This document shows, piece after piece, positions 1 to 64,000 of a stretch of DNA of 64,000 nucleotides. The translations under genes were made by a program, and so were the position numbers. Under the pieces are notes generated by a model. That model did no database searches. It was not told where the DNA came from and saw only the letters and a list, made by a program, of their open reading frames with translations. Origin of the DNA: Chloroflexota bacterium (GTDB taxonomy: Bacteria > Chloroflexota > Anaerolineae > Anaerolineales > Villigracilaceae); NCBI GenBank assembly GCA_021787595.1, contig JAJYLQ010000018.1:1-64000 (forward strand). Reading direction: 5' to 3'. How positions within the stretch are numbered: the first letter of the stretch is position 1; the number at the start of each line of letters is the position of its first letter.

Positions 1-99
1 GCTATTTGCATTCAAGGTGCCGCCTCCGCCTTGGAAGCCGCCTGTTCGACGCGGCAGACCTTCGGCCGCTAGGCTTCACTCGATTCAACAATGGGCCAC

Positions 100-312
100 C
101 TAACCACGCTTAACTGCGGTGACACCTCTCCATGTTCGTCCCAAGGCCTGGGTGGATGTAAGTAGCATTAATCCATTTACATGAACGTCAATAGGTGATG
201 CAACAAGGTGATGGGACTCGACGGGGTCCTTTGTGTTCAACCATCCCCCGGAAATCACGGCAGCCAGCTCGACCATGCCGCCGTCTTTCAGAGTCTCATC
301 CTGGATGACCAT
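100..312 (-). CDS. Small hypothetical protein (doubtful)
   Basis: This is a 70-residue reading frame that I do not recognise. It starts at an ATG preceded by a purine-rich GGAAAG. About 25 bases further upstream on the same strand is an extended -10-like box (TGGTAGAAT), so transcription is plausible. The predicted protein is soluble and has no signal peptide, cysteine motif or membrane segment. It may be the remnant of a longer gene, because the DNA towards position 1 holds no continuing frame. It is divergent from the glycosyltransferase at 491. Confidence 0.3.
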   Translation of the reverse strand: MVIQDETLKDGGMVELAAVISGGWLNTKDPVESHHLVASPIDVHVNGLMLLTSTQALGRTWRGVTAVKRG

Positions 313-421
313 TGTCTTTCCATGGGCATTTTCATTCTACCATAGCGGCGGCCGAGGAGGACGCTGCGGTTGATCTCGATAAAGCTTTTGTCGTTCGATC
401 ACCGCAACGTTCATACACCTG

Positions 422-443
422 CACCTGCGCCAAAGCGCAGGTG
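422..443. other. Perfect 9-bp hairpin upstream of glycosyltransferase
   Basis: CACCTGCGC and GCGCAGGTG form a perfect 9-bp stem around a CAAA loop. No run of T follows on either strand, so it is not a typical intrinsic terminator. It lies about 48 bases before the start at 491 and could be a leader hairpin or a small palindromic repeat. Confidence 0.4.
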
Positions 444-490
444 TCAAGACCATCCTTGACGCCGCGCCTGCTTGCCTGTACCATGTAATC

Positions 491-1693
491 ATGCGCATCG
501 GCATGATGGCGGACGTTTACAAACCGCACGTCAGCGGAATCACAAATTACATTGACCTCAACAAACGCTATCTCGAAAAAGCGGGACACGAAGTATTCGT
601 GTTCACATTTGGCGACCAGGACTTTCAAGATGACGAACCGCGCGTTGTCCGTTCGCCGGGCCTGCCGCTCGTTGACACGGGATATTATCTTTCCTTCCGC
701 CACACCATCGCCGCAAAAAAATTATTGCAGACGATGGACATCGTCCACGTTCACCATCCATTTTTGAGCGGACGGCTTGCGCTGCGATATTGCCAGCCGC
801 TCCACATCCCGACTGTTTTCACCAATCACACGCGCTATGACCTTTACGCTCAGGCTTATTTTCCAATCCTTCCGGAAGAAATCAGCGACGGATTACTGCA
901 AGCCTACATGCCGCCGTTCTGCGAAGCCATGAGTCTGGTCATTTCGCCATCCGCAGGCATGGCAGATATTCTACGCAACATGGGCGTGATCAGCCGCATC
1001 GAGATCATCCCCAACGGCGTCGAGCTTCAACATTTTTATAAAGCCAGGCCGCTGTCACGCGCCGAATTTGGATATACAAAAAATGATGTTCTGCTCATTT
1101 ATGCCGGCCGCATCGCGCTCGAAAAGAATCTATCGTTTCTTTTACAAGCCTTTGCCGGAGTCGTTCATGCGCTCGATAACATTCATCTCCTCATTGTCGG
1201 CGGCGGGCAAAAGCAAAACGAGGACGAAATCAAACAACTCGTCGCGGCGCTCAACATTCGGCACCGCGTCCGCTTTACCGGCATGGTTCCATACGGCGAT
1301 CTGCCTTCGTATCTCGCCATGTGCGACGCATTCGTTACGGCATCGGTCACGGAAGTCCATCCGCTTTCGGTGATCGAAGGCATGGCATCGGGATTGCCGG
1401 TGATGGGAATTCAATCGCCGGGAGTCAGCGATACGATCGAAGATGGCAAAACCGGATTTCTCGCGACGGAGGATCTGCCCGCTTTCACAGCCAAGCTGAC
1501 GCGTCTGTGCCTGGACGCAAGCCTGCGCCGGCAAATGGGCGACGCGGCCCGCCGGGCCTCGACCCGTTATGCCATCGAGCAGACAACGAAAACGATGCTG
1601 GAACAATATGAGCGACTCGTGTATGCGTCACGTCCGCGCCGCGAAAATTGGGAAGTCCGTTTGCGCGGACTGCTGGAGAAATTTTTGCAATGA
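491..1693 (+). CDS. GT4-family glycosyltransferase (group 1)
   Basis: This 400-residue GT-B glycosyltransferase transfers a sugar from a nucleotide-sugar donor, probably to a membrane lipid. The N-terminal acceptor domain opens with MRIGMMADVYKPHVSG and carries HVHHPF near residues 86-91 and NHTRYDLY near 112-119. These are typical of the diacylglycerol glucosyltransferase (alMGS)-like branch of GT4. The C-terminal donor domain has IPNGVEL (173-179), GRIALEKN (206-213) and the E-x7-E motif in EVHPLSVIEGMASGLP (E288/E296). There is no signal peptide or membrane helix; such enzymes act at the inner face of the membrane. The acceptor is not proven by sequence. Length is normal for the family. 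Confidence 0.85.
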   Translation: MRIGMMADVYKPHVSGITNYIDLNKRYLEKAGHEVFVFTFGDQDFQDDEPRVVRSPGLPLVDTGYYLSFRHTIAAKKLLQTMDIVHVHHPFLSGRLALRYCQPLHIPTVFTNHTRYDLYAQAYFPILPEEISDGLLQAYMPPFCEAMSLVISPSAGMADILRNMGVISRIEIIPNGVELQHFYKARPLSRAEFGYTKNDVLLIYAGRIALEKNLSFLLQAFAGVVHALDNIHLLIVGGGQKQNEDEIKQLVAALNIRHRVRFTGMVPYGDLPSYLAMCDAFVTASVTEVHPLSVIEGMASGLPVMGIQSPGVSDTIEDGKTGFLATEDLPAFTAKLTRLCLDASLRRQMGDAARRASTRYAIEQTTKTMLEQYERLVYASRPRRENWEVRLRGLLEKFLQ

Positions 1694-1750
1694 GTTTATA
1701 TGTTGCCCTGAGCGGAGTGGTGCGCTGATTGAGCAACGAGCAAGGTAAGC

Positions 1751-1798
1751 ATAACGCCCTGCGCCCTAAGCCCTTTGCTCTGTGAGGGTTCAGGGTCG
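1751..1798. repeat. 48-bp dispersed repeat, copy A
   Basis: These 48 bases recur identically at 46941-46988, both starting ATAACGCCCTGCGCCC and ending GGTTCAGGGTCG. The flanks also resemble each other (a GAGCAAG motif just upstream). The surrounding 1694-1885 gap contains further direct and inverted bits (GAAGTCGAAGGG, CTTCGCTCAGAGTGAC) like those at 38225-38315. No gene is visible in the gap. Confidence 0.85.
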
Positions 1799-1885
1799 AA
1801 ACCAAGCACCACGAAGTCGAAGGGTCTCAAACGTTTTTCAATGAGACACTTCGCTTCGCTCAGAGTGACACCGAGAGCATATAAG

Positions 1886-2260
1886 ATGACAGATCGCAAT
1901 CAACGAATTGGGAGATGGGGCGAGCAGGCCGCGGCGGATTATTTATCCGCCAAGGGTTATGAGATCGTCGCGCGCAACGTCCGCACGCCATACGGCGAGA
2001 TTGATTTGATCGCGCGGAAAGAAGGCTTCACGATTTTTGTCGAAGTCAAAGCGCGCACATCGCGCAGGGGCGGAACAATGCTCCACCCCTACCTCGGCCC
2101 GCCGGAGATTGCCGTCACGCCGAGGAAGCAACAGCACATGCTCTCCTGCGCCGAACATTACGCCCAGCAAAACGAAATTGATCATTGGCAAATTGATGTC
2201 ATCGCCGTGGAAGAAGTAAATGGCAAACCAGAGATTGTTCATTTTGAGAATGCAATATGA
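1886..2260 (+). CDS. YraN / UPF0102 family protein
   Basis: This 124-residue protein belongs to the YraN (UPF0102) family of small endonuclease-fold proteins of unresolved cellular role. It shows the family signature: GRWGEQAAADYLSAKGY at the N-terminus, then GEIDLIA, then FVEVKAR, which matches the D-x(n)-E-x-K core of the restriction-endonuclease-like fold. The reading frame runs upstream through repeat DNA, so I chose the ATG at 1886, where homology begins. The stop overlaps the start of the next gene (ATGA), so the two are probably co-translated. Confidence 0.85.
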   Translation: MTDRNQRIGRWGEQAAADYLSAKGYEIVARNVRTPYGEIDLIARKEGFTIFVEVKARTSRRGGTMLHPYLGPPEIAVTPRKQQHMLSCAEHYAQQNEIDHWQIDVIAVEEVNGKPEIVHFENAI

Positions 2261-2838
2261 AATTTGATTCGTCAATCCATCATCGCCGTTCGATCCGGTT
2301 GAAAGATTTCGATTATTCTCAACCGGGCGGATATTTCATCACGATTGTGACGCATCAGCGCGAGTGCTTGTTTGGAGAAATCGCGAATGAAGAGGTGATT
2401 CTCAGCAAATTTGGACAAGTCGCAAAACAACAATGGGAGAAATTGCCGCGCCGATTTCACAATGTCGAATTGAGCGCGTTTGTGATCATGCCAAATCATA
2501 TTCATGGAATCATCATTATTCAGGATGATCGTAGGGGCATAGCAGGGAATCTGCAAGACTTTGACGAAGAAACGTCCCGCTATGCCCCTACCAAACAACA
2601 ATTTGGAAAGATGGTTGCAGGGTCGATTCCGACAATCGTCCGTTCGTATAAATCCGCGGTGTCATATCGAATAAATCTTATGCACGGCACACGCGGAGCA
2701 CCTGTCTGGCAGCGCAATTATTACGAACACGTTATTCGCAATCAAAGCAACCTTGAACAAATTTACAAATACATCCAATTCAATCCAATTCGATGGGCAA
2801 AAGACGAGGAGAATCCTGAATGGCAAAACCACCACTGA
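2257..2838 (+). CDS. REP-associated tyrosine transposase (Y1_Tnp, RAYT-like)
   Basis: This 193-residue protein of the Y1 (HUH) transposase family resembles RAYTs, single-strand-specific nucleases that mobilise or process REP palindromes. Visible motifs are the N-terminal RRSIRLKDFDY, GGYFITIVTHQRECLFG, the HUH metal motif in MPNHIHGIIII near residues 78-88, and the candidate catalytic tyrosine in QIYKYIQFNP near the C-terminus. It overlaps YraN by 4 bases and MiaA by 19 bases, an unusual placement inside a housekeeping operon. A GTAGGGGC palindrome at 2531-2591 lies inside the gene and encodes about residues 92-112. Confidence 0.85.
   Translation: MKFDSSIHHRRSIRLKDFDYSQPGGYFITIVTHQRECLFGEIANEEVILSKFGQVAKQQWEKLPRRFHNVELSAFVIMPNHIHGIIIIQDDRRGIAGNLQDFDEETSRYAPTKQQFGKMVAGSIPTIVRSYKSAVSYRINLMHGTRGAPVWQRNYYEHVIRNQSNLEQIYKYIQFNPIRWAKDEENPEWQNHH
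2531..2591. repeat. REP-like palindrome inside the transposase gene
   Basis: GTAGGGGCATAGC at 2531 and GCTATGCCCCTAC ending at 2591 are inverted repeats, continued inward by GGGA/TCCC with one extra A. The outer arms match palindromes at 13350, 32163, 49688 and (variant) 40179. The segment is in frame with the transposase and adds no stop codon. Confidence 0.75.
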
Positions 2839-3779
2839 TTCTCCTCGTCGGTCCAACTGCGGTTGGCAAAACGGAAATTGCCATTCAACTCGCTGAAAAA
2901 ATCAACGGCGAGATCGTTTCGGCGGATTCGCGTCTCTTCTACCGCGGCATGGACATCGGCACAGCCAAGCCGAGGCGCGAAGAACAAGCTCGCGTCCATC
3001 ATCATCTGATTGATATCGCCAATCCCGATGAAATCTTATCGCTGGCGGTTTTCCAACAAAAAGCGCGCGAAGCCATCGCGGATATTCATTCACGCGGCAA
3101 GTTGCCGTTGCTCGTTGGCGGGACGGGGCAATACGTCCGCGCGGTGACAGAAGGCTGGAAGCCGCCGGAGGTGAAACCTGATTCAAGGATGAGGGAGAAA
3201 TTGGAAAAAGTAAAAAGGGATAAGGGAGAAGGGTGGTTGTATGATAGACTAAGATCACTTGATCCCGAAGCCGCAGAAAAGATTGATCCACGCAATGTGA
3301 GAAGAACGATCCGCGCCTTGGAAGTGATTCTCACGACCGGCAGAAAATTCTCCGAGCAGCGCGGACAGGTTGATTCGCCATATCATTTAATAACAATCGG
3401 GCTAACGCGCCCGCGTCCAGAACTCTATGCGCGAATTGACGAGCGTATCGAGTCCATGTTTGAAAATGGATTGCTGGGTGAAGTCAAAGATTTGCTGGCG
3501 AAAGGTTATTCGCCCGATTTGCCGACGATGTCGGCCATCGGGTATCGCGAATGCGTCAGCGTAATCGAAGGCAAATTAAGCGCCGGGCAGGCCAAAGTCG
3601 AGATGCGACGCGCTACGCGGGTTTTCGTCCGCAGGCAGGCCAACTGGTTCAAAGAGTCCGACCCAAATATAAAATGGTTCAAAGTCCACGACGGTATCAT
3701 TGATGAAATCGAATCGTTTGTGCGTCGCACCTTACCGATTGAGTCGTCCGCTAAACGAGATAATTCAACCCGCAAATGA
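2820..3779 (+). CDS. miaA: tRNA dimethylallyltransferase
   Basis: MiaA adds a dimethylallyl group to N6 of A37 in tRNAs that read UNN codons. The 319-residue protein has the P-loop GPTAVGKT at residues 10-17, the substrate loop SADSRLFYRGMDIGTAKP (35-52), HHLIDI, LVGGTGQYVRA and DPRNVRRTIRALEV, in the usual order and at the usual length. The ATG at 2820 lies inside the end of the preceding transposase gene with AGGAG upstream, so translation is probably coupled. A purine-rich stretch around 3185-3235 encodes a charged segment but adds no extra length. Confidence 0.95.
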   Translation: MAKPPLILLVGPTAVGKTEIAIQLAEKINGEIVSADSRLFYRGMDIGTAKPRREEQARVHHHLIDIANPDEILSLAVFQQKAREAIADIHSRGKLPLLVGGTGQYVRAVTEGWKPPEVKPDSRMREKLEKVKRDKGEGWLYDRLRSLDPEAAEKIDPRNVRRTIRALEVILTTGRKFSEQRGQVDSPYHLITIGLTRPRPELYARIDERIESMFENGLLGEVKDLLAKGYSPDLPTMSAIGYRECVSVIEGKLSAGQAKVEMRRATRVFVRRQANWFKESDPNIKWFKVHDGIIDEIESFVRRTLPIESSAKRDNSTRK

Positions 3780-3818
3780 ATCTCGTCGTGCTAGGTGCGA
3801 CGCGATCCACACGCACGA

Positions 3819-3848
3819 TTGACTCTTGATTTCATTTTGTTATATACT
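3819..3848 (+). promoter_or_regulatory. Sigma-70-type promoter for acyl-CoA ligase
   Basis: TTGACT (3819-3824) and TATACT (3843-3848) are separated by 18 bases; TATATA at 3841 gives a 16-base alternative. The following gene starts at 3878 with a strong AAAGGAGGAGG ribosome binding site. Confidence 0.65.
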
Positions 3849-3877
3849 TCGATTAACCTTTCAAAGGAGGAGGCACC

Positions 3878-5590
3878 ATGAACGACCGTCCGTGGATTGC
3901 GCACTATGACAAGGGTGTGCCGGCATCCATTGATTATCCAAAAGTTCCGTTGTTCGATCTGCTCGAGGAGTCTGCCCGCAAATATCCCGACCGCGCCTGC
4001 ACGATCTTCAAGGGCGCGGTTATTTCATACAGGGAAATGAACGACCGCACCGACCGCATCGCCGCGGCGCTGGCCGACATGGGCGTGAAGAAAGGCGACC
4101 GGGTGGGAATCTTCATGCCGAATACGCCGCAATTCGTCGAGGCCTATTTCGGAATCTTGAAGGCGGGCGGCGTGGTGGTGGCGATGAATCCGCTTTATAC
4201 GCCGCCGGAGATCGCGCACCAGGCCAATGATGCGGGCATCGAGATCATGTTCGTCATGACCAACTTCTATAAAACCATCAAAGCCGCGCAGCCCGATACG
4301 AAGATCAAAAAGTTGATCGCCACGAATATCAAGGAAGCATTGCCTCCGGTCACGAGTTTGTTGTTCACATTGGCGATGGAGAAAAAAAGCGGATTCAGAA
4401 TCGAAGGCGGATTGGCCGAAGGCGACATTTGGATGAAGGATTTGTTCGCGAAGTATCCACCGTCGCAGCGCCCCAAGCTGGACATTGGGCCGGACGACAC
4501 CGCCCTGTTCCAATACTCCGGCGGGACGACGGGAGTCTCCAAAGGCGCGGTGGCTTTGCATCGCAATCTGGTGGCGAATACCTTGCAAATGAAAGAGTGG
4601 ATCACCACTGCGGAAGATGGCAAGGAAACCGTGTTGATGGCAATCCCGCTTTTTCACGTCTATGGCATGGTGGCAGGGATGAACTTTGCACTGGTCACGG
4701 GCGCGAGTCTGGTGATGATCCCGAATGCGCGCGACATCCCTGATGTGCTTGAAAACATAAACAAATATCACCCGACGATTTTCCCCGGCGTGCCGACGCT
4801 GTACAATGCCATCAACAATCATCCCGAAGTCAAAGCAGGCAAGATCAATCTGCGGACGATCAAGGCTTGCATTTCCGGTTCCGCACCGTTGATGCGCGAG
4901 ACAAAAGAAAAATTCGAAGAGTTGAGCGGCGGAAAAGTTTTCGAGGGTTATGGCCTGTCCGAAGCGCCGACAGCCACGCATTGCAACCCGCTGCTGGGCG
5001 TCAACAAAACCGGTTCCATCGGGATGCCAATGTCGGACGTGGACTGCAAGATCATCAGCCTGGATGATGGCGAGACCGAAATGCCGCTGGGCGAGATCGG
5101 AGAATTAGTTGTCAGCGCCCCACAAGTGATGAAGGGCTATCACAACATGCCGACCGAAACGGCCAATGCGTTACGCACGTTGAAAGATGGCAGGACGTGG
5201 CTGTTTACCGGTGACATCGCCCGCATGGATGAAGACGGTTATTTCTACATCGTGGACCGCAAGAAGGAACTCATCAAGCCGGGCGGATTCCAGGTCTGGC
5301 CGCGCGAAGTGGAAGAGGCCATCGCCGCGCATCCGAAAGTGCTGGAGGCTGGCGTTGCCGGCATTCCCGATCCATATCGCGGCGAGACGGTCAAAGCCTG
5401 GATCGTGCTTAAGCCCGGACAGGAAGCCACTGCCGATGAAATCAAAGCATGGTGCAAGGAACGATTGGCTGCGTACAAAGTCCCAACGCATTATGAATTC
5501 AGAAAAGAATTACCGAAGACAACCGTTGGAAAGATTCTGCGGCGTGAGTTGGTGAGGCAGCACAAGGAAGCGGAAGGCGCGAAGGGGTAA
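3878..5590 (+). CDS. Long-chain fatty acid--CoA ligase (FadD-like)
   Basis: This 570-residue adenylate-forming enzyme activates a carboxylic acid, probably a medium- or long-chain fatty acid, to its CoA thioester through an acyl-AMP intermediate. The AMP-binding core motif QYSGGTTGVSKGAV is near residues 212-225, followed by YGLSEAPT, a TGD motif (LFTGDIARMDEDGYFY), the hinge DRKKELIKPGGFQVWP and the C-terminal catalytic lysine in KTTVGKILRREL. The AAAGGAGGAGG site 5 bases before the ATG supports the start. It has its own promoter and is followed by a hairpin. The exact chain length cannot be read from sequence. Confidence 0.9.
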   Translation: MNDRPWIAHYDKGVPASIDYPKVPLFDLLEESARKYPDRACTIFKGAVISYREMNDRTDRIAAALADMGVKKGDRVGIFMPNTPQFVEAYFGILKAGGVVVAMNPLYTPPEIAHQANDAGIEIMFVMTNFYKTIKAAQPDTKIKKLIATNIKEALPPVTSLLFTLAMEKKSGFRIEGGLAEGDIWMKDLFAKYPPSQRPKLDIGPDDTALFQYSGGTTGVSKGAVALHRNLVANTLQMKEWITTAEDGKETVLMAIPLFHVYGMVAGMNFALVTGASLVMIPNARDIPDVLENINKYHPTIFPGVPTLYNAINNHPEVKAGKINLRTIKACISGSAPLMRETKEKFEELSGGKVFEGYGLSEAPTATHCNPLLGVNKTGSIGMPMSDVDCKIISLDDGETEMPLGEIGELVVSAPQVMKGYHNMPTETANALRTLKDGRTWLFTGDIARMDEDGYFYIVDRKKELIKPGGFQVWPREVEEAIAAHPKVLEAGVAGIPDPYRGETVKAWIVLKPGQEATADEIKAWCKERLAAYKVPTHYEFRKELPKTTVGKILRRELVRQHKEAEGAKG

Positions 5591-5610
5591 GCACAGAAAG
5601 AAGTAAAAAA

Positions 5611-5645
5611 GTTTGCCCGGTGATGAGAATCATCATCGGGCAAAC
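5611..5645. terminator. Strong hairpin, probable terminator
   Basis: GTTTGCCCG (5611-5619) pairs with CGGGCAAAC (5637-5645), and TGATGA with TCATCA inside, leaving a GAA loop. The six A residues just upstream become a T tract on the minus strand, so it is a classical intrinsic terminator for minus-strand transcripts such as read-through from ftsH. On the plus strand it would stop the acyl-CoA ligase mRNA less efficiently. Confidence 0.7.
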
Positions 5646-5672
5646 AAGGCAAGCTGAAATATAGTGCTGAAG

Positions 5673-6098
5673 ATGAAGGTTCCAAAAGTCAATCTTCGAC
5701 TGAAGGTGGTATTGCCAGCATTATTACTTGTGCTGGCAGCTTGTTCTCACATAGAAGATAGTCCAATATACACAGCAATCCACGGTTCCATCAGTGGGCA
5801 TCGTGCAATTGAATTAGCCAAAGAAGACTGTTCGATTGAAACAATTCCCCAGGAAAATCCATACAACATCACGGCAGAGTTCACAACGTGTAAAAACATC
5901 GGGCTTCGAATGCCGCGCGCCTGCGATCGTCAGCCGGATAATTTGAAAGTCTGGCTTGTTTCGATGGATGGAACCTGGTTTATATCAGGACCGCCGCCTG
6001 AAAGTGGCACTCCCGTCGCTCCATTAACGGTCAAGCATTGCAAGGCTCTAATAAATGCACAAACGGGAGAAATAATTTCCTCATCGAGCAGCAGATAA
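5673..6098 (+). CDS. Small putative lipoprotein
   Basis: This is an unrecognised protein of about 141 residues. The N-terminus is basic then hydrophobic (LKVVLPALLLVLAAC) and ends in a lipobox LAAC, predicting export and lipid attachment. The mature part has cysteines in DCS, TCK, ACD and HCK, which could form disulfides outside the cell. A GTG at 5664 in the same frame is an alternative start; neither has a clear ribosome binding site. It converges with ftsH, and its end is followed by heptad repeats. Confidence 0.55.
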   Translation: MKVPKVNLRLKVVLPALLLVLAACSHIEDSPIYTAIHGSISGHRAIELAKEDCSIETIPQENPYNITAEFTTCKNIGLRMPRACDRQPDNLKVWLVSMDGTWFISGPPPESGTPVAPLTVKHCKALINAQTGEIISSSSSR

Positions 6099-6149
6099 AC
6101 AAAAAGCGCAGTAAACGCAAAACGCAATTCCAATTACCGGAATTGCATT

Positions 6150-6203
6150 TTTGCGTTTTGCGTTTTGCAATTTGCGTTTTGCGTTTTGCAATTTGCGTTT
6201 TGC
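6150..6203. repeat. Tandem heptad repeat downstream of ftsH
   Basis: Two full 21-base units and one partial unit, each built of seven-base blocks (TTTGCGT, TTTGCGT, TTTGCAA). Just upstream (6115-6150) is an inverted copy of the same motif around CAATTCC/GGAATTG. The tract lies immediately after the ftsH stop codon. Confidence 0.85.
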
Positions 6204-6204
6204 T

Positions 6205-8064
6205 TTACGCGGGCTGTGGCGTACCGCTCTTCTTCGGGAACGGCGGCGGGAAGATGGCTTCGAATTCCTCGCGTGTGATCGTTTCGGCTTCGAGCAACTT
6301 CTTTGCCACGGCGTCCAATTGCTGGCGATAACTGGTCAGCAATTTCTTCGCCAGCTCATAGGACTCTTCGACGATCTTGCGGACTTCCTGGTCAATCCTT
6401 TCGGCGACCGCTTCGGAATAATCGCGCTGCTCCGAAATCTCGCGGCCCAGAAAGATCAATTCTTCCTTTTGACCGTATTGCAGCGGCCCCATGTCATTGC
6501 TCATGCCGAGCCGCGTGACCATCGTGCGCGCCATGCGCGTCACCTGCTCGATGTCATTCGACGCGCCGGAAGTGATGTCATCAAACACGATTTCCTCGGC
6601 CACGCGTCCGCCCAGGGCATAAGCCAGGTTAGCCAGCAATTTCTTGCGGGAATAAAGAATGCGGTCTTCGTCAGGACGGAACCAGGTCACGCCGCCAGCC
6701 TGGCCGCGCCCGACAATCGTCACCTTTTGAACGGGGTCCGCTTCGGGGATGGCGTTCGCCACCACCGCGTGGCCCGCTTCATGGTACGCGATGATGCGCT
6801 TCTCTTCGTCCGAGATCAGCCGGGACTTTCGTTCGGGTCCCATTACGACGCGTTCAATCGCTTCTTCGAGTTCGGGCTGCCCGATGGATTTCTTATTCCG
6901 ACGCGCCGCAAGAATCGCGCCCTCATTGACGAGGTTTTCCAGGTCCGCACCGACGAAGCCCGGTGTGCCGCGCGCCAACGCAGCCAGATCAACCTGCGGC
7001 TCGAGCGGCTTGCCTTTCACGTGAACTTTGAGAATCGCCTCGCGGCCTTTGACATCGGGACGATCCAGCGTCACGCGGCGGTCAAATCGTCCGGGACGCA
7101 AAAGCGCGGGATCGAGAATATCGGGGCGGTTGGTCGCGGCGATGATGATGATGTTGGTGTCGGTATCGAAACCGTCCATCTCGACCAGCATCTGGTTGAG
7201 CGTCTGCTCGCGCTCGTCGTGCGAGCCGCCGAGTCCCGCGCCGCGCTGGCGGCCGACCGCATCTATTTCATCCACAAAAACGATGCACGGCGAATGGCGC
7301 TTGGCCTGATCGAACAGATCGCGCACGCGGCTGGCACCCACGCCGACGAACATTTCTACAAATTCAGAACCGGAAATGGAAAAGAATGGAACACCTGCTT
7401 CGCCGGAAACTGCCTTGGCCAGCAAAGTCTTGCCGGTGCCTGGAGGGCCAACCAGCAAAACGCCTTTCGGGATGCGCGCGCCAAGCTGGATGAATTTCTG
7501 CGGCTCTTTTAGGAACTCGACAACCTCTGCCAATTCCTGTTTTGACTCCTCCACACCGGCGACATCCTCGAACGTCACAGTTGGATGTTCGCCGCTGAAC
7601 ATGCGGGCGCGCGATTTGCCGAAAGCCATGGCTGCGTTGTTGCTTCCCTGCGCCTGGCGGAAGATGAACCACAACACGCCTGCCATGAAGATGACCGGTA
7701 AAATATAAAGCAGGCTGCTTAGAATTCCCGCCCATTGCGAAGGCGGCTGGATTTCGATTTCAACATTATTCGGCGCCAATTCCGCGGGCGTCACACCGAG
7801 GCTGATAAGCTGATCCACGAGGGTCGCAGATGATTCCTTATGCGAGTCCGCTTCCTTGCCCGATTTGTAAATGATATGAATGCTGTCATCGCTCTGGACA
7901 ATAATACGCGCTACAGTACCATCCTGAACAGCTTTCGCTACATCGTTGATCGTCAACGGCGGCTGGCTCGAGCTGTCCTGCCGGAAACCGACATACAGCA
8001 TCGCGCCAATCGCCACGATCAGCAGAAAGTAGATAATGAACGATTGGGTACGGTTAGAATTCAC
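6205..8064 (-). CDS. ftsH: ATP-dependent zinc metalloprotease FtsH
   Basis: FtsH is the membrane-anchored AAA+ protease that degrades misfolded membrane proteins and regulatory proteins. The 619-residue protein has an N-terminal membrane segment ([16 protein letters not shown]), a second near residues 110-130, Walker A GPPGTGKT, Walker [12 protein letters not shown], the SRH region ([20 protein letters not shown]) and the zinc-protease motif HEAGH. I placed the start at the GTG at 8064, which has GGAGG 5 bases upstream; a TTG at 8076 would start inside that ribosome binding site. It is a single gene converging with 5673-6098. Confidence 0.95.
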
Positions 8065-8093
8065 GGATTCCTCCAAAAAATATTGCGATTGAA

Positions 8094-8102
8094 ATTATAC
8101 CA
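8094..8102 (-). promoter_or_regulatory. Extended -10 promoter of ftsH
   Basis: Read on the minus strand this is TGGTATAAT, an extended -10 box with perfect TATAAT. No good -35 box lies at 17 bases, as is common for extended -10 promoters. It would start the mRNA about 20 bases before the GTG at 8064. Confidence 0.6.
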
Positions 8103-8206
8103 ACCTACCTGCCCTGCGGATAGCCCAAAGGATTTATTTATACGATTTTCTAATAAATTGCTCATGTCAAAATCCAATGAATTGGACGGTTTGATCGAAC
8201 CCGCCA

Positions 8207-8968
8207 TTACGCAATCTCGATTTCGACCGGGCAATGATCCGAGCCGGTTATGTTTTCGTGAATGACCACGTCTTTCACATGCGGCAGGAGCGATTCCGAA
8301 ACCAAAAAATAATCGAGCCGCCAGCCGATGCCGCGAGCGCGGGCATTGACGCGATACGTCCACCACGTATACTGAACTCTATCGGGATAAAGTTCGCGGT
8401 ATGCGTCAACGAAACCGTGATCCAAAAACCTTTGAACCCATTCGCGCTCTTCCGGCAGGAAACCGGATGTTGTTTCGTTCTCCTTTGGATTCTTCAAATC
8501 AATCGGGCGATGCGCGGTGTTGAAGTCACCGGTAATGATGATCTTCTCATCCGAACGATGCAATTCATCGCAAAGCTCCAGCAGGCGCGCGTAGAACTCA
8601 AGCTTGTAATCCACGCGCTCTTTGCCGCGCTGACCGTTCGGGAAGTAAATGTTATATAAAACGAGATCCCGGTGCCGGGTGCGGATGACGCGGCCTTCGT
8701 TGTCGAATTTTGGATCGTCGAATCCCAGCTGGATTTCATCCGGCGCATCGCGGTAGAACGTCGCCACGCCGCTGTATCCGGGACGCTGGGCCGGATTCCA
8801 CGCAAAAGGCATTTTCAGCGACTGAAGCTGCTGTTCATTCAATTGTTCCGGGCGCGCCTTGACCTCCTGCAAACACAAAACATCTGCGGGCCGATCCCAC
8901 GCCCAACTCAACGCATCCTTCGCCAGCGCGGCACGGATGCCATTCACGTTCCAACTGATGATCCTCAT
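8207..8968 (-). CDS. xth: Exodeoxyribonuclease III (AP endonuclease)
   Basis: This exonuclease III-family enzyme cleaves abasic sites and trims 3' ends in base excision repair. The 253-residue protein begins MRIISWNVNGIRAAL and continues with LCLQEVKA (metal-binding Glu), TGDFNTAH (catalytic Asp/Asn), WWTYR and the C-terminal GSDHCPV with the catalytic His. All active-site residues are present and length is normal. It is divergent from the response regulator at 9014, with only 45 bases between them. Confidence 0.93.
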   Translation of the reverse strand: MRIISWNVNGIRAALAKDALSWAWDRPADVLCLQEVKARPEQLNEQQLQSLKMPFAWNPAQRPGYSGVATFYRDAPDEIQLGFDDPKFDNEGRVIRTRHRDLVLYNIYFPNGQRGKERVDYKLEFYARLLELCDELHRSDEKIIITGDFNTAHRPIDLKNPKENETTSGFLPEEREWVQRFLDHGFVDAYRELYPDRVQYTWWTYRVNARARGIGWRLDYFLVSESLLPHVKDVVIHENITGSDHCPVEIEIA

Positions 8969-9013
8969 CTTTCACAACATCCTGCATTATGGTAAACTAG
9001 TTCGCAGACGCCG

Positions 9014-9415
9014 ATGGAAAACAAGCCAAAACGCATTTTGTGCATCGAAGATGAGCCGGAAATGATTGACCTGATCCGCCTCATTCTCGGACGCCGCGGC
9101 TTCGAAGTGAACGGCGCGGCCGGCGGCCTGGCCGGTTTGAAGGCTGTGCGCGAGCAATTGCCTGATCTTGTTTTGCTCGATCTCATGATGCCGGACATGG
9201 ATGGCTGGGAAGTATATCAACAAATGAAAGCGGAAGAAGCAACAAGACACATTCCGGTGATCGTTGTGACTGCCAAGGCGCAAAGCATTGACAAGGTTCT
9301 CGGCCTGCACATCGCGAAGGTGGACGATTATATCGCCAAGCCATTCAGTCCGCAGGATTTGCTCAACAGCGTCGAGAAAATCCTTGGCACTAAAGCCAGC
9401 ACAGTCCCCCAATAA
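9014..9415 (+). CDS. Stand-alone response regulator receiver (CheY-like)
   Basis: This 133-residue receiver domain has no output domain. It has the acidic pair in CIEDEPEM, the phosphoacceptor Asp in LLLDLMMPDMDG, the VVTAKA threonine region and the conserved lysine in AKPFSP. No kinase is adjacent, so the partner is unknown. It probably acts by protein-protein contact. A TATGGTAAACT-like -10 region lies directly upstream. Confidence 0.85.
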   Translation: MENKPKRILCIEDEPEMIDLIRLILGRRGFEVNGAAGGLAGLKAVREQLPDLVLLDLMMPDMDGWEVYQQMKAEEATRHIPVIVVTAKAQSIDKVLGLHIAKVDDYIAKPFSPQDLLNSVEKILGTKASTVPQ

Positions 9416-9466
9416 ATTTGCGGTAGCCAGACGAGGCGGCATGTGCCGCCGCGTTCCATTATTGAA

Positions 9467-9838
9467 ATGTCCCCTTATATCTTCGTGCAAAATCGAAATA
9501 AGCCACTCCGCTCCCTGCCGCGGATCAAATTCTGCGACTCGTTTTTGTGCCGGCTGCGCGGCCTGATGTTCCGTTCGCATCTCGGCCCGGACGAGGGGCT
9601 GCTGCTCGCGATTGGCAGGGATTCGCGTGCCGACTCTTCCATCCACATGCTCTTTGTCCCATTCGACCTGGCGGTCATTTGGATCAACTCGAATATGGAA
9701 GTCGTTGATAAAGTGGTAGCCAAATCGTGGCGGCCCGCCTACTTCCCTGCCAGGGCCGCGCGGTATACACTCGAAATTCATCCCGATCATTTCAACGAAT
9801 ACGAAATTGGACACAAAGTAGAATTCCAAAATGCTTAA
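9467..9838 (+). CDS. DUF192 family protein
   Basis: This is a 123-residue member of the DUF192 (COG1430) family of small beta-rich proteins of unknown biochemical function. Visible family features are CDSFLCRLRGLMFR, GLLLAIGRDSRADSSIHMLFVPFDLAVIW with the conserved IHMLFV..D block, and a C-terminal KSWRP/PARAARYTLEI. A GTG at 9443 in the same frame is possible. A GGCGGCA/TGCCGCC palindrome at 9435-9450 sits just upstream. The gene overlaps the next one by 8 bases, indicating co-translation with a cell-wall peptidase. Confidence 0.8.
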   Translation: MSPYIFVQNRNKPLRSLPRIKFCDSFLCRLRGLMFRSHLGPDEGLLLAIGRDSRADSSIHMLFVPFDLAVIWINSNMEVVDKVVAKSWRPAYFPARAARYTLEIHPDHFNEYEIGHKVEFQNA

Positions 9839-11240
9839 ACGTTCTTTGATCCTGGCGTTCATTCTTGGTTTGCTTTTCGCGGCAAGTCCGGCGGCCGCCC
9901 AAACACCCACGCCGGTTTCGGGACCGGTCTACATCATCCAACCGGGAGATACGCTCTCCGGCATTGCGGTGCGCTTCAACGTCTCACTCAACGATCTGAT
10001 GTCAGCCAACAACATCACTGACCCGAATGTGGTGGGTGCCGGACAGCAGCTTGTCATCCCCGGCCTGGACGGCATTACCGGCACTCTCACAACCGAACTG
10101 ATTAATTTCGGGGATTCGCTCCGCAGCTTCGAGAGACGCACTCAGGTCTCAGCTGCCTTGTTGGGCAAATTAAATCATCTTGTCAGCCCGATGCAGCTTT
10201 ACGTCGGCTCGAATCTCATCATCCCTCAACAGGACAACGCGACAACCTTGACGAATCGGCTCACCCCCGCACCGGGAGAATCCCTGCTCGAAATGGCCGT
10301 CGCGGCCAACACAGATCCGTGGACGCTGGCAACGCTCAATTCGTTGAGCGGGACATGGGACGATTTGCCCGGCGATGTGCTTTATGCGCCCGGCGCAGCG
10401 GCGCAAAACCAAACGGCAAACGGTTTGCCATCCGCTTTTCTCGATGTGCAAACTCCCAACCTGCCTTTCAAGCAAGGCGGGACTGCCGAGATCATTGTCA
10501 AACCTGCCGCGGGTGCAACGTTAAGCGGCGTCCTGGTGAATCAACCCCTGCATTTCTTTCCAATGGGCGACGGGCGCATGGTGGCCCTGCAAGGCGTTTA
10601 TGTGATGCTCAATCCCGGCGTCTATCCGCTCGAACTGGATGCCGCATTGCCAGATGGCACAAAACAATCTTTCGAGCAAATGGTGCTGGTCGGTGTAGGC
10701 GATCAACCCAAAGCGGCCATCCCAGTGCCTCCCGAAGACCCGACGATCATGGAGTCGGAGGATCAACAAGTTGCTTCCATCGTTTCGCAGGCCACGCCGA
10801 CCAAATACTGGCAGGGCAAATTCAATCTACCGGTCGGGCTGCCTTACTGCATCAAGGATTGGTTCGGCACGCCGCGCGACCTTCCCTATAATGGGAAGAT
10901 GTACCATTACTTTCATGGCGGTGTGGACTACGGTGTTTGTTCCACAGATCATCCATTTGATATTTATGCCGCAGCGCCCGGCAAAGTGGTTTTCACAGGC
11001 AGGCTCAACGCGCGCGGAAATGTCACCATCATTGATGTTGGCTGGGGAGTTTATACGCTTTATGCTCATCAAATTGATGGTGGAATTTATGTCACTGTTG
11101 GGCAACAAGTGCAAGCCGGGCAGGTGATCGGTCACATTGGTGCGACCGGGCATGTTACGGGGCCGCATCTTCACTTCGAGATGTGGGTTAATGGGATTCA
11201 GGTCAATCCATTGGATTGGTTAAACAATGCCTACCCATGA
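9831..11240 (+). CDS. LysM and M23-family peptidoglycan peptidase
   Basis: This 469-residue secreted protein probably binds and cuts peptidoglycan. A signal peptide (residues 1-24, ending AAAQ) is followed by a LysM domain (YIIQPGDTLSGIA...VIPGL, about 33-78) and a second, degenerate LysM-like region. A beta-rich linker comes next. The C-terminal M23 (lysostaphin-like) domain carries HGGVDYG near 361-367 and the metal motif HLHFEM near 445-450. The zinc ligands (HxxxD and HxH) are present. It is translationally coupled to the DUF192 gene. Confidence 0.88.
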   Translation: MLKRSLILAFILGLLFAASPAAAQTPTPVSGPVYIIQPGDTLSGIAVRFNVSLNDLMSANNITDPNVVGAGQQLVIPGLDGITGTLTTELINFGDSLRSFERRTQVSAALLGKLNHLVSPMQLYVGSNLIIPQQDNATTLTNRLTPAPGESLLEMAVAANTDPWTLATLNSLSGTWDDLPGDVLYAPGAAAQNQTANGLPSAFLDVQTPNLPFKQGGTAEIIVKPAAGATLSGVLVNQPLHFFPMGDGRMVALQGVYVMLNPGVYPLELDAALPDGTKQSFEQMVLVGVGDQPKAAIPVPPEDPTIMESEDQQVASIVSQATPTKYWQGKFNLPVGLPYCIKDWFGTPRDLPYNGKMYHYFHGGVDYGVCSTDHPFDIYAAAPGKVVFTGRLNARGNVTIIDVGWGVYTLYAHQIDGGIYVTVGQQVQAGQVIGHIGATGHVTGPHLHFEMWVNGIQVNPLDWLNNAYP

Positions 11241-11294
11241 ATCCGTGTTGCGCTTTGCCCCCCTTTGTGTTAAACTTCGTCGAGTTCGCCCAAG

Positions 11295-11783
11295 ATGAAT
11301 TCAGTGGTTAATTTCCTGAAGCAGAGTGACATCTTTTATCAGCTGACACCAACCCAATTGGAGTTAGTCGCGAATCTGTGTCAGGAGGTTGTGTATCAAT
11401 CCGGGGAAATCATTTTCAAAGAGAACAGCAGCAGTAAAGAGCTTTATATCATCGCACAGGGTGAGGTCGAGATTTTGATAAACTCCGGAAACGGAGGGGC
11501 CGCCTCAGCGTCCGAGCCCGATACGGTCATCGCCAAGTTGCGCCGCGGCCAATCATTCGGAGAAGTGGCGCTCGTGGATGAGGGCCTGAGATCCGCTTCG
11601 GCGCGGTCAATCCAAAAGGATACGCGTTTACTCGTGATCCAACGCGATAAAATCATCATGTTGTGTGAAACGTACCCACAATTGGGTTATCGGTTGATGC
11701 ACAACCTGGCTGCGGATCTCGCCATGAAAATCCGTAACACAGACCTTCGAATACGCGATCAGCTTTTATACAGAAGTTCATAA
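11295..11783 (+). CDS. Cyclic nucleotide-binding domain protein
   Basis: This 162-residue protein is essentially one cNMP-binding (CAP-type) domain, with no helix-turn-helix or membrane domain. The phosphate-binding cassette is visible as GQSFGEVALVDEGLRSASARS, with the FGE and the Arg that contact cyclic nucleotides. The N-terminal helices (FLKQSDIFYQLTPTQLELV) are typical. It could sense cAMP or c-di-GMP and act on a partner. No cyclase is adjacent. Confidence 0.82.
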   Translation: MNSVVNFLKQSDIFYQLTPTQLELVANLCQEVVYQSGEIIFKENSSSKELYIIAQGEVEILINSGNGGAASASEPDTVIAKLRRGQSFGEVALVDEGLRSASARSIQKDTRLLVIQRDKIIMLCETYPQLGYRLMHNLAADLAMKIRNTDLRIRDQLLYRSS

Positions 11784-11817
11784 CAAACAATCTCTATAAA
11801 AGTCTAGACAGAAACTA

Positions 11818-11846
11818 TTGACCTTCTTTAGAATTGATTTTATGAT
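11818..11846 (+). promoter_or_regulatory. Sigma-70 promoter of the liv operon
   Basis: TTGACC (11818-11823), a 17-base spacer and TATGAT (11841-11846) form a near-consensus promoter. The predicted start near 11853 leaves a leader of about 235 bases before the binding-protein gene at 12087. Confidence 0.75.
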
Positions 11847-11896
11847 CGGCGGCTGATATTATTGAGCGCAGTGAGCAAGTCTTAGTGTTTCTACAG

Positions 11897-11942
11897 GCCG
11901 CAGAATATCCATGAAACAATGGAACGTCTCTGCGGCTTTTTG
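11897..11942 (+). terminator. Leader terminator / candidate attenuator of liv operon
   Basis: GCCGCAGA (11897-11904) pairs with TCTGCGGC (11929-11936), with an inner TCCAT/ATGGA stem, followed directly by TTTTTG. It lies about 45 bases downstream of the promoter at 11818-11846 and before the first liv gene, so a transcript from that promoter must read through it. If instead the cNMP-protein mRNA ends here, it is an ordinary terminator. Confidence 0.7.
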
Positions 11943-12017
11943 TATAAATTAAGAGCCTGATACTTTGTCAAAGGAGGTGGTGCCGACCTACAAGCATGGT
12001 CAGCTCAGGATGTCGCA

Positions 12018-12052
12018 CCCGTTCAGCAGGTTCATATACTGTGCCGAACGGG
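12018..12052 (+). promoter_or_regulatory. Second leader hairpin before liv binding protein
   Basis: CCCGTTC (12018-12024) pairs with GAACGGG (12046-12052), with inner GCAG/CTG(T)GC pairing. It lies between an isolated AAAGGAGGTGG sequence (near 11970) and the true ribosome binding site CGGAGGAG of the 12087 gene. I cannot match the leader to a named riboswitch class. Confidence 0.5.
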
Positions 12053-12086
12053 ACAGGTTTCAACAAAAATTTCGGAGGAGTAAGAA

Positions 12087-13337
12087 ATGTCTAAAAGGTC
12101 GTTTGTTCTGATTTCCGTGCTGGTGGCCGCCAGTATGCTGCTCGCCGCTTGTGGTGCGGGGGGCAGCGCAGCAAAGACACTTAAGATCGTGTCCAGCCTG
12201 CCGATGACTGGCTCGTCACTTACCCAGACACAGACCATTGTCAACGCTGAAGAATTGCGCCTGGCCCAGGCCAACAATCAGGCCTGCGGTGGCAAGTACA
12301 CGCTGGCATACGAACCGTGGGACGATGCTTCAGCGGCGCAAGGTCAATGGGATCCTGCCGTTGAGACGGCCAATGCCAACAAGGCAGCTGCCGATCCTTC
12401 CATTATTGCTTATCTCGGTACATTCAACTCGGGCGCTGCGGCCCTTTCCATCCCGATTTTGGACCAGGCTGGTCCATTGGTCATGATTTCGCCGGCCAAC
12501 ACGTATCCTGGCTTGACGAAACCCGGCAAGGGCGCCCCGGGCGAGCCTGACAAGTACTATCCTGCCAGTGTTCGCAACTATGCGCGCGTTGTTACCGCCG
12601 ACGATGTTCAGGGCGCAGTGGATGCAAAATTCATGTTCAACAACCTCGGCGTTAAGACTGTTTACATCCTCGACGACCAGCAGTTGTACGGCAAGGGTGT
12701 TGCGGATGTATTTGAAGCCACGGCCAAGTCCTTGGGCATGACCGTTCTGGGACATGAAGGTATTGACACCAAGGCCGCCGATTACAAGGCTTTGATGACC
12801 AAGATCTCGACCAGCAACAATGGTCAACCCCCGGATGGCATCTTCGTTGGCATGGTTATTGACAGCAATGCCACTCAGCTGCTGAAGGACAAGGTTGCCA
12901 TCATGGGCGACAACACCAAGGTCAAATTCATGGGCCCGGATGGTATTCAGACCCAGGCCATGATTGATGGCGCCGGCGCGTCAACTGCAGAGGGCATCTA
13001 TGCCTCTGTGGCTGGTGTTCCGCTTGATAAGCTGGGTCCTGCGGGCCAACAGTTCGTCAAGGACTACGAAGCAAAATACGGCAAGCTAACCGAGCCGTAC
13101 GCTGTTTATGGCTACGAAACCATGAACGTTCTTCTGAAGGCCCTTGAGAATGTATGCGCCTCCGGCGGCGATCCCAGCAATCGCAAACAGGTTCGTGATG
13201 CGGTATTCGCGATCAAGGACTTCAACGGTGTGTTAGGCACCTGGTCATTCGACGCCAATGGCGATACCAGCCTGACCGATATGACCATCTATCAAGCCAA
13301 GAGCGGCGCGTACACCGCTGTGGGCACGTTCAAATAG
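12087..13337 (+). CDS. Branched-chain amino acid-type ABC transporter substrate-binding lipoprotein
   Basis: This 416-residue periplasmic-type binding protein is anchored by a lipobox (SMLLAACGAG). It has the LivJ/LivK (Peripla_BP_6) fold: LKIVSSLPMTGSSLTQTQTIVN at the mature N-terminus, YLGTFNSGAAALSIPILDQAGPLVMISPANTYPGLT in the ligand cleft, VYILDDQQLYGKGVADVFEATAKSLG, and YAVYGYETMNVLLKALE. It is first in an operon with two permeases and two ATPases. The substrate (leucine, other amino acids, amides) cannot be fixed from sequence. CGGAGGAG 7 bases before the ATG supports the start. Confidence 0.9.
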   Translation: MSKRSFVLISVLVAASMLLAACGAGGSAAKTLKIVSSLPMTGSSLTQTQTIVNAEELRLAQANNQACGGKYTLAYEPWDDASAAQGQWDPAVETANANKAAADPSIIAYLGTFNSGAAALSIPILDQAGPLVMISPANTYPGLTKPGKGAPGEPDKYYPASVRNYARVVTADDVQGAVDAKFMFNNLGVKTVYILDDQQLYGKGVADVFEATAKSLGMTVLGHEGIDTKAADYKALMTKISTSNNGQPPDGIFVGMVIDSNATQLLKDKVAIMGDNTKVKFMGPDGIQTQAMIDGAGASTAEGIYASVAGVPLDKLGPAGQQFVKDYEAKYGKLTEPYAVYGYETMNVLLKALENVCASGGDPSNRKQVRDAVFAIKDFNGVLGTWSFDANGDTSLTDMTIYQAKSGAYTAVGTFK

Positions 13338-13349
13338 TTCTTTGGTGAC

Positions 13350-13379
13350 GTAAGGGGCGGCACAAACTGCCGCCCCTAC
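13350..13379. repeat. GTAGGGGC-type palindrome, possible terminator
   Basis: GTAAGGGGCGGCA pairs with TGCCGCCCCTAC across CAAA, with one bulged A. It lies just after the binding-protein stop codon and before the permease genes. It may lower expression of the permeases relative to the binding protein. The core matches the palindromes at 2531, 32163 and 49688. Confidence 0.75.
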
Positions 13380-13421
13380 CTTTTCCTGCCCAAGAGGCAA
13401 GAGAACGTATATAGGAGCAGA

Positions 13422-14534
13422 ATGTCCACGAAAGCAAAAACCATTCTGAGGCGAATTCTCATCACGGTGCTGGTGTTGTATGTTATCTTTTTGTTAGGCC
13501 CCATTGCAGGATTCGATGTTCCCAGCATTGCCAAAGCAATCCAGGCTGACCCGCGTCAATTGGTCCAGTTCATCATCGTCGGCGTCGCCAATGGCGCTAT
13601 TCTTGCTATTATTGCCCTTGGATATACAATGGTATATGGCATTATCGAGTTGATCAATTTTGCGCATGGCGACTTGTACATGTGGGGGGTTTTCTCCTCC
13701 CTGACAATTCTTTCCCTCACCGGTACCCTCACGACCAAGGATCCAGTTCACATCATTTGGGGCATTGCAGTTGCCCTGATATTTGCCGTTGTTTTTTGTG
13801 CAGTTGTAAATGTCGCCATCGAACGGCTTGCCTACCGCAGGTTGCGCAACGCACCGCGCCTGGCACCGCTGATTTCAGCGATTGGCATGTCTTTCACGTT
13901 GGAAAATATTGGCCTTATCTGGGCTCAACAATCCTGGATTGTTCCATCCTTTGGCACAACCGGCGGCGCCTCACAAAAAGATTATCCAGACCTGCTCAGC
14001 CGGCTGTTCCAGGGGCTTGGGTACAACGTCAACCTGCTGGCATCCAGCGGACTCGGCCTGCGATTAACTATTAAAGATTTGCTGGTCATTGTATTGGCGG
14101 GTGTCTTGATGATCAGCCTGCGCCTGTTCATTCAGCGAACTTCTCTTGGAAAAGCCATGCGCGCCACCGCTCAAAACCGCGACGCGGCGAAAATGCTCGG
14201 CATTGATATTGACCGGGTCATCTCTGCCACATTCCTGATCGGCGGCGGGTTGGCAGGTGCCGCTGGTCTGATGGCGGGCTTATACAATGGCACAGCCTGG
14301 TGGTTCATGGGCTTCCGCGCCGGCTTGTTCGCGTTCACTGCCGCAGTCCTGGGAGGCATCGGCAACATTACCGGCGCCATGACGGGCGGATTCCTGATCG
14401 GACTCCTGGCATCCTTTAGCGACGGCTATTTAAACGCCCGCTGGACCGAAGCCTGGGTCTTTGCAGTGCTTGTGCTGATACTGCTCCTGCGGCCCACCGG
14501 TTTGTTCGGCGAGCAGGTCGGAGAAAAGGCTTAG
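13422..14534 (+). CDS. livH: Branched-chain amino acid-type ABC permease LivH
   Basis: This 370-residue inner-membrane permease forms the channel with LivM. The family motif region ALGYTMVYGIIELINFAHGDLYMWG lies near residues 65-90. The cytoplasmic coupling loop is RATAQNRDAAKMLGIDIDRVI, and AVLGGIGNITGAMTGGFLIGLL comes near the end. It has about eight hydrophobic segments plus an extra N-terminal one (ILITVLVLYVIFLLGPIAG). The preceding TATAGGAGCAGA gives a good ribosome binding site. It is 85 bases after the binding-protein gene and 10 bases before livM. Confidence 0.92.
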   Translation: MSTKAKTILRRILITVLVLYVIFLLGPIAGFDVPSIAKAIQADPRQLVQFIIVGVANGAILAIIALGYTMVYGIIELINFAHGDLYMWGVFSSLTILSLTGTLTTKDPVHIIWGIAVALIFAVVFCAVVNVAIERLAYRRLRNAPRLAPLISAIGMSFTLENIGLIWAQQSWIVPSFGTTGGASQKDYPDLLSRLFQGLGYNVNLLASSGLGLRLTIKDLLVIVLAGVLMISLRLFIQRTSLGKAMRATAQNRDAAKMLGIDIDRVISATFLIGGGLAGAAGLMAGLYNGTAWWFMGFRAGLFAFTAAVLGGIGNITGAMTGGFLIGLLASFSDGYLNARWTEAWVFAVLVLILLLRPTGLFGEQVGEKA

Positions 14535-14544
14535 GAGGTTTCCC

Positions 14545-16110
14545 GTGCAACGGAATATAAGATCAGGTGTCACCTTTGGCATTATTGCCGGATTCATGAC
14601 CTTCATTTTCGGTGGATGGTCAGTGGCTATCATCGGAGTCCTGTATGGCGTGGGGCTTGGATTATCCCTCGGCGGGCGACTTAAGCGAGAAGCTCCCTTA
14701 GGCATGGCCTCGCAGGCCCTTCCGACTGCAGCGAGTGCAGGCGGGGTTCTCTTGGTCATGAGCCTGATACAGAACTACATTGTCGCCCCCGCGATCGGCC
14801 AGTTTCCTGCGGACCCGAGCGTGGTCATCCCTGCCAACCTGGCCGGTGTACTGGGCGGCTTCATCTTCACCTTGATTACGGTTGCCCTGCACGGCCTGCC
14901 CGAAAAGCAGGAACGGATGGGCAAATTGATCCTGCTGGCAGTAATCGTCGTTGCCTTTCCCTTTGTGGATACTTTTGCCAGGTTGAATTGGCTGGCTCAA
15001 TTCATTTTCGCGTTGATCTTTGTGATCCTCGGCATGGGCCTGAACATCGTGGTCGGTTATGCCGGCCTGCTCGACCTGGGATATGCGGCTTTCTTTGCCA
15101 TCGGCGCATACACGACCGGCATTTTCTCCTCGCCTCAACATAATATCTACTTGAACTTTTGGCTGGTCATCTGGATCGCCGCTGCCATGGCTGCCACATT
15201 TGGACTGATTCTCGGCGCCCCCACATTGCCGCTGCGCGGTGATTATCTCGCCATCGTGACCCTGGGATTTGGCGAGATCATCCCGGTCGTTTTCCGCAAT
15301 TTGACCGATGTGACCATCCAGGATCCGCTCACCTGTTGGATCATCCCCGGAATTACCCGGCTTTTCGGCGGGCAATCTGGCATGGCGTGCATTACACTTC
15401 TCTCGCACATGGATGTGACAGCCGGAGAGCGAGGCATCAATCCGATTGGCCGCCCCTATTTGCCAATCATTGGGATGTTTACGAACGCCCAGCCCATCCC
15501 ATGGTACTTCCTGATCATCGCCATCATTTTGCTGACCATCTTCCTCGTCAACCGCCTGCGCGCCAGCCGCCTCGGGCGGGCGTGGATGGCGATCCGCGAA
15601 GACCAGCTGGCTGCCTCCCAAATGGGCATTGATCCGGTGCGCACGAAACTTCTCGCATTTGCCATGGGCGCGACTTTTTCCGGATTTGCCGGCGCGTTCT
15701 ATGCCGCTTATATCTCCGGCATCTTCCCTGATGTATTCGATTTCAGCGCATCCATCCTCATCCTGTGCACCGTGATTTTGGGCGGCATGGGCAACATCTA
15801 CGGAGTGATCGTCGGCGGCCTCGTGCTTTTGACAGCCGATCGTCTCTTCCTCCCGGCGTTAAAGGATTTCCTCAGCGGCCTGCTCAATCACACCGTGCTG
15901 CCGGCATTGGCATCCAATCCAACTTTACGCGCTGCGGTAGCGCAAAACGCCAATCCGATTCTTTACCGCTACTTACTATTCGGTTTGACCCTGGTGATCA
16001 TGATGGCCGTTCGGCCTGAGGGCTTGATCCCCAGTGCCCAACGCCGCATGGAATTGCACGAAGCAGACGAAGTGCCCAATGCTGCGGCTTCCACTTCGAT
16101 GAAGAGCTAG
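14545..16110 (+). CDS. livM: Branched-chain amino acid-type ABC permease LivM with N-terminal extension
   Basis: This 521-residue permease starts at GTG after AGGAGG. The LivM core begins around residue 150 with GLNIVVGYAGLLDLGYAAFFAIGAYTTG. It continues with YLAIVTLGFGEIIPVV, the coupling loop AIREDQLAASQMGIDPVRTKLLAF and the terminal ILGGMGNIYGVIVGG. Before the core are about 130 extra residues with three or four predicted membrane helices. This makes the protein much longer than typical LivM, which is roughly 300-430 residues. It is 10 bases from livH and 10 from livG. Confidence 0.9.
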   Translation: MQRNIRSGVTFGIIAGFMTFIFGGWSVAIIGVLYGVGLGLSLGGRLKREAPLGMASQALPTAASAGGVLLVMSLIQNYIVAPAIGQFPADPSVVIPANLAGVLGGFIFTLITVALHGLPEKQERMGKLILLAVIVVAFPFVDTFARLNWLAQFIFALIFVILGMGLNIVVGYAGLLDLGYAAFFAIGAYTTGIFSSPQHNIYLNFWLVIWIAAAMAATFGLILGAPTLPLRGDYLAIVTLGFGEIIPVVFRNLTDVTIQDPLTCWIIPGITRLFGGQSGMACITLLSHMDVTAGERGINPIGRPYLPIIGMFTNAQPIPWYFLIIAIILLTIFLVNRLRASRLGRAWMAIREDQLAASQMGIDPVRTKLLAFAMGATFSGFAGAFYAAYISGIFPDVFDFSASILILCTVILGGMGNIYGVIVGGLVLLTADRLFLPALKDFLSGLLNHTVLPALASNPTLRAAVAQNANPILYRYLLFGLTLVIMMAVRPEGLIPSAQRRMELHEADEVPNAAASTSMKS

Positions 16111-16120
16111 GAGAACAGCC

Positions 16121-16897
16121 GTGAACCTCTTTGATGCTCGTAAAGTCACCAAGATGTTCGGCGGATTGACTGCCGTCAACAGCGTGGACTTCGCCATGGA
16201 AAAGGGAATGATCGCCGGACTGATCGGGCCGAACGGCGCAGGCAAGACCACCTTTTTCAATTGCATGACCGGCATCTATCAAATCACGAACGGTGAAATC
16301 GCTTTCGACGGTCATGACATTACCAAGCTCAAGCCGTTCCAGATTACGGCGCTGGGCATCGCCCGAACCTTCCAGAACATTCGCCTGTTTGCGAACATGA
16401 GCGCCATCGAAAATGTGCTTGTCGGTGAGCATGTGCGCCTGCATTCGAATCTGGTTGGACAGATCATCCGCGATCGCGGCACCATGAAAGAGGAGGCAGA
16501 TGCCCACGCCAAAGCGCTTGACATGCTGGAATTTGTCGGCCTGCGCCGCTCTGATGCGGATGTCACTGCGAAGAATCTTCCGTACGGATTACAGCGTCGT
16601 CTCGAAATTGCCCGGGCGCTGGCAACCGAACCCAAGCTGCTGCTCCTCGATGAACCAACAGCCGGCATGAACCCGAACGAAACGCTGGATTTGACGAACT
16701 TCATCCAGCGGCTGCGAAAAGAATTGAACCTGACCATTTTGTTGATCGAACACCACATGCGCGTCGTGATGGGAATTTCTGACCGCGTTTCCGTGCTCGA
16801 TTACGGCGAAAAAATTGCAGAGGGCAGTCCCATGGAAGTCCAAAAAAACGAACGGGTGATCGAGGCTTACCTCGGCAAGGGCACCGTTACGAAGTAA
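16121..16897 (+). CDS. livG: ABC transporter ATP-binding protein LivG
   Basis: This 258-residue ATPase subunit couples ATP hydrolysis to transport through LivHM. It has Walker A GPNGAGKTTFFN, the Q-loop region ARTFQNIRLF, the LivG-specific long insertion before the signature, a signature NLPYGLQRRLEIARALA, Walker B LLLLDEPTAG and the H-loop LIEHHMRVVM. The GTG at 16121 follows TAGGAGAACAG. The genes are tightly spaced, indicating one mRNA. Confidence 0.94.
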   Translation: MNLFDARKVTKMFGGLTAVNSVDFAMEKGMIAGLIGPNGAGKTTFFNCMTGIYQITNGEIAFDGHDITKLKPFQITALGIARTFQNIRLFANMSAIENVLVGEHVRLHSNLVGQIIRDRGTMKEEADAHAKALDMLEFVGLRRSDADVTAKNLPYGLQRRLEIARALATEPKLLLLDEPTAGMNPNETLDLTNFIQRLRKELNLTILLIEHHMRVVMGISDRVSVLDYGEKIAEGSPMEVQKNERVIEAYLGKGTVTK

Positions 16898-16910
16898 AGG
16901 CACAGATACC

Positions 16911-17618
16911 ATGCTTGAACTTAAAGATGTCCACACGTATTACGGCAATATTCATGCCTTGAAAGGTATTTCGCTCAACGTCGAAAAGGGCGAGATCGTT
17001 ACCCTGATCGGCTCGAACGGCGCCGGTAAAAGCACCACCCTTCGCACCATTCAAGGAATCAATCGTCCGCGTTCTGGAACGATCCTGCTCGAAGGCGAGG
17101 AATTGGAAAAACTTCCGCCGCACGAGATTGCCATCCGCGGCGTTGCGCAAAGCCCGGAAGGACGCATGATCTTCCCGCGCATGACCGTGATGGAAAACCT
17201 TGAAATGGGCGCTTACGCGCGCAAAGACAAGACAGGCATGAGCGATGATCTGGAACGCGTCTTCAAGCTTTTCCCGCGTCTCAAGGAGCGCATCGGGCAA
17301 AAGGGCGGAACGCTCTCCGGCGGCGAACAGCAAATGCTTGCCATGGGGCGCGCGCTGATGGCCCGCCCGCGCATCCTTTTGCTGGATGAGCCTTCCATGG
17401 GCCTTTCACCCATTTTGGTTGAATTGATCTTCGAGATCATTCAAACCATCAACAAGGAAGGCACGACGATCCTGCTGGTCGAACAGAATGCCTTGATGGC
17501 GCTCTCGATTGCCAACCGCGGCTATGTCATCCAGACCGGCGAAATCGTTCTAAGCGATACGGCACCCCGGCTTAAGGAAAACGAGATGGTGCGCAAGTCC
17601 TATCTCGGCATCGAGTAG
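16911..17618 (+). CDS. livF: ABC transporter ATP-binding protein LivF
   Basis: This 235-residue second ATPase is of the LivF type. It has Walker A GSNGAGKSTTLRTIQG, AQSPEGRMIFPRMTVMENL (the characteristic PEGR..F..LTV block), signature LSGGEQQMLAMGRALM, Walker B ILLLDEPSMGLSP and H-loop VEQNA. It is 13 bases after livG and is followed by a terminator hairpin, so it ends the transporter operon. Confidence 0.94.
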   Translation: MLELKDVHTYYGNIHALKGISLNVEKGEIVTLIGSNGAGKSTTLRTIQGINRPRSGTILLEGEELEKLPPHEIAIRGVAQSPEGRMIFPRMTVMENLEMGAYARKDKTGMSDDLERVFKLFPRLKERIGQKGGTLSGGEQQMLAMGRALMARPRILLLDEPSMGLSPILVELIFEIIQTINKEGTTILLVEQNALMALSIANRGYVIQTGEIVLSDTAPRLKENEMVRKSYLGIE

Positions 17619-17647
17619 ACGCACAGGCTCATACGCATTTCAACCGC

Positions 17648-17682
17648 GAGACCCGCAGCGCCATGCGCCGCGGGTCTCTTTA
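17648..17682 (+). terminator. Intrinsic terminator after livF
   Basis: GAGACCCGC (17648-17656) pairs with GCGGGTCTC (17670-17678), with a small GCGC/GCGC inner stem, followed by TTTA. It sits between livF and the oxidoreductase start at 17691, so the latter relies on read-through or its own weak signal. Confidence 0.75.
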
Positions 17683-17690
17683 CGAACCCC

Positions 17691-18845
17691 ATGGAAACAC
17701 CTTCAACAGCAGATATCGTCATCATTGGCGGCGGCGTGATGGGAGCCAGCGCAGCTTATCACCTTGCGGCGCGCGGCATGAAGAATATCGTCCTGCTCGA
17801 AAGGGAGGAATTCTTCGGGCAGGGCGCGACCGGACGCTGCGCGGGCGGTGTTCGTTACCAATTCGCAACCGGGATCAACATCAAACTATCGCTGGCAAGC
17901 CTGCCGATGATCGAGCGTTTCAAGGACGAAATCGGGCAGGATGTCAACTATCGCAAATGCGGTTATCTTTTCGTTCTGACCGATCCCAAAGATGTCACGC
18001 AGTTCGAACACAATGTGAAATTGCAAAATAAACTCGGCGTGCCAACTCAATGGCTGAACGGAGATGAAGTCCGCAAGCGGTTGCCGCTGATGAAACTCGA
18101 TGACGCGCTGGCAGGAACATTCAATCCAAACGACGGGTTGGTTGATCCCAACAGCGTGGTGATGGGATACATCAACGCCGCGCAGCGATTGGGAGTCAAA
18201 ATCATCAACCACGCGGAAGTGAGCGGGATACGCGTCAGCGGGGATAAAGTAACGGGCGTGGAGACCGTTCGAGGTCCGATCGAGACGCGCTCGATTCTGA
18301 ACGCGGCGGGTCCGTGGTCGGCTCAAATCGGACGAATGGCCGGAGTTGACATCCCCATCCAACCCATCCGCCGACAATTGTTCACCACCACTCCCCTGCC
18401 CGAAGTTCCACCCGATTTCCCGTTCGTCATTGACTTTGCCCAATCGCTTTATGTTCATCGCGAGGGCGATGGATTATTGATCGGCATGAGCAATGAAGAT
18501 CAATCGCCGGGTTTCGACCAAAGCGTTGACGAAGAATTCGAATTGACGAATCTCGAAGCGGCCCTCCAGCGAATGCCGCTGCTTCAAAAAGCCGCACGGG
18601 CCGCACATTGGGCCGGGCTTTACGAAGTGACACCGGACGCGCATCCGATTTTCGGGAAGACGCCGGTTGATGGTTTTTTAATTGTGTCCGGCTTCTCAGG
18701 ACACGGATTCATGCACGGCCCGATTGCCGGAAAGCTGATGGCGGAATATATCCTGGCCGGAACCTTTCAAACAGTTAACGTTTCCGCACTTGACCTGGCA
18801 CGTTTCGCCGAGGGACGGCTCATCCAAGAGTACAATGTGGTGTAA
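17691..18845 (+). CDS. FAD-dependent oxidoreductase (DAO / sarcosine oxidase beta-like)
   Basis: This 384-residue flavoprotein of the D-amino-acid oxidase superfamily probably oxidises an amine or N-methyl/secondary amino acid. The FAD Rossmann motif is DIVIIGGGVMGASAAYHLA with the acidic LLERE at the end of the second strand. GATGRCAGGVRYQF and PIQPIRRQLFTTTPLP follow the sarcosine/glycine oxidase pattern, and the C-terminal FAD contact region is VDGFLIVSGFSGHGFMHGP. It lacks an export signal. It lies between the transporter and two more binding proteins, suggesting that it degrades an imported substrate. No clear ribosome binding site precedes the ATG. Confidence 0.85.
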   Translation: METPSTADIVIIGGGVMGASAAYHLAARGMKNIVLLEREEFFGQGATGRCAGGVRYQFATGINIKLSLASLPMIERFKDEIGQDVNYRKCGYLFVLTDPKDVTQFEHNVKLQNKLGVPTQWLNGDEVRKRLPLMKLDDALAGTFNPNDGLVDPNSVVMGYINAAQRLGVKIINHAEVSGIRVSGDKVTGVETVRGPIETRSILNAAGPWSAQIGRMAGVDIPIQPIRRQLFTTTPLPEVPPDFPFVIDFAQSLYVHREGDGLLIGMSNEDQSPGFDQSVDEEFELTNLEAALQRMPLLQKAARAAHWAGLYEVTPDAHPIFGKTPVDGFLIVSGFSGHGFMHGPIAGKLMAEYILAGTFQTVNVSALDLARFAEGRLIQEYNVV

Positions 18846-18861
18846 ATCTTGAGGAGGCCGC

Positions 18862-20046
18862 GTGAAGAAATCCTTTCCTGCATTCCTGCTTGCGGCGGGA
18901 GCGTTCCTTTTTTCCGCATGTATTCGCCAGCCGTTTCAATGCGCAGATCCGCTGGGATGTGTCACGGTTGGAAACGGAGAAAGCATCAAGGTCGGCATTT
19001 TATTGACACTGAGTGGACAGCAAAATGCCGCAGGTGTCGACGCGCTGCGCGGCGTACAACTCGCGATGGCCGACAAAGGCCAGGTATTCGGGCATTCCAT
19101 CGAACTGGTCCGGCAGGATGATCAATGCACGCAAAGCGGCGGCCAGGCGGGCGCGCAGGCTTTGGCGGCGGACAAACAAATTGTCGGGGTGATCGGCGCG
19201 ACTTGTTCCAGCAGCTCGCAGGGCGCGGCCGGAATCCTGTCCGATGCCGGCTATGTGCTGATCTCACCTTCCAGTAGTTTACCCTCATTGACGGATCCCC
19301 ATGCGCGCCCGGTTGGTTTTCTGCGGACCGCTTATAACGATGGAGACCAGGCCGCCATGGCTGCCAAATTTGCATACAGTGTCCTCGGCGCAAAAAGCAT
19401 GGCAACGGTCAGTAACACAAGCGACTCCTCCAACCAATTGTCCCTGCTGGCCTGCCAGGATTTTGCTGCCCTCGGCGGCAAATGCCCCATCCAAGTCCAG
19501 CTCGTCCCGGGCCAGGATGCAACAGCCGCCCTGCAAAGCCTCGCTGCTGCCCAACCCGGCGCGGTCTTCCTGCCGGATGATCCGACGGTGGCTGCCGCCA
19601 TCGTGAACGGACTTGCGAAGATTGGATTATCCAACATTGCCCTGATCGGCTCCGACAACCTGATGACCAGGGATTTCATCACCCGGACGCAATCCAGTTC
19701 AAACGCCATTTATTTTTCTGCGCCGCTTCCGGTAAGCGATCCGCAAGATTTCCTGCAGAAATATCAAAAACAATTTGGAGAGCGCCCGATTTCATCCGAT
19801 CATCTGCAGGCCTACGACGCGGCCGCCTTATTGTTCGCCGCCATCGAGCGCGTGGCCATTCCCATTTCATCCATGGATAACAGCATCGCCATTCCGCGCC
19901 GGGCGCTGCGTACCGCGCTTTATTCCCTGCAAAACATGAACAGTCTAAGCGGACCCCTGGCCTGCAAACCCACCGGGGATTGCGCCCAAACAGCAACGGT
20001 TATTTACCAATTCGCCAACGGCAGCTTCGAACAGATTTTCCCGTAG
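18862..20046 (+). CDS. Orphan ABC substrate-binding lipoprotein (paralogue 1)
   Basis: This 394-residue binding protein starts at GTG after GAGGAGG, with a lipobox FSAC. The mature protein begins with a cysteine-bearing block (CADPLGCVTVGNGESIKV), then the Peripla_BP_6 fold: RQDDQCTQSGGQAGAQALAADK, GATCSSSSQGAAGI, SDAGYVLISPSSSLPSLTDP. Near the C-terminus is CKPTGDC. These paired cysteines suggest disulfides. It is about half identical by eye to 20199-21377 and much less like the binding protein at 12087. No permease is adjacent, so it may feed the upstream LivHMGF or act as a sensor. Confidence 0.85.
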   Translation: MKKSFPAFLLAAGAFLFSACIRQPFQCADPLGCVTVGNGESIKVGILLTLSGQQNAAGVDALRGVQLAMADKGQVFGHSIELVRQDDQCTQSGGQAGAQALAADKQIVGVIGATCSSSSQGAAGILSDAGYVLISPSSSLPSLTDPHARPVGFLRTAYNDGDQAAMAAKFAYSVLGAKSMATVSNTSDSSNQLSLLACQDFAALGGKCPIQVQLVPGQDATAALQSLAAAQPGAVFLPDDPTVAAAIVNGLAKIGLSNIALIGSDNLMTRDFITRTQSSSNAIYFSAPLPVSDPQDFLQKYQKQFGERPISSDHLQAYDAAALLFAAIERVAIPISSMDNSIAIPRRALRTALYSLQNMNSLSGPLACKPTGDCAQTATVIYQFANGSFEQIFP

Positions 20047-20198
20047 CCCAAGCGGCAAAATTTTTTGGAATTCAAAGGACGCAAGCGGACCGCGGAATCT
20101 TCGGACTCCGTTCCCAACAACCTTCCAACGCACTCAAATTTTTAGGCAGGGCAGCTGTTTCGAGATACAATGGGCCCAATCGCCGAAGGAGAATTTCG

Positions 20199-21377
20199 AT
20201 GAAACGTCATTTATTGCTTGCGGTATTGATCATTGCCGGCATGATTTCTTCGGCCTGCGGCGGGATCGTGGGCTTCACGTGCACCGATCCGCTGGGTTGT
20301 GTGACCATTGGCAGAGGCGAGAGCATAAAGATTGCCACCCTGCTGACGATGAGCGGGCTTAATAAACCTTATGGCGTCGACGCCGAGCGCGGCGTTGAGA
20401 TTGCCGTCGCTGACGCCGGAAATCTTCTCGGACACAAAATCGAGCTGGTCCAGGCGGACGATCAATGCGACGCGAAGGCCGGGGAGGCCGCCGCAGCCCA
20501 GCTCGCGGCCGACAAACAAATCGTCGGTGTGATCGGCGCGACCTGCTCCAGTGTATCCGTACCTGCCGCAAAGACGATTTCCGATGCGGGCATGGTATTG
20601 ATCTCACCATCGAGCACCGCGCCATCACTGACCGACCCGGCATCTCATCAGGCTGGATTCTTCCGCGCGATCTACAACGACAAGGCGCAGGGCAAAGCGG
20701 TTGCGGAATTCGCCTATAATGTTTTGGGATTGCGCCGCATGTTGACTTTCCACGATGGGACGGCTTACCCCGAACAACTGCAACAAGCCGCATGTGACAG
20801 CTTCGAAGCGCTGGGAGGCAGATGCGTTGATCAAGTTGACTTGAGTACATATCCCGATGTCCTCGGCGACTTGCGAACGACCGCGGCAGACAATCCAGAT
20901 GTGATCTATTTCCCCGTTTACACCAAGGAGGGGGTCAGCATTGCAGAAGCCGTTCCCCACAGTCTGGAGAGCAAGGCGGTTATGATCAGCTCCGATGGCT
21001 TGTTGAGCAGGGATTTCATTCAACGAACCGAACCGGTTTCAGATGGAATGTATCTGTCAGGCCCCGCGCCGGTTTCGGAATCACAGGTATTTACGCAGAA
21101 ATACAAAGCGCGCTATGGCGAGGATCCGATTGCGGCATATCATCTTGAAGGCTACGATGCAGCCAACATGTTGTTCCATGCCCTGCAGCAATCCGCACAG
21201 GTGGTCGGAGATAAACTCTATATTCAACGCCAGAAGTTGCGCGATGCGCTTTATGGGATGCGCAATTTTCAAGGTTTGAGCACCACGATCACCTGCTCGC
21301 CTGACGGAGATTGCGCCCGGCCCAACATCGAGGTTTTCCAAATCGTAAACAACGACTTCAAGCCGGTTTATCCATAA
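20199..21377 (+). CDS. Orphan ABC substrate-binding lipoprotein (paralogue 2)
   Basis: This is a 392-residue paralogue of the preceding gene. I chose the ATG at 20199, preceded by GAAGGAGAA, because a signal peptide and lipobox (ISSACGG) follow it; the frame continues upstream without homology. The mature start CTDPLGCVTIGRGESIKI, QADDQCDAKAG, GATCSSVSVPAAK, SDAGMVLISPSSTAPSLTDP and C-terminal CSPDGDC match paralogue 1 position by position. A recent duplication within the locus with divergence of the ligand pocket is likely. The 152-base gap before it holds only a TACAAT-like -10 box. Confidence 0.85.
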   Translation: MKRHLLLAVLIIAGMISSACGGIVGFTCTDPLGCVTIGRGESIKIATLLTMSGLNKPYGVDAERGVEIAVADAGNLLGHKIELVQADDQCDAKAGEAAAAQLAADKQIVGVIGATCSSVSVPAAKTISDAGMVLISPSSTAPSLTDPASHQAGFFRAIYNDKAQGKAVAEFAYNVLGLRRMLTFHDGTAYPEQLQQAACDSFEALGGRCVDQVDLSTYPDVLGDLRTTAADNPDVIYFPVYTKEGVSIAEAVPHSLESKAVMISSDGLLSRDFIQRTEPVSDGMYLSGPAPVSESQVFTQKYKARYGEDPIAAYHLEGYDAANMLFHALQQSAQVVGDKLYIQRQKLRDALYGMRNFQGLSTTITCSPDGDCARPNIEVFQIVNNDFKPVYP

Positions 21378-21414
21378 TCCATCTGCATTCCACCTATAAA
21401 TCAAGTGATCAAAA

Positions 21415-22587
21415 ATGCCTTCAGCTGAAATCATCACCATCGGTACTGAAATATTGCTCGGTGAGATCGTGGACACCAACACGCGCCACATCGCGCTGAC
21501 GCTGCGTGACCTCGGCGTGGATTTGTATCGCACCATCACGATCGGCGACAACGAGGAACGCATCGCCTCGGCCATCCGCGATTCGATGCAGCGTGCCGAA
21601 ATCATCATCACCACCGGCGGCCTCGGCCCAACCGTGGACGATCCAACGCGCGAGGCGGTGGCAAAAGCCGTCGGCGTTGAAACTGAATTCCGCGAAGAAC
21701 TGTGGGAACAGGTTGTCGAAACCATTTCGCGCTACGGACGAAAACCAGCAGAGAATCAAAAACGTCAGGCGATGATTCCCAAAGGCGCGCTCGGCGTGAA
21801 AAATACGGTCGGCACCGCGCCCGCGTTCATCGTTGAGACATCCCTCACCCCAACCCCTCTCCCAATGGGAGAGGGATATAGGGTGAGGGAAAATGCGATT
21901 ATCTCATTGCCCGGCGTCCCAAACGAGATGGAACACATCCTTCACGAAGCGATCATCCCGTATCTTCAAAAGCGATTCGATCTACGCGATGTGATCAAAG
22001 TACGCGTCCTGCATTGTTCCGGATTGGGCGAAGGCACAATTGACGAAAAGATCGCCGACCTCGAAACGCTTGCCAACCCAACCGTTGGATTGGCCGCGCA
22101 TACCGGCGTCGTGGATGTGCGTATCGCAGCCAAAGCCGCCAGCGAAGCCGAAGCGCTCGGAATGATTGACGGGATCGAACATCAAGTTCGCGAGCGGCTC
22201 GGGGACGCGGTCTTTGGTGTTGACCAGGATCGGCTCGAAGAAGTTACTCTGGATGCGGTTGCAAAACGCGGCTGGACTTTGACTGTCATCGAATCGGGGC
22301 TCGACGGTTTGCTGGCGCGCAAGATCCCGCACACCGCTTCCATCCCGGACCTCTCGCCTGCCGCGCTCATGGACGCCTTGCGCGCCGCCCGGGCCAGATC
22401 CAAAGCCGATATCGCGCTGGGCGTTTCCGTTTACACGGATGAACGCGCAGCTGAAATAGCGATGATCACACCGCAGGGAGAAAAGACTCATCGCATCACG
22501 TATGGCGGGCCGCCGCGCAGCCTGCCGCGCTGGGCCATGAATCTGGCGCTTAACTGGCTGCGGAACTTCGCACAGGAGAAGGAATAA
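21415..22587 (+). CDS. cinA: CinA-like protein, C-terminal deamidase domain degenerate
   Basis: This 390-residue CinA-family protein has an N-terminal MoaB-like nucleotide-binding domain that is well conserved (IITIGTEILLGEIVDTNTRHIA, TTGGLGPTVDDPTREAVA, SLPGVPNEM). Around residues 143-160 a palindromic DNA insert encodes TSLTPTPLPMGEGYRVREN. The C-terminal domain should be NMN deamidase (PncC type) with a catalytic ESCTGG. Here the equivalent position reads ESGLDGLLA (from about residue 293), and the rest is short, so the deamidase is probably inactive. It overlaps the next gene by one base (TAATG). Confidence 0.85.
   Translation: MPSAEIITIGTEILLGEIVDTNTRHIALTLRDLGVDLYRTITIGDNEERIASAIRDSMQRAEIIITTGGLGPTVDDPTREAVAKAVGVETEFREELWEQVVETISRYGRKPAENQKRQAMIPKGALGVKNTVGTAPAFIVETSLTPTPLPMGEGYRVRENAIISLPGVPNEMEHILHEAIIPYLQKRFDLRDVIKVRVLHCSGLGEGTIDEKIADLETLANPTVGLAAHTGVVDVRIAAKAASEAEALGMIDGIEHQVRERLGDAVFGVDQDRLEEVTLDAVAKRGWTLTVIESGLDGLLARKIPHTASIPDLSPAALMDALRAARARSKADIALGVSVYTDERAAEIAMITPQGEKTHRITYGGPPRSLPRWAMNLALNWLRNFAQEKE
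21841..21890. repeat. In-frame palindromic insertion in cinA
   Basis: TCCCTCACCC at 21841-21850 and GGGTGAGGGA at 21881-21890 flank an inner CCTCTCCC/GGGAGAGG stem around AAT. It is 50 bases long, in frame and free of stops. The same element, partly truncated, occurs in the alpha-glucosidase gene at 35514-35553. Confidence 0.85.
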
Positions 22588-23555
22588 TGTCGAAGCCGCA
22601 CCACAAAAGCTCGCGCTGGATCATCCTGGCATGGAGCTTGAATGGCCTCGGCTTGATCGTGCTGCTTTTCGTGCTTGCGTTGTATTGGACGCGCCCGCCA
22701 TCGCGGGCCGCCGCAGCACCCTTCGTTGATTCGCAGGGAACACCGTATCCCACCCTCACGCCCGCGCCGACAATTTATTATCTGCCGACCATCACGCCGA
22801 ACCCGCGTTCGACACAGATCGTCGAAACAACAGCCACGCCGTTTTATCTGGCGAACGGCCCAAAGCCGAGTGTGATCGGCTTTTCCGTTTCAGGCCGCCC
22901 GATCGAAGTTTATACGTTTGGACAGGGCGAACAGCAGCGCATGATCGTGGCCGGGATTCACGGCGGTTACGAGTGGAACACGATTGCGCTGGCCGATCAA
23001 TTGATCACGTACATCAACCAACATCCCGAAGTCATTCCGAGCAACATCACGCTTTACATTTTGCGCGATCTGAATCCCGACGGCGACGCGCGCAGTCACG
23101 ATGAATATGGCCGCGTCAACGCGCACGGCGTGGACTTGAACCGCAACTTTCCCATTAATTGGTCGGCCGTCTGGGACCGCGGCGGATGTTACGACCACAC
23201 GCCGACGACCGGCGGCACAGGGCCGGCCTCCGAGCCGGAAACGCGCATCATGATGAATTTTCTGAACACGCACAAAGTCGAGGCGCTGATCAGTTATCAT
23301 TCCGCCGCGCTGGGAATTTTCCCCGGCGGAACGCCGTGGGACCCGGCTTCGAAAAAACTGGCGCAGGAAATCGCAGGCGTTTCCAGTTATCCGTATCCGC
23401 CAATCAATACAGGATGTATTTACACCGGCACGCTGGCGGACTACGCAGTCTCGGTTGGCGCGGCGGCGGTGGACATGGAACTGACCAACCACCAGGACAC
23501 TGATTTCAGCATGAACCTGCGCGTGCTCGATGTGCTGGTAAACTTTACGAAGTGA
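22587..23555 (+). CDS. M14-family zinc carboxypeptidase-like membrane-anchored protein
   Basis: This 322-residue protein has one N-terminal membrane helix (LNGLGLIVLLFVLALYW), a Pro/Thr-rich linker and an extracytoplasmic M14-like domain. Motifs are GIHGGYEWNT (first zinc ligands H and E), LRDLNPDGDAR, HGVDLNRNFPINW (substrate-binding Asn-Arg), LISYHSAA (third zinc His) and VDMELTNHQD with the catalytic Glu. It resembles MpaA/DUF2817-type amidases, which trim peptidoglycan peptides; that role is inferred. It is translationally coupled to cinA. Confidence 0.82.
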   Translation: MSKPHHKSSRWIILAWSLNGLGLIVLLFVLALYWTRPPSRAAAAPFVDSQGTPYPTLTPAPTIYYLPTITPNPRSTQIVETTATPFYLANGPKPSVIGFSVSGRPIEVYTFGQGEQQRMIVAGIHGGYEWNTIALADQLITYINQHPEVIPSNITLYILRDLNPDGDARSHDEYGRVNAHGVDLNRNFPINWSAVWDRGGCYDHTPTTGGTGPASEPETRIMMNFLNTHKVEALISYHSAALGIFPGGTPWDPASKKLAQEIAGVSSYPYPPINTGCIYTGTLADYAVSVGAAAVDMELTNHQDTDFSMNLRVLDVLVNFTK

Positions 23556-23591
23556 CAACCACGTTGTTGCAAGTGACGTAGAAGGTCTGTT

Positions 23592-23879
23592 ATGAATGAG
23601 GAATTCTGTGTTTACATAATGACGAACAGATATAATATGGTTCTCTATACTGGCGTAGCAAACAACCTTCAATGACGCATCTGGGAACATAAAATCGGTG
23701 TTGGCAGTGGATTTGCGAGCAAGTACAGAACGACAAAACTGGTCTATTATGAGGTCGCCAACTCTATCAAGTCTGCCATTCTGCGAGAGAAGCAGGTCAA
23801 AGGCGGCTCGCGGCAAAAGAAACTCAACCTGGTTAATTCGTTGAATCCAGAGTGGAAGGACCTGTCGGAAAACCTATAA
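23592..23879 (+). pseudogene. GIY-YIG endonuclease-like gene with in-frame TGA
   Basis: A 96-codon frame encodes a UPF0213/COG2827 GIY-YIG protein: FCVYIMTNRYNMVLYTGVANNLQ, then stop TGA at 23673-23675, then RIWEHKIGVGSGFASKYRTT, LVYYEV, AILREKQVKGGSRQKK and NPEWKDLSENL. Both halves are intact and in one frame. The stop sits where relatives have arginine (NLxRRIWEHK), so a single CGA-to-TGA change explains it. Without read-through only 27 residues are made. The nuclease motif (VYIM...LYTG, Arg, Glu in REKQ) is otherwise preserved, suggesting recent inactivation or a sequencing error. Confidence 0.85.
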
Positions 23880-23885
23880 ACCATT

Positions 23886-23973
23886 TCGTTGCGAGGGCGA
23901 AGCCCGAAGCAATCTCCTACGCAAATCGTCGGGGATTGTGGCGCTAAGGCGCCAAACACGCCTCGCAAAGACG
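23886..23973. repeat. Short inverted intergenic repeat
   Basis: TTGCGAGG near 23889 is inverted as CCTCGCAA at 23961-23968, with GCAATCTCC/GGGGATTG inside and GGCGC-CTAA-GGCGCC in the centre. It has the look of a small non-autonomous dispersed repeat. It fills most of the gap before the amidohydrolase gene. Confidence 0.55.
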
Positions 23974-23986
23974 TGAAGGAATAATT

Positions 23987-25966
23987 ATGAAAACAGTTGA
24001 CATTCTCTTGACCCACGCGCTCGTCCTCACAATGGACGGGCAAATGAATCAATACAACCCCGGCGCAGTGGCAGTGACCGGCGACAGCATCGTCGCGGCG
24101 GGGCCCGAAGCGGAAATCAAAAAGGAATACAGCGGAAAGGAAACGATTGACTGCGGCGGCAAAGTGCTGATGCCCGGACTCGTCAACGCGCACACGCACG
24201 TGCCGATGACTCTCTTGCGCGGCCTCGCCGACGATCTGCGCCTCGATGTGTGGCTGATGGGCTACATGATGCCGGTCGAGCGCGAATTCGTCACACCCGA
24301 ATTCGTCCGGCTTGGCACGCTGCTCGCCTGCGCGGAGCAAATCCGCAGCGGCGTCACCACGTTCAACGATATGTATTATTTCGAGGAGGATGTCGCGAAA
24401 GCCGCAGCCCAAGCCGGAATGCGCGCGGTCTGCGGGCAGACCGTGATGAAATTCCCCGCGCCGGATGCGGAAGCCTACGAAGACTCTTTCGACATGGCGC
24501 GCGATTTCATCAAGCGCTGGAAGGATCATCCGCTGATCGTGCCTGCGGTCGCGCCGCACGCGCCCTACACCTGCACCGAAGAAATTTTGCGCGAGACGGC
24601 TGAACTGGCCCGCGAGTTCGACGTTCCGCTCCACACACATCTTGCCGAAACCGCATTCGAAGTCGAGAACATCCGCCGTGAACATGAGATGCCGGTCATT
24701 CCTTACGTGAAGAAGCAGGGCTTGCTCGAAGCGAAAGTCATCGCTGCGCATTGCGTCCACATTGATACCGGCGAAATGCGGACGCTTCTCCATGCGGGCG
24801 CGGGCGTATCGCACAACCCGTCCTCGAATCTCAAACTGGCTTCGGGGTTCGCGCCCGTGATGAAAATGCTCGAAGCCGGACTCAAAGTCGGCATCGGCAC
24901 CGACGGGCCCGCGTCGAACAATGACCTGGATATGTTCGAGGAAGTGCGTCTCGCGGCGTTCATCGCCAAAGCCGTATCGAACGATCCGACGTCCCTGCCC
25001 GCCCCCACCGCGCTGACGATGGCGACTCGTCTCGGCGCGCAGGCGCTTCATCTCGGACATTTGACCGGCTCGCTGACCCCGGGCCTGCGCGCCGACCTGA
25101 TCCTGGTTGACATTTCGCCGCTGCACAATTCGCCGTCCTTCAAGCGTTCGCAAGACAACGCGTACGCGCAAATCGTTTACGCAGGCAAATCCACCGATGT
25201 CAGCGACGTGATGGTCAACGGCAAATGGCTGATGCGCGAGCGGCGATTGCTGACCGTGAACGAAGATGAATTATTGGCGCAGGCCGCTGACATCGCAAAG
25301 AAAGTCGATTCGTTCCTGATCGCGCGCGAGCAGTCGGTGTTGTCGAAGCTGATCGCGCTCGGCGGCTCGATGGAACAGGAAGCGTTCGAGGTGCAGGTCA
25401 AGGTCAAAATAACGGACGGCCGCTCCATCGTCCAGGCCCTGAAGCGGCCCGAAATAGAAATCGTCCGCTACCGGCATTACGACCAGCACGACACCTACTT
25501 CGCGTTCGATGATCCACTGCAGGGCCGCCTGCGTTACCGCGAAGACGATTTCCTCGACGAGAAAGGCGCGGTCACGACGACGCGTCCGCGTTTGACCCTG
25601 CTCGGACAAAAACGCGAGGATTCTTTTGCCCATGATGTGCTGCTGTCGCGCAGCCGCTTCTTCGCGCCGGCGGCGCAAAGCCTGCGCTTCTATCGCGAAT
25701 ACTTCAAGCCAAAAGTCGAGACTTCGATCACGAAGGACCGCGAACGCTGGCTGATCAAATTCAAGGACACCGAATTCTTCGTCAACGTGGACGAGATGAC
25801 CGAGCCCGCGCTGGGGCATTTCGTCGAGATCAAATCGCGCACGTGGAGCCGCAAGGATGCCGAACACAAAGCGGCGCTGACAACTGAATTGCTGGCGTTG
25901 CTGGGACTCGCCCACAGCGAGACAGTGACCAGCGATTACATCGAAGTCGTCAAATCCATCGGATAG
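23987..25966 (+). CDS. Amidohydrolase (SsnA/MtaD-like) fused to a CYTH-like domain
   Basis: This 659-residue two-domain protein is unusual. Residues 1-430 form a cytosine-deaminase/TRZ-ATZ type amidohydrolase with the metal ligands HTH (69-71, in PGLVNAHTHVP), HTHLAET (about 216), HCVHID (about 254) and GTDGPASNNDLD (about 303). It probably deaminates an adenosine-type compound such as S-adenosylhomocysteine or 5'-methylthioadenosine. Residues of about 460-659 look like a CYTH (triphosphate tunnel) domain: VQVKVKI, HDTYFAFDD, GRLRYRED and GHFVEIKSRTW correspond to its ExExK, strand and acidic motifs. The domains share one frame with no stop. The start at 23987 follows GAAGGAATAATT. Confidence 0.85.
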   Translation: MKTVDILLTHALVLTMDGQMNQYNPGAVAVTGDSIVAAGPEAEIKKEYSGKETIDCGGKVLMPGLVNAHTHVPMTLLRGLADDLRLDVWLMGYMMPVEREFVTPEFVRLGTLLACAEQIRSGVTTFNDMYYFEEDVAKAAAQAGMRAVCGQTVMKFPAPDAEAYEDSFDMARDFIKRWKDHPLIVPAVAPHAPYTCTEEILRETAELAREFDVPLHTHLAETAFEVENIRREHEMPVIPYVKKQGLLEAKVIAAHCVHIDTGEMRTLLHAGAGVSHNPSSNLKLASGFAPVMKMLEAGLKVGIGTDGPASNNDLDMFEEVRLAAFIAKAVSNDPTSLPAPTALTMATRLGAQALHLGHLTGSLTPGLRADLILVDISPLHNSPSFKRSQDNAYAQIVYAGKSTDVSDVMVNGKWLMRERRLLTVNEDELLAQAADIAKKVDSFLIAREQSVLSKLIALGGSMEQEAFEVQVKVKITDGRSIVQALKRPEIEIVRYRHYDQHDTYFAFDDPLQGRLRYREDDFLDEKGAVTTTRPRLTLLGQKREDSFAHDVLLSRSRFFAPAAQSLRFYREYFKPKVETSITKDRERWLIKFKDTEFFVNVDEMTEPALGHFVEIKSRTWSRKDAEHKAALTTELLALLGLAHSETVTSDYIEVVKSIG

Positions 25967-25986
25967 ATATTTCTCTTGGATCGAAT

Positions 25987-27060
25987 ATGAACCCCACACA
26001 TCCAAGTGCAATCAGCCTCATTGCCCGCATCATCGCTGTGTTCCTGGCAGCGTTGTTTGTCATGACGGCCCTGACCGCGCTGGTTCTTTTCAACATCGAA
26101 CGGCAGGCATTCAACCCGGCCACCTATAAAAAGGCGCTGACCAGCGGCGGCCTTTACCAGCAATTCCCGCTTCTGCTCGGCGATCTCGTGACGAAAAATC
26201 TTGGCAGCTCCGCACCAGCCTTCATGCAGCGATTGACTCCTGCTCAATGGAAAAATCTGGTCGCGACGCTGCTGCCCGAGGGCCAATTGCAGAGAATGAC
26301 GGAAGAGACGATCAACCAGGTTTTGGCCTATCTCAACGGCGAGACTCGAACACCGGCGATTTCCCTGCTCCCGCTCAAACAAAGCCTGGCTGGCCCGGCA
26401 GGTTTGAACGCCGCGCTGACCATCATCCACGCGCAGCCAGATTGCACCTTGCAGCAAATTGCCGCGATCATTGCATCTTTAAATCAAGGGGAATTATGCA
26501 ATCCGCCGAAAGCCATGCTCGATCTATTCCAGCCGGTCATTCAAACAGAACTGCAGGCTACCTCTGCGGCGATTCCCAGTGAAGTTGTGATCGTCCCGGA
26601 TGCAAATAGTCCATCTCAACAAACCGCTTTGGGATTCCTGCGGCTGCTGCGATTCATCATCCGACTCAGCCCGCTGATTCCGCTGGCGCTTTTGCTGGGC
26701 ATTACCATCCTCGTGGTACGTTCATTCAAAAGCTGGCTGGCCTGGTGGGGCTGGCCGTTGATGCTCACTGGCCTGCCCGGCATGTTCATCGGCTTTAGCG
26801 GTGCGCCGTTGTTCCGGGCCGCGGCGGAACACGCACTTTCCAAAAACCTGACCATTTCCCTGCCGCCCGAAGTTGTCAATTCGATTCGTTCCCTGGCAGA
26901 TGCTGCGCTGCGCGAGATGCTCAAGCCTGCGGGGTGGGAGTCGCTGGCAATGTTCATCGTCGGTTTGTTGATGGTGATCGCCGCCTTGTATCTCGCCTAT
27001 CTGGACAGAAAGAAGATCGCCGCATCCGAAGCCGAGACGCAGATCGTTTCGACAAATTGA
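25987..27060 (+). CDS. Hypothetical membrane protein
   Basis: This is an unrecognised 357-residue protein. An N-terminal helix (IIAVFLAALFVMTALTALVLF) is followed by about 190 residues predicted to be outside the membrane. That part includes FNPATYKKALTSGGLYQQFP and several short helices. Three more helices follow (IPLALLLGITILVV, WGWPLMLTGLPGMFIGF, FIVGLLMVIAALYLAYL), ending in a short basic tail. Two cysteines (DCTLQQ, ELCNPP) could pair. It is 20 bases after the amidohydrolase and upstream of an ECF sigma factor. No function is assigned. Confidence 0.7.
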   Translation: MNPTHPSAISLIARIIAVFLAALFVMTALTALVLFNIERQAFNPATYKKALTSGGLYQQFPLLLGDLVTKNLGSSAPAFMQRLTPAQWKNLVATLLPEGQLQRMTEETINQVLAYLNGETRTPAISLLPLKQSLAGPAGLNAALTIIHAQPDCTLQQIAAIIASLNQGELCNPPKAMLDLFQPVIQTELQATSAAIPSEVVIVPDANSPSQQTALGFLRLLRFIIRLSPLIPLALLLGITILVVRSFKSWLAWWGWPLMLTGLPGMFIGFSGAPLFRAAAEHALSKNLTISLPPEVVNSIRSLADAALREMLKPAGWESLAMFIVGLLMVIAALYLAYLDRKKIAASEAETQIVSTN

Positions 27061-27151
27061 TTTGCATCGCCGGGACGCGGTGGGCGCAGCGCACCCGCGC
27101 AATGGCATCGCTGCAACTTTTTCCAAGATCCCCCTGTACTACAATGTAGAA

Positions 27152-27694
27152 ATGTCTTCCACAGACGAACGCGGTCTGGTCCTGCAGGCAAAGCAGGGCG
27201 ACCGCGACGCCTTCGGTGAAATCGTCCGCCTTCATCAACAGGTTGTGTTCAACGTTGCTTATCGCCTGCTCAACAACATTCAAGACGCGGAAGATGCCGC
27301 GCAGGAAACATTCGTCCGCGCGTACCGGTTCCTAGGCAAGTTCGATATGGACCGGCCGCTCGCGCCGTGGCTCAAGCGGATCGCCGTTAACGTTTGCATG
27401 AATCGCCTCGAGGGAATCAAATCCGCCTCCAGCCTGGACGATGAATCGGCTCCCGCGCCCGATCCAGGTCCCGGCCCCGAAGCGCTGACCGTTAAGCGCG
27501 ACCGCGAACGACGCATTAGCATCGAGCTGTCAAAACTTCCGCCGCGTTATCGGCTCGTCATCGAACTGCGGCATTTCCAGGGTTTGAGTTACGAGGAAAT
27601 TGCAAAGGAACTGAAACGGCCGTTGAGCGACGTGAAGAGCGATTTGTTCCGCGCCAGAAAATTATTATCCGAACGATTGAAAGATTTGAAATGA
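27152..27694 (+). CDS. ECF-family RNA polymerase sigma factor
   Basis: This 180-residue sigma factor has region 2 (DAFGEIVRLHQQVVFNVAYRLLNNIQDAEDAAQETFVRAYRFL) and region 4 (LPPRYRLVIELRHFQGLSYEEIAKEL...VKSDLFRARKLL). It directs transcription of a stress or envelope regulon, held in check by the anti-sigma factor that overlaps its stop by 4 bases. I chose the ATG at 27152, where region 2 homology begins; 30 further codons upstream are open but not family-like. Confidence 0.92.
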   Translation: MSSTDERGLVLQAKQGDRDAFGEIVRLHQQVVFNVAYRLLNNIQDAEDAAQETFVRAYRFLGKFDMDRPLAPWLKRIAVNVCMNRLEGIKSASSLDDESAPAPDPGPGPEALTVKRDRERRISIELSKLPPRYRLVIELRHFQGLSYEEIAKELKRPLSDVKSDLFRARKLLSERLKDLK

Positions 27695-28311
27695 ACCATT
27701 TGTCAGATTCCCAACTCAACGAATATCTCGATCATACGCTTGATGCGTCAACGCGCCGCGTTGTGGAATCTCATGTCGAAATCTGTTCAGATTGCCGCGC
27801 CCGGCTCGAAGAACTTCAAATGGTCTTTTCCGATCTTCGAGATTTGCATGAAGCCAAACTTCTCCATGATCTGACATCATCTGTGATGACATCTTTGCCG
27901 CAAAAACAACCCCGCACCTGGACGTCCTTGTTCGCCGCGCAGCTTGGCGCGGCGCTCGGCATGTTAATCTGGCTTTCCGTTCAGGCAGCAAAATGGGTCG
28001 TGCCTTCACTCGCCGAATTTCCATTTCCCATTTTACACTTTCCACTTTCCACTCCCCGCTTTGCACTTCCCGTTTCCCATTTTCAACTTCTCACCTCTCA
28101 CTTTCCTCTTCCCAATCTCCATTCTCCATTCTCCATCCTCCATCCTCCATCCTCCATTCTCTATTTTCCATCCTCCATCTTCGACCTTCAACTTTCAAAG
28201 TTTCCAACCCTCCAACCCTTCGACACCATTCTCGTCACCGTGATCGTTTTCGTGCTCTGGCTGGTCGGAAACTTTTCTTTGCTACGCAACCGTTCAGGAG
28301 TCCAAAAGTGA
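27691..28311 (+). CDS. Anti-sigma factor (zf-HC2) with heptad-repeat insert
   Basis: This 206-residue protein has an N-terminal zinc-binding anti-sigma domain: LNEYLDHTLDASTRRVVESHVEICSDC with the H-x3-C-x2-C zinc motif. It is followed by a membrane helix (QLGAALGMLIWLSVQAAKW). Between this helix and a second C-terminal one (ILVTVIVFVLWLVGNF), about 60 residues rich in Pro, Ser, Phe, Leu and His are encoded by a 24-unit seven-base repeat. It is coupled to the sigma gene (ATGA overlap) and to the next lipoprotein gene (overlap GTGA). It should bind the ECF sigma and release it on an envelope signal; the insert may alter the exported part. Confidence 0.85.
   Translation: MNHLSDSQLNEYLDHTLDASTRRVVESHVEICSDCRARLEELQMVFSDLRDLHEAKLLHDLTSSVMTSLPQKQPRTWTSLFAAQLGAALGMLIWLSVQAAKWVVPSLAEFPFPILHFPLSTPRFALPVSHFQLLTSHFPLPNLHSPFSILHPPSSILYFPSSIFDLQLSKFPTLQPFDTILVTVIVFVLWLVGNFSLLRNRSGVQK
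28037..28204. repeat. 24-unit pyrimidine heptad repeat within anti-sigma gene
   Basis: Twenty-four consecutive seven-base units in unbroken register, consensus close to AYYYTCC (for example ACTTTCC, ATTCTCC, ATCCTCC). The coding strand is almost purely pyrimidine with an A every seventh base. Because seven is not a multiple of three, the repeat reads through all three frames every 21 bases without a stop. Confidence 0.9.
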
Positions 28312-29423
28312 AACGCATTCTCATCGCCATTTTGATCATCGCACTGACCGCGCTCGCCTGCGGATCACAAACTCCAGCCGCGCCGTTTCCCACGCCAGCC
28401 AATTCGGTCTTTGACTCAGGTCGAACCGCTTACGGATTTTTTCCAACGCCGCCGGAAGTTTCGGCGGAAAGCGTAATGAAAATTTATAAGGATATCAGCG
28501 CTCACGCGGATTTTGTATTACTTCAAGAAAACGTCCCATGGAGCGATTTTGTCACCAGCGTGGACGGCGAGTCGCAGAAGCGCACGGATGTCGTCAACCA
28601 GGTCACGCTGGCGCGGCAAAATCACCTCGACTACGTTTTCGTCGTGGACGGTTTGAACGGTCTCAATCGCAGCCAGTTCAGCAGTTTGCCCTTCGGCTGG
28701 GATGCCAGCTTTGCCAATCCGAATGTCCGCGCCGCGTATACAAACTTTACGTTGTGGATCGTGCGGATGTTCCACCCGCGTTATCTCGGCCTCGCCTCCG
28801 AGATCAACACGTACATGGATACGCATCCCGGCGACGCGCAAAACTTCGTCAGCCTGTACAACGAGATTTATAAAATGGTGAAGGCCGAAGCGCCGGACAC
28901 GAAAATCTTCGTCACCTTTCAATGGGAGGAATTGAATAATCTGATGCCGCAGGTCGCGAACGGGCGCACGCGCCTTCAGCCGAACTGGGACCAGATCGAA
29001 GCGTTCGAGCCAAACCTGGATTTGTGGGTAATATCAACGTATCCGTTCGCTGCGTTCAAATCCGGCGCGGACATTCCCGCGAATTATTACACACCGCTTC
29101 TTTCGCGGACCTCGAAGCCTCTTGCCGTTGCCGAAGGCGGATTTACATCCAGGCCGGTCGGGCCGTTCACCGGCACACCGGAAGATCAAGTCGCATACTT
29201 GAACGCGATTCACAATCAAATCGGTTCGCGGCTGGCCTTTTGGGTTTATCTGTTGCTCGAAGATTTCAATCTCGATTCCTATTCCAATTACATGAAATCT
29301 CACGGAGGCAATTCAGCCGACATCAACACCCTGGGCATGTTCGCCTCGGTGGGACTCGCCAATTCAGATGGCACGTCAAAACCCGCATTGGATTTGTGGG
29401 ATTCGTTCCGCACCAACAAGTAA
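28308..29423 (+). CDS. Lipoprotein with TIM-barrel glycosidase-like domain
   Basis: This 371-residue protein starts at GTG (28308), overlapping the anti-sigma stop, with TCAGGAGT upstream. A signal peptide ends in a lipobox (ALTALACGS). The mature part resembles a (beta/alpha)8 glycoside-hydrolase-like barrel. It has LGLASEINTYMD near the expected acid/base Glu, DTKIFVTFQWEELN, LDLWVISTYPFAAF, and LAVAEGGFTSRPVG with a Glu where the nucleophile would lie. It is co-expressed with the sigma/anti-sigma pair, so it is probably an envelope target or sensor. The enzyme class is inferred from the pattern only. Confidence 0.72.
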   Translation: MKRILIAILIIALTALACGSQTPAAPFPTPANSVFDSGRTAYGFFPTPPEVSAESVMKIYKDISAHADFVLLQENVPWSDFVTSVDGESQKRTDVVNQVTLARQNHLDYVFVVDGLNGLNRSQFSSLPFGWDASFANPNVRAAYTNFTLWIVRMFHPRYLGLASEINTYMDTHPGDAQNFVSLYNEIYKMVKAEAPDTKIFVTFQWEELNNLMPQVANGRTRLQPNWDQIEAFEPNLDLWVISTYPFAAFKSGADIPANYYTPLLSRTSKPLAVAEGGFTSRPVGPFTGTPEDQVAYLNAIHNQIGSRLAFWVYLLLEDFNLDSYSNYMKSHGGNSADINTLGMFASVGLANSDGTSKPALDLWDSFRTNK

Positions 29424-29445
29424 TCATTTGTGAAAAGGAGAAAAC

Positions 29446-29961
29446 ATGAACAACATCATTGGCCTGCTTCTGGTTATTCTTTTCGGCGGCGCGGGGTTGA
29501 TCTCGATCTTCATCATCGTGAACCTGCTTCTCCCCGCGCCCATCGAGCGGACGCGTGCCGCGCTCGAGGCCAGCCTGGGACGCTCGTTGCTGCTGGGATT
29601 CATCAACTTTCTGTTCGCAGGAGTTGTCGGCGTGTTGTTGGCTTTGCCCGCCCGCCTCGGCGGAATTGTGGCGGGTATCTTTGTTTTTCTGATTGGATTA
29701 CTTGCGCTGGCAGTTGCCGCGTTGACTCTGTTGGGTTTCGTCGCGGCAACATCCCTGCTTGGAAACCGCATCGGTGAAACAAAATCGCCCGCGGCAACAC
29801 AGGTACGCGGTGGCATCTTGCTGCTGTTGGCCTGCCTGACTCCCTATCTTGGCTGGTTCATCTTCACGCCGCTCGTCGTGTGGGCAGCATTTGGCGCGGC
29901 TATTCAAGCAATCTTCCGAAGAAAAAGCGCAGTAGCAGCAACTGATATAGGTCACGCTTAA
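29446..29961 (+). CDS. Hypothetical four-helix membrane protein
   Basis: This is an unrecognised 171-residue integral membrane protein with four hydrophobic segments (LLLVILFGGAGLISIFII, FLFAGVVGVLLAL, AGIFVFLIGLLALAVAALTLLGF, GGILLLLACLTPYLGWFIFTPLVVWAAFGAA). It starts at an ATG after AAAAGGAGAAAAC. Its last residues (DIGHA) and stop codon are contributed by the inverted repeat at 29948-30018. It follows the glycosidase-like lipoprotein by 22 bases and may share its mRNA. Confidence 0.7.
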   Translation: MNNIIGLLLVILFGGAGLISIFIIVNLLLPAPIERTRAALEASLGRSLLLGFINFLFAGVVGVLLALPARLGGIVAGIFVFLIGLLALAVAALTLLGFVAATSLLGNRIGETKSPAATQVRGGILLLLACLTPYLGWFIFTPLVVWAAFGAAIQAIFRRKSAVAATDIGHA

Positions 29962-30018
29962 AGCAATAACCAGCGCAAGTCACGCTTACGAAGTCCTCGA
30001 AGAGGAAAGCGTGACCTA
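29948..30018. repeat. Inverted repeat between two genes
   Basis: TAGGTCACGCTT (29948-29959) is inverted as AAGCGTGACCTA (30007-30018), with an extra direct AAGTCACGCTTA copy between (about 29977) and TCCTCGAAGAGGA in the middle. The left arm supplies the stop codon of the upstream membrane protein. The right arm lies just before the ribosome binding site of the next gene. Confidence 0.8.
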
Positions 30019-30037
30019 CTACTCATTGGGAGGAAAA

Positions 30038-31033
30038 ATGAAATTTGTGTTGATTCTTTCAACAATAATTTTGTTCGTCACACTGACATGTGGTGGGACA
30101 ACCTCCATCGTTACATCGAACGTCACACCAACCAACGCGCGATCACGCATGGAAAGTATTCCAGCCGGCGCGCACAAGATGACTCCGGCGGAAGATCCGT
30201 GGCCGCCTGTTGTTGCCAACGGACTGAGCAAGCCGCAGCCGCTTCCCTTCCCAATCAACACGGCGGGCGCGGAAGACAGTCCCTTTCTGACTCTGGATGG
30301 ACAAACGCTTTACTTCTTCTTCGCGCCCGATCTCAATATTCCGGCGCAAAAGCAATTGCTTGACGGCGTGACTGGCATCTGGATGAGCCAACGGGTAAGC
30401 GATAACTGGAGCGAACCGCAGCGCGTCCACTTGGAAAAGCCTGGCGAATTGGCGTTGGATGGATGTGAGTTCATCCTCGGAAACATGATGTGGTTTTGCT
30501 CTGTGAGATCAGGTAATTCTCGCGATGTTGATTTGTATCAGGCGTTCCTCGAAAACGGCGTATGGAAAAATTGGCAGAACGCTGGCAAACAAATCAACGT
30601 TGATTATCAAGTCGGCGAGATGCACATCACTGCGGATGGACAAACGATGGTCTTCGGCTCAAAACGCGCTGGCGGACTCGGCGGATACGATCTTTGGATG
30701 TCAACCAAAACTGACAATGGCTGGAGTCAACCTGTCAATCTCGGCGCGCCGGTCAATACATCCGGCGATGAGAATCGTCCATATTTGAGTCCCGATGGCC
30801 AAACGCTCTGGTACGACAGCACGAGCAAAAAAGGTTTTCCGGGACCTGCGATCTTCCGTTCGTTTCGACAGGCAGATGGAACGTGGAGTCAACCAGAAGA
30901 GATGGTCTCGCAATTTGCGGGCGAACCAACGCTATCCGCCGATGGACACACGCTTTATTTTGTCCACCATTATTTTTCGGCGGATATGAAGCAAATGATC
31001 GAAGCGGATATTTACGTCACGACCGTGCCATAA
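30038..31033 (+). CDS. Exported WD40-like (PD40) beta-propeller protein
   Basis: This 331-residue protein has a hydrophobic N-terminus (FVLILSTIILFVTLTCGG) that is a signal peptide, with a weak lipobox at LTCG. The body contains repeated PD40 blades: DSPFLTLDGQTLYFFF, ITADGQTMVFGSKRAGGLGGYDLW, NRPYLSPDGQTLWYDS and PTLSADGHTLYFVHHY, each with the DGxxLYF pattern. Such propellers bind ligands or partner proteins at the cell surface. The ATG at 30038 follows GGGAGGAAAA; a GTG nine codons upstream is less likely. Confidence 0.82.
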   Translation: MKFVLILSTIILFVTLTCGGTTSIVTSNVTPTNARSRMESIPAGAHKMTPAEDPWPPVVANGLSKPQPLPFPINTAGAEDSPFLTLDGQTLYFFFAPDLNIPAQKQLLDGVTGIWMSQRVSDNWSEPQRVHLEKPGELALDGCEFILGNMMWFCSVRSGNSRDVDLYQAFLENGVWKNWQNAGKQINVDYQVGEMHITADGQTMVFGSKRAGGLGGYDLWMSTKTDNGWSQPVNLGAPVNTSGDENRPYLSPDGQTLWYDSTSKKGFPGPAIFRSFRQADGTWSQPEEMVSQFAGEPTLSADGHTLYFVHHYFSADMKQMIEADIYVTTVP

Positions 31034-31036
31034 AAA

Positions 31037-32140
31037 TTACGGGCACAAATTTTGTAAATGCTCCTCGAATGTCTGCTCGAAATCGTGATAGCCGGAACCA
31101 TCGCATTTGGCTTGAAAATAATAATAGTTCGTATCAGCAGGAGAAGCGACAGCGCGCAGTGCGTCGAGGCTGGGATTTGAAATCGGCGCGGGCGGCAGGC
31201 CGGGATTCAAATAGGTGTTATACGGAGATGCGAATTTCAAATCATCCGCGCTGAGCGGATTCGTCCACCAGGTTTGCTGCGCCGGGTTGTATCCCAGCGC
31301 GTATTGCACCGTCGGATCAGCATCCAGATTCATTCCGGCCTTCAAACGATTGAGATAGACCGAGGCGATCACCGGCATCTCTTCGGGGCGCATCGTTTCG
31401 CGCTCGACAATCGAAGCGAGCGTCACGGCCTGGTAAACGCTCAACCCGCGACGGTCAAACCCATCGCGCAGGTCGCTCGTCAGATGCAGGCCGAAATCGC
31501 GAAGCAGCGCGTCAAGCAATTGATCAACTGTCGTCACGCGCGGCAGCGTGTAAGAGTCCGGATAGAGGAAACCTTCCGTGGAACGCGCGCCCGCCAAAAA
31601 GTCGAAGCCCGGGCGCGGCGCCGACGCCGCCGCGATGAAATCGGTCGGCGTAATGTTCAATCCCGAAGTCGGAAGCGAGAGCGCGATCTCCTCCATCCGC
31701 CAGCCGGGCAAAATCACAAAAGTCACGTGTCCAGGGATCGCGTTTTGCAATCTGTTTGCGATGTCCACGATGGACATGGATGAGCTGAGTTGGTAATTGC
31801 CCGCTTGAATCGAGGTATCGAGGCCGGTATAAACCAGATAATCACGGAACATGCCCGCGTCGCTGATCAACCCGGCAAGCTGAAGTTGCCTTGCAATTTC
31901 ATCCACCGACTCGCCCTGCTCAACCGTGAAAGAGAGTTTTGAGCCGTTATTTGCCGCCGGGCGCGTCAGCAATCCATCGTACCAAAGAAGCCTGGCAGAA
32001 TATTCAATGACTTGCGCAAACGAAAGCCGCTTCGATGGCGGACCGTAAGTTTGCGCGACTCTCGATGGAAAAACAAAAGCGACAAGAATGACGCAAAGAA
32101 AGATGAAGGCAACAATGATGTATGTGATGAAGCGACGCAT
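31037..32140 (-). CDS. mltG: Endolytic murein transglycosylase MltG (YceG-like)
   Basis: This 367-residue single-pass membrane protein has its membrane helix at residues 4-24 (FITYIIVAFIFLCVILVAFVF), a LysM-like region (FTVEQGESVDEIARQLQLAGLI) and the catalytic domain. There, LASIVERETMRPEEMPVIASVYLNRL contains the catalytic Glu, and DPTVQYALG and SPYNTYLNPGLPPAPISNPS are family hallmarks. It cleaves nascent glycan strands to set their length. It lies next to ruvX, a common pairing in bacteria, separated here by three tandem palindromes. Confidence 0.93.
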   Translation of the reverse strand: MRRFITYIIVAFIFLCVILVAFVFPSRVAQTYGPPSKRLSFAQVIEYSARLLWYDGLLTRPAANNGSKLSFTVEQGESVDEIARQLQLAGLISDAGMFRDYLVYTGLDTSIQAGNYQLSSSMSIVDIANRLQNAIPGHVTFVILPGWRMEEIALSLPTSGLNITPTDFIAAASAPRPGFDFLAGARSTEGFLYPDSYTLPRVTTVDQLLDALLRDFGLHLTSDLRDGFDRRGLSVYQAVTLASIVERETMRPEEMPVIASVYLNRLKAGMNLDADPTVQYALGYNPAQQTWWTNPLSADDLKFASPYNTYLNPGLPPAPISNPSLDALRAVASPADTNYYYFQAKCDGSGYHDFEQTFEEHLQNLCP

Positions 32141-32158
32141 GAGGAGATTTTCGATTTG

Positions 32159-32389
32159 TTGTGTAGGGGCACAGCGGGGTTATGAACGATCAAGGTTTGT
32201 CATGTTTTCGCTGTGCCCTTACGATGTATGATTGGTTGTGTAGGGGCACAGCGGGGTTATGAACGATCAAGGTTTGTCACGTTTTCGCTGTGCCCTTACG
32301 ATGTATGATTGGTTGTGTAGGGGCACAGCGGGGCTATGAACGATCAAGGTTTGTCACGTTTTCGCTGTGCCCTTACGATCTACGATTTG
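32159..32389. repeat. Three tandem 77-bp palindromic units
   Basis: Three copies with a 77-base period start near 32159, 32236 and 32313. Each has arms GTAGGGGCACAGCG and CGCTGTGCCCTTAC around a centre GGGTTATGAACGATCAAGG. Units differ at only a few positions. The last copy runs into the 3' end of ruvX and encodes its final residues and stop. The outer arms belong to the same palindrome family as those at 2531, 13350 and 49688. Confidence 0.92.
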
Positions 32390-32791
32390 ATGGTCAAGAT
32401 AGGATTGCAAGATGATCGTCGCGGCGAGGTCATCGAGATGACCGGCGCGTTTTTTGCGCGGGACGTCAAGTTCGATGCGGGCCGCGCGGGCATCCTGCGT
32501 GCTGAACGATTCATCCCATAGAACGACTGGAATTTGTGTCTGCGTTATGAGCGCATCTGCAAAACGAGCGGCGCGGCGGCCCGCCAAATTCGGACGGCCT
32601 TCTTCATCGAAGGATTGTCCGATGACGATGAGTTCGACCTGATTTTGCGCGGCAAGATCAGCGACTTGCGCGGCATCTATAACACGCGAAACATGCTCGA
32701 TCACTTTCAATGGATTCGCGATCGTCGCGGTGGAATCACTGATAGCAAGTCCAATCCGTTTTTCACCGTGATCAACTGCAAGGATTCTCAT
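32354..32791 (-). CDS. ruvX: Holliday junction resolvase-like RuvX (YqgF)
   Basis: This 145-residue RNase H-fold protein is needed for 16S rRNA 5' processing and possibly recombination. Motifs are MRILAVDHGEKRIGLAISD (first Asp), LIVIGQSFDEEGRPN with the conserved G-x-P-like loop altered to GQSFDEEG, VVLWDESFSTQDA with the second acidic residue, and HLDDLAATIILQSYLD with the last Asp pair. The C-terminal RKGTAKT and stop codon come from the adjacent palindromic repeat. Confidence 0.9.
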   Translation of the reverse strand: MRILAVDHGEKRIGLAISDSTATIANPLKVIEHVSRVIDAAQVADLAAQNQVELIVIGQSFDEEGRPNLAGRRAARFADALITQTQIPVVLWDESFSTQDARAARIELDVPRKKRAGHLDDLAATIILQSYLDHQIVDRKGTAKT

Positions 32792-32852
32792 TCAACTCCA
32801 GAAAAGCTGAATCGCGGATCGCAAAGACTCTTTCATCTTTTATCTTTTATCA

Positions 32853-34340
32853 TCATTTCACTTCTATCCTGAACGGTATCAACGGCAGCCGCGGCCACCA
32901 GGAGGGACTCAAATCAATTTGCGGCGCAGACGCAAGCGGAAGATTCGATTGCAGGCGTTGAACTGCGGCGTTGGGCGAAAGTCCGCGCACGAGCGCGTTG
33001 GCCTGCTCTGAATTGATTTGATGAACCAGCGTCCGCTCAACTTGTAATTCAAAATGTGTCGTGCCGGATTGATCCAACGCCGGAGAACCAATCTCGCTGA
33101 AGCTCAATGAATTTGCATCCGGGACATAGCCCGCGGGAACAGCCGCGTTCAAAACGGTTTGCGCCAGTCGAGTCAGGTCGCTGGCAGCCACATATTGTGC
33201 GCTGTATCCGACCGTCATGGTCAACGTCAACAGTGAACCGGCCCTGCCCGCTGGAGGATCGTAACTCTCATTCACGATCTGCCCCATCTGCAACGTGTTC
33301 GTCAACAATAAATCCTTTGCGCCAATCGAAGCCTTGATTTCTTTTTCGGCCTGCATTTGCAAAATGGGCAGCAGCGCCTCATATACGCGCTTGCGGTCAT
33401 CCTCCGACGGCGCGGTGGTAACAAGATCAGTCCCGCCCGTCGTCGGTTCAGGATTCGTCACCGAAGTCGAAAGACCGACGCTGCCCTCGATTGCCTGAAT
33501 CGAATTGACCGGCACGTTTCCAATCGCGCCTGCCTGCTCGGCCGTGACCGGCACATCCACGAACGCGTTGGCCGTCCCGACGAGGTGCGTGTCGTTCATC
33601 GTCACAAATCGCACAGTGCTCTGCCCCACGCTGTAAACCACCGTCCCCGCCGGAATGCTCACCCCGTTCTGGGTCAAATTCTTGAAGCGCGCAATGCCGG
33701 TGGCTTTCGTCTGCGGGACGGACGACTGCGACGTAACCTGCGCGGACTGCGATTCCGTCACCGTGACCGAGATGGATTTGGCCGGAACACCGCCGCTGAT
33801 CGAAACGGATGAATTGGATTTGGATGCCGCGAGCGGGAGGATCACATTTTGTCGCTGCGAAACAGGAGTGAGTTTGATCGCGGCGCGCGGGACGAATAAA
33901 GCGGCCACCGCCAAGGCAGCCAGCACGCCCATCGAAAAGAATCCGATGCGCGCCGCGGGCGAGGACTTCCATGCCGCTTCCCTGACTTCAGCCCCAGCCT
34001 TCATCATCCGCAGGTTGGGATGATCGGCTCGAGGGCCGCGCCGGCGCATTGAACGGCGCGCCGGCCAAAGATCCCGCTGCGCCGCGGCGGTGGATGCGAA
34101 AACCGGAATGCCGAATCCAATCGCGTCGCGCCGAACATCCGCGCGGCGCGTGACGAGTCCCAAATCCGCACCGAGATAACGCGCGTGCTGCTGGAGCACG
34201 CGCAGGTCCACGGGCCGAAGCGTCACCTTTTCGTATTTCGGCCAGACCAGCAAAATGCGCGGCGACTTGGCCCACGACATCCGGTCGCGGACCGAGATCA
34301 AATCGTCATGCGATTCGAGCGCGATGATCTGGGTCTTCAT
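32853..34340 (-). CDS. Membrane protein with baseplate J-like domain
   Basis: This 495-residue protein combines three parts. The N-terminal soluble part (residues 1-120) resembles a nucleotide-fold domain (SPRILLVWPKYEKVTLRPVDLRVLQQHARYLGADLGLVTR). One membrane helix lies near 127-150 (FFSMGVLAALAVAALFV). The exported region contains a phage baseplate J/gp47-like domain: ARFKNLTQNGVSIPAGTVV, VDVPVTAEQAGAIGNVPVNSI, VTNPEPTTGGTD and SEDDRKR. There are no other tail genes nearby, so this is a domesticated or envelope use of the fold. The role is unknown. Confidence 0.75.
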   Translation of the reverse strand: MKTQIIALESHDDLISVRDRMSWAKSPRILLVWPKYEKVTLRPVDLRVLQQHARYLGADLGLVTRRADVRRDAIGFGIPVFASTAAAQRDLWPARRSMRRRGPRADHPNLRMMKAGAEVREAAWKSSPAARIGFFSMGVLAALAVAALFVPRAAIKLTPVSQRQNVILPLAASKSNSSVSISGGVPAKSISVTVTESQSAQVTSQSSVPQTKATGIARFKNLTQNGVSIPAGTVVYSVGQSTVRFVTMNDTHLVGTANAFVDVPVTAEQAGAIGNVPVNSIQAIEGSVGLSTSVTNPEPTTGGTDLVTTAPSEDDRKRVYEALLPILQMQAEKEIKASIGAKDLLLTNTLQMGQIVNESYDPPAGRAGSLLTLTMTVGYSAQYVAASDLTRLAQTVLNAAVPAGYVPDANSLSFSEIGSPALDQSGTTHFELQVERTLVHQINSEQANALVRGLSPNAAVQRLQSNLPLASAPQIDLSPSWWPRLPLIPFRIEVK

Positions 34341-34348
34341 ACAAACCC

Positions 34349-34354
34349 ATTATA
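34349..34354 (-). promoter_or_regulatory. -10 box giving a nearly leaderless transcript
   Basis: On the minus strand this is TATAAT, only 8 bases before the ATG at 34340. Transcription would begin at or within a few bases of the start codon, and no Shine-Dalgarno is present between. No clear -35 box was seen. Confidence 0.5.
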
Positions 34355-34456
34355 AATCAGACCTATTACAAAAGTGCCCGGGGAAGTCCGGGGAAAACGC
34401 ACACTACACACAAAATCTGTGCAGCAGAATAATGATTGACTTATGCAAAGTCAACT

Positions 34457-34498
34457 ATAAAGACCGGACAGGTTTTGGAAAACCTGTCCGGTCTTTAT
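34457..34498. terminator. 20-bp perfect palindrome, probable bidirectional terminator
   Basis: Two perfect 20-base arms (34457-34476 and 34479-34498) surround GG; the core is GACCGGACAGG/CCTGTCCGGTC. It lies just past the 3' end of the minus-strand lipoprotein gene (34517-34999). The arms start and end in AT-rich ATAAAG/CTTTAT, giving a short U tract in either direction. Confidence 0.75.
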
Positions 34499-34516
34499 GA
34501 ACAAAGGGACGGGTTT

Positions 34517-34999
34517 TTATTCGAGCAGCAAGATCACAACAGACCCCTTGCCGTCGGTTGCGGGCGTGATGGTGATGGTCAGCACATTATTGTCTTTTGT
34601 AAACAGCATCACGCCGCCCTGCGATCCGCCCTGCGCGCTGAACCCGGACGACCAGCCAAGCGCCTTCATTTGATCGCCATAAAAAGTCTGGATGTCGGCC
34701 ACAGCCGCGTCCACTTTATAGCTGTATGTGGTCTTGCTGAATTCCTGGCCCGCGGTCGCCTGCGACATGATCGGGATGTTATTCCAGGTCGCAGCCGGTG
34801 TGCCTGTTGGATTAAGATAACCGCTGACATCCGGCATGGCCGACGGCAGGGCTTCCAGGGTCGAGAGCGGCATGGAGGTTGCCATCGCCTCCGCGGTAGA
34901 AGCAAGGTCCTTCGCCTGCGAGACTGTATTGAACAGGCCGCAGGCAAGCGTCGCGGCAGCCAAAACGGCCAACAGAGTGAACTTATAAAATCGTGACAT
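34517..34999 (-). CDS. Small hypothetical lipoprotein
   Basis: This 160-residue protein has a signal peptide and lipobox (LAVLAAATLACGLF). The mature part has a low-complexity Ala/Ser/Thr segment, then a compact C-terminal domain (TTYSYKVDAAVADIQTFYGDQMKALGW ... VLTITITPATDGKGSVVILLLE). That domain resembles small proteins annotated only as hypothetical lipoproteins. Upstream on the minus strand is GGAAAGGAGAGAGA, a strong ribosome binding site, which supports the start. Confidence 0.72.
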   Translation of the reverse strand: MSRFYKFTLLAVLAAATLACGLFNTVSQAKDLASTAEAMATSMPLSTLEALPSAMPDVSGYLNPTGTPAATWNNIPIMSQATAGQEFSKTTYSYKVDAAVADIQTFYGDQMKALGWSSGFSAQGGSQGGVMLFTKDNNVLTITITPATDGKGSVVILLLE

Positions 35000-35119
35000 T
35001 CTCTCTCCTTTCCAGAGCCATCATAAAGCATCGCGCGCCAGCGAAGAATGGGCTAAATGTACTATCGGGCGCCGGTCGCTGATAAAATCGGATAAACCAT
35101 TTTCGCTGGAGCAATTGTC

Positions 35120-36781
35120 ATGCCAACATCTCCCTGGTATCACAAAACAAGCATCTATCAAATCTATCCGCGCTCGTTTTACGACAGCAACGGCGACGGG
35201 ATCGGCGACATTCAAGGCATCATCCAAAAATTGGATTACGTAAAGCAGCTTGGATTCGAAACAATCTGGTGCTCGCCGTTCTTTGCCTCCCCCCAGGCGG
35301 ACTCCGGCTACGACATCTCGAACTACACTGACATCGCTCCCGAATACGACGCATCGAGCGACGCTTTGCAATTGATCGAGGAAGTCCACAAGCGCGGAAT
35401 GCGAATCGTGTTCGACATGGTGATGAACCACACCTCGATTGAACATTCGTGGTTCGAAGAGTCACGTTCGTCGCGCGATAATCCCAAAGCGGATTGGTAT
35501 CTCTGGCGGGATTCCCCTCTCCCAAAATTGGGAGAGGGGCTAGGGGTGAGGGGAAAACCAAACAACTGGCAAAGCATGACGGGCGGAAGCGGCTGGCATT
35601 ACGTCCAAGAGCGGAATCAATATTACTGGGCGAGCTTCCTTCCATTCCAGCCTGATTTGAATTATCGCAATCCTGAAGTCAAAAGGACCATGCTCGATAC
35701 CGTTCGCTTTTGGCTGGGCAAAGGCGTGGACGGATTCCGGCTCGACATATTCAACGTCATCTTCAAAGATGCCGAATTTCGCGATAATCCGTTTTCATTC
35801 AAATTTCTTCCAACCGAAACCGATCCGTCCGCGTTCTTTCAGGAAGCGAAATACACGATCAACCAGCCGGAGAGTTATGAATTTGCAAGAGAATTGAGAA
35901 GCGTCTGCGACGAATTTGGAGAAAAACTATTATTGGGTGAAGTCAGCGGAGGCCGAAGCGTGATCCGCAAATTCATGGGCGCGCAAAAGAACGATGGCCT
36001 GACGCTGGTCTTCGATTTCGAAATGATGAACTTCGAATTCACGGCGGATTATTTCCGCGAATTGATCCAAAGCATCGAAACCTATTTTCCAAATCCGTTC
36101 ATGCCGGTTTATGTTTTCAGCAATCACGACCGCGCCAGAAGCATCCGCCGACTCGGCAACGATGTTCGCAAAGCAAAAATGCTTCATCTTTTGCAGCTCA
36201 CCGTTCGCGGGGTTCCCTGCATGTATTACGGCGAGGAAATCGGCATGACCAATCTAAAACTTCCCTTCGCCGCGGCGCTCGACCCGATCCCGCACAAGTT
36301 CAAATCCATCCCGCGCTTCATTTTCGACCTGCTGGGGATGACCATCAACCGCGACGAAGTCCGCACGCCGATGCAATGGGACGCGTCAAGGAACGCGGGC
36401 TTCTCGTCCGCAGAAAAGACGTGGCTGCCGGTGAATCCAAATTACGAGACGATCAATGTGGAAAGCGAGGATAAGAACGATGGCTCGCTGCTCGATGCAA
36501 TTCGCGCGCTCTTGAAAATCCGCAGCGAACACACTGCGCTTCGAGGTGGGTCGCTGGAATTAATTGATGGCTTGCCAGACGACGTGCTTGGCTATCGAAG
36601 AAGATCGGAGGAAGAAGAAATCAGCGTACTTTTGAACTTCGGCAAATCAGAAAAACATTTTCAATTCAAGAGCGAGGATTGCATCTTCAGATTATCGGAA
36701 CAGGATGACTGGAAGAATGGAGAAATAAAATTATCGGGCTATGGCGGGATGATTCCAAGAGATTGTTTTTCCCAAGCCTGA
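35120..36781 (+). CDS. GH13 alpha-glucosidase (oligo-1,6-glucosidase type)
   Basis: This 553-residue cytoplasmic GH13 enzyme hydrolyses short alpha-glucosides. Motifs are WYHKTSIYQIYPRSFYDSNGDGIGD, the DMVMNHTS region, GFRLDIFN with the catalytic nucleophile Asp, LLGEVSGG with the acid/base Glu, VFSNHDRARS with the third catalytic Asp, and YYGEEIGM. After DWYLWRD, where relatives have a short loop, a palindromic insert encodes SPLPKLGEGLGVRGK before PNNWQS. It is in frame and lies in a surface loop, so activity may persist. It is divergent from the lipoprotein gene, with an imperfect 13-bp inverted repeat (CCAGCGAA..ATGG) between them. Confidence 0.92.
   Translation: MPTSPWYHKTSIYQIYPRSFYDSNGDGIGDIQGIIQKLDYVKQLGFETIWCSPFFASPQADSGYDISNYTDIAPEYDASSDALQLIEEVHKRGMRIVFDMVMNHTSIEHSWFEESRSSRDNPKADWYLWRDSPLPKLGEGLGVRGKPNNWQSMTGGSGWHYVQERNQYYWASFLPFQPDLNYRNPEVKRTMLDTVRFWLGKGVDGFRLDIFNVIFKDAEFRDNPFSFKFLPTETDPSAFFQEAKYTINQPESYEFARELRSVCDEFGEKLLLGEVSGGRSVIRKFMGAQKNDGLTLVFDFEMMNFEFTADYFRELIQSIETYFPNPFMPVYVFSNHDRARSIRRLGNDVRKAKMLHLLQLTVRGVPCMYYGEEIGMTNLKLPFAAALDPIPHKFKSIPRFIFDLLGMTINRDEVRTPMQWDASRNAGFSSAEKTWLPVNPNYETINVESEDKNDGSLLDAIRALLKIRSEHTALRGGSLELIDGLPDDVLGYRRRSEEEEISVLLNFGKSEKHFQFKSEDCIFRLSEQDDWKNGEIKLSGYGGMIPRDCFSQA
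35514..35553. repeat. In-frame palindromic insertion in alpha-glucosidase
   Basis: CCCCTCTCCCAA (35514-35525) pairs with TTGGGAGAGGGG (35528-35539), followed by CTAGGGGTGAGGGG. The counterpart in cinA (21841-21890) also has a left outer CCCTCACCCC arm, which is missing here, so this copy is truncated on the left. Confidence 0.85.
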
Positions 36782-36785
36782 CATT

Positions 36786-36808
36786 GGATGTCTCGGACAA
36801 CGACATCC
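36786..36808. other. Hairpin after alpha-glucosidase gene
   Basis: GGATGTC (36786-36792) pairs with GACATCC (36802-36808) just after the alpha-glucosidase stop. No T tract follows, so termination is uncertain. The next 80 bases have no other feature until the AAAGGATGAC ribosome binding site of the HNH gene. Confidence 0.4.
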
Positions 36809-36889
36809 GCACCGCGGTCGAGCGCGTCGCAGATTAGATGGAACACTGTGGTGTATTGTATATGCCAAATTAAAAAGGATGACAAAAAC

Positions 36890-37879
36890 ATGAAAACCGC
36901 AATCAGAGAAAATCGAGAATCGGAAGAATATGCGAGAAATGTCTTTGAGGGTTTGTACAAAGATGAAGCTGTGCGAACCACTTGCGCTCGGTTGCTTGCA
37001 GACTCCATCCTAATCGCACATCAGATAAGCACCTCCTGTTGGAGTCTTACGCTTTTCCCTGACAAAATAAGGCTTAATGTTGGGCCTGTGGAGGTTTTGG
37101 TTCTCCGTCTAAGCAATATCTTCTTGGTCATCATTGATTCAAAGGATGGCCACTTCAACAATAGTGAATACCGCAATTTCATGGGGCCTTCTGAAATCCA
37201 TTACAAGAGTGTGCCAACCAACCAGCGGGTGTGCAATGTTCCGCCAGAGACAATAGAAAAATTCTATGCTCAGGTCGCTGAAAACCATCGAAACTTCATC
37301 CAAATGGCTGCAAAGCGCAGAGATACGACTTTATGGGAATCTAGCTTTTCGCCCGGTGTAATCCACTATCTGAACAACTTCCTCAAAATATCTCTGCCAA
37401 TGCCCGCATATTTTTCGGATCACATTGGAACAGAACAGCCAAATGTCCTCCAAGAAATTGAACGATTCAAGAATAGCTATGAAGGACTTGAAGAAACAAC
37501 ACGAGAATCTGTCATACAAAGCAGAATTGGGCAAGGTCAATTTAGAACATCGCTCATCGAGTATTGGCAGGGTTGCTCAGTCACTAGTTGCCAACAAATC
37601 GAATTACTCAGAGCGTCGCACATCAAGCCCTGGCGCTATTCATCAAACGCGGAAAGACTTGATATGTACAATGGCCTGTTACTTCTTCCAAACTTAGACG
37701 CCTGTTTTGATTCCGGATTAATTAGTTTTGATAACGAAGGCAAAATTATTATCTCAAGTAGATTGAATGAATCCGTATTATTGCAATTGGGAATAAATTC
37801 AAATTTGAAGTTGTCGAGAGTAGAGCAAAGACATAAAGATTTTCTGCAGTATCATCGTAAAAATGTCTTCCACCGCTAA
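36890..37879 (+). CDS. HNH endonuclease-domain protein, probably acquired
   Basis: This 329-residue protein has a C-terminal HNH_2-type nuclease domain: RASHIKPWRYSSNAERLDMYNGLLLLPNLDACFDSGLISFDNEGKI. It has the SHIKPW histidine and the N-x-LLL-x-NLDA-x-FD block seen in standalone HNH nucleases near restriction systems. The N-terminal 200 residues are not recognised and have no membrane segment. The start at 36890 follows AAAGGATGAC. Codon use is visibly more AT-rich than in the neighbours (many AAA, AAT, TTA, ATT), which suggests horizontal transfer. No partner methylase is nearby. Confidence 0.8.
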   Translation: MKTAIRENRESEEYARNVFEGLYKDEAVRTTCARLLADSILIAHQISTSCWSLTLFPDKIRLNVGPVEVLVLRLSNIFLVIIDSKDGHFNNSEYRNFMGPSEIHYKSVPTNQRVCNVPPETIEKFYAQVAENHRNFIQMAAKRRDTTLWESSFSPGVIHYLNNFLKISLPMPAYFSDHIGTEQPNVLQEIERFKNSYEGLEETTRESVIQSRIGQGQFRTSLIEYWQGCSVTSCQQIELLRASHIKPWRYSSNAERLDMYNGLLLLPNLDACFDSGLISFDNEGKIIISSRLNESVLLQLGINSNLKLSRVEQRHKDFLQYHRKNVFHR

Positions 37880-37949
37880 AAATATCGCCTCCGATTCGGA
37901 AGCAATATCCGTTTAGCGTTATAATAAAGACAGAGAAAGCGAGGTCCTT

Positions 37950-38177
37950 ATGGCAGAAAAGACAACTCGACGCAAACCGTTCGAAGATAAGATTCCCGAA
38001 GAGACACGTGAGCATATCCACGCGGCACGCGAGGAAATGCGCGAGAGCATCAAGGGCTTGTTTCCGCCCGAGTTCATCGAGCACCGCCGCAACGCCCGCA
38101 AGGAAATGCTCCTCGCCTGGCGCAGCATGATTGACCACGCGCTCGAGCGGATGGAAGAAAAAGGCAGGAAGGCATAA
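37950..38177 (+). CDS. Small charged helical protein
   Basis: This 75-residue protein is rich in Glu, Arg and Lys (PEETREHIHAAREEMRESIKGLF, FIEHRRNARKEMLLAWRSMIDHALERMEEK). It is predicted to be almost entirely helical and possibly coiled-coil. It has a TATAAT -10 box at 37920-37925, a GAGG ribosome binding site and its own terminator, so it is a well-expressed single gene. I know no characterised homologue. Confidence 0.75.
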   Translation: MAEKTTRRKPFEDKIPEETREHIHAAREEMRESIKGLFPPEFIEHRRNARKEMLLAWRSMIDHALERMEEKGRKA

Positions 38178-38182
38178 CCATA

Positions 38183-38216
38183 AAACTGCTCCGCCGAATG
38201 GCGGGGCAGTTTGTTT
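38183..38216 (+). terminator. Intrinsic terminator
   Basis: A 13-bp stem (AAACTGCTCCGCC with GGCGGGGCAGTTT, one G-T pair) around GAAT, followed by GTTTAT. It ends the 37950-38177 transcript. Confidence 0.85.
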
Positions 38217-38224
38217 ATAACTAT

Positions 38225-38315
38225 ATCGCGTTGAGCGGAGGTCGAGTATCGAGATCGAAGTCGAAACGCCCTTCGACTGTCACTTCGCCTACGCTCAGTG
38301 TCCGCTCAGGGCGAT
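38225..38315. repeat. Inverted dispersed repeat at 3' end of UbiB gene
   Basis: ATCGCGTTGAGCGGA (38225-38239) is inverted with two mismatches as TCCGCTCAGGGCGAT (38301-38315). Inside are GTCGAGTATCGAGATCGAAGTCGAA and CTTCGACTGTCACTTCGC. These share words with the repeat-bearing gap at 1694-1885. It ends 8 bases before the UbiB stop codon. Confidence 0.65.
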
Positions 38316-38322
38316 GATCACA

Positions 38323-40014
38323 TCAATGCCGGGGAGAATGGCCGCGCGCAAAGAACGCCAGCCAGATCAAAGCCAGGAAAGAGAATCCCCAAAAGACGTA
38401 ACTCAGCAGAATATCGCCAGCGTTACGAAGCAAAACACCGCTCAGCAAAAACACGGCAAAGATCAACGCGCCGGCCACACGGTTCATCGCGCCTTCCACG
38501 TACGAAAGATGAAGATTCACTCGCGGCATGTTGACATCCAACTCGCCGCGCTCCATTTGAGTCAAAACGCGGTTCATCTGCGACGGCACCGCGATCAAAC
38601 CCTTGAACAACTCGCCGATCTCATCCAGCCAGACTTCCCAGCCGGAACCGACTTCGTCCGCAACCATTTTCTGCGCGTACGGTGCGATCTCCTCCCAAAC
38701 ATTGAAATCGGGATCGAGCCCGGTGCACATGCCGGATAATATCGCAACGGTTCGTCCCAACAGCAAAAGATTATGCGGCAACTGGAACGGCATCTCATAC
38801 ATCAAGTCGCGGAATTGATGAGCAAAATCGCGCATCTCGCGGTGGTTGACCTTTCGCAATTCGCTCATGGACATTCCCCAAAAGCGCTCGAACAATTGCG
38901 TCTCAGCCTGCTCGAGCAATTTTGTATCCGCACTCGGAAGCAAAACGCCCATCGTTTTGTAGGACTTTACAACGCGTGAGGCATCACGCGTGCCAATCCC
39001 AATCAACATTTCGCGCAATCCATCGCGCAAATTTTCCGGCACATCGCCCACCATGCCAAAGTCAACGAATGTAAGCTTCCAGCTTGCCTTCTTTCTGCCA
39101 GTTGCCGGCACGGGCGTGACGAACAAATTTCCCGGATGCGGATCGGCGTGAAAGAATCCATCTTCGAATATCTGCTTGAGATAGGTGTCGAGCAAGACCG
39201 CGGCGACCTCCGCGCGATCAATGCCTGCGGCGGTAATATCACCGTAATCGGTGATCTTGATGGCATACACATTTTCGAGCGTGAGGGCGCGCTTCGTCGT
39301 GTGACTCCAAACCACACGCGGCACGTGCACGCGCTTTCGACTCGCGAAATTTTTGCTGAATGTCTCCGCGTTCTGTCCCTCTGCAAGATAATCAATTTCA
39401 TGCTGCACCGTGGTCGCCAATTCTTCGATCAATGCGGGAACATTTACGCGCTTGCGGATGGGTTCGTAGTGCATCAACCAGCCGCCGACTCGCCGCAGCG
39501 CGGAAAAGTCAACGTCAATCAATTGATCAATGAACGGGCGCTGGATCTTTACAACCACTTCGCGAAACGCTTCCGCCTCCGGCGCGTCGGACCGCAGGCG
39601 GGCGCGGTGGACCTGTCCCAGCGAGGCCGCCGCCAGCGGTTCCGGTTCGAAGCGCTCGAATTTGTCTTCGAGCGGCATCCCAAATTCGGCTACGGCCAAT
39701 TTGCGGATCGCGTCGAAATCCTCGGCGGGGACTTCATCCTGCAAGCCGGAAAGTTCCTCCGTGATCTCAGCGGGCAAAACATCGAGCCGCGCCGAAAGGA
39801 ATTGCCCGACCTTGATCATCACACCGCCCATGCGGATGGCCAGCGTGCGGAACCGCGACGCGATTTGTTTGTAACGCGTCGAACGCGTCCGGTGTGCCAG
39901 GCCGCGTAAACCAACGCGCGGCAAAACGATATCCCAATAGACGACACTGACAATTGTGCGAACGAAGAACGTCATGATGTGACGATAGCGAGCGCGTAAA
40001 CGTGATGATTGCAT
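38323..40014 (-). CDS. AarF/UbiB/ABC1-family atypical kinase
   Basis: This 563-residue member of the UbiB family has the nucleotide-binding motifs KVGQFLSARLDVLPAEI (KxGQ), AAASLGQVHRARL (A-rich loop), VVVKIQRP, NLFVTP preceded by FHADPHPGN (catalytic Asp/Asn), and VDFGMVGDV. Two hydrophobic helices at the C-terminus (LIFAVFLLSGVLL, DILLSYVFWGFSFLALIWLAFF) anchor it in the membrane. The family supports quinone biosynthesis or lipid handling. In this organism menaquinone is the likely quinone (inference). The stop lies directly beside a dispersed repeat. Confidence 0.9.
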   Translation of the reverse strand: MQSSRLRARYRHIMTFFVRTIVSVVYWDIVLPRVGLRGLAHRTRSTRYKQIASRFRTLAIRMGGVMIKVGQFLSARLDVLPAEITEELSGLQDEVPAEDFDAIRKLAVAEFGMPLEDKFERFEPEPLAAASLGQVHRARLRSDAPEAEAFREVVVKIQRPFIDQLIDVDFSALRRVGGWLMHYEPIRKRVNVPALIEELATTVQHEIDYLAEGQNAETFSKNFASRKRVHVPRVVWSHTTKRALTLENVYAIKITDYGDITAAGIDRAEVAAVLLDTYLKQIFEDGFFHADPHPGNLFVTPVPATGRKKASWKLTFVDFGMVGDVPENLRDGLREMLIGIGTRDASRVVKSYKTMGVLLPSADTKLLEQAETQLFERFWGMSMSELRKVNHREMRDFAHQFRDLMYEMPFQLPHNLLLLGRTVAILSGMCTGLDPDFNVWEEIAPYAQKMVADEVGSGWEVWLDEIGELFKGLIAVPSQMNRVLTQMERGELDVNMPRVNLHLSYVEGAMNRVAGALIFAVFLLSGVLLRNAGDILLSYVFWGFSFLALIWLAFFARGHSPRH

Positions 40015-40159
40015 GATGAGGCCTCCGCAAACGATTGTATCACCGCAAAAAGTTCTGACGGAGTAAAGTCATCTTGCGCTCCAGCCGCCGTCCACGGCGG
40101 CATTTTTACAATAAATCCTGCGCCGTCCTCGGCGCAGGGGGCAATCAATTGCTTAATAT

Positions 40160-40241
40160 CAATACCTTCGCCACTTGTGGGACAATTTGGCAAATTGTCC
40201 CTACGTCCGCCGCTCCCGATACCGCATTGGCGAAGGTATTG
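40160..40241. repeat. Nested palindromes upstream of DUF1992 gene
   Basis: CAATACCTTCGCCA (40160-40173) is perfectly inverted at 40228-40241. Inside is a second hairpin, GGGACAATTT/AAATTGTCCC (40179-40201), followed by TAC like the GTAGGG palindrome family. Just before it (40083-40138) are two further small palindromes, CCGCCGT..ACGGCGG and CTGCGCCG..CGGCGCAG. The 253-base gap between UbiB and DUF1992 is thus mostly palindromic DNA. Confidence 0.8.
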
Positions 40242-40267
40242 TAATATGTTTCGAGTAAAATCGTCAC

Positions 40268-40597
40268 ATGCCTTATGAAAAAGCCGCTGAGAAAATCATC
40301 CGCGAAGCGATGGAACGCGGCGAATTCGACGATCTTCCGGGCAAAGGCAAGCCAATTGACTTGACCGCGTATTTCGACACGCCGGAGGAAGTCCGGCTCG
40401 CGTATTCGATTTTGAAGAACGCCGGGATGGTGCCGCGTGAAGTGGAATTGCTCAAAGAGATTGCCGAGCTAAAACAAACGGAATCCGCTTTGGTCGAGGA
40501 AAGGAAGCGGCTCGAGATCCGCAGGCAAATCGAGAAGAAACAGATCGAGTTCCGTCTGATGCTGGGGCGTAATCGCCGGTCCGCCAAAAAGCGTTAA
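40268..40597 (+). CDS. DUF1992 (DnaJ-homologue-associated) family protein
   Basis: This 109-residue protein has the DUF1992 hallmark GEFDDLPGKGKPIDL near residues 18-32, preceded by AEKIIREAMERG and followed by NAGMVPREVELLKEIAEL and a long charged helix. The biochemical role of the family is unknown. The length is typical of the short bacterial forms. It is upstream of the RNA candidate and rnj but separated by a promoter. Confidence 0.85.
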   Translation: MPYEKAAEKIIREAMERGEFDDLPGKGKPIDLTAYFDTPEEVRLAYSILKNAGMVPREVELLKEIAELKQTESALVEERKRLEIRRQIEKKQIEFRLMLGRNRRSAKKR

Positions 40598-40619
40598 CAA
40601 AACTTTTACGCGCCCGGCT

Positions 40620-40648
40620 TTGACAAAAGCGCACTGCCCTGCTATACT
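40620..40648 (+). promoter_or_regulatory. Consensus sigma-70 promoter
   Basis: TTGACA (40620-40625), a 17-base spacer and TATACT (40643-40648). This is the best promoter match in the window. It starts transcription about 200 bases before rnj, at the head of the structured region 40650-40784. Confidence 0.85.
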
Positions 40649-40649
40649 G

Positions 40650-40784
40650 ACCTGCGTTGGATATTGACTTTCATGGCGCTTTGGCGCCGTTTTGCAAGGC
40701 ACTTGGAAATGCGCCAAGTACAAGTAATTGCAGGTGTGGCACGAACAGCCCCGCGGGAGTCTTAAGTTCCCTCGGGCATTTTTG
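40650..40784 (+). ncRNA. Candidate structured RNA or leader upstream of rnj
   Basis: About 130 bases with no open frame lie between a consensus promoter and an intrinsic terminator. Predicted elements are ACCTGC (40650) closing with GCAGGT (40730-40735), GGCGC-TTTG-GCGCC (40675-40688), and ACTTGG..CCAAGT (40701-40719). They end in a terminator with GCCC(C)G.GGGA pairing to TCCC..CGGGC and ATTTTTG (40748-40784). The first stem may be partly lost if transcription starts at about 40654. It could be a small RNA or an attenuator controlling RNase J. It does not match the riboswitch consensus sequences I know. Confidence 0.5.
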
Positions 40785-40857
40785 TACATATCGAAAGTGA
40801 CCTTAACCGCCGCTGGCGGATAAAATCTATTTAATCAAGTGAGGTAAAACAAACCCA

Positions 40858-42504
40858 ATGAGTAAGCACGGAAAAAAATTGAAGATCATTCCCCTGGGCG
40901 GACTCGGGGAAGTCGGCAAGAACATGATGGCCTACGAGTATGACAACCAGATTTTGATCGTGGACACCGGAATCATGTTTCCTGAGAACGACATGCTCGG
41001 AGTTGATTACATCATCCCCGATTATGAGTATTTGCGCGGCCGCGCGAATCAAGTCGTCGGCATCGTCATCACGCACGGACATGAAGATCACATCGGCGCA
41101 ATCCACCACGTTTTGAATGACATCCCCGCGCCCGTTTACGCCACGCCGCTGACGCGCGGTTTGATCGAAGTCAAGCTGGCGCGCAACGGCGCGTCGGACA
41201 AGGCGGAGCTGAACACAGTCGAGGCGGGCAAGTCGGTCGAGATCGGCCCGTTCAAGATCGAATTCTTCCACATCTGTCATTCCATTCCCGACTCGGTGGG
41301 GCTTGGCATCACCACGCCCGCCGGGTTTATCGTCCACATGAGCGACTTCAAGTTCGATCACACACCGGTGGACGGCTGGCCGACCGATTACGCCAAGCTG
41401 GCTGAGTTTGGAAACCGCGGCGTGGACTTGCTGCTTTCCGATTCAACCAATTCCGAACGCCCCGGCTGGACGCCGTCTGAGATGATCATCGGCCCGGCCT
41501 TCGACAAAGTTTTCGCGGAAGCAAAAGGCCGCGTCATCGTTGCGACGTTTGCATCCTTGATCTCGCGCATTCAACAGGTCGCCGAGGCAGCCGCCAAAGA
41601 TGGACGCAAGATGGCGCTCGCGGGTCCGAGCATGCTCGATAACGTCAAGATCGCGCGCAAGCTGGGCTATCTTGATATTCCTGATGAACTCCTTGTACCG
41701 CTCGACCAGGCGCTGAACATGCAGAACCATAAAGTGGCAATCATGTGCACTGGTTCGCAGGGCGAGCCGTCATCCGTGGTTGGGCGTCTCTCGACCGGAA
41801 CGAACCGGCAATTCGATCTCAAGGAAGGCGACACAATCGTGCTCTCGTCGCACCCAATTCCGGGCAACGAAGAAAGCATCAGCAAGACGATCAACCGCCT
41901 GCTTCGACGCGGTGCGGCCGTCATTTACGACGGCATTGCACCCATTCACGTTTCGGGCCACGCCAGCCAGGAAGAACAAAAACTGCTGATCAATCTCGTC
42001 CGGCCAAAGCACTTTATGCCCATTCACGGTGAACTGCGCCAGCTGACGCGGCACGCCGATTTGGCAAAACAGGTCGGCGTTCCAGAAGAAAACGTCATCG
42101 TTGTCGAGAATGGACAGGTTGTTGAACTGGTGGGCAATAAAATTAAACTCGGCGAACGAATCCCCGGCGGCTACATCTTCGTGGACGGCGAATCCATCGG
42201 CGACATTGATCACGGCGTGATGCGCGAGCGTGAGATGCTGGCGCGCAACGGCATTCTACTGATTGACGTCAACATTGACCAATCCACGGGTCGCCTGCTG
42301 CACGAGCCGGAGATCATCACGCGCGGTTTCGTTTCTCCCGAAGATGCGGAGACGCTCATTCCCGAAGTCCGCAGACGCGTCATGGAAGCCGTTGGCGGCG
42401 GCGGGTTTGACAACGAAAAGGAAATCGTCACCGCTGTAAAATCCTACTTGCACGAAGAGACCAAACGCAGGCCGATGATCTTCGTGACGATGAACAGAAC
42501 ATAA
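40858..42504 (+). CDS. rnj: Ribonuclease J
   Basis: This 548-residue metallo-beta-lactamase/beta-CASP RNase has 5'-3' exonuclease and endonuclease activity in mRNA decay and rRNA maturation. Metal motif THGHEDHIGAIHH is near residues 74-86. HICHSIPDSVGLGI, LLLSDSTNSERPGWTPSE, the beta-CASP motif CTGSQGEPSSVVGRLSTG, SSHPIPGNEESI, VSGHASQEEQKLLINLVRPKHFMPIHGE and a C-terminal dimer domain are all present. The upstream region has a structured element and terminator, so expression may be controlled by attenuation. Confidence 0.96.
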   Translation: MSKHGKKLKIIPLGGLGEVGKNMMAYEYDNQILIVDTGIMFPENDMLGVDYIIPDYEYLRGRANQVVGIVITHGHEDHIGAIHHVLNDIPAPVYATPLTRGLIEVKLARNGASDKAELNTVEAGKSVEIGPFKIEFFHICHSIPDSVGLGITTPAGFIVHMSDFKFDHTPVDGWPTDYAKLAEFGNRGVDLLLSDSTNSERPGWTPSEMIIGPAFDKVFAEAKGRVIVATFASLISRIQQVAEAAAKDGRKMALAGPSMLDNVKIARKLGYLDIPDELLVPLDQALNMQNHKVAIMCTGSQGEPSSVVGRLSTGTNRQFDLKEGDTIVLSSHPIPGNEESISKTINRLLRRGAAVIYDGIAPIHVSGHASQEEQKLLINLVRPKHFMPIHGELRQLTRHADLAKQVGVPEENVIVVENGQVVELVGNKIKLGERIPGGYIFVDGESIGDIDHGVMREREMLARNGILLIDVNIDQSTGRLLHEPEIITRGFVSPEDAETLIPEVRRRVMEAVGGGGFDNEKEIVTAVKSYLHEETKRRPMIFVTMNRT

Positions 42505-42515
42505 AGAATAAAATC

Positions 42516-42586
42516 TATCCACAGATTCTCGCAGATTACGCAGATGAACCTGAAAAAATCCACGAAATTTGTGTAATCTGTGGATA
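42516..42586. repeat. Inverted repeat downstream of rnj
   Basis: TATCCACAGATT (42516-42527) and AATCTGTGGATA (42575-42586) are perfect 12-base inverted arms. Between are ATTACGCAGATGAA and AATCCACGAAATTTGTG, which repeat the same words imperfectly at about 7-base steps. A similar but weaker tract (CCACGAATTCCACGAATTG) occurs at 51018-51060. It may also end rnj and pcm transcripts. Confidence 0.8.
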
Positions 42587-42609
42587 AGTCCTGCCGTGAT
42601 GGAAAGAGT

Positions 42610-43281
42610 CTAACTTCCTTTCCATCCATATTTCCCGCGCAGCGGGACAAATGCCACGCTGGTGGCGACGCGGCGATCATACTCGCCGCCGCGGCATTTC
42701 CACACCTCCAACAATTGGAAACCTTGCGCGCCCACTGGCAGGACCAGTTGACCGCCGTCCGTCAATTGTGTGAGCAATGGGTTTGGCACTTTCGGAGCGG
42801 ACGCGGTCACGATGATTCCTGCATAAGGAGCAAACTCCCTCCAGCCCAGCGAACCGTCACCAATGCACGCATGCACATTGGCATATCCAAGCCCGGCCAG
42901 GGTTTTTTGGGCGCGGGCGGCCAACTCAGGAATAAATTCAATTGTGCAAACTTCCCCTGCCAGTTGCGACAGAATCGCCGCCTGATAACCCGACCCGGTT
43001 CCCACTTCCAAAACGCGCTCGCGCCCGCTCAATTCCAAAAGGCTGGTCATCAACGCCACGATGTAAGGCTGGGAGATGGTCTGCCCAAAACCGATCGGAA
43101 GGGCGCAATCGTCATACGCCGCGTAGCGCAATTCTTCAGGCACAAACAAATGACGCGGCACTTTCTCGAACGCGGCCAGCAGGCGCGGCTCGCGCAGGCC
43201 GCGATGTTCGATCTGCCTCTCGACCATCTGGTGCCGTTCCAGCGCAAACTCACGAGGCTCCGCAAGTCCGGCATTCATCAA
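42610..43281 (-). CDS. pcm: Protein-L-isoaspartate O-methyltransferase
   Basis: This 223-residue SAM-dependent enzyme repairs isoaspartyl residues. PCMT motifs are FVPEELRYAAYDDCALPIGFGQTISQPYIVA with the substrate loop, the SAM-binding motif VLEVGTGSGYQAAIL, VCTIEFIPELAARA, and GDGSLGWREFAPYAGIIVTA. Its ATG overlaps the mutY stop by 4 bases, so the two are co-translated in a protein/DNA damage repair pair. Confidence 0.93.
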   Translation of the reverse strand: MMNAGLAEPREFALERHQMVERQIEHRGLREPRLLAAFEKVPRHLFVPEELRYAAYDDCALPIGFGQTISQPYIVALMTSLLELSGRERVLEVGTGSGYQAAILSQLAGEVCTIEFIPELAARAQKTLAGLGYANVHACIGDGSLGWREFAPYAGIIVTASAPKVPNPLLTQLTDGGQLVLPVGAQGFQLLEVWKCRGGEYDRRVATSVAFVPLRGKYGWKGS

Positions 43282-44330
43282 ATCAATTGTCGCGCAATTT
43301 GTCTGTCAATTCTACCCATCGGGTAATCTTCCAATTTCTCCACCCTGACCCATTTTAGATTTTGATTTTCTGACATCGAAACCAGTTGGCATCGAAATGG
43401 ATGGACGGTGACGCTGAAATGGCTGTAGGCATGTTCGACGGTTCCCAGCGCTTCTTTTTCACGGACCTTCAAGCGGGTCGCCGTTTGGATGGCTTGGGTC
43501 AACTCTTTGGCCGGGTCGCCGTTAACCCGCGCGTTCGGAAATTCCCACATCCCGCCGAGCAATCCCTTCGATGGACGCTTCGCCAACAAGACGTGGGGTG
43601 AATTGGCGATTCGCCTTACTATCACCGCCGCGGCATGGACATAATGCGGCGTCTTTTTCTTTGGTCTCACAACCGGGCGTTGATCCTGAATTCCAAGTTC
43701 ACGCGCCTTGCACAATTTCATGACAGGACAAATCAAACAGCGCGGATTCTTTGGCAGGCAAATCGTCGCGCCCAAATCCATCAACGCCTGGTTATAATCG
43801 CCCGCCTCGCCGTTCGGCAAATGTTTCGCGGCCAAACCCCATAAAACCTTTTCGCCCGTTGGCGAATCGGCTGGCACATTCACGTCGAAGACACGCGCTA
43901 GGACACGGCGAATGTTGCCATCCAGTGCCGGTTCGTCCAGGCCAAACGCCATCGAAGCAATCGCGCCGGCGGTGTAGCGTCCAATGCCGGGCAGTTTGCG
44001 AAGCGCGTCCAGATTGCGCGGCAGTTTGCCGTTGTACTGTTCAACAATAATTTTTGCAGCTTTCTGCAAATTACGCGCGCGGGAATAATATCCAAGCCCC
44101 TCCCAAAGATTCAAAACGTCCTGCTCAGAAGCGTCTGCTAAAGCTTCAACAGTTGGAAAACGTTTCATCCATTTTTCGAAATATGGAATGACGGTCTCGA
44201 CGCGTGTCTGCTGGAGCATGATCTCCGATATCCATACCGCGTACGAGTCCGGATGTCCGCGCCAAGGAAGATCACGTTTATTGTCGCGGTACCACGTTAA
44301 AAGGCGGGAAGTGAAGCGGGACATTTCCAA
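43278..44330 (-). CDS. mutY: A/G-specific adenine glycosylase
   Basis: MutY removes adenine mispaired with 8-oxoguanine. The 350-residue protein has LPWRGHPDSYAVWISEIMLQQTRVETVIPYFEKW with the catalytic Glu, the helix-hairpin-helix LRKLPGIGRYTAGAI with the catalytic Asp in the following loop (LDGNIRRVLAR), and the [4Fe-4S] loop C-x6-C-x2-C-x5-C (CLPKNPRCLICPVMKLC). A C-terminal NUDIX-like 8-oxoG recognition domain follows (HVLLAKRPSKGLLGGMWEFP). All catalytic residues are present. Confidence 0.95.
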   Translation of the reverse strand: MEMSRFTSRLLTWYRDNKRDLPWRGHPDSYAVWISEIMLQQTRVETVIPYFEKWMKRFPTVEALADASEQDVLNLWEGLGYYSRARNLQKAAKIIVEQYNGKLPRNLDALRKLPGIGRYTAGAIASMAFGLDEPALDGNIRRVLARVFDVNVPADSPTGEKVLWGLAAKHLPNGEAGDYNQALMDLGATICLPKNPRCLICPVMKLCKARELGIQDQRPVVRPKKKTPHYVHAAAVIVRRIANSPHVLLAKRPSKGLLGGMWEFPNARVNGDPAKELTQAIQTATRLKVREKEALGTVEHAYSHFSVTVHPFRCQLVSMSENQNLKWVRVEKLEDYPMGRIDRQIARQLI

Positions 44331-44382
44331 TAAGCAGAAAGCAGTATGCAGTGATCAGTGATTGGTAAAGAGTGAGCGGAAA

Positions 44383-46878
44383 TCAGGGACATGGGTCGGC
44401 TAGCGGCGCGCTCAAAAAAGCTGAGTTCGAATCCGGAAATAAAATCAGGCGAACGTCAATGTAATTTTGATTCTGGCAGCCAAGGATAACAGCGTCCGCG
44501 CCCTGCGGAAACGGACTCGGAATATCCCTGGATTGGAAAATCGCATCAGTGCGGGTTTGATCGAGCAGCAAAAAGCCCATCCGCGAAAAATCGCGCGCGG
44601 CATAAGCCGGCCACGGATTCGTAGAAACCAGCCCAGCGCCGCGATAAAAGAAACGCGGATACAGCACGCGGCCCGTTTGCAACGCCGCCTGGGATTGCGC
44701 CATGAATTCAGAGATTTGAGTTTGATCTATGCCAAGTTGTTCAACCGCGGGCGAGGCCGAAAGTTCTGCCGTGAGCATTGCCGGGGTCTGATTCGCATAA
44801 CGCGGCGGGGCGATCCCTTGCGCCATCCACGGTATTGCGCTGACGAATGCAAAAACTCCAGCGATTAAAAACCCTTGCACGAAATTCTTATTTGCCGCCA
44901 AGTTTTTTTCTTTGCGGCTTTGTGACTTCGTGTCTTTGTGGTAAATCCCTTCTGCAAAACCTGGCGTGAAGATTTTTTTCGCGTCCGCGCCAAAGGATAG
45001 AGCAAAGACAGAAAATATTTCGGCAATGCCAACGCCAAGATAAAAATACGCAACCCAATCGGCCGGAAGGTCATAGCGCCAGCCGGAGAAACGCGCGACG
45101 CCATTTGCCAGCGCATAGCCCAACGAAAACGCCAATGGCGCCAACCCGGCCCAACGCAGTCGCTTCCACGACGCGCCAATGCCCTGCGCGATCAAAGCAA
45201 AATAAAAAATGATAAGCAGGAGGTTCTGCCAGGCCAGCTTGCCATTCCACCCCATCCAATAAAGATTGACAGGCGCGAACAGGCCATTATATTTTTCGAT
45301 CAACGGCAGCACCAATAGGCCGTCAATTTGGGTGGCAAAAGTATGCGCGGCAATAAATCCGAGCACGAACTTTGGATCTTCGAGTGCGAAGGTTAAAAGA
45401 ATGCCAAACAGACTTTTTCCCTGCAAGTCCACACTTTGGAGGTCGAGGTTCCCTGTGTACTTGTACTGGCTGGCAATGACCTGGTATTCGAACGGCGCGT
45501 CGAAGGTGATTTGTCCGCTGGCTAAATAATTATGCAAGAGCCACGGAAAGACAGAAACAACCAAACCCAAAATAAAGAAAGATGAAAGAAGGAAGAAGGA
45601 TTTTTTATTTTTCCAGCCGAATGCAAAGAAAGCCAGGATGAGAATGAACGGCAGGATCAACAAAGACTGCGTACGGAGCAGCAAAAGCAATCCGAACATG
45701 CCGCCGGCGATCAGCGCGCTCTTCCAATCTTTGCGTTCAAGCCAGCGCAACATGAACAAGCAAGCTAACAAAATAAGCAGGAGAGTCGGCAGGTCAACCA
45801 AAAGGGTTTTGGTGTTCGAGACGCGCGTCTGCGAAGAAATGAGCAGACTCGTCCATTCGCGGAAGATGACGAACAACGCCGCGATCACGCCTGCGGCGCG
45901 GCTGTGTATTTTTCTACCGATGTAATACATGACCACTGGCAGTAATGCCAAAACAACCGTCTGCCCGGCGATGATCAAGTCATAACGCTGACCAAAAAGC
46001 CAGTGTAAGAAGGCCAGCAACACAATGTAAAGCGGACGAGTCGGAATGTTGCCTTGATAGGGATAGCCGATCAAAAGACTTTGCGCCATCGAGTCGTAAT
46101 AACCCGCGTCAGAATATGGGAACGGAATATTCGTCGGCGGGCCCATTGGCGCATAAAAGCTGCTCTGCATCACGCCAAGCGGAACGTTCAGCCAGATGAT
46201 AATTGCCAGGAGGAAAAGCACAACCGGGATGACGAAATTCAGCAAACGCGTTCGCCCGGAAAACGCAAAACACAAAACGCAGAGTCCGCCAGTGAGCGCG
46301 AGCGCAAACTGCCAGCCGAGCAAAGGAACGCCGGGTTCGCCCCAATACGCGCTATCGGGAATTAGTCCAATGCGAGTCACCGCAACGAAAAGCAAAACAA
46401 AAAGTAAAACGCAAAACGCGATGAGAGAAGATTGGAAGATGGGCTTGCGTTCCGCGAAAACTTTCCAATTAAATCCATAGCGCGCTCCTAAACTGAATAG
46501 TGAAAATTCAAACGTCAGGAAAATCAAATAGAACAAAAGCGGGCTGAGACGCAGGTAATAGGAGAGAAGCAGGTGCGGGTCAACGTGCTTCAGGTTGAGA
46601 TAACGCAGCAGGAAGAGCGCGGCGGCAAAAGTCAGGGAAAGAAGCGCAGAGAAAATGATCAGCGGCGGACGCGCCAGAGAGTCCACGCGTCGCGGCGGGC
46701 GAACGGCAAGCCAAAATCCAAAAACGAAAAACGCAAAGAGCAATCCAAGCAAAGCCAGGCGCGATAAAGAAAAGGAGCTTCCCTCGTGCGGTATCAAAAC
46801 CAGCGCGAAGAAAGCGGCCCCCGCTTCAAGGGCCGCCAACGCAAAAAACCAACGCCAAAGAGTATTCTTGTATGTCAT
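44383..46878 (-). CDS. GT-C-type polytopic membrane glycosyltransferase-like protein
   Basis: This 831-residue protein has about fourteen hydrophobic segments and a C-terminal extracytoplasmic tail. Between helices is SDAGYYDSMAQSLLIGYPYQGNIPTRPLYI, which contains the acidic motif expected in the first exported loop of PMT/ArnT-type (GT-C) enzymes that use polyprenyl-phosphate sugars. ISSQTRVSNTKTLLVDLPTLLLILLA follows. Near residue 645 a repeat-derived insert (YHKDTKSQSRKEKN) sits in a cytoplasmic loop. The acceptor is unknown. The start at 46878 is next to the 48-bp dispersed repeat. Confidence 0.75.
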   Translation of the reverse strand: MTYKNTLWRWFFALAALEAGAAFFALVLIPHEGSSFSLSRLALLGLLFAFFVFGFWLAVRPPRRVDSLARPPLIIFSALLSLTFAAALFLLRYLNLKHVDPHLLLSYYLRLSPLLFYLIFLTFEFSLFSLGARYGFNWKVFAERKPIFQSSLIAFCVLLFVLLFVAVTRIGLIPDSAYWGEPGVPLLGWQFALALTGGLCVLCFAFSGRTRLLNFVIPVVLFLLAIIIWLNVPLGVMQSSFYAPMGPPTNIPFPYSDAGYYDSMAQSLLIGYPYQGNIPTRPLYIVLLAFLHWLFGQRYDLIIAGQTVVLALLPVVMYYIGRKIHSRAAGVIAALFVIFREWTSLLISSQTRVSNTKTLLVDLPTLLLILLACLFMLRWLERKDWKSALIAGGMFGLLLLLRTQSLLILPFILILAFFAFGWKNKKSFFLLSSFFILGLVVSVFPWLLHNYLASGQITFDAPFEYQVIASQYKYTGNLDLQSVDLQGKSLFGILLTFALEDPKFVLGFIAAHTFATQIDGLLVLPLIEKYNGLFAPVNLYWMGWNGKLAWQNLLLIIFYFALIAQGIGASWKRLRWAGLAPLAFSLGYALANGVARFSGWRYDLPADWVAYFYLGVGIAEIFSVFALSFGADAKKIFTPGFAEGIYHKDTKSQSRKEKNLAANKNFVQGFLIAGVFAFVSAIPWMAQGIAPPRYANQTPAMLTAELSASPAVEQLGIDQTQISEFMAQSQAALQTGRVLYPRFFYRGAGLVSTNPWPAYAARDFSRMGFLLLDQTRTDAIFQSRDIPSPFPQGADAVILGCQNQNYIDVRLILFPDSNSAFLSAPLADPCP
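44909..44945. repeat. Heptad-type low-complexity insert in GT-C gene
   Basis: Plus-strand CTTTGCGGCTTTGTGACTTC and the following GTGTCTTTGTGG form approximately seven-base blocks (CTTTGCG, GCTTTGT, GACTTCG, TGTCTTT). Read on the coding strand they give HKDTKSQSRKEK, a charged segment foreign to the hydrophobic protein around it. Confidence 0.65.
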
Positions 46879-46940
46879 GAGAAGACTGCCACGCCGACCC
46901 GGCCTCGATGCGGCGGCGGTGGTCGAGCAAGACGAAGTCT

Positions 46941-46988
46941 ATAACGCCCTGCGCCCTAAGCCCTTTGCTCTGTGAGGGTTCAGGGTCG
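46941..46988. repeat. 48-bp dispersed repeat, copy B
   Basis: Identical over 48 bases to 1751-1798 and in the same orientation relative to the plus strand. It lies in the 135-base gap between the GT-C gene start and the small protein at 47014-47316, where it may carry part of their promoter region. Confidence 0.85.
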
Positions 46989-47013
46989 GGACCCCGCCGC
47001 CACTCGGCCATCG

Positions 47014-47316
47014 CTAGAATTGAAAACCGTTGCGTGCGGGAACAACCTTATAGGAAAAATTGCTGACAAACGTCAACAGCCGGTCTTCCAGCGCGGCCCA
47101 TTCTTTCGACCCAAGAATTTCGCGGGCCTTCGGAGCTGTTTCCGCCAGCAAGCCAACCTGGATTTGCGGATACGAGCCGAAGACAGTCGCCCACGCGTCC
47201 ACGGGTTGAAATCCCAATCGTTGAACGCCGGGCACCCATTCTCCGATCACGAACTCGAAATATTCCTGTTCGTGTTCGGCAACAATATCCCAGGTCATGA
47301 TCACTTTGACAGACAC
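47014..47316 (-). CDS. Small protein, possible dimeric alpha/beta-barrel fold
   Basis: This 100-residue protein starts MSVKVIMTWDIVAEHEQEYFEFVIGEWVPGVQRLGF and includes GSYPQIQVGLLAETAPKAREILGSKEWAALEDRLLTFV. The alternation of strands and helices and the tyrosine-rich first helix resemble NIPSNAP/antibiotic-monooxygenase-like ferredoxin folds, but I see no active-site motif. It lies 4 bases after the MBL-fold gene, so the two are co-transcribed. Confidence 0.65.
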   Translation of the reverse strand: MSVKVIMTWDIVAEHEQEYFEFVIGEWVPGVQRLGFQPVDAWATVFGSYPQIQVGLLAETAPKAREILGSKEWAALEDRLLTFVSNFSYKVVPARNGFQF

Positions 47317-47319
47317 GGT

Positions 47320-47973
47320 TTACTCGCGTTGATAATCCAGGACGAATACGCGCGTCTCCTCGGGCAAACCCGAACGCGTGACTTTCAGTGAGGGCTGGGT
47401 CTCCTGTTTCCCCAATCCCATCTCTTTCAGGAATTTGTTCAGCGAATCGAGCGGCAGTTTTGTATCCGGCGTGGAATAGTGCATCGGCACGACGATGTTC
47501 GGCTCGAGCACGCTGATGACTTCCGCGGCTTTCGCCGCGTTGAGGCCCCCGCCGCCGCCCACCGGGACAAGCGCGACGTTGACCGTTCCCAAAGCTTCGA
47601 CTTCCGCTTGAGACGGCACCTGGATCAAATCGCCGAGATGCGCGACCGTCAAACCGTCATAGTCGAATACATAAAGCGTGTTGCGCACCTGATCTTTGGC
47701 TTTCTTCCCGCCTCCGCCGCCATCCGTCTGGACGCCGGTAATGAACACGCCGCCGATCTCGAATTCGCCCGGCCCGGTGATGACATGCGATGTGCCTTTG
47801 ACCGCGTCCGTATTGTTGTGACCCGATGCGTCGTGGCTGACTGTTACGATATCCGCTTTGAGTTTGAGAGGGAAATAGCCGATTGATTTGTTGTCGAACG
47901 GATCTGTCACCACCGTCGCCATGTTTCGTTCGGTCAGGCGGAAACAGGAATGGCCGTACCAGGTAATTTCCAT
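47320..47973 (-). CDS. MBL-fold metal-dependent hydrolase-like protein with altered metal motif
   Basis: This 217-residue protein has the metallo-beta-lactamase fold: MEITWYGHSCFRL, TVVTDPFD, ADIVTVSHDASGHNN, VITGPGEFEIGGVFITGV, LTVAHLGDL, NVALVPVGGG and VVPMHYSTPDT. In related UPF0173/UlaG-like proteins the metal loop reads HxHxDH or HDHxxH. Here it reads HDASGH, so at least one metal ligand is replaced by Ala. Activity may be lost or changed. I chose the start at 47973, with GGAGG 7 bases upstream, over an ATG 7 codons earlier. Confidence 0.8.
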   Translation of the reverse strand: MEITWYGHSCFRLTERNMATVVTDPFDNKSIGYFPLKLKADIVTVSHDASGHNNTDAVKGTSHVITGPGEFEIGGVFITGVQTDGGGGGKKAKDQVRNTLYVFDYDGLTVAHLGDLIQVPSQAEVEALGTVNVALVPVGGGGGLNAAKAAEVISVLEPNIVVPMHYSTPDTKLPLDSLNKFLKEMGLGKQETQPSLKVTRSGLPEETRVFVLDYQRE

Positions 47974-48025
47974 GAAAGAACCTCCGAGCGGCAATTATAA
48001 TGGATAAAAATGCCAAAGGACGAAG

Positions 48026-48931
48026 ATGACTCCCAAATCCAAACTGATTCCGATTCTCGAAGCGATCTTTACCACCATCATTTGGGGCGGAACGTTCATC
48101 GCCACCAAAATCGCGCTGCAAGAAGTTTCGCCCGCCACCATTGTATGGCTCCGGTTTGCGATGGGAGTCGTCATTCTCGGCACGGCGATGTTCCTGCGAA
48201 AAGAGTTCGCTGTTCCCCAGCGAAACGAATGGGCATACTTTGCACTGCTCGGATTCATCGGCGTGACGTTTCATCAATGGCTGCAGGCCAACGGCTTGCA
48301 GACCGCGCAGGCGACCACCACCGCGTGGATCGTGGCTTCGACGCCGGTATTCATCGCCCTGCTCGGCTGGCTGGTGTTGAAAGAAAAACTTGGCTGGCTG
48401 CGAATCGGCGGGATCGCGCTGGCGGCCATCGGCGTTTTGCTGATCGTCAGCAAAGGCAACATGGGCGCTTTGTTCAACGGGCAGGAAGGCACAATCGGCG
48501 ATCTGCTGGTTTTCATCAGCGCGCCAAATTGGGCAATCTACACAACACTTTCGCGACGCGAGCTGGGAAAACATCCCGCGGCGCGCATGATGTTTTACGT
48601 AATGTTATTGGGCTGGATTTTTACGGCCATCTGGATTTTTGGGTTTGGCCCGGGGCTGGGCGAAATCAGTCATCTCGATCCAAAAGGCTGGGGCGCGATT
48701 CTGGTTCTTGGAATCTTCGGTTCGGGCCTGGCATACATTGCTTATTATGATGCCCTGCAGGTTTTACCCGCCTCACAGCTTGGCGTGTTCCTCAACATCG
48801 AGCCGCTAGTCACAACGCTGCTCGCGGCGCCATTGCTTGGCGAACCCATTACCTTCATTGTCATTTTCGGCGGCGCGGTCATTTTATTGGGAATTTATCT
48901 CGTCAATCGAAAACCAATGAACGCAAATTGA
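48026..48931 (+). CDS. EamA/DMT-superfamily transporter
   Basis: This 301-residue protein has ten predicted membrane helices in two EamA repeats (IWGGTFIATKIALQEVSPATIVWLRFAMG and GVFLNIEPLVTTLLAAPLLGEPIT). Such permeases export amino acids, nucleotide sugars or other metabolites; the substrate cannot be told from sequence. The ATG follows AAAGGACGAAG. It is 4 bases upstream of the next gene, so they are probably co-transcribed. Confidence 0.88.
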   Translation: MTPKSKLIPILEAIFTTIIWGGTFIATKIALQEVSPATIVWLRFAMGVVILGTAMFLRKEFAVPQRNEWAYFALLGFIGVTFHQWLQANGLQTAQATTTAWIVASTPVFIALLGWLVLKEKLGWLRIGGIALAAIGVLLIVSKGNMGALFNGQEGTIGDLLVFISAPNWAIYTTLSRRELGKHPAARMMFYVMLLGWIFTAIWIFGFGPGLGEISHLDPKGWGAILVLGIFGSGLAYIAYYDALQVLPASQLGVFLNIEPLVTTLLAAPLLGEPITFIVIFGGAVILLGIYLVNRKPMNAN

Positions 48932-48935
48932 TTTT

Positions 48936-49691
48936 ATGCCAAGCCAAAATCTTTTGAATCTCGAACCCCGTCTGTCGCATAACGGAATTCTCGAGCCGAT
49001 TCAAGACGGCTGGCGATTGATGATTCCAGCCGGACCAGCCGGACGATACCGTTTATCCCAGCTTGACGATCACATGCACATCCCGCGCAAAAAATATCCG
49101 TATCGTTCCCCCCTGACTTTGAGCCTGCGCGCCCGAACCAGCAGCGAGTCTGCGCCCGGAACCTGGGGTTTCGGGCTCTGGAATGATCCATTCGGATTCT
49201 CGTTCGGACCCGGCGAGGGATTCTTCCATCTGCCCGCATTGCCAAACGCAATTTGGTTTTTCTTTGCATCGCAAAAAAATTATCTTTCCTTTCGTGATGA
49301 CAAACCCGCGCAGGGGTTCATCGCACAGGTATTCAGCAGCCCTGCTTTTCAGCCATCATTGTTTCTCGCCGGACTCGCCCTGCCCTTTTCGCGCAAAACG
49401 ACGCGGCGTCTGTTGAGCCGCGTCATCGAGGAAGACTCTGCCGCCGTCAGGGTGGAGGCGACTCAATGGCACGCGTACCGCCTCGAGTGGAGCCCGAGGC
49501 GGTCGCGGCTTTGGGTTGATTCGGCCCTCGCGCTGGATTCGCCGGTGAGTCCGCGTCCACCGCTGGGCATCGTCATCTGGATTGATAATCAATATGCGGC
49601 CTTTACGCCGGATGGAAAGTTGAGATGGGGTCTGGAAACAAATGAAAAAGATGCGTGGCTGGAAATTGAAAATATCGAAATAAGTACGTAG
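48936..49691 (+). CDS. Hypothetical protein with concanavalin-like features
   Basis: This 251-residue protein has no signal peptide. The strand-rich pattern (WGFGLWNDPFGFSFGPGEGFFHLP, AVRVEATQWHAYRLEWSPRRSRLWVDSALAL, PPLGIVIWIDNQYAAFTPDGKLRWG) resembles the beta-jelly-roll of GH16/LamG-type proteins. Those share the late HxYxxEWxxxxxxxxVDG-like hairpin. A clear GH16 catalytic ExDxxE is not visible. The stop codon TAG lies inside the palindrome at 49688. Confidence 0.6.
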   Translation: MPSQNLLNLEPRLSHNGILEPIQDGWRLMIPAGPAGRYRLSQLDDHMHIPRKKYPYRSPLTLSLRARTSSESAPGTWGFGLWNDPFGFSFGPGEGFFHLPALPNAIWFFFASQKNYLSFRDDKPAQGFIAQVFSSPAFQPSLFLAGLALPFSRKTTRRLLSRVIEEDSAAVRVEATQWHAYRLEWSPRRSRLWVDSALALDSPVSPRPPLGIVIWIDNQYAAFTPDGKLRWGLETNEKDAWLEIENIEIST

Positions 49692-49715
49692 GGGCGGAGT
49701 GGCACTCCGCCCCTA
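49688..49715. terminator. GTAGGGGC palindrome between convergent genes
   Basis: GTAGGGGCGGAGT is inverted as ACTCCGCCCCTAC around a two-base centre. It contains the stop of the upstream gene, and the stop of the convergent prenyltransferase gene lies 3 bases beyond. It is well placed as a bidirectional terminator and belongs to the same family as the palindromes at 2531, 13350 and 32163. Confidence 0.8.
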
Positions 49716-49717
49716 CG

Positions 49718-50773
49718 CTACATTGGCGGCCAGTAATGCAAAATAAATTGCGATGTAAACGGAATGAGACGCAACGCAACATCCAGAATCAAACCCAGTA
49801 GAAAGTACATTCCGAATGAGCGGTTGTTCCAAAAAGCCATCGGTGCGAAATAAAGCGGCCAGCCGCCCTGCCCATCAGGGAAATCCGCGGGCCGCGTTTC
49901 GGGTTTGGGCTTCAGGAAGGATGGAAATATCTTGTACAGGGTTGGGATTGCCAGCAGGACAATCAACATGACCGGAGTAAAGAATTTAACTGCAACCAGA
50001 TACCCAGTAAGGATGTACGGCAGGACCATCATTGCAAGCACCGAATACCGCGCCGCTTTTTCGCCGATCAGCACCGGCAAAGTGTGAATGCCTTTCTCTA
50101 TATCAATTTTGCGTTTGTCTATGTGCTTGCCAAAAATGACAGTGGTCACTCCAAGGACATAAGGAATGCTTGCCATAACCACATTCCAATCCCACTGGCG
50201 AGCAAGAACGTAGTAACCGCCTCCGATCATGAGCGGGCCCCACACAATCAACACGGCCACCTCCCCCAATGCAATGTACTTCAAGGGCCAGGTGTAGAAC
50301 AAAACAAAAAACGCCCCCAATGCGAGCAGGATCCAAATGGTCAAATCACCGCCATTGATGGTAACAAGATAAATGCCGGCAAGCAGAGCCAACAAAGCGG
50401 TGGCCGCGAAGTAAGTTAGATGCTGGCGTTTGGTCATCAATCCGCTGGCGATCGGCTGGGCGCCGTAGATCGTGCGGAAGTAATTGTCCTTGTCCACGCC
50501 GCGCACAAAATCCGTAAAATCGTTGAATATGTTGTTGCTGGCATGCGCCATGATCAAGCCAAAGGTCAGAACCAGCCAGGGCAGGAACTGGAACACGCCA
50601 TCCCGAAAAGCAAAAATTCCGGCGAGCGCGGCCGACAGAAACGTCATGATGAGAACCGCCGCGCGCGTCGAGATCAGCCAGCGCGAAACCAAGTCAAGTT
50701 GATCCCACTCCTCCTTCGAAACCTCCGGGATGACGTTAAGAGCCTTCTGCCACATCGCAAAATTAACCTTCAT
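49718..50773 (-). CDS. UbiA-family prenyltransferase (MenA-like)
   Basis: This 351-residue membrane enzyme has about eight helices. The first allylic diphosphate motif lies in ASNNIFNDFTDFVRGVDKD and the second in KHIDKRKIDIEKGIHTLPVLIG, both Mg-binding Asp-rich motifs. The arrangement is closest to MenA-type enzymes that prenylate dihydroxynaphthoate to make menaquinone, but other aromatic acceptors are possible. I chose the ATG at 50773 (MKVNF), with GGAG 7 bases upstream; the frame is open for 13 more codons. Confidence 0.85.
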   Translation of the reverse strand: MKVNFAMWQKALNVIPEVSKEEWDQLDLVSRWLISTRAAVLIMTFLSAALAGIFAFRDGVFQFLPWLVLTFGLIMAHASNNIFNDFTDFVRGVDKDNYFRTIYGAQPIASGLMTKRQHLTYFAATALLALLAGIYLVTINGGDLTIWILLALGAFFVLFYTWPLKYIALGEVAVLIVWGPLMIGGGYYVLARQWDWNVVMASIPYVLGVTTVIFGKHIDKRKIDIEKGIHTLPVLIGEKAARYSVLAMMVLPYILTGYLVAVKFFTPVMLIVLLAIPTLYKIFPSFLKPKPETRPADFPDGQGGWPLYFAPMAFWNNRSFGMYFLLGLILDVALRLIPFTSQFILHYWPPM

Positions 50774-51073
50774 AAACATTCTCCATACAGCCAAATTTTG
50801 GGGATTATACAATGGATTTTCACAAAATGCCTTGTTGCTGAGAAAGGCGGTTCATTGGGACTTCCCGTGATTCAGTACACGGATGCTTCGGCGGGCTCAC
50901 CGTCCGCGCCGCCTCCGGCAGCACAGAGGTTCCACGGACGACACGGATCAGCACAGATTTTTTATTTCTGGCTCTACCGTTTCCAGCGGGACGAGCAATA
51001 AACTTAACAGCTCTTTGCCACGAATTCCACGAATTGTCGCGAATGTCTCCAAAAAATTCGTGGCTGAGGATTT

Positions 51074-51110
51074 GGCTTTCCCGTTAAAAGCGGGAAAGCC
51101 TTATTTCTTT
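51074..51110 (+). terminator. Intrinsic terminator
   Basis: GGCTTTCCCG (51074-51083) pairs with CGGGAAAGCC (51091-51100) around TTAAAAG, followed by TTATTTCTTTT. No recognisable gene ends just upstream on the plus strand, so its client is unclear. It insulates the operon promoter region. Confidence 0.75.
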
Positions 51111-51214
51111 TCCGTAAAATCCGCGTACAAAAACAGTTTCACCACGGCGATTCTCAGAGAGCCGGAAGGCTGGTGTAAACAATTTTTCACAGGCAAACCT
51201 GATTTTTGTACTAT

Positions 51215-51230
51215 TGTGACATTTATCACT
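51215..51230 (+). promoter_or_regulatory. CRP/FNR-like operator candidate
   Basis: TGTGA-cattta-TCACT matches the TGTGA-N6-TCACA consensus except for the last base. A second half site, TGTGA, follows at about 51238. It lies about 260 bases upstream of the first Hdr/Etf gene in the AT-rich part of the region. No matching regulator gene is in the window; the cNMP-binding protein at 11295 lacks a DNA-binding domain. Confidence 0.45.
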
Positions 51231-51490
51231 TATAAGCTGTGATATTCATGGCTGGTTATATTGCCGTTCGGTAGACATAATAAGATGGAGAATCTCCACA
51301 ACGTATTGATTGATACGGGGAAAACCAGCAAGCCCAACGAAAAAGGTCGCGGCGACCATCTCCACTTTATTAGTGCCGCGGGTCACCAATCTATAAAGCG
51401 GGAAGCAGTTTTACGCTTTAGCCGTGCAGTTTGGAGCCATAACACATCCTATTTACGCGGGATCAGATTTAGGCAGCACGGAGGTGCTAC

Positions 51491-52681
51491 ATGATTGTTG
51501 CGGAAGCAGATCGCTCTTTCTACGATAGAGTCCTTCAGGCAACGCCCGAAGGCGAGCGATTGAGGCTTTGTCTGGAGTGCGGAAATTGCAGCGGGATATG
51601 TCCGTTCGGGTATCTGATGGCCTATCCCCCCAGCCGGATGATCGCCATGCTGCGCGCCGATCGCTTCGACAAATTGCTGGAAGCCGATTCGATCTGGATG
51701 TGTGTATCCTGTTACGCCTGCACCGCGGCCTGCCCATCGAAGATTCCACTGACGCCGGGACTGATGGCCAGTATCAAGGAAGAGCTGGTACTCGCTGGTA
51801 ATGTTCCCAACGAACTTCAAAATGCGCTGACGAATTCCCAACGCTACGGCAACCCGCTCGGCGAGTCGCCGCGCAAACGAGCGGACTGGGCCAACCGCAT
51901 CGCGCCAGAAGTCAAAATTATGGGGAAATTCAAACAGCCGGTGGACGTTCTCTGGTTCGTTGGAGATTACGCTTCCTATCATCCTCGTGTTCAATCAACG
52001 ACCAGGGCATTGGCCAGGATTTTGAACGCGCTCGGCGTGGATTTCGGGATTCTCGGCCCCGATGAATCGAGCGATGGCGACTCGCAAAGATTAGCCGGTG
52101 AGCACGGCTTATTCGAGATGCTGGCCGATAAGAATGGAAAAGCGTTTGGCAAATACAAGTTCAACCAGATTATCACCACCGACCCGCACGCTTACAACGC
52201 CATCAAGAACGAGTATCCAAAACTGGGCATTTCTTATCCCATCCAACATTACACCGAATTCCTGGCGGAACGACTCGATCAAATCAAACCAATGCTAAAG
52301 CGGGAGAGCAAAGCCAAAGTTACATATCATGATCCGTGTTATTTGGGCCGCGCCAACGGAGTGTTCGATCCGCCGCGTGCGCTGATAAAAGCCATCCCCG
52401 GCGTGACATTGGCAGAGATGCTGCACAATCACACGAACAGTCTGTGCTGCGGCGGTGGCGGCGGCGGAATGTGGCTGGACGGCTTCCAATGGGAAAAGGC
52501 GCATGTTCGTTTGTCGGAGTGGCGCGTGCGCGAAGCATTGGATACCAAAGCGGATATTCTGGCAGTCGCCTGCCCGTATGAAACGCCGCGTTTTGAGGAC
52601 GCCGCCAAAACGGTCGAGGGCGCCGCGCAACTCAAAGTAAAGGACATCGCTGAACTGTTGCTCGAAGCCATGGGAATCTAG
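51491..52681 (+). CDS. HdrD/GlpC-like Fe-S oxidoreductase (soluble)
   Basis: This 396-residue protein has two ferredoxin-type [4Fe-4S] motifs (CLECGNCSGICP near 28; CVSCYACTAACP near 73), then two CCG-like domains as in HdrD/GlpC. In the first CCG domain the usual cysteines are gone: FVGDYASY, DESSDGD and TTDPHAYN replace the FVGCTASY, CCGD and TCPHC pattern. In the second, DPCYLG and CCGGGGGG are kept but the last motif reads CPYE rather than CPxC. It heads the operon and probably passes electrons between EtfAB and the membrane protein at 54450, whose C-terminal half it resembles. Confidence 0.85.
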   Translation: MIVAEADRSFYDRVLQATPEGERLRLCLECGNCSGICPFGYLMAYPPSRMIAMLRADRFDKLLEADSIWMCVSCYACTAACPSKIPLTPGLMASIKEELVLAGNVPNELQNALTNSQRYGNPLGESPRKRADWANRIAPEVKIMGKFKQPVDVLWFVGDYASYHPRVQSTTRALARILNALGVDFGILGPDESSDGDSQRLAGEHGLFEMLADKNGKAFGKYKFNQIITTDPHAYNAIKNEYPKLGISYPIQHYTEFLAERLDQIKPMLKRESKAKVTYHDPCYLGRANGVFDPPRALIKAIPGVTLAEMLHNHTNSLCCGGGGGGMWLDGFQWEKAHVRLSEWRVREALDTKADILAVACPYETPRFEDAAKTVEGAAQLKVKDIAELLLEAMGI

Positions 52682-52692
52682 CGAGGTGAACG

Positions 52693-53454
52693 ATGAACAT
52701 CGTGGTTCTTGCCAAACTCGTCCCCGATCTGGTCGAAGAACTTACGATTGACGCAAATGGCAATGCGCTCGATTCGTCTTTTGCGCGTCTAATCATCAAC
52801 GAATTCGACGATCACGCCATCGAGCAGGGCATTCTATTAAAGGAACGCGGCGGAGGTTCGGTGACCATCATCGCACCTGATGCCGAGGGCGCGGACGATG
52901 TGCTTTTCACCGCAGCCGCCAAAGGCGCAGATCGTCTGATCAAAATCAAGGGCGATTTCAGCAACGTGAACAATCATGCTTTGGCGCGTGCATTCGCGAA
53001 AGTCGTCAGCGGCATCAAACCTGATCTGGTATTGACCGGCGTTCAAGCTCACAACGATTTGGATGGCGCATTAGGTCCACTGTTGGCTGAATTGCTGGAA
53101 ATGCCCTACATTGGTTATGTGTCTGCCGTCTCGATCAATGGTGATAAAGTCCTCATCAAAAAAGAATATCCCGGCGGCCTGCTTGCTGAAATGGATGTGC
53201 AGCTTCCGGCGATATTGGGAATCCAAGCCGCAGAAGAGCCGCCGCGTTATGTGGCAGTCAGCAAGGTTCGCCAGGCGATGAAGACCTCCAGCATCGAAGA
53301 GCAGGACGCATCGAACCTCGACCCGTGCGGCGGATCCGCCATCGGACGCATGTTCCAGCCTGAGGCCAGTTCACATGCGACAATGATCACTGGCAGTCCT
53401 GATGAGGTTGCCGAGAAACTCGTCGGCGTTTTCAAAGAACTGGGCATTGTGTGA
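52693..53454 (+). CDS. etfB: Electron transfer flavoprotein beta subunit
   Basis: This 253-residue EtfB starts MNIVVLAKLVPDLVEELTID and continues with the domain pattern FDDHAIEQGILLKERGGGSVTII, LVLTGVQAHNDLDGALGPLLAELLEMPYIGYVSAV and PAILGIQAAEEPPRYVAVSKVRQA. The AMP/FAD-contact loop reads GVQAHNDLDGALGP, not the DGDTxQVGP pattern I associate with electron-bifurcating ETFs, so a non-bifurcating role is more likely. It is 11 bases after the HdrD-like gene and 13 before etfA. Confidence 0.92.
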   Translation: MNIVVLAKLVPDLVEELTIDANGNALDSSFARLIINEFDDHAIEQGILLKERGGGSVTIIAPDAEGADDVLFTAAAKGADRLIKIKGDFSNVNNHALARAFAKVVSGIKPDLVLTGVQAHNDLDGALGPLLAELLEMPYIGYVSAVSINGDKVLIKKEYPGGLLAEMDVQLPAILGIQAAEEPPRYVAVSKVRQAMKTSSIEEQDASNLDPCGGSAIGRMFQPEASSHATMITGSPDEVAEKLVGVFKELGIV

Positions 53455-53467
53455 GAGGAGGCTTGAC

Positions 53468-54427
53468 ATGACTCAAGATATTTACATCGTCATTGAACAC
53501 CTCCGAGGGCAAGTCGCGGATATTTCCTATATCATGCTTGCCGCCGCGCGTGAACTGGCTCAAAGCGCAGGCGGAAACGTTATTGCTGTTTTGCTTGGGC
53601 ATAACGCAAAAGAATTAGCCGCGAACTTTGCTGCCGATCAAGTAATTTATCTCGATCATCCCGCGCTCGCGGATTTCACACCGGATGCCTATCAAAAAGC
53701 GTTGGCCGATTTGATCCAAAAGAATCAGCCGCGCGCGGTTCTGTTCGGCAGCACATCTATCGGCTCAGATCTAGCCAGCGTCCTTTCGATTCGACTTGAT
53801 TTGCCACTGGCAAGTTCATGCCGCAGCTTCACGAAAGACGGCAAATTCGTCAGCCAGATTTGCGGCGGCAAGATCATGGCGGAAGGCGCGTTGCCTTCCC
53901 CCACCGCGCTAGTCACGATGATCCCCGGCGGATACAAATCAGAAGAGGGAAAAAGCACACAGCCTCCTACGCTGACTCCGGCTGAAGTCCCGGCATTGGA
54001 CGCGTTGAGAGTCGCTTTGAAAAATTATGTCGAGCCGCAGGCGGGTGATGTGGATATTGCCAAAGAACCAATCCTGATCTCTGTTGGCCGAGGCATTCAA
54101 AACAAAGACAACATCGCGCTCGCCGAAGATTTAGCCACGGCACTCGGCGGAGTCGTAACGGGTTCGCGCCCAGTGATTGATCAAGCGTGGCTGCCATCCT
54201 CGCGCCTCGTTGGTAAGTCTGGCAAGCATGTCAAACCGAAAATTTATTTCACGCTTGGCATCAGCGGCGCGCCCGAACACGTCGAAGCCATTACCGACAG
54301 CGACACGATCATCGCCATCAACACTGATCCGAAGGCACCCATCTTCGACATCGCCAAATACGGCGTCGAAATGGATTTGTTCGATCTGGTCGAGGTGCTG
54401 ACCGAGAAAGTCAAACAGGCGAAATAA
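53468..54427 (+). CDS. etfA: Electron transfer flavoprotein alpha subunit
   Basis: This 319-residue EtfA binds FAD and, with EtfB, accepts electrons from acyl-CoA or other dehydrogenases. The C-terminal FAD domain is clear: ISVGRGIQNKDNIALAEDLATALGGVVTGSRPVIDQAWLP, VGKSGKHVKPKIYFTLGISGAPEH and TIIAINTDPKAPIFDIAKYGV. I chose the ATG at 53468, with GAGAGGAGG upstream; the frame extends into etfB without homology. It is followed within 22 bases by the membrane oxidoreductase. Confidence 0.94.
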   Translation: MTQDIYIVIEHLRGQVADISYIMLAAARELAQSAGGNVIAVLLGHNAKELAANFAADQVIYLDHPALADFTPDAYQKALADLIQKNQPRAVLFGSTSIGSDLASVLSIRLDLPLASSCRSFTKDGKFVSQICGGKIMAEGALPSPTALVTMIPGGYKSEEGKSTQPPTLTPAEVPALDALRVALKNYVEPQAGDVDIAKEPILISVGRGIQNKDNIALAEDLATALGGVVTGSRPVIDQAWLPSSRLVGKSGKHVKPKIYFTLGISGAPEHVEAITDSDTIIAINTDPKAPIFDIAKYGVEMDLFDLVEVLTEKVKQAK

Positions 54428-54449
54428 GTCTGGCAGGAAGCGAGAAGCC

Positions 54450-56426
54450 ATGCCGATCCGCGAAACGTTCTGGAACATCCCGCAATGGGCAGAAACCGCC
54501 CAATACGTTTTGGGATTCATCACGGCGGTTGTCTTCGTTTATGGCATCGTTCGCCGCGTGATGCGCTGGCGGCAGGGGCAGCCCGATAAACGTTTCGATC
54601 ACATCGGTGCGCGTCTGCGGACGCTGTTCACTCAGGCGATTTTGCAGCTGCGCGTGGCGAGCGAAGCCTACGCGGGCGTGATGCACCTCGCCATCTTTTG
54701 GGGCATCATCGCCCTGCTCATCGGCACCGCGCTCGCGACGCTGGATTGGGATGTGACGCATCTGTTCTTTGGATTCCAATTTTTGAAAGATGGATTTTAT
54801 ATCGGCTATGAATTGACACTTGATATCTTTGGACTGTTGCTGATGATTGGCTTAGGCATGGCGATCTATCGCCGCTTCATTCTCCGCCCGAAGCGGCTCC
54901 AGAACCCATGGCCGACTCTCACCCGCGACGACGCGTACGTACTCGGGATGCTGACCCTGATCGCCATCACGGGTTATCTCGTGGAGGGTTTGCGTATTGC
55001 GGTGACACAGCCATCCTGGGCGAATTGGTCGCCGGTTGGCAACGCGATTGCCGCGCTCTTTATTGCGACTGGTGATCCAACCAATCGCATTTTGCATCTC
55101 TCGTTGTGGTCATTTCATATTTTGATCGCCTTCACTCTTCTTGCCAGCCTGCCGTTCACAAAATTATTTCATATCGCCGCTGTGCCAACCAATATCTTCT
55201 TCCATTCGCTCACGCCAGCAGGGACATTATCGGCGCCGCGCTCTGCAGATAGTGTGGGCGTGAAAGCGTGGAAAGAATTCACGTGGAAACAAATCCTCGA
55301 TTTTGAATCCTGCACGCGCTGCGGGCGCTGCCAGGATGTTTGTCCCGCGTATGCCAGCACGCAAATTCTTTCGCCGCGCAATATGATGATCAAATTGGAA
55401 ACGCACATCTGGGAAAAAGCAAATGGACGTCAATTACACAGCGACGTGATTACGGCAGATGAATTATGGGGCTGCACCACCTGTCGCGCTTGCTCAGAAG
55501 TCTGCCCGGCGTTCATTGATCACTTGTCTTCATTTGTAGACATGCGCCGTTATCTGGTGGCGGAAGGACAAGTGGACGCGCAATTGCAAAAGGCATTGGC
55601 GAATTTGGGACGGTATGGCAATTCGTTTGGTCAATCCGAGCGAATGCGCGCCAAATGGACTCAGCCCATTACGTCAAAGATCAAAGATGCACGCCGCGAA
55701 GCCGTTGAATATTTGTGGTTCGTTGGCGATTACGCCTCATACAGTCCAACGCTGACAGAAATTACATCGAAGACCGCGCAAGTCTTCCAGAAAGCCGGAC
55801 TGGATTTCGGAATCTTATACGATGGCGAGCGCAACGCGGGCAACGATGTGCGCCGCGTGGGAGAAGAAGGTTTGTTTGAAACGCTGGTTGAGAAAAATGT
55901 CAGCGTGCTAGGCAAATGCTCTTACAAGAAGATAGTCACCACCGATCCGCATTCATACAACACAGTGAAGAATGAATATCCAAGATCGGAGACTTCGGAA
56001 GTCTTGCATTACACCGAATTGCTCGATCAATTGATCGCATCTGGCCAATTGAAATTCAACAAGAGACTTGGCTACAAAGTTACGTATCACGACCCATGTT
56101 ATTTAGGTCGTTATAACGGCGTGTACGATGCGCCGCGCAGAGTCATCGAGGCGACGGGATGTGAATTGGTCGAGATGCCGCGTCATGGTGACCGCGCGTT
56201 CTGCTGCGGCGCAGGCGGAGGACGGATTTGGATGAAGGAGGCTGAAGTCAAGGAACGACCGAGCGAAGCGCGCGTGCGCGAGGCGGTGAGTTTGGATGGA
56301 GTCAACACATTGGTTACCGCTTGTCCGAAAGATATCACGATGTTCCGCGACGCGGTGAAGACCACAGGCAACGAAGAACGCCTGGCAGTCAAGGATTTGA
56401 TCGAGCTGGTCTATGCGGCACTGTAA
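54450..56426 (+). CDS. Membrane ETF:quinone oxidoreductase-like protein (NarI-HdrD type)
   Basis: This 658-residue protein joins an N-terminal five- to six-helix NarI-like domain with candidate haem-ligand histidines (MHLAIFWGIIALLIGTAL, LHLSLWSFHILIAFTLLA) to two [4Fe-4S] motifs (CTRCGRCQDVCP near 288; CTTCRACSEVCP near 342) and two CCG domains. The first CCG domain is degenerate (FVGDYASY, GERNAGND, TTDPHSYN). The second keeps DPCYLG and CCGAGGG but ends CPKD. The architecture matches the ETF:(methyl)menaquinone oxidoreductases described in anaerobes that oxidise fatty or aromatic acids. It follows etfBA directly, so transfer from ETF to the quinone pool is likely. Confidence 0.88.
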   Translation: MPIRETFWNIPQWAETAQYVLGFITAVVFVYGIVRRVMRWRQGQPDKRFDHIGARLRTLFTQAILQLRVASEAYAGVMHLAIFWGIIALLIGTALATLDWDVTHLFFGFQFLKDGFYIGYELTLDIFGLLLMIGLGMAIYRRFILRPKRLQNPWPTLTRDDAYVLGMLTLIAITGYLVEGLRIAVTQPSWANWSPVGNAIAALFIATGDPTNRILHLSLWSFHILIAFTLLASLPFTKLFHIAAVPTNIFFHSLTPAGTLSAPRSADSVGVKAWKEFTWKQILDFESCTRCGRCQDVCPAYASTQILSPRNMMIKLETHIWEKANGRQLHSDVITADELWGCTTCRACSEVCPAFIDHLSSFVDMRRYLVAEGQVDAQLQKALANLGRYGNSFGQSERMRAKWTQPITSKIKDARREAVEYLWFVGDYASYSPTLTEITSKTAQVFQKAGLDFGILYDGERNAGNDVRRVGEEGLFETLVEKNVSVLGKCSYKKIVTTDPHSYNTVKNEYPRSETSEVLHYTELLDQLIASGQLKFNKRLGYKVTYHDPCYLGRYNGVYDAPRRVIEATGCELVEMPRHGDRAFCCGAGGGRIWMKEAEVKERPSEARVREAVSLDGVNTLVTACPKDITMFRDAVKTTGNEERLAVKDLIELVYAAL

Positions 56427-56467
56427 TGATTTTGCACCGCGGAAAAACAAAACTCCGCAGGAATAAC

Positions 56468-58501
56468 ATGCAAAGCACATTCGGAAGTTTGGCAGGTTGG
56501 TTCAAAGGTTTCAATACGAGGTTTTCGCATGGCATTGACACGTTCATGCGGACGGGCTTCCGCATCCCGATTGCCACCAAACTCATCCTCAGCTTTCTGG
56601 CAGTCATTATTATCGTCAGCACGATTTTCACCATTGTGGGAATTCGCCTGATCAACGACCGCATCCTGACGGAAGCCCAGCAAATGGTGGATCTCGATCT
56701 GAACTCCGCCAGAGGAATCTACGAAGGCAGATTGAATCACATCCATGACGTTGTTCATCTGACAGCAGATAGGCTTTTTCTCGCAGAAGACCTGACCAGC
56801 GGAAATGTCATGGACGCCGCCGATGAGTTGACCAAAGTAAAAGAGGCCGAAGGCCTTGATGTCTTGAACGTCACCGACGCGTACGGCCATGTCTTATTAC
56901 GGACCGGTAATTTAGGAGTTTATGGGGACAGCCAGATCCACAACGAGCTTATCTCTACGGCGATTACTCAAAAGGCGCCTGCAGCCGCCACGATCATCGT
57001 ATCTGCGGAAGATTTGAGCAAAGAATCTCGACTCCTTGCCCAGCAAGCCGACATCAAATTCATCAATACTCCCATGGCAAGAATTACAGGTGAAACCGAA
57101 GAGACCAGCGGCATGATGCTGGCGGCGGCGGCTCCGATCTTCGACCGCAACGATAAGTTGATCGGGATCTTATACGGCGGAACCTTACTGAACAGGAATT
57201 ATGGGCTGGTTGACGAGATAAAGCAAACCGTCTTTCAGGGCATGAAATATAACGACAAGGATATTGGAACGGCGACAATCTTTCAGGACGATGTAGGGAT
57301 TTCGACCAATGTCCTGAATGGGGATGATTCCCGTGCGATCGGCACGCGCATCATGGAGAGTGTATACAACCAGGTTGTCCTCAACGGCCAGCCTTATGTG
57401 GGACGGGCCTATGTAGTGAATAATTGGTACATCACAGCGTATGAGCCAATCAGAGACCTGCACAACGAAACAATAGGGATTTTGTACGTTGGCATTCTCG
57501 AACAGCCATATACAGATATTGAGCGACAGACCATCTTTGCCTTTCTGGCAATTGCGTTTATCGGCGCGCTTGGCTCGATGATTTTTGCCTACTTTATTTC
57601 GCAAAGGATTTCCGTGCCCCTCGGGAAACTGGTGTCGGCTTCCAGGGAAATTGCGGATGGCAACTTGAATATCAGGGTCGAGATCAAATCAGGCGATGAA
57701 CTGGGCAAGCTGGCGCATACTTTCAACAAAATGGCGTCGGCTTTAAAGGAGCGGGATGATGAATTGAAGGAGTTTGCCAAACGAAAAATCATGGAATCAG
57801 AGAGGCTGGCGCTCATTGGACAGCTCTCAGCCAATGTGGCTCATGAATTGAATAACCCGCTGCAAGGAATCGTTACCTATTCTCACTTGCTTCTCGAAGT
57901 CATGCCAAGTGACCAGGACGAGACCTGTAGAAGCAATCTTGAGAAGATCACGATCCAGGCCAATCGCTGCCGCGACATCATCCGCGGCCTGCTGGACTTT
58001 TCGCGGCAGAGAAAACCGGACAAAACGTTATGCGATGTCAATGAGGTGCTGAGAGGCTGTGTTTCCCTGCTGGAAAAGCAAGCCTTGTTCCATAACATCC
58101 AAATTATCTGGGGCCTGGAGCCTGCGCTGCCGGAGGCCGTCATTGACCCGTCACAAGTCGAGCGTGTGTTCATGAACATCATCATCAACGCCGCTGAAGC
58201 CATGGAAGGCAACGGGCGATTGACACTCACAACCCGATTCGAGCCCGACGATCAATTCATCGAACTGCAATTTGCAAATACCGGCCCGGCAATTGCGAAA
58301 GACAACCTGGACAAGATTTTCGATCCTTTCTTTACCACCAAGGATACCGGGCACGGGGTCGGCTTGGGACTGGCTATCAGTTATGGGATTGTCAAAGAAC
58401 ATAGAGGCACGATCACGGTGGAAAGCGAGCCCGGCAAAGGAACGACTTTCATTGTCAGATTACCAGTGACTTCTAATGGAAACGGTGCAAGCCATGGATA
58501 A
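56468..58501 (+). CDS. Cache-HAMP sensor histidine kinase
   Basis: This 677-residue kinase starts at the ATG after CAGGAATAAC. It has a membrane helix (LILSFLAVIIIVSTIFTIVG), a large extracellular Cache-type sensor (about 60-315, with GMMLAAAAPIFDRNDKLIGILYGG and GQPYVGRAYVVNNWYITAYEPIRD), and a second helix (IFAFLAIAFIGALGSMIFAYFI). HAMP (SVPLGKLVSASREIADGNLNIRV), HisKA with H-box LSANVAHELNNPLQGIVTYSH and HATPase (NIIINAAEAMEGNG, GHGVGLGLAISYGIV) follow. It is placed between the ETF and Hdr genes and overlaps the next signalling gene. Confidence 0.92.
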   Translation: MQSTFGSLAGWFKGFNTRFSHGIDTFMRTGFRIPIATKLILSFLAVIIIVSTIFTIVGIRLINDRILTEAQQMVDLDLNSARGIYEGRLNHIHDVVHLTADRLFLAEDLTSGNVMDAADELTKVKEAEGLDVLNVTDAYGHVLLRTGNLGVYGDSQIHNELISTAITQKAPAAATIIVSAEDLSKESRLLAQQADIKFINTPMARITGETEETSGMMLAAAAPIFDRNDKLIGILYGGTLLNRNYGLVDEIKQTVFQGMKYNDKDIGTATIFQDDVGISTNVLNGDDSRAIGTRIMESVYNQVVLNGQPYVGRAYVVNNWYITAYEPIRDLHNETIGILYVGILEQPYTDIERQTIFAFLAIAFIGALGSMIFAYFISQRISVPLGKLVSASREIADGNLNIRVEIKSGDELGKLAHTFNKMASALKERDDELKEFAKRKIMESERLALIGQLSANVAHELNNPLQGIVTYSHLLLEVMPSDQDETCRSNLEKITIQANRCRDIIRGLLDFSRQRKPDKTLCDVNEVLRGCVSLLEKQALFHNIQIIWGLEPALPEAVIDPSQVERVFMNIIINAAEAMEGNGRLTLTTRFEPDDQFIELQFANTGPAIAKDNLDKIFDPFFTTKDTGHGVGLGLAISYGIVKEHRGTITVESEPGKGTTFIVRLPVTSNGNGASHG

Positions 58502-59639
58502 TAGATCGAAGATACTCATCATTGACGATGAGGAGGTGGTTCTGGATTCCTGCTCCCAAATCTTGAGGGGAGGGAACTGCCAGGTCGCTACCGCCATGAG
58601 CGGCGACTCGGGATTGAAACTCGTCAAAGAATTCCAGCCCGATCTCGTTTACGTGGACCTCAAGATGCCCGGTATTTCAGGCTTCGATGTCATCGGACGA
58701 ATCCGCGAGCTCGACCCGACGATCGTCAGCATTGTCATCACGGGATACGCCACGGTGAGTTCGGCTGTCGAAGCGATGAAGAACGGCGCGTATGACTTCC
58801 TGCCCAAGCCGTTCACACCGGACGAATTCCGTTTGATCACGCGTCGAGGGCTCGATAAAAGAAAGTTGACGCTGGAAACCATCGCCCTGCGAAAAGAAAA
58901 GGAAATGCTGAGGGAGAATTTTGCCGCCATTGTTTCGCACGAACTGAAAGCGCCTCTCGGCGCGGTGCAGCAAAATCTGTATTTTTTGTCAGACGAATTA
59001 TCGGCTCAACTCACCAATGAGCAAAGGAAGCGCCTCGAGCGGATGAAGGTTAACATCAGCGATTTGATCAACCTCATTCAAACCTGGCTGCGGGTGCTGT
59101 CCGTTGATGTCTCAAAAATTCGAGATGACTTCAAACCCGTCTCTATGCCATCCGTGGTTTCAAAAGCCATCGAGGCTGTCCAGCCTCACGCGGTTCGCAA
59201 GGACATCGAAATCGTTCCTTCGATCGGCGAATCGCTCCGCCCCGTAAACGGAGATGAAGGCACGCTGGTGGAGACTGTCATCAACATTCTTGGCAACGCG
59301 ATCAAGTACTCACGAGCGGCAAGCCAGGTACACATCCATGCTGAAGAAGAAGGAAACAACGTATTGATCTCCGTGACGGACACCGGTCCCGGCATCTCCA
59401 AAGAAGACCTTCCCTATATTTTCAACGACTTCTATTCTGGCAAAGCGGCTCCGGCTTCGGAACGCGGCAGCGGGATCGGACTGGCAGTCGCCCGCCGCAT
59501 CGTCGAGGCGCATAACGGAACGATTTCAGTCGAAAGTGAATTGGGCAAAGGAAGCACTTTTGTAATTCGTTTGCCGAACATCAATCCTGAGTCGCACAAT
59601 GAGCCTGCGTTGGAAACAAATGGTTCAGCAAAATCGTAG
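58494..59639 (+). CDS. REC-histidine kinase hybrid
   Basis: This 381-residue cytoplasmic protein has an N-terminal receiver domain (KILIIDDEEVVLDSC, phosphoacceptor in LVYVDLKMPGISG, VITGYAT, PKPFTP). A coiled linker is followed by HisKA (NFAAIVSHELKAPLGAVQQNLYFL) and HATPase (INILGNAIKYSRAAS, DTGPGISKEDLPYIF, GSGIGLAVARRIVEAH). The REC-first order suggests that phosphate from the upstream kinase controls this kinase. The ATG at 58494 overlaps the upstream stop; an ATG at 58476 in the same frame is also possible. No DNA-binding output is present. Confidence 0.9.
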   Translation: MDNRSKILIIDDEEVVLDSCSQILRGGNCQVATAMSGDSGLKLVKEFQPDLVYVDLKMPGISGFDVIGRIRELDPTIVSIVITGYATVSSAVEAMKNGAYDFLPKPFTPDEFRLITRRGLDKRKLTLETIALRKEKEMLRENFAAIVSHELKAPLGAVQQNLYFLSDELSAQLTNEQRKRLERMKVNISDLINLIQTWLRVLSVDVSKIRDDFKPVSMPSVVSKAIEAVQPHAVRKDIEIVPSIGESLRPVNGDEGTLVETVINILGNAIKYSRAASQVHIHAEEEGNNVLISVTDTGPGISKEDLPYIFNDFYSGKAAPASERGSGIGLAVARRIVEAHNGTISVESELGKGSTFVIRLPNINPESHNEPALETNGSAKS

Positions 59640-59696
59640 CCCTGCTTCCGGCGGCGGCTTGAGCGTTAGTCTAAAATCTTAATATGAAGGAGAACT

Positions 59697-60119
59697 ATGA
59701 GCGCACAGATAATGATGATTGATGATGATCCCGATTTTGTGGCGGGGATCAAATCCATCCTCGAAAAGGCCAGCTACAAAGTGGACGCGGCTTACAACCC
59801 GAAGGATGGATTCCAAAGTTTGCAAAGCAAACATTATGACCTGCTCCTGCTCGACATCATGATGGGCAGAGGCGCAGAGGGCGTGGCTTTGGCGCGGAAG
59901 ATCCGAAAGGATCCGAAGCTAAAGGAAATGCCCGTCCTGATCATCACGGGGCTGCGGGAACAGATCGCTTTCCTCTTCCCGGGCCAATCGGTCCATCCGC
60001 ATTTCGTCGAGACCGACGAGCTGGTCGAGAAGCCGGTGGAGCCGAAGCTCCTGCTGGAAAAAGTGGGCACTCTCTTGAAGCTGGCAGAAGAGAGAAAGTC
60101 CAAAACCCCGGTGCGATAG
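59697..60119 (+). CDS. Stand-alone receiver-domain response regulator
   Basis: This 140-residue REC-only protein has MIDDDPDF, LLLLDIMMGRGAEG (phosphoacceptor Asp), LIITGLREQ and a divergent C-terminal FPGQSVHPHFVETDELVEKPVEP with the conserved lysine. GAAGGAGAACT precedes the ATG. With no output domain it must act by contact with another protein, plausibly an enzyme of the operon. It is 11 bases upstream of hdrC. Confidence 0.88.
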   Translation: MSAQIMMIDDDPDFVAGIKSILEKASYKVDAAYNPKDGFQSLQSKHYDLLLLDIMMGRGAEGVALARKIRKDPKLKEMPVLIITGLREQIAFLFPGQSVHPHFVETDELVEKPVEPKLLLEKVGTLLKLAEERKSKTPVR

Positions 60120-60130
60120 GAGGATCATTC

Positions 60131-60694
60131 ATGGCAGCAGAACTTTCTTTCAGCGATGAAATCGCCAACATGATGTACGCCTCGCACGGCAATCCGATCC
60201 GGGAATGCATCCAATGCGGAACTTGCTCGGGAACCTGCCCGGCGGCGGAGTTCATGGATCATACGCCGCGTCAAATCATCGGCATGATCCGCGCCGATCT
60301 CAAGGATGAAGTGCTGGCCAGCAACACCTATTGGTCGTGCGCTTCCTGCTATCACTGCACGGTGCGCTGTCCGGCAGGGATCGATATCGCCGATATGATG
60401 TACGCGCTGAAACGTTATTCGATGTGGAAGAAGAGCTATCAAGAGGGCCTGATCGGGCCTGCCTTCTCTGAAAGTTTCGTGAAGATGATCGCCGGTTCCG
60501 GTCGTTCCTTCGAGCCGCAACTGGCGCCCGCTTATCTTTTCAAGTACGGGCCTCGAGGTTTGATTCAAGAAGCGCAGATGGCCACAAGCCTGGTGTTCAA
60601 AGGCAGAATGCCTTTGCTTCCGAGGAAGATCAAGGGGCTGGAGAACTTCCAGCGCATGGTGAGACGAATCATCCCGATTGGAGAGTCGTCATGA
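60131..60694 (+). CDS. hdrC: Heterodisulfide reductase subunit C-like
   Basis: This 187-residue HdrC carries two [4Fe-4S] motifs, CIQCGTCSGTCPAAEFMD and CASCYHCTVRCPAGIDIADMM, and relays electrons between HdrA and HdrB. N- and C-terminal helices match the family and length is typical. The ATG follows GATAGGAGGATCATTC. The stop overlaps the hdrB start (ATGA), indicating a stoichiometric complex. Confidence 0.92.
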   Translation: MAAELSFSDEIANMMYASHGNPIRECIQCGTCSGTCPAAEFMDHTPRQIIGMIRADLKDEVLASNTYWSCASCYHCTVRCPAGIDIADMMYALKRYSMWKKSYQEGLIGPAFSESFVKMIAGSGRSFEPQLAPAYLFKYGPRGLIQEAQMATSLVFKGRMPLLPRKIKGLENFQRMVRRIIPIGESS

Positions 60695-61566
60695 AACAGT
60701 ATGCATACTATCCCGGCTGCTCTCTCGAGAGTCTGGCTGAAAGCTACAACGTCTCGACGCTCGAAGTGGCGCGCGGGCTTGGGCTGGACTTGAAAGAAAT
60801 CGAAGATTGGAATTGCTGCGGCGCAACCGCGTACTTCCCGGTGGACGAGCTGCTGGCCTATACACTCGTCGCGCGCAATCTGGCAATTGCCGAAAAAGAC
60901 GGCGCGAGCGATTTCGTCACTCCATGCAGCGCCTGCTACAAGAACGCTTACTTCACCAACGCGTATCTCAAAAGGGACGCGGATTTGGCGGATCACATCA
61001 ATTACGCCCTGGAAGCCGACCACCTGCACATCAACGGGACATTGAGGGTCCGTCATCTCATCGAAGTCATCCTTGAAGATGTGGGGCTGGAGGAAGTCAA
61101 GAAGAACGTCACGCATCCGCTCAAGGACTTGAAAGTCGCTCCATATTACGGATGCCAGATGCTTCGTCCAAGAAAAGATCACGAGAACGTCGAGAACCCG
61201 CAATTCTTCGAGCAGTTGTTAGCGGCTCTCGGCGCGGACCCGGTACCGTATCCAAGCAAAACGCGTTGCTGCGGCGGATCGCTGATCATCACGAATCGAA
61301 AAGCGGCGCTCGATATGGTCCGCAAACTTTTGGAAGACGCCGTGAACCATAAAGCCGAGGTGATCGCCACGACCTGCCCCATGTGCAACATCAATCTGGA
61401 AGTGTATCAAGCGCAGGTCAATCAGGAGTTTGGCACGCAATTTTCGATTCCCGTCATGTATTTCACCCAACTCATGGGCGTGGCCATGGGCCTCAAACCG
61501 AAGAGTTTGGGAATTGGAAAAGAAATGGTCCCCGGAGTGCCGCTGCTTAACTTCGCTCAAAGTTGA
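60691..61566 (+). CDS. hdrB: Heterodisulfide reductase subunit B-like
   Basis: This 291-residue HdrB has two complete CCG domains. The first has YYPGCSLE, WNCCGATAYFP and TPCSACYKN; the second has YYGCQMLRP, TRCCGGSLI and TTCPMCNIN. All cysteines for the two non-cubane [4Fe-4S] clusters are therefore present. In methanogens this subunit reduces CoM-S-S-CoB. In bacteria lacking those thiols the substrate is unknown, possibly another disulfide or a protein partner. Confidence 0.94.
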   Translation: MKQYAYYPGCSLESLAESYNVSTLEVARGLGLDLKEIEDWNCCGATAYFPVDELLAYTLVARNLAIAEKDGASDFVTPCSACYKNAYFTNAYLKRDADLADHINYALEADHLHINGTLRVRHLIEVILEDVGLEEVKKNVTHPLKDLKVAPYYGCQMLRPRKDHENVENPQFFEQLLAALGADPVPYPSKTRCCGGSLIITNRKAALDMVRKLLEDAVNHKAEVIATTCPMCNINLEVYQAQVNQEFGTQFSIPVMYFTQLMGVAMGLKPKSLGIGKEMVPGVPLLNFAQS

Positions 61567-61583
61567 AAACAGGAGAGAAACCT

Positions 61584-63602
61584 ATGACTGAAAGAATTGG
61601 CGTTTATGTTTGTCACTGCGGCACGAACATCGCGGGTGTGGTGGATGTCGCAGAGGTCAGCCGATGGGCAGGAAAACATCTCGCAGCGCAAGGCGTGGTG
61701 GTTTCACGCGACTACAAGTTCATGTGCTCCAGCCTCGGCCAGGAACTGATCCAGAAAGATATCAAAGAACTGGGCTTGACACGCGTCGTGGTCGCGGCTT
61801 GTTCACCGCATCTGCACGAGAAGACGTTCCGCAATGCCAGCAAAGGTGCGGGATTAAATCCGTATTTGACTGAAATGGTTTCCATCCGCGAACAGGATTC
61901 GTGGGTGCACACCGACAAAGCCGCCGCGACCGATAAAGCCAAAGCCATCCTCGCGGGAGGCGTGGCGCGCGTGGCTCACAACACGGAACTCGAACCATTG
62001 CGCGTGCCGATCCATCCGGCTACGATGATCGTCGGCGCAGGAATCGCTGGAATTCAAGCCGCGCTCGAAATCGCCGACGCGGGCTATCACGTTTATCTGG
62101 TCGAGCGCGAACCATCCATCGGTGGACACATGGCACAGTTCGATAAAACCTTCCCCACACTGGATTGTGCGGCTTGCATTCTGACTCCAAAGATGTTCGA
62201 GGTCGGCTCGCATCCAAACATCACCCTGCTCACATGGAGCAATGTTGAGAAGGTGGACGGCTACATTGGGAATTTTACGGTGACCATCTGCAAGAAAGCC
62301 CGGTATGTCAACACGGATACCTGCACCGGCTGCGGCATCTGCTGGGAAAAATGCCCCTGGAAAGTCGTGGATAAAGTCTTCGAGGCTGGCATGGGCAGCC
62401 GCAAGGCCATTTATACGCCGTTCCCGCAAGCTGTGCCAAAATATCCAGTCATTGACAGAGAAAACTGCGCCTACTTCAAGAACGGCAAGTGCAAGGCGTG
62501 CCAGATCTTCTGCCCCACCGAACCCAACTCGATTGACTTCAATCAAAAGGATGAGATGCTGGAAGTCCAGGTTGGCAACATCATCCTGGCCACCGGATAC
62601 CAACTATTCGATGCGACGCGCATCCCTCAATACGGCTACGGCAGGCTGCCGAACGTGTTCACCAGCCTGGAATTCGAGCGGATGTGCAACGCTTCGGGTC
62701 CGACCGAGGGCAAGATCGTCTTGCGCGATAAGAAGACCACGCCGAAGACGGTGGTCATCGTTCACTGCGTTGGCAGCCGCGATGAAAATTACAACAAGTA
62801 TTGCTCCAGCATTTGTTGCATGCAGAGCTTGAAGTATGCCCATCTGGTGATGGAGCGCACGGGCGCGGAAGTCTATAACTGTTACATTGATATCCGCACT
62901 CCCTTCAAGGATTACGAGGAGTTCTATAAGCGCGTGCTGGAAGAAGGCGGCAATTTCATCCGCGGCAAGGTAGCGGAGATCACCGATGTGGCGCGCACGC
63001 CCAATGAAGAAGGCAAATTGATCGTGCAAGTCGAAGATACGCTGATCGGCAAACAACGCCGCATCCCAACCGACATGGTCATCCTTTCTGCAGGCATCGA
63101 GCCGCGTCATGACGCCAAAGAAGTTGGCAAACAATTCGGGATTTCCTGCGGCGCCAGCGGTTGGTATATTGAAAGACACCCAAAGCTGGACCCGGTGGCA
63201 ACGATGACGGAGGGCGTTTTCATAGCCGGATGTGTGCAAGGCCCGAAAGACATCCCCGCCAGCGTGGCGCAGGGTGCGGCGGCATCGGCGCGCGTGCTCG
63301 GAAAGATCCAGCAGAAGGAAGTCGCACTCGAACCGGTGCGCGCCTCGATCAACGAGAATCAATGCTCGGGCTGCCGCATCTGCAACAACCTGTGTCCGTT
63401 CAACGCCATCGCCTTCCACGAAGATCGAATGGTATCGGAAGTCAACCCGGCACTGTGCCAGGGCTGCGGAACGTGCGTTGCCGCCTGCCCGGCGGGCGCG
63501 ATCAGCGGAACCGGATTCTCCAACGAACAGATCCTCTCGCAAATCGAAGGTCTGTTGTTGGTGAATGTGGATGGAAATTTAACGGAGGCGGTCCCAGGTT
63601 AG
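61584..63602 (+). CDS. hdrA: Heterodisulfide reductase subunit A-like flavoprotein
   Basis: This 672-residue FAD protein is the core of Hdr complexes, where electron bifurcation or confurcation occurs. Visible are the N-terminal VYVCHCGTNIAG, the FAD motif IVGAGIAGIQAALEIADAG, the Cys-rich TLDCAACILTPKM, and ferredoxin motifs CTGCGICWEKCPWK and CKACQIFCP in the inserted domain. A second flavin-binding part (GVFIAGCVQGPKDIP) and two C-terminal ferredoxin motifs (CSGCRICNNLCPFNA and CQGCGTCVAACPAGA) follow. I chose the ATG at 61584, after CAGGAGAGAAA. Length and cluster content match canonical HdrA. Confidence 0.94.
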   Translation: MTERIGVYVCHCGTNIAGVVDVAEVSRWAGKHLAAQGVVVSRDYKFMCSSLGQELIQKDIKELGLTRVVVAACSPHLHEKTFRNASKGAGLNPYLTEMVSIREQDSWVHTDKAAATDKAKAILAGGVARVAHNTELEPLRVPIHPATMIVGAGIAGIQAALEIADAGYHVYLVEREPSIGGHMAQFDKTFPTLDCAACILTPKMFEVGSHPNITLLTWSNVEKVDGYIGNFTVTICKKARYVNTDTCTGCGICWEKCPWKVVDKVFEAGMGSRKAIYTPFPQAVPKYPVIDRENCAYFKNGKCKACQIFCPTEPNSIDFNQKDEMLEVQVGNIILATGYQLFDATRIPQYGYGRLPNVFTSLEFERMCNASGPTEGKIVLRDKKTTPKTVVIVHCVGSRDENYNKYCSSICCMQSLKYAHLVMERTGAEVYNCYIDIRTPFKDYEEFYKRVLEEGGNFIRGKVAEITDVARTPNEEGKLIVQVEDTLIGKQRRIPTDMVILSAGIEPRHDAKEVGKQFGISCGASGWYIERHPKLDPVATMTEGVFIAGCVQGPKDIPASVAQGAAASARVLGKIQQKEVALEPVRASINENQCSGCRICNNLCPFNAIAFHEDRMVSEVNPALCQGCGTCVAACPAGAISGTGFSNEQILSQIEGLLLVNVDGNLTEAVPG

Positions 63603-63613
63603 GAAGAAAAGAC

Positions 63614-63895
63614 ATGTTGATATTTTACGTTTTGAACCTGGCTCTTTACCTGCTGTTCGTCTTTCTTGGTTATTGGATATCAGGAAAGATTAAGCCTCCA
63701 CAAACGACCCAAACATGGATTCTCTGGGTCATACTGGTTATCTTCGCAGGTGGAGTATGTGTCAGTGGTTATGCTGTGGATATCAAAAACGCCGTTGTAC
63801 TGCACGGTAATGACATGCTTCAAGCTATCGGCATTGGCATTCTGATTGGCTTTGTGATTGCCAAATTCAAGCAAGCCAAGCCAGCTACGTTCTGA
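63614..63895 (+). CDS. Small three-helix membrane protein in hdr operon
   Basis: This is an unrecognised 93-residue protein with three hydrophobic helices (IFYVLNLALYLLFVFLGYWI, WILWVILVIFAGGVCVSGYAV, MLQAIGIGILIGFVIAKF) and a basic tail. It starts at an ATG after AGGAAGAAAAG, 11 bases after hdrA and 35 bases before mvhD. Soluble Hdr-Mvh systems normally have no membrane subunit here, so this could anchor or couple the complex to the membrane. Confidence 0.78.
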   Translation: MLIFYVLNLALYLLFVFLGYWISGKIKPPQTTQTWILWVILVIFAGGVCVSGYAVDIKNAVVLHGNDMLQAIGIGILIGFVIAKFKQAKPATF

Positions 63896-63930
63896 TGTTG
63901 AAAGCGTAGCGGCATAAAGGAGACTCAATA

Positions 63931-64000
63931 ATGAGCAATGAAAAATTTGAACCCGTGATCATTGGCTTTACCTGCAACTGGTGCAGTTACCGCGCTGCGG
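63931..64000 (+). CDS. mvhD: MvhD-type hydrogenase iron-sulfur subunit (partial, runs off end)
   Basis: Only the first 23 codons lie in the window. They read MSNEKFEPVIIGFTCNWCSY followed by RAA, matching the conserved N-terminus of MvhD/FrhD-type delta subunits (GFxCNWCxYxxAD). These bind a [2Fe-2S] cluster and link HdrA to a hydrogenase or formate/NADH dehydrogenase module. AAAGGAGA lies 8 bases upstream. What follows outside the window decides the electron donor. Confidence 0.85.
   Translation, partial: MSNEKFEPVIIGFTCNWCSYRAA

Follow-up and report, generated by a model that had tools for sequence, protein, structure and literature searches.

A hydrogenase-linked HdrA operon of Chloroflexota with a probable ETF arm and a sensor relay that may control the enzyme directly

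The operon presented here was found in an uncultured Chloroflexota bacterium, at the end of the window (the whole stretch of 64,000 nucleotides that was analysed) and in the sequence following it. It consists of 15 genes, all on the plus strand, which encode an HdrA-centred complex with an [NiFe] hydrogenase, an ETF with two HdrD-like proteins, and a relay of two kinases and a single-domain receiver protein (REC). On gene content and homology, it is somewhat probable that the products form an H2-linked bifurcating or confurcating machine centred on HdrA, which has two arms at high potential and is controlled, through protein contact, by a Cache kinase of its own. The sensor relay may control this electron-splitting enzyme directly, because relatives of the REC recur beside similar enzymes and are sometimes fused into them.

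In the proposed mechanism, MvhA-MvhG-MvhD would exchange electrons with H2, and the FAD of HdrA would split or join electrons between ferredoxin and a higher-potential acceptor, as its homologues suggest. The first arm, HdrDsol-EtfBA-NarI/HdrD, would link HdrA to menaquinone, and the second, HdrC-HdrB, in which both CCG sites are kept, would serve a disulfide-type or other acceptor. The membrane Cache kinase (HK) would sense a small extracellular molecule and, as the intact residues suggest, phosphate would pass from HK to the REC-HK protein and then to the REC, which lacks helix alpha-4 in its model. The REC would dock on Hdr/Mvh proteins and set the choice of arm or the flux. In an anaerobe the likely reaction would be either H2 oxidation with menaquinone driving the reduction of ferredoxin, or the production of H2 with electrons from ferredoxin and menaquinol/ETF.

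Extent of the operon and the hydrogenase-HdrA core

The 14 gene junctions range from -26 to +57 nt, the maximal gap being 57 nt. A sequence-only reading of the window had proposed a single operon of 12 named genes. All 12 are located on the plus strand and contain the stated domains, with corrected starts for etfA and HK, and the single operon is supported; internal promoter-like and terminator-like sites are not in excess. In a consensus scan of both strands, which is a crude test, 7 promoter-like sites were found against a mean of 9.7 in shuffles, and 17 terminator-like sites against 15.8. The longest terminator-like stem found, a hairpin of 12 bp at 51074-51100 on the plus strand, lies 5' of the first gene and is a possible left boundary. 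On the other side, a convergent gene begins at 67515, 3' of the hycI-type protease.

The gene mvhD (FlpD, 63931-64392) crosses the window end at 64000. It is followed outside the window by mvhG (64389-65399), mvhA (65401-66864) and a hycI-type maturation protease (66896-67417), so that the operon extends to 67417 and the partner of MvhD, for which the earlier reading had pointed past 64000, is an [NiFe] hydrogenase. The Ni-ligand motifs RICGVC and DPCFGCATH were both read in this hydrogenase part. The product of hdrA (61584-63602, with a possible alternative start at TTG 61563) is complete with FAD and Fe-S domains, and its residues 4-658 of 672 align with the solved HdrA 8rvu at 675.7 bits. 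Its best family is HdrA2, at 809.9 of 1100 bits and under the curated cut-off. HdrB also aligns with a solved HdrB. The Hdr-Mvh core of the earlier reading is supported. By its components the product appears to be an HdrABC-MvhADG-type complex, which we take to be of the group 3c [NiFe] class, and bifurcation is predicted from homology.

The order of 14 genes is repeated in three genomes of the same family (G164, G061 and G148), hdrC and mvhD of G061 having been found by a separate search, and the arrangement is therefore not a matter of chance. The exception is the gene of a 93-residue membrane protein (63614-63895), for which the loci searched, including the 30 other loci of the cassette described below, gave no homologue. 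It was rejected as a component of the system and, judged by these loci, is a local feature. The kinase genes are kept at this site in the three genomes of the family and also elsewhere in the Chloroflexota, as expected from the earlier reading. Six genomes of the same family have an HdrCBA-Mvh locus at which neither the ETF set nor the kinase-HdrCB block is present. Some plain HdrCBA regions also carry unrelated kinase or response-regulator genes. In TA06 (G301), only weak homologues of the ETF and NarI-HdrD genes were found, which speaks against the proposed machine.

The proposed ETF and membrane HdrD arm

The operon begins with HdrDsol (51491-52681), a soluble HdrD-like Fe-S protein with two 4Fe-4S motifs and two CCG domains, of which only the second keeps its conserved Cys residues. 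It is followed by etfB (52693-53454) and etfA (53468-54427), the latter with an FAD-binding domain; the start of etfA was set at 53468, with AGGAGG immediately 5'. A residue-by-residue comparison with two bifurcating chains, 5ol2 and 6fah, gives DLDGALG in EtfB at the position of their GDTAQVG. A bifurcating EtfAB was rejected on the absence of this segment, as compared with these two chains.

The membrane protein NarI-HdrD (54450-56426) has the architecture of EtfD/EMO/HdrF. Its closest solved chain is 9ojn, which we take to be the EtfD of PMC13083937, an ETF:menaquinone link. His79 and His241 are present in 36 of 36 rows and align with His78 and His241 of EtfD, which are given as heme ligands in the available part of that paper (PMC13083937). 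Only the second CCG domain keeps conserved Cys residues. Those of the first are lost, with one Cys kept in the last C-x-x-C, and NarI-HdrD is therefore not expected to carry an EtfD/EMO-type Fe-S cluster at each of the two CCG domains, D1 and D2.

The sequence-only reading had assigned the ETF half to acyl-CoA oxidation. Such a branch would lead to menaquinone and be balanced against an independent HdrABC-Mvh complex; the likeness to 9ojn agrees with it, as does hdrF3 of Desulfobacterium autotrophicum, located with etfBA according to the part of the source available (PMC2702500). However, no acyl-CoA dehydrogenase gene occurs in the operon, the genome carries two further ETF-alpha genes, and the ETF set is tied to HdrA-Mvh also at loci lacking HdrB and the kinases. 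In the regions of NarI-HdrD homologues, our own excluded, HdrA directly follows NarI-HdrD in 11 of 17, and in all six of these 11 that are not cut by a contig end HdrDsol-EtfB-EtfA precede it. None of the 11 matches HdrB, HK, REC-HK or REC at E 1e-10. The ETF set and the HdrA-Mvh core have correlated identity profiles, with a mean rho of 0.70 (0.90 for HdrDsol-HdrA). The acyl-CoA assignment in its stated form is thus unsupported and improbable. Since the ETF set co-varies strongly with HdrA-Mvh and occurs elsewhere without the kinase-HdrCB block, HdrDsol-EtfBA-NarI/HdrD appears to be a built-in arm of the machine.

In two of the 11 regions (L087 and L093), kinase or response-regulator genes of other, dissimilar kinds lie close by, with 22-32% identity. 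A different contig of the same genome, C63, carries ETF, NarI-HdrD, GcvH-like and lipoate-ligase genes together.

The kinase-HdrCB cassette and the receiver protein

The sensor histidine kinase HK (56468-58501, starting at ATG 56468 and not at the upstream TTG) has two transmembrane segments, a Cache_3/Cache_2-type sensor, HAMP, HisKA and HATPase domains. The N-terminal part of the sensor folds like CitA (Z 18.3, 124 residues, rmsd 1.6), and its C-terminal part matches 8py1 and 8py0 by profile with E-values of 1.7e-7 and 7.2e-6. The latter two are presumably formate-binding Cache receptors. The likeness to them and to the CitA/DcuS sensor domains is one of fold and profile alone, and the Chloroflexota Cache domain belongs to a kinase, not to a chemoreceptor. 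A small molecule outside the cell could be the ligand, and a carboxylate is conceivable.

The next gene encodes REC-HK (58476-59639), a REC-HisKA-HATPase protein by domain matches, with Asp61 and His155, in which hydropathy indicates no transmembrane segment. It is followed by the REC (59697-60119; domain match), by hdrC (60131-60694) with two 4Fe-4S motifs, and by hdrB (60691-61566) with two complete CCG motifs. The phosphotransfer residues are present without exception: H460 in 27 rows of HK (numbered from 56465) and H155 and D61 in 30 rows of REC-HK. D9, D10, D53, T84 and K112 of the REC are conserved in 35 rows, among the matches listed. Conservation was counted in columns at least 85% filled. 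The ten Cys residues of HdrB, which form two full CCG motifs, and the eight of HdrC are each kept in 27 of 27 cassette rows among the matches listed.

These five genes form a cassette present in at least 31 distinct loci of several phyla, as labelled, with several arrangements relative to other genes. Among the matches listed, REC-HK lies directly 5' of REC in all 30 cassette loci with sequence there, and HdrC and HdrB lie 3' of REC in 30 of 30; the cassette of L127 is without HK. This order, together with the control RECs described below, rules against chance co-location. Locus L128, which shares HdrB and HdrA rows with L036, was left out of the 31 loci and of the co-variation set and was kept in the row counts for the HdrB clade, HdrA changes and residue conservation. 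Loci L130-L132 (REC 52-55%) are outside the 31 loci and inside the 35 REC rows. Natural HdrC-HdrB fusions were considered and rejected, as tblastn shows HdrC, HdrB or MvhD as separate genes in L036, L106, L116, L122, L115, L089 and L093.

The cassette HdrB proteins form one clade apart from plain Chloroflexota HdrB, and their HdrA partners need 6 changes, a conflict that fits a travelling cassette. However, the mean rho inside the cassette is 0.47, against 0.45 with the ETF genes and 0.48 with the core genes, in a set where some gene counts are too low (for example, 27 HdrC) due to overlapping genes dropped in ORF calling. A tightly co-evolving travelling unit was rejected, the inner identity correlations being no higher than the outer, and for this reason only physical linkage is claimed. 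The grouping in the earlier reading accordingly stands as to one operon and changes in its parts: the tight block comprises the kinases, REC, HdrC and HdrB, and the ETF/HdrD-HdrA set also occurs in its absence.

The kinases have HdrC-HdrB, rather than HdrA, as their constant neighbour. This fact, and the lack of a transmembrane segment in REC-HK, would suit a reverse flow, in which HdrC-HdrB is a thiol/disulfide or redox sensor informing a relay that controls something else. But a pure sensor would not need both full CCG motifs, which HdrB keeps in 27 rows, and the extracytoplasmic Cache domain already supplies an input; we regard reverse flow as very improbable.

In the REC model, helix alpha-4 is absent and a conserved FPG...HP loop, predicted at a pLDDT of only 52-72, takes its place. 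We presume that the alpha-4-less class is the FAT GUY family, to which the REC is likened by the absent helix in the model only. Among the REC matches listed, all remaining loci (L133-L181) represent 49 distant relatives, of which 35 are near hydrogenase, formate dehydrogenase or Hdr-type genes, as compared with 1 of 20 control RECs (Fisher p 3e-7); the other 14 are not near such enzymes within the sequence covered. A relative counted as near when a gene at 80 bits or more to the reference set lay within five called genes. As this set also contains NuoF/HydB- and Fer4_22-type proteins, a near case does not in every instance amount to proof of a hydrogenase or formate dehydrogenase. The controls were hand-picked among the genome REC matches listed (six with a short frame and fourteen with a longer one, most of them probably DNA-binding regulators), with several regions cut by contig ends and a gene list slightly wider than for the 49 relatives. 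The one control that scored as near, L201, adjoins a REC that matches the window REC best.

A receiver that has no output domain can also work on partners located far away. The relay might thus share the operon for co-expression only, with the phosphorylated REC acting on an unlinked regulator or on chemotaxis; the genome has 75 matches to the receiver domain PF00072, and in its co-variation the cassette is no closer to the core than to the ETF genes. Against this stand the neighbourhoods of the 35 relatives, REC-HydC fusions in two MAGs, and a receiver domain inside HdrA in one MAG (L166), although this receiver is closer to the REC of REC-HK than to the single REC. In addition, in L130 and L131 the REC is found between mvhD and mvhG, and HK, REC-HK and the HdrCB block are absent within the sequence covered. 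Co-expression alone is rather unlikely. The scan of the 15 operon genes gave no HTH domain, in agreement with the absence of a DNA-binding output in the earlier reading, and the output by protein contact proposed there is favoured by the fusions and neighbourhoods.

A broader proposal is put forward tentatively, as one that may well prove wrong: receiver-domain proteins could serve as genuine regulatory subunits in electron-bifurcating enzymes and in H2/formate enzymes. A membrane kinase sensing small acids would set the phosphorylation of the alpha-4-less REC and switch between the menaquinone/ETF and HdrBC arms within seconds, without transcription. The same could hold, across several phyla, for HydABC, for formate dehydrogenases and for group-3b-like [NiFe] hydrogenases.

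We know of no settled answer as to how electrons are steered through bifurcating enzymes in near-equilibrium anaerobes, and the regulation of these enzymes is mostly looked for in transcription or in the amounts of substrate. If true, a relay of kinases with the enzyme as its last target would add a new layer of control. HdrA-Mvh would also gain a possible quinone branch via ETF and HdrD, an H2/ferredoxin/menaquinone route in uncultured Chloroflexota. The REC fusions make the idea of direct control testable on small soluble proteins.

Comparison with known systems

The operon can be compared with EtfD/EMO/HdrF as described in the available parts of the sources (9ojn; PMC13083937, PMC2702500). 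Shared features are the NarI-type membrane part with two aligned His residues, two 4Fe-4S motifs, a CCG domain and a place next to etfBA. In contrast to EtfD, the Chloroflexota NarI-HdrD lacks an equivalent of one of EtfD's two clusters, the Cys residues of the first CCG domain being lost, and is tied to HdrA-Mvh with no acyl-CoA dehydrogenase gene alongside.

Signalling genes at hdr loci, as in our operon, occur in two other cases, according to the parts of the sources available. In D. autotrophicum, the legend of Fig. 4 labels genes at the hdr loci as response regulator, histidine kinase and CheY-like (PMC2702500), and in a marine Chloroflexi HdrABC-MvhD-MetVF cluster a putative phoBR pair flanks metF (PMC5736913). 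There they appear as labels or a remark, whereas the conserved kinase-HdrCB cassette, the REC family and the fusions are not described in those parts. The portions of the open-licence literature seen likewise gave no description of a kinase-HdrCB cassette or of a REC family tied to bifurcating enzymes. An ETF associated with an Hdr-like complex is found also in the Thermomicrobium roseum hdrABC-etfAB-tusA-lipoate cluster, related in the available text to putative sulfur oxidation with lipoate-binding proteins (PMC6776052); no sHdr-type lipoate-binding (GcvH-like) protein is encoded in our operon.

The HdrABC-MvhAGD complex of hydrogenotrophic methanogens (5odc, 8rvu) has in common with the Chloroflexota operon a full-length HdrA, MvhD, MvhG and MvhA, an HdrC with two 4Fe-4S motifs and an HdrB with two CCG sites. 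To these components the Chloroflexota operon adds the ETF/HdrD/NarI-HdrD arm and the kinase relay.

Operon content and conservation of gene order

The gene and domain calls bear out the gene list of the sequence-only reading. The operon lies on the forward strand of contig C34, of which the window covers positions 1-64000, in a genome of 4.08 Mb. It begins at 51491 and runs beyond the window to 67417; downstream of mvhD come mvhG, mvhA and a gene for a HycI-type maturation protease. The partner of MvhD, which that reading had placed beyond 64000, is thus a [NiFe] hydrogenase. Intergenic distances are -26 to +57 nt. Promoter- or terminator-like consensus sites, which might have split the Etf half from the Hdr half, are no more frequent in the operon than in shuffled sequences.

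HdrB was searched in 298 genomes of the class and matched in 148, at 65% identity or more only in the own genome and three of the same family (G164, G061 and G148). These four share the order HdrDsol (soluble HdrD-like protein)-EtfB-EtfA-NarI/HdrD (membrane protein)-HK (Cache sensor histidine kinase)-REC/HK-REC (single-domain receiver)-HdrC-HdrB-HdrA-MvhD-MvhG-MvhA-HycI. The kinase genes are conserved at this site in the three relatives. The first four genes are called here the ETF set, HK to HdrB the cassette, and HdrA with MvhDGA the core.

Forty regions (L035-L074) were taken around HdrB homologues, 37 from other genomes, including six from the same family. Genes for HdrC and HdrB, and in most cases for HdrA and Mvh proteins, are present in these 37. 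Their HdrB does not exceed 50% (tblastn), and they gave no match to EtfB, EtfA, NarI-HdrD or REC at E 1e-10. G289, of the same genus, shares 90% identity in MvhG and 93% in MvhA, against just 45% in HdrB; from these identities, the upstream part was probably exchanged.

Of the 298 genomes of the class, 271 have a NarI-HdrD homologue of some kind. Among 17 non-own regions with better matches, HdrA directly follows NarI-HdrD in 11. HdrDsol-EtfB-EtfA precedes NarI-HdrD in six of these 11, the other five starting at a contig end inside or just before NarI-HdrD; Mvh genes lie downstream in nine, and none of the 11 matched HdrB, HK, REC-HK or REC at E 1e-10. By gene order, the operon appears to be built from two blocks, the ETF set with HdrA-Mvh, and HK-REC/HK-REC-HdrC-HdrB.

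The own genome has a second, distant Hdr-Mvh cluster (C27:1-10993), HdrC-HdrB-HdrA (1532 aa)-MvhD-MvhG-MvhA-HycI. At another locus (C63:164000-182054), an HdrD-EtfBA-NarI/HdrD set, in which a DDE transposase separates HdrD from EtfB, is accompanied by a lipoate ligase and two GcvH-like proteins.

Spread and history of the kinase-HdrCB cassette

GTDB contigs were scanned with a REC alignment, together with the family genomes; this yielded at least 31 distinct cassette loci in which REC reaches 66% or above. Among the matches listed, REC-HK is directly upstream of REC in all 30 loci with sequence there, HdrC and HdrB are downstream in 30/30, HK before REC-HK is whole in 27/29 (partial in L111, absent in L127), and 24/31 stretches also carry NarI-HdrD; the record titles include Chloroflexota, Verrucomicrobia, Armatimonadota, TA06 and Bacteroidetes, of which the Bacteroidetes label may reflect a binning error. 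EtfBA-NarI/HdrD modules are present in 6/7 genomes titled outside Chloroflexota. Depending on the locus, the cassette lies between NarI-HdrD and HdrA, after HdrA (L126, where a molybdopterin oxidoreductase resembling formate dehydrogenase follows), between HdrDsol and EtfB (L129), before EtfB (L106), between MvhG and MvhA (L116) or after MvhG (L121).

In a quick tree search, a branch with SH-aLRT 99 separates cassette HdrB (27 rows, 26 distinct) from 38 others. On the HdrA tree, the 23 rows from cassette operons require six changes, five of them forced by well-supported branches, which suggests repeated joining of the cassette to HdrA-Mvh cores, or its repeated loss. Identities correlate at 0.70 between ETF set and core, 0.84 within the core and 0.80 within the ETF set. 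Within the cassette the value is just 0.47, which counts against its tight coherence.

Stand-alone cyclic-nucleotide-binding proteins of about 150 aa directly follow mvhA/hycI in 23/40 of the regions L035-L074 (blastp; for example L037:16881-17339). They also occur in L087, L089, L090, L091 and L096, and between NarI-HdrD and HK or REC-HK in L108 (2586-3059), L115 and L127; the window operon has none. Three checked in Pfam have PF00027 and no HTH. They are possibly another protein-level regulator of these hydrogenases.

Signalling proteins and their enzyme neighbours

Among residues present, no exception was found at REC D9, D10, D11, D53, T84 and K112 (35 rows), REC-HK H155 and D61 (30 rows) or HK H460 (27 rows). 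All cassette rows have HdrB with both CCG motifs and HdrC with eight Cys. In both HdrDsol and NarI-HdrD the eight ferredoxin-type Cys are retained, but of the CCG motifs only the second, with one Cys at its end.

In the model of the extracytoplasmic domain of HK (pLDDT 90.6), the N-terminal part resembles CitA/DcuS (Z 18.3). The only PDB profile matches of the domain's C-terminal part at E 0.01 are the formate-binding receptors 8py1 (1.7e-7) and 8py0 (7.2e-6); the fold is common to many other Cache receptors. A small carboxylate would be a plausible guess for the ligand, and formate would suit an H2/formate enzyme.

REC has an ordinary receiver fold (Z about 20); after REC itself, the closest protein of the own genome matches at 36%, along part of its length. 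In the model (pLDDT 85) the alpha-4 helix is absent and residues 91-107 form a loop, with F94-P95-G96 and D107 invariant and H100-P101 nearly so. The REC gene of planctomycete relatives (52-55%) separates mvhD from mvhG in L130 and L131, and in L132 it follows mvhD at a contig end. The HdrA-MvhD-REC-MvhG-MvhA operons of L130 and L131 also hold NuoF/NfnB-like and DRTGG genes, with a CBS-HATPase gene in L130 and a HATPase gene in L131.

Among the matches listed, 35/49 other relatives (28-40% identity, L133-L181) have a hydrogenase-, formate dehydrogenase- or Hdr-type gene no more than five genes away, against 1/20 control RECs of the class (Fisher p 3.2e-7), and the rate drops with similarity to REC, from 15/18 (L133-L150) to 5/13 (L169-L181). 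The neighbours, with Pfam run on samples, are [NiFe] sets with REC and REC/HK, [FeFe] HydABC or formate dehydrogenase-like sets. The [NiFe] sets are presumably group 3b. They stand beside REC, usually also REC-HK, in L145, L148-L150, L153, L156-L159, L177, L180 and L181 (records titled Chloroflexota, Planctomycetota/Phycisphaerales and Aminicenantes), and comprise Fer4_22, a protein of about 280 aa, MvhG-like, MvhA-like and often HycI.

In two Omnitrophota MAGs, REC and a thioredoxin-like [2Fe-2S] domain (HydC-type) form one fusion protein, encoded next to HydB- and HydA-like genes; in a third case (G310) the two are separate neighbours. In a MAG titled Proteobacteria (L166:1377-4799), an HdrA of 1140 aa contains a receiver domain (residues 192-301) inserted between the ferredoxin-type segment and the flavin segment, with two kinases and a REC downstream. 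Such fusions are the best evidence that REC may contact the enzyme.

Proposed mechanism and known systems

Both HdrA-Mvh and EtfD, the ETF:menaquinone link protein, have known chemistry. In the proposed mechanism, HdrA-Mvh would bifurcate with a menaquinone arm through HdrDsol, ETF and NarI-HdrD, the second would be a controllable HdrBC arm, and phospho-REC may act on the complex. Both electron exchange between HdrA-Mvh and the ETF/NarI-HdrD arm here and its direction are presumed.

No description of the cassette was found in the open-licence literature searched. MvhA was noted in Chloroflexi by Poudel et al. (2018), the main text of which mentions neither histidine kinase nor response regulator (PMC6085437). 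Response regulator, histidine kinase and CheY-like genes were labelled near hdr loci of Desulfobacterium autotrophicum in 2009 (PMC2702500), and in marine Chloroflexi the metF gene of an HdrABC-MvhD-MetVF cluster has a putative phoBR pair at its flank (PMC5736913). Kinase domains occur in Hydrogenedentota [FeFe]-hydrogenases encoded with bifurcating ones (PMC11406978), and ETF with Hdr-like genes was already known in Thermomicrobium roseum (PMC6776052).

His79 and His241 of NarI-HdrD, present in 36/36 rows, align with the heme ligands of the solved structure 9ojn, which we take to be EtfD of the ETF-menaquinone study. EtfD connects ETF with menaquinone by means of a heme b, which sits between two His, and a pair of unusual clusters (PMC13083937); its heme-ligand His are matched by these two residues of the window protein.
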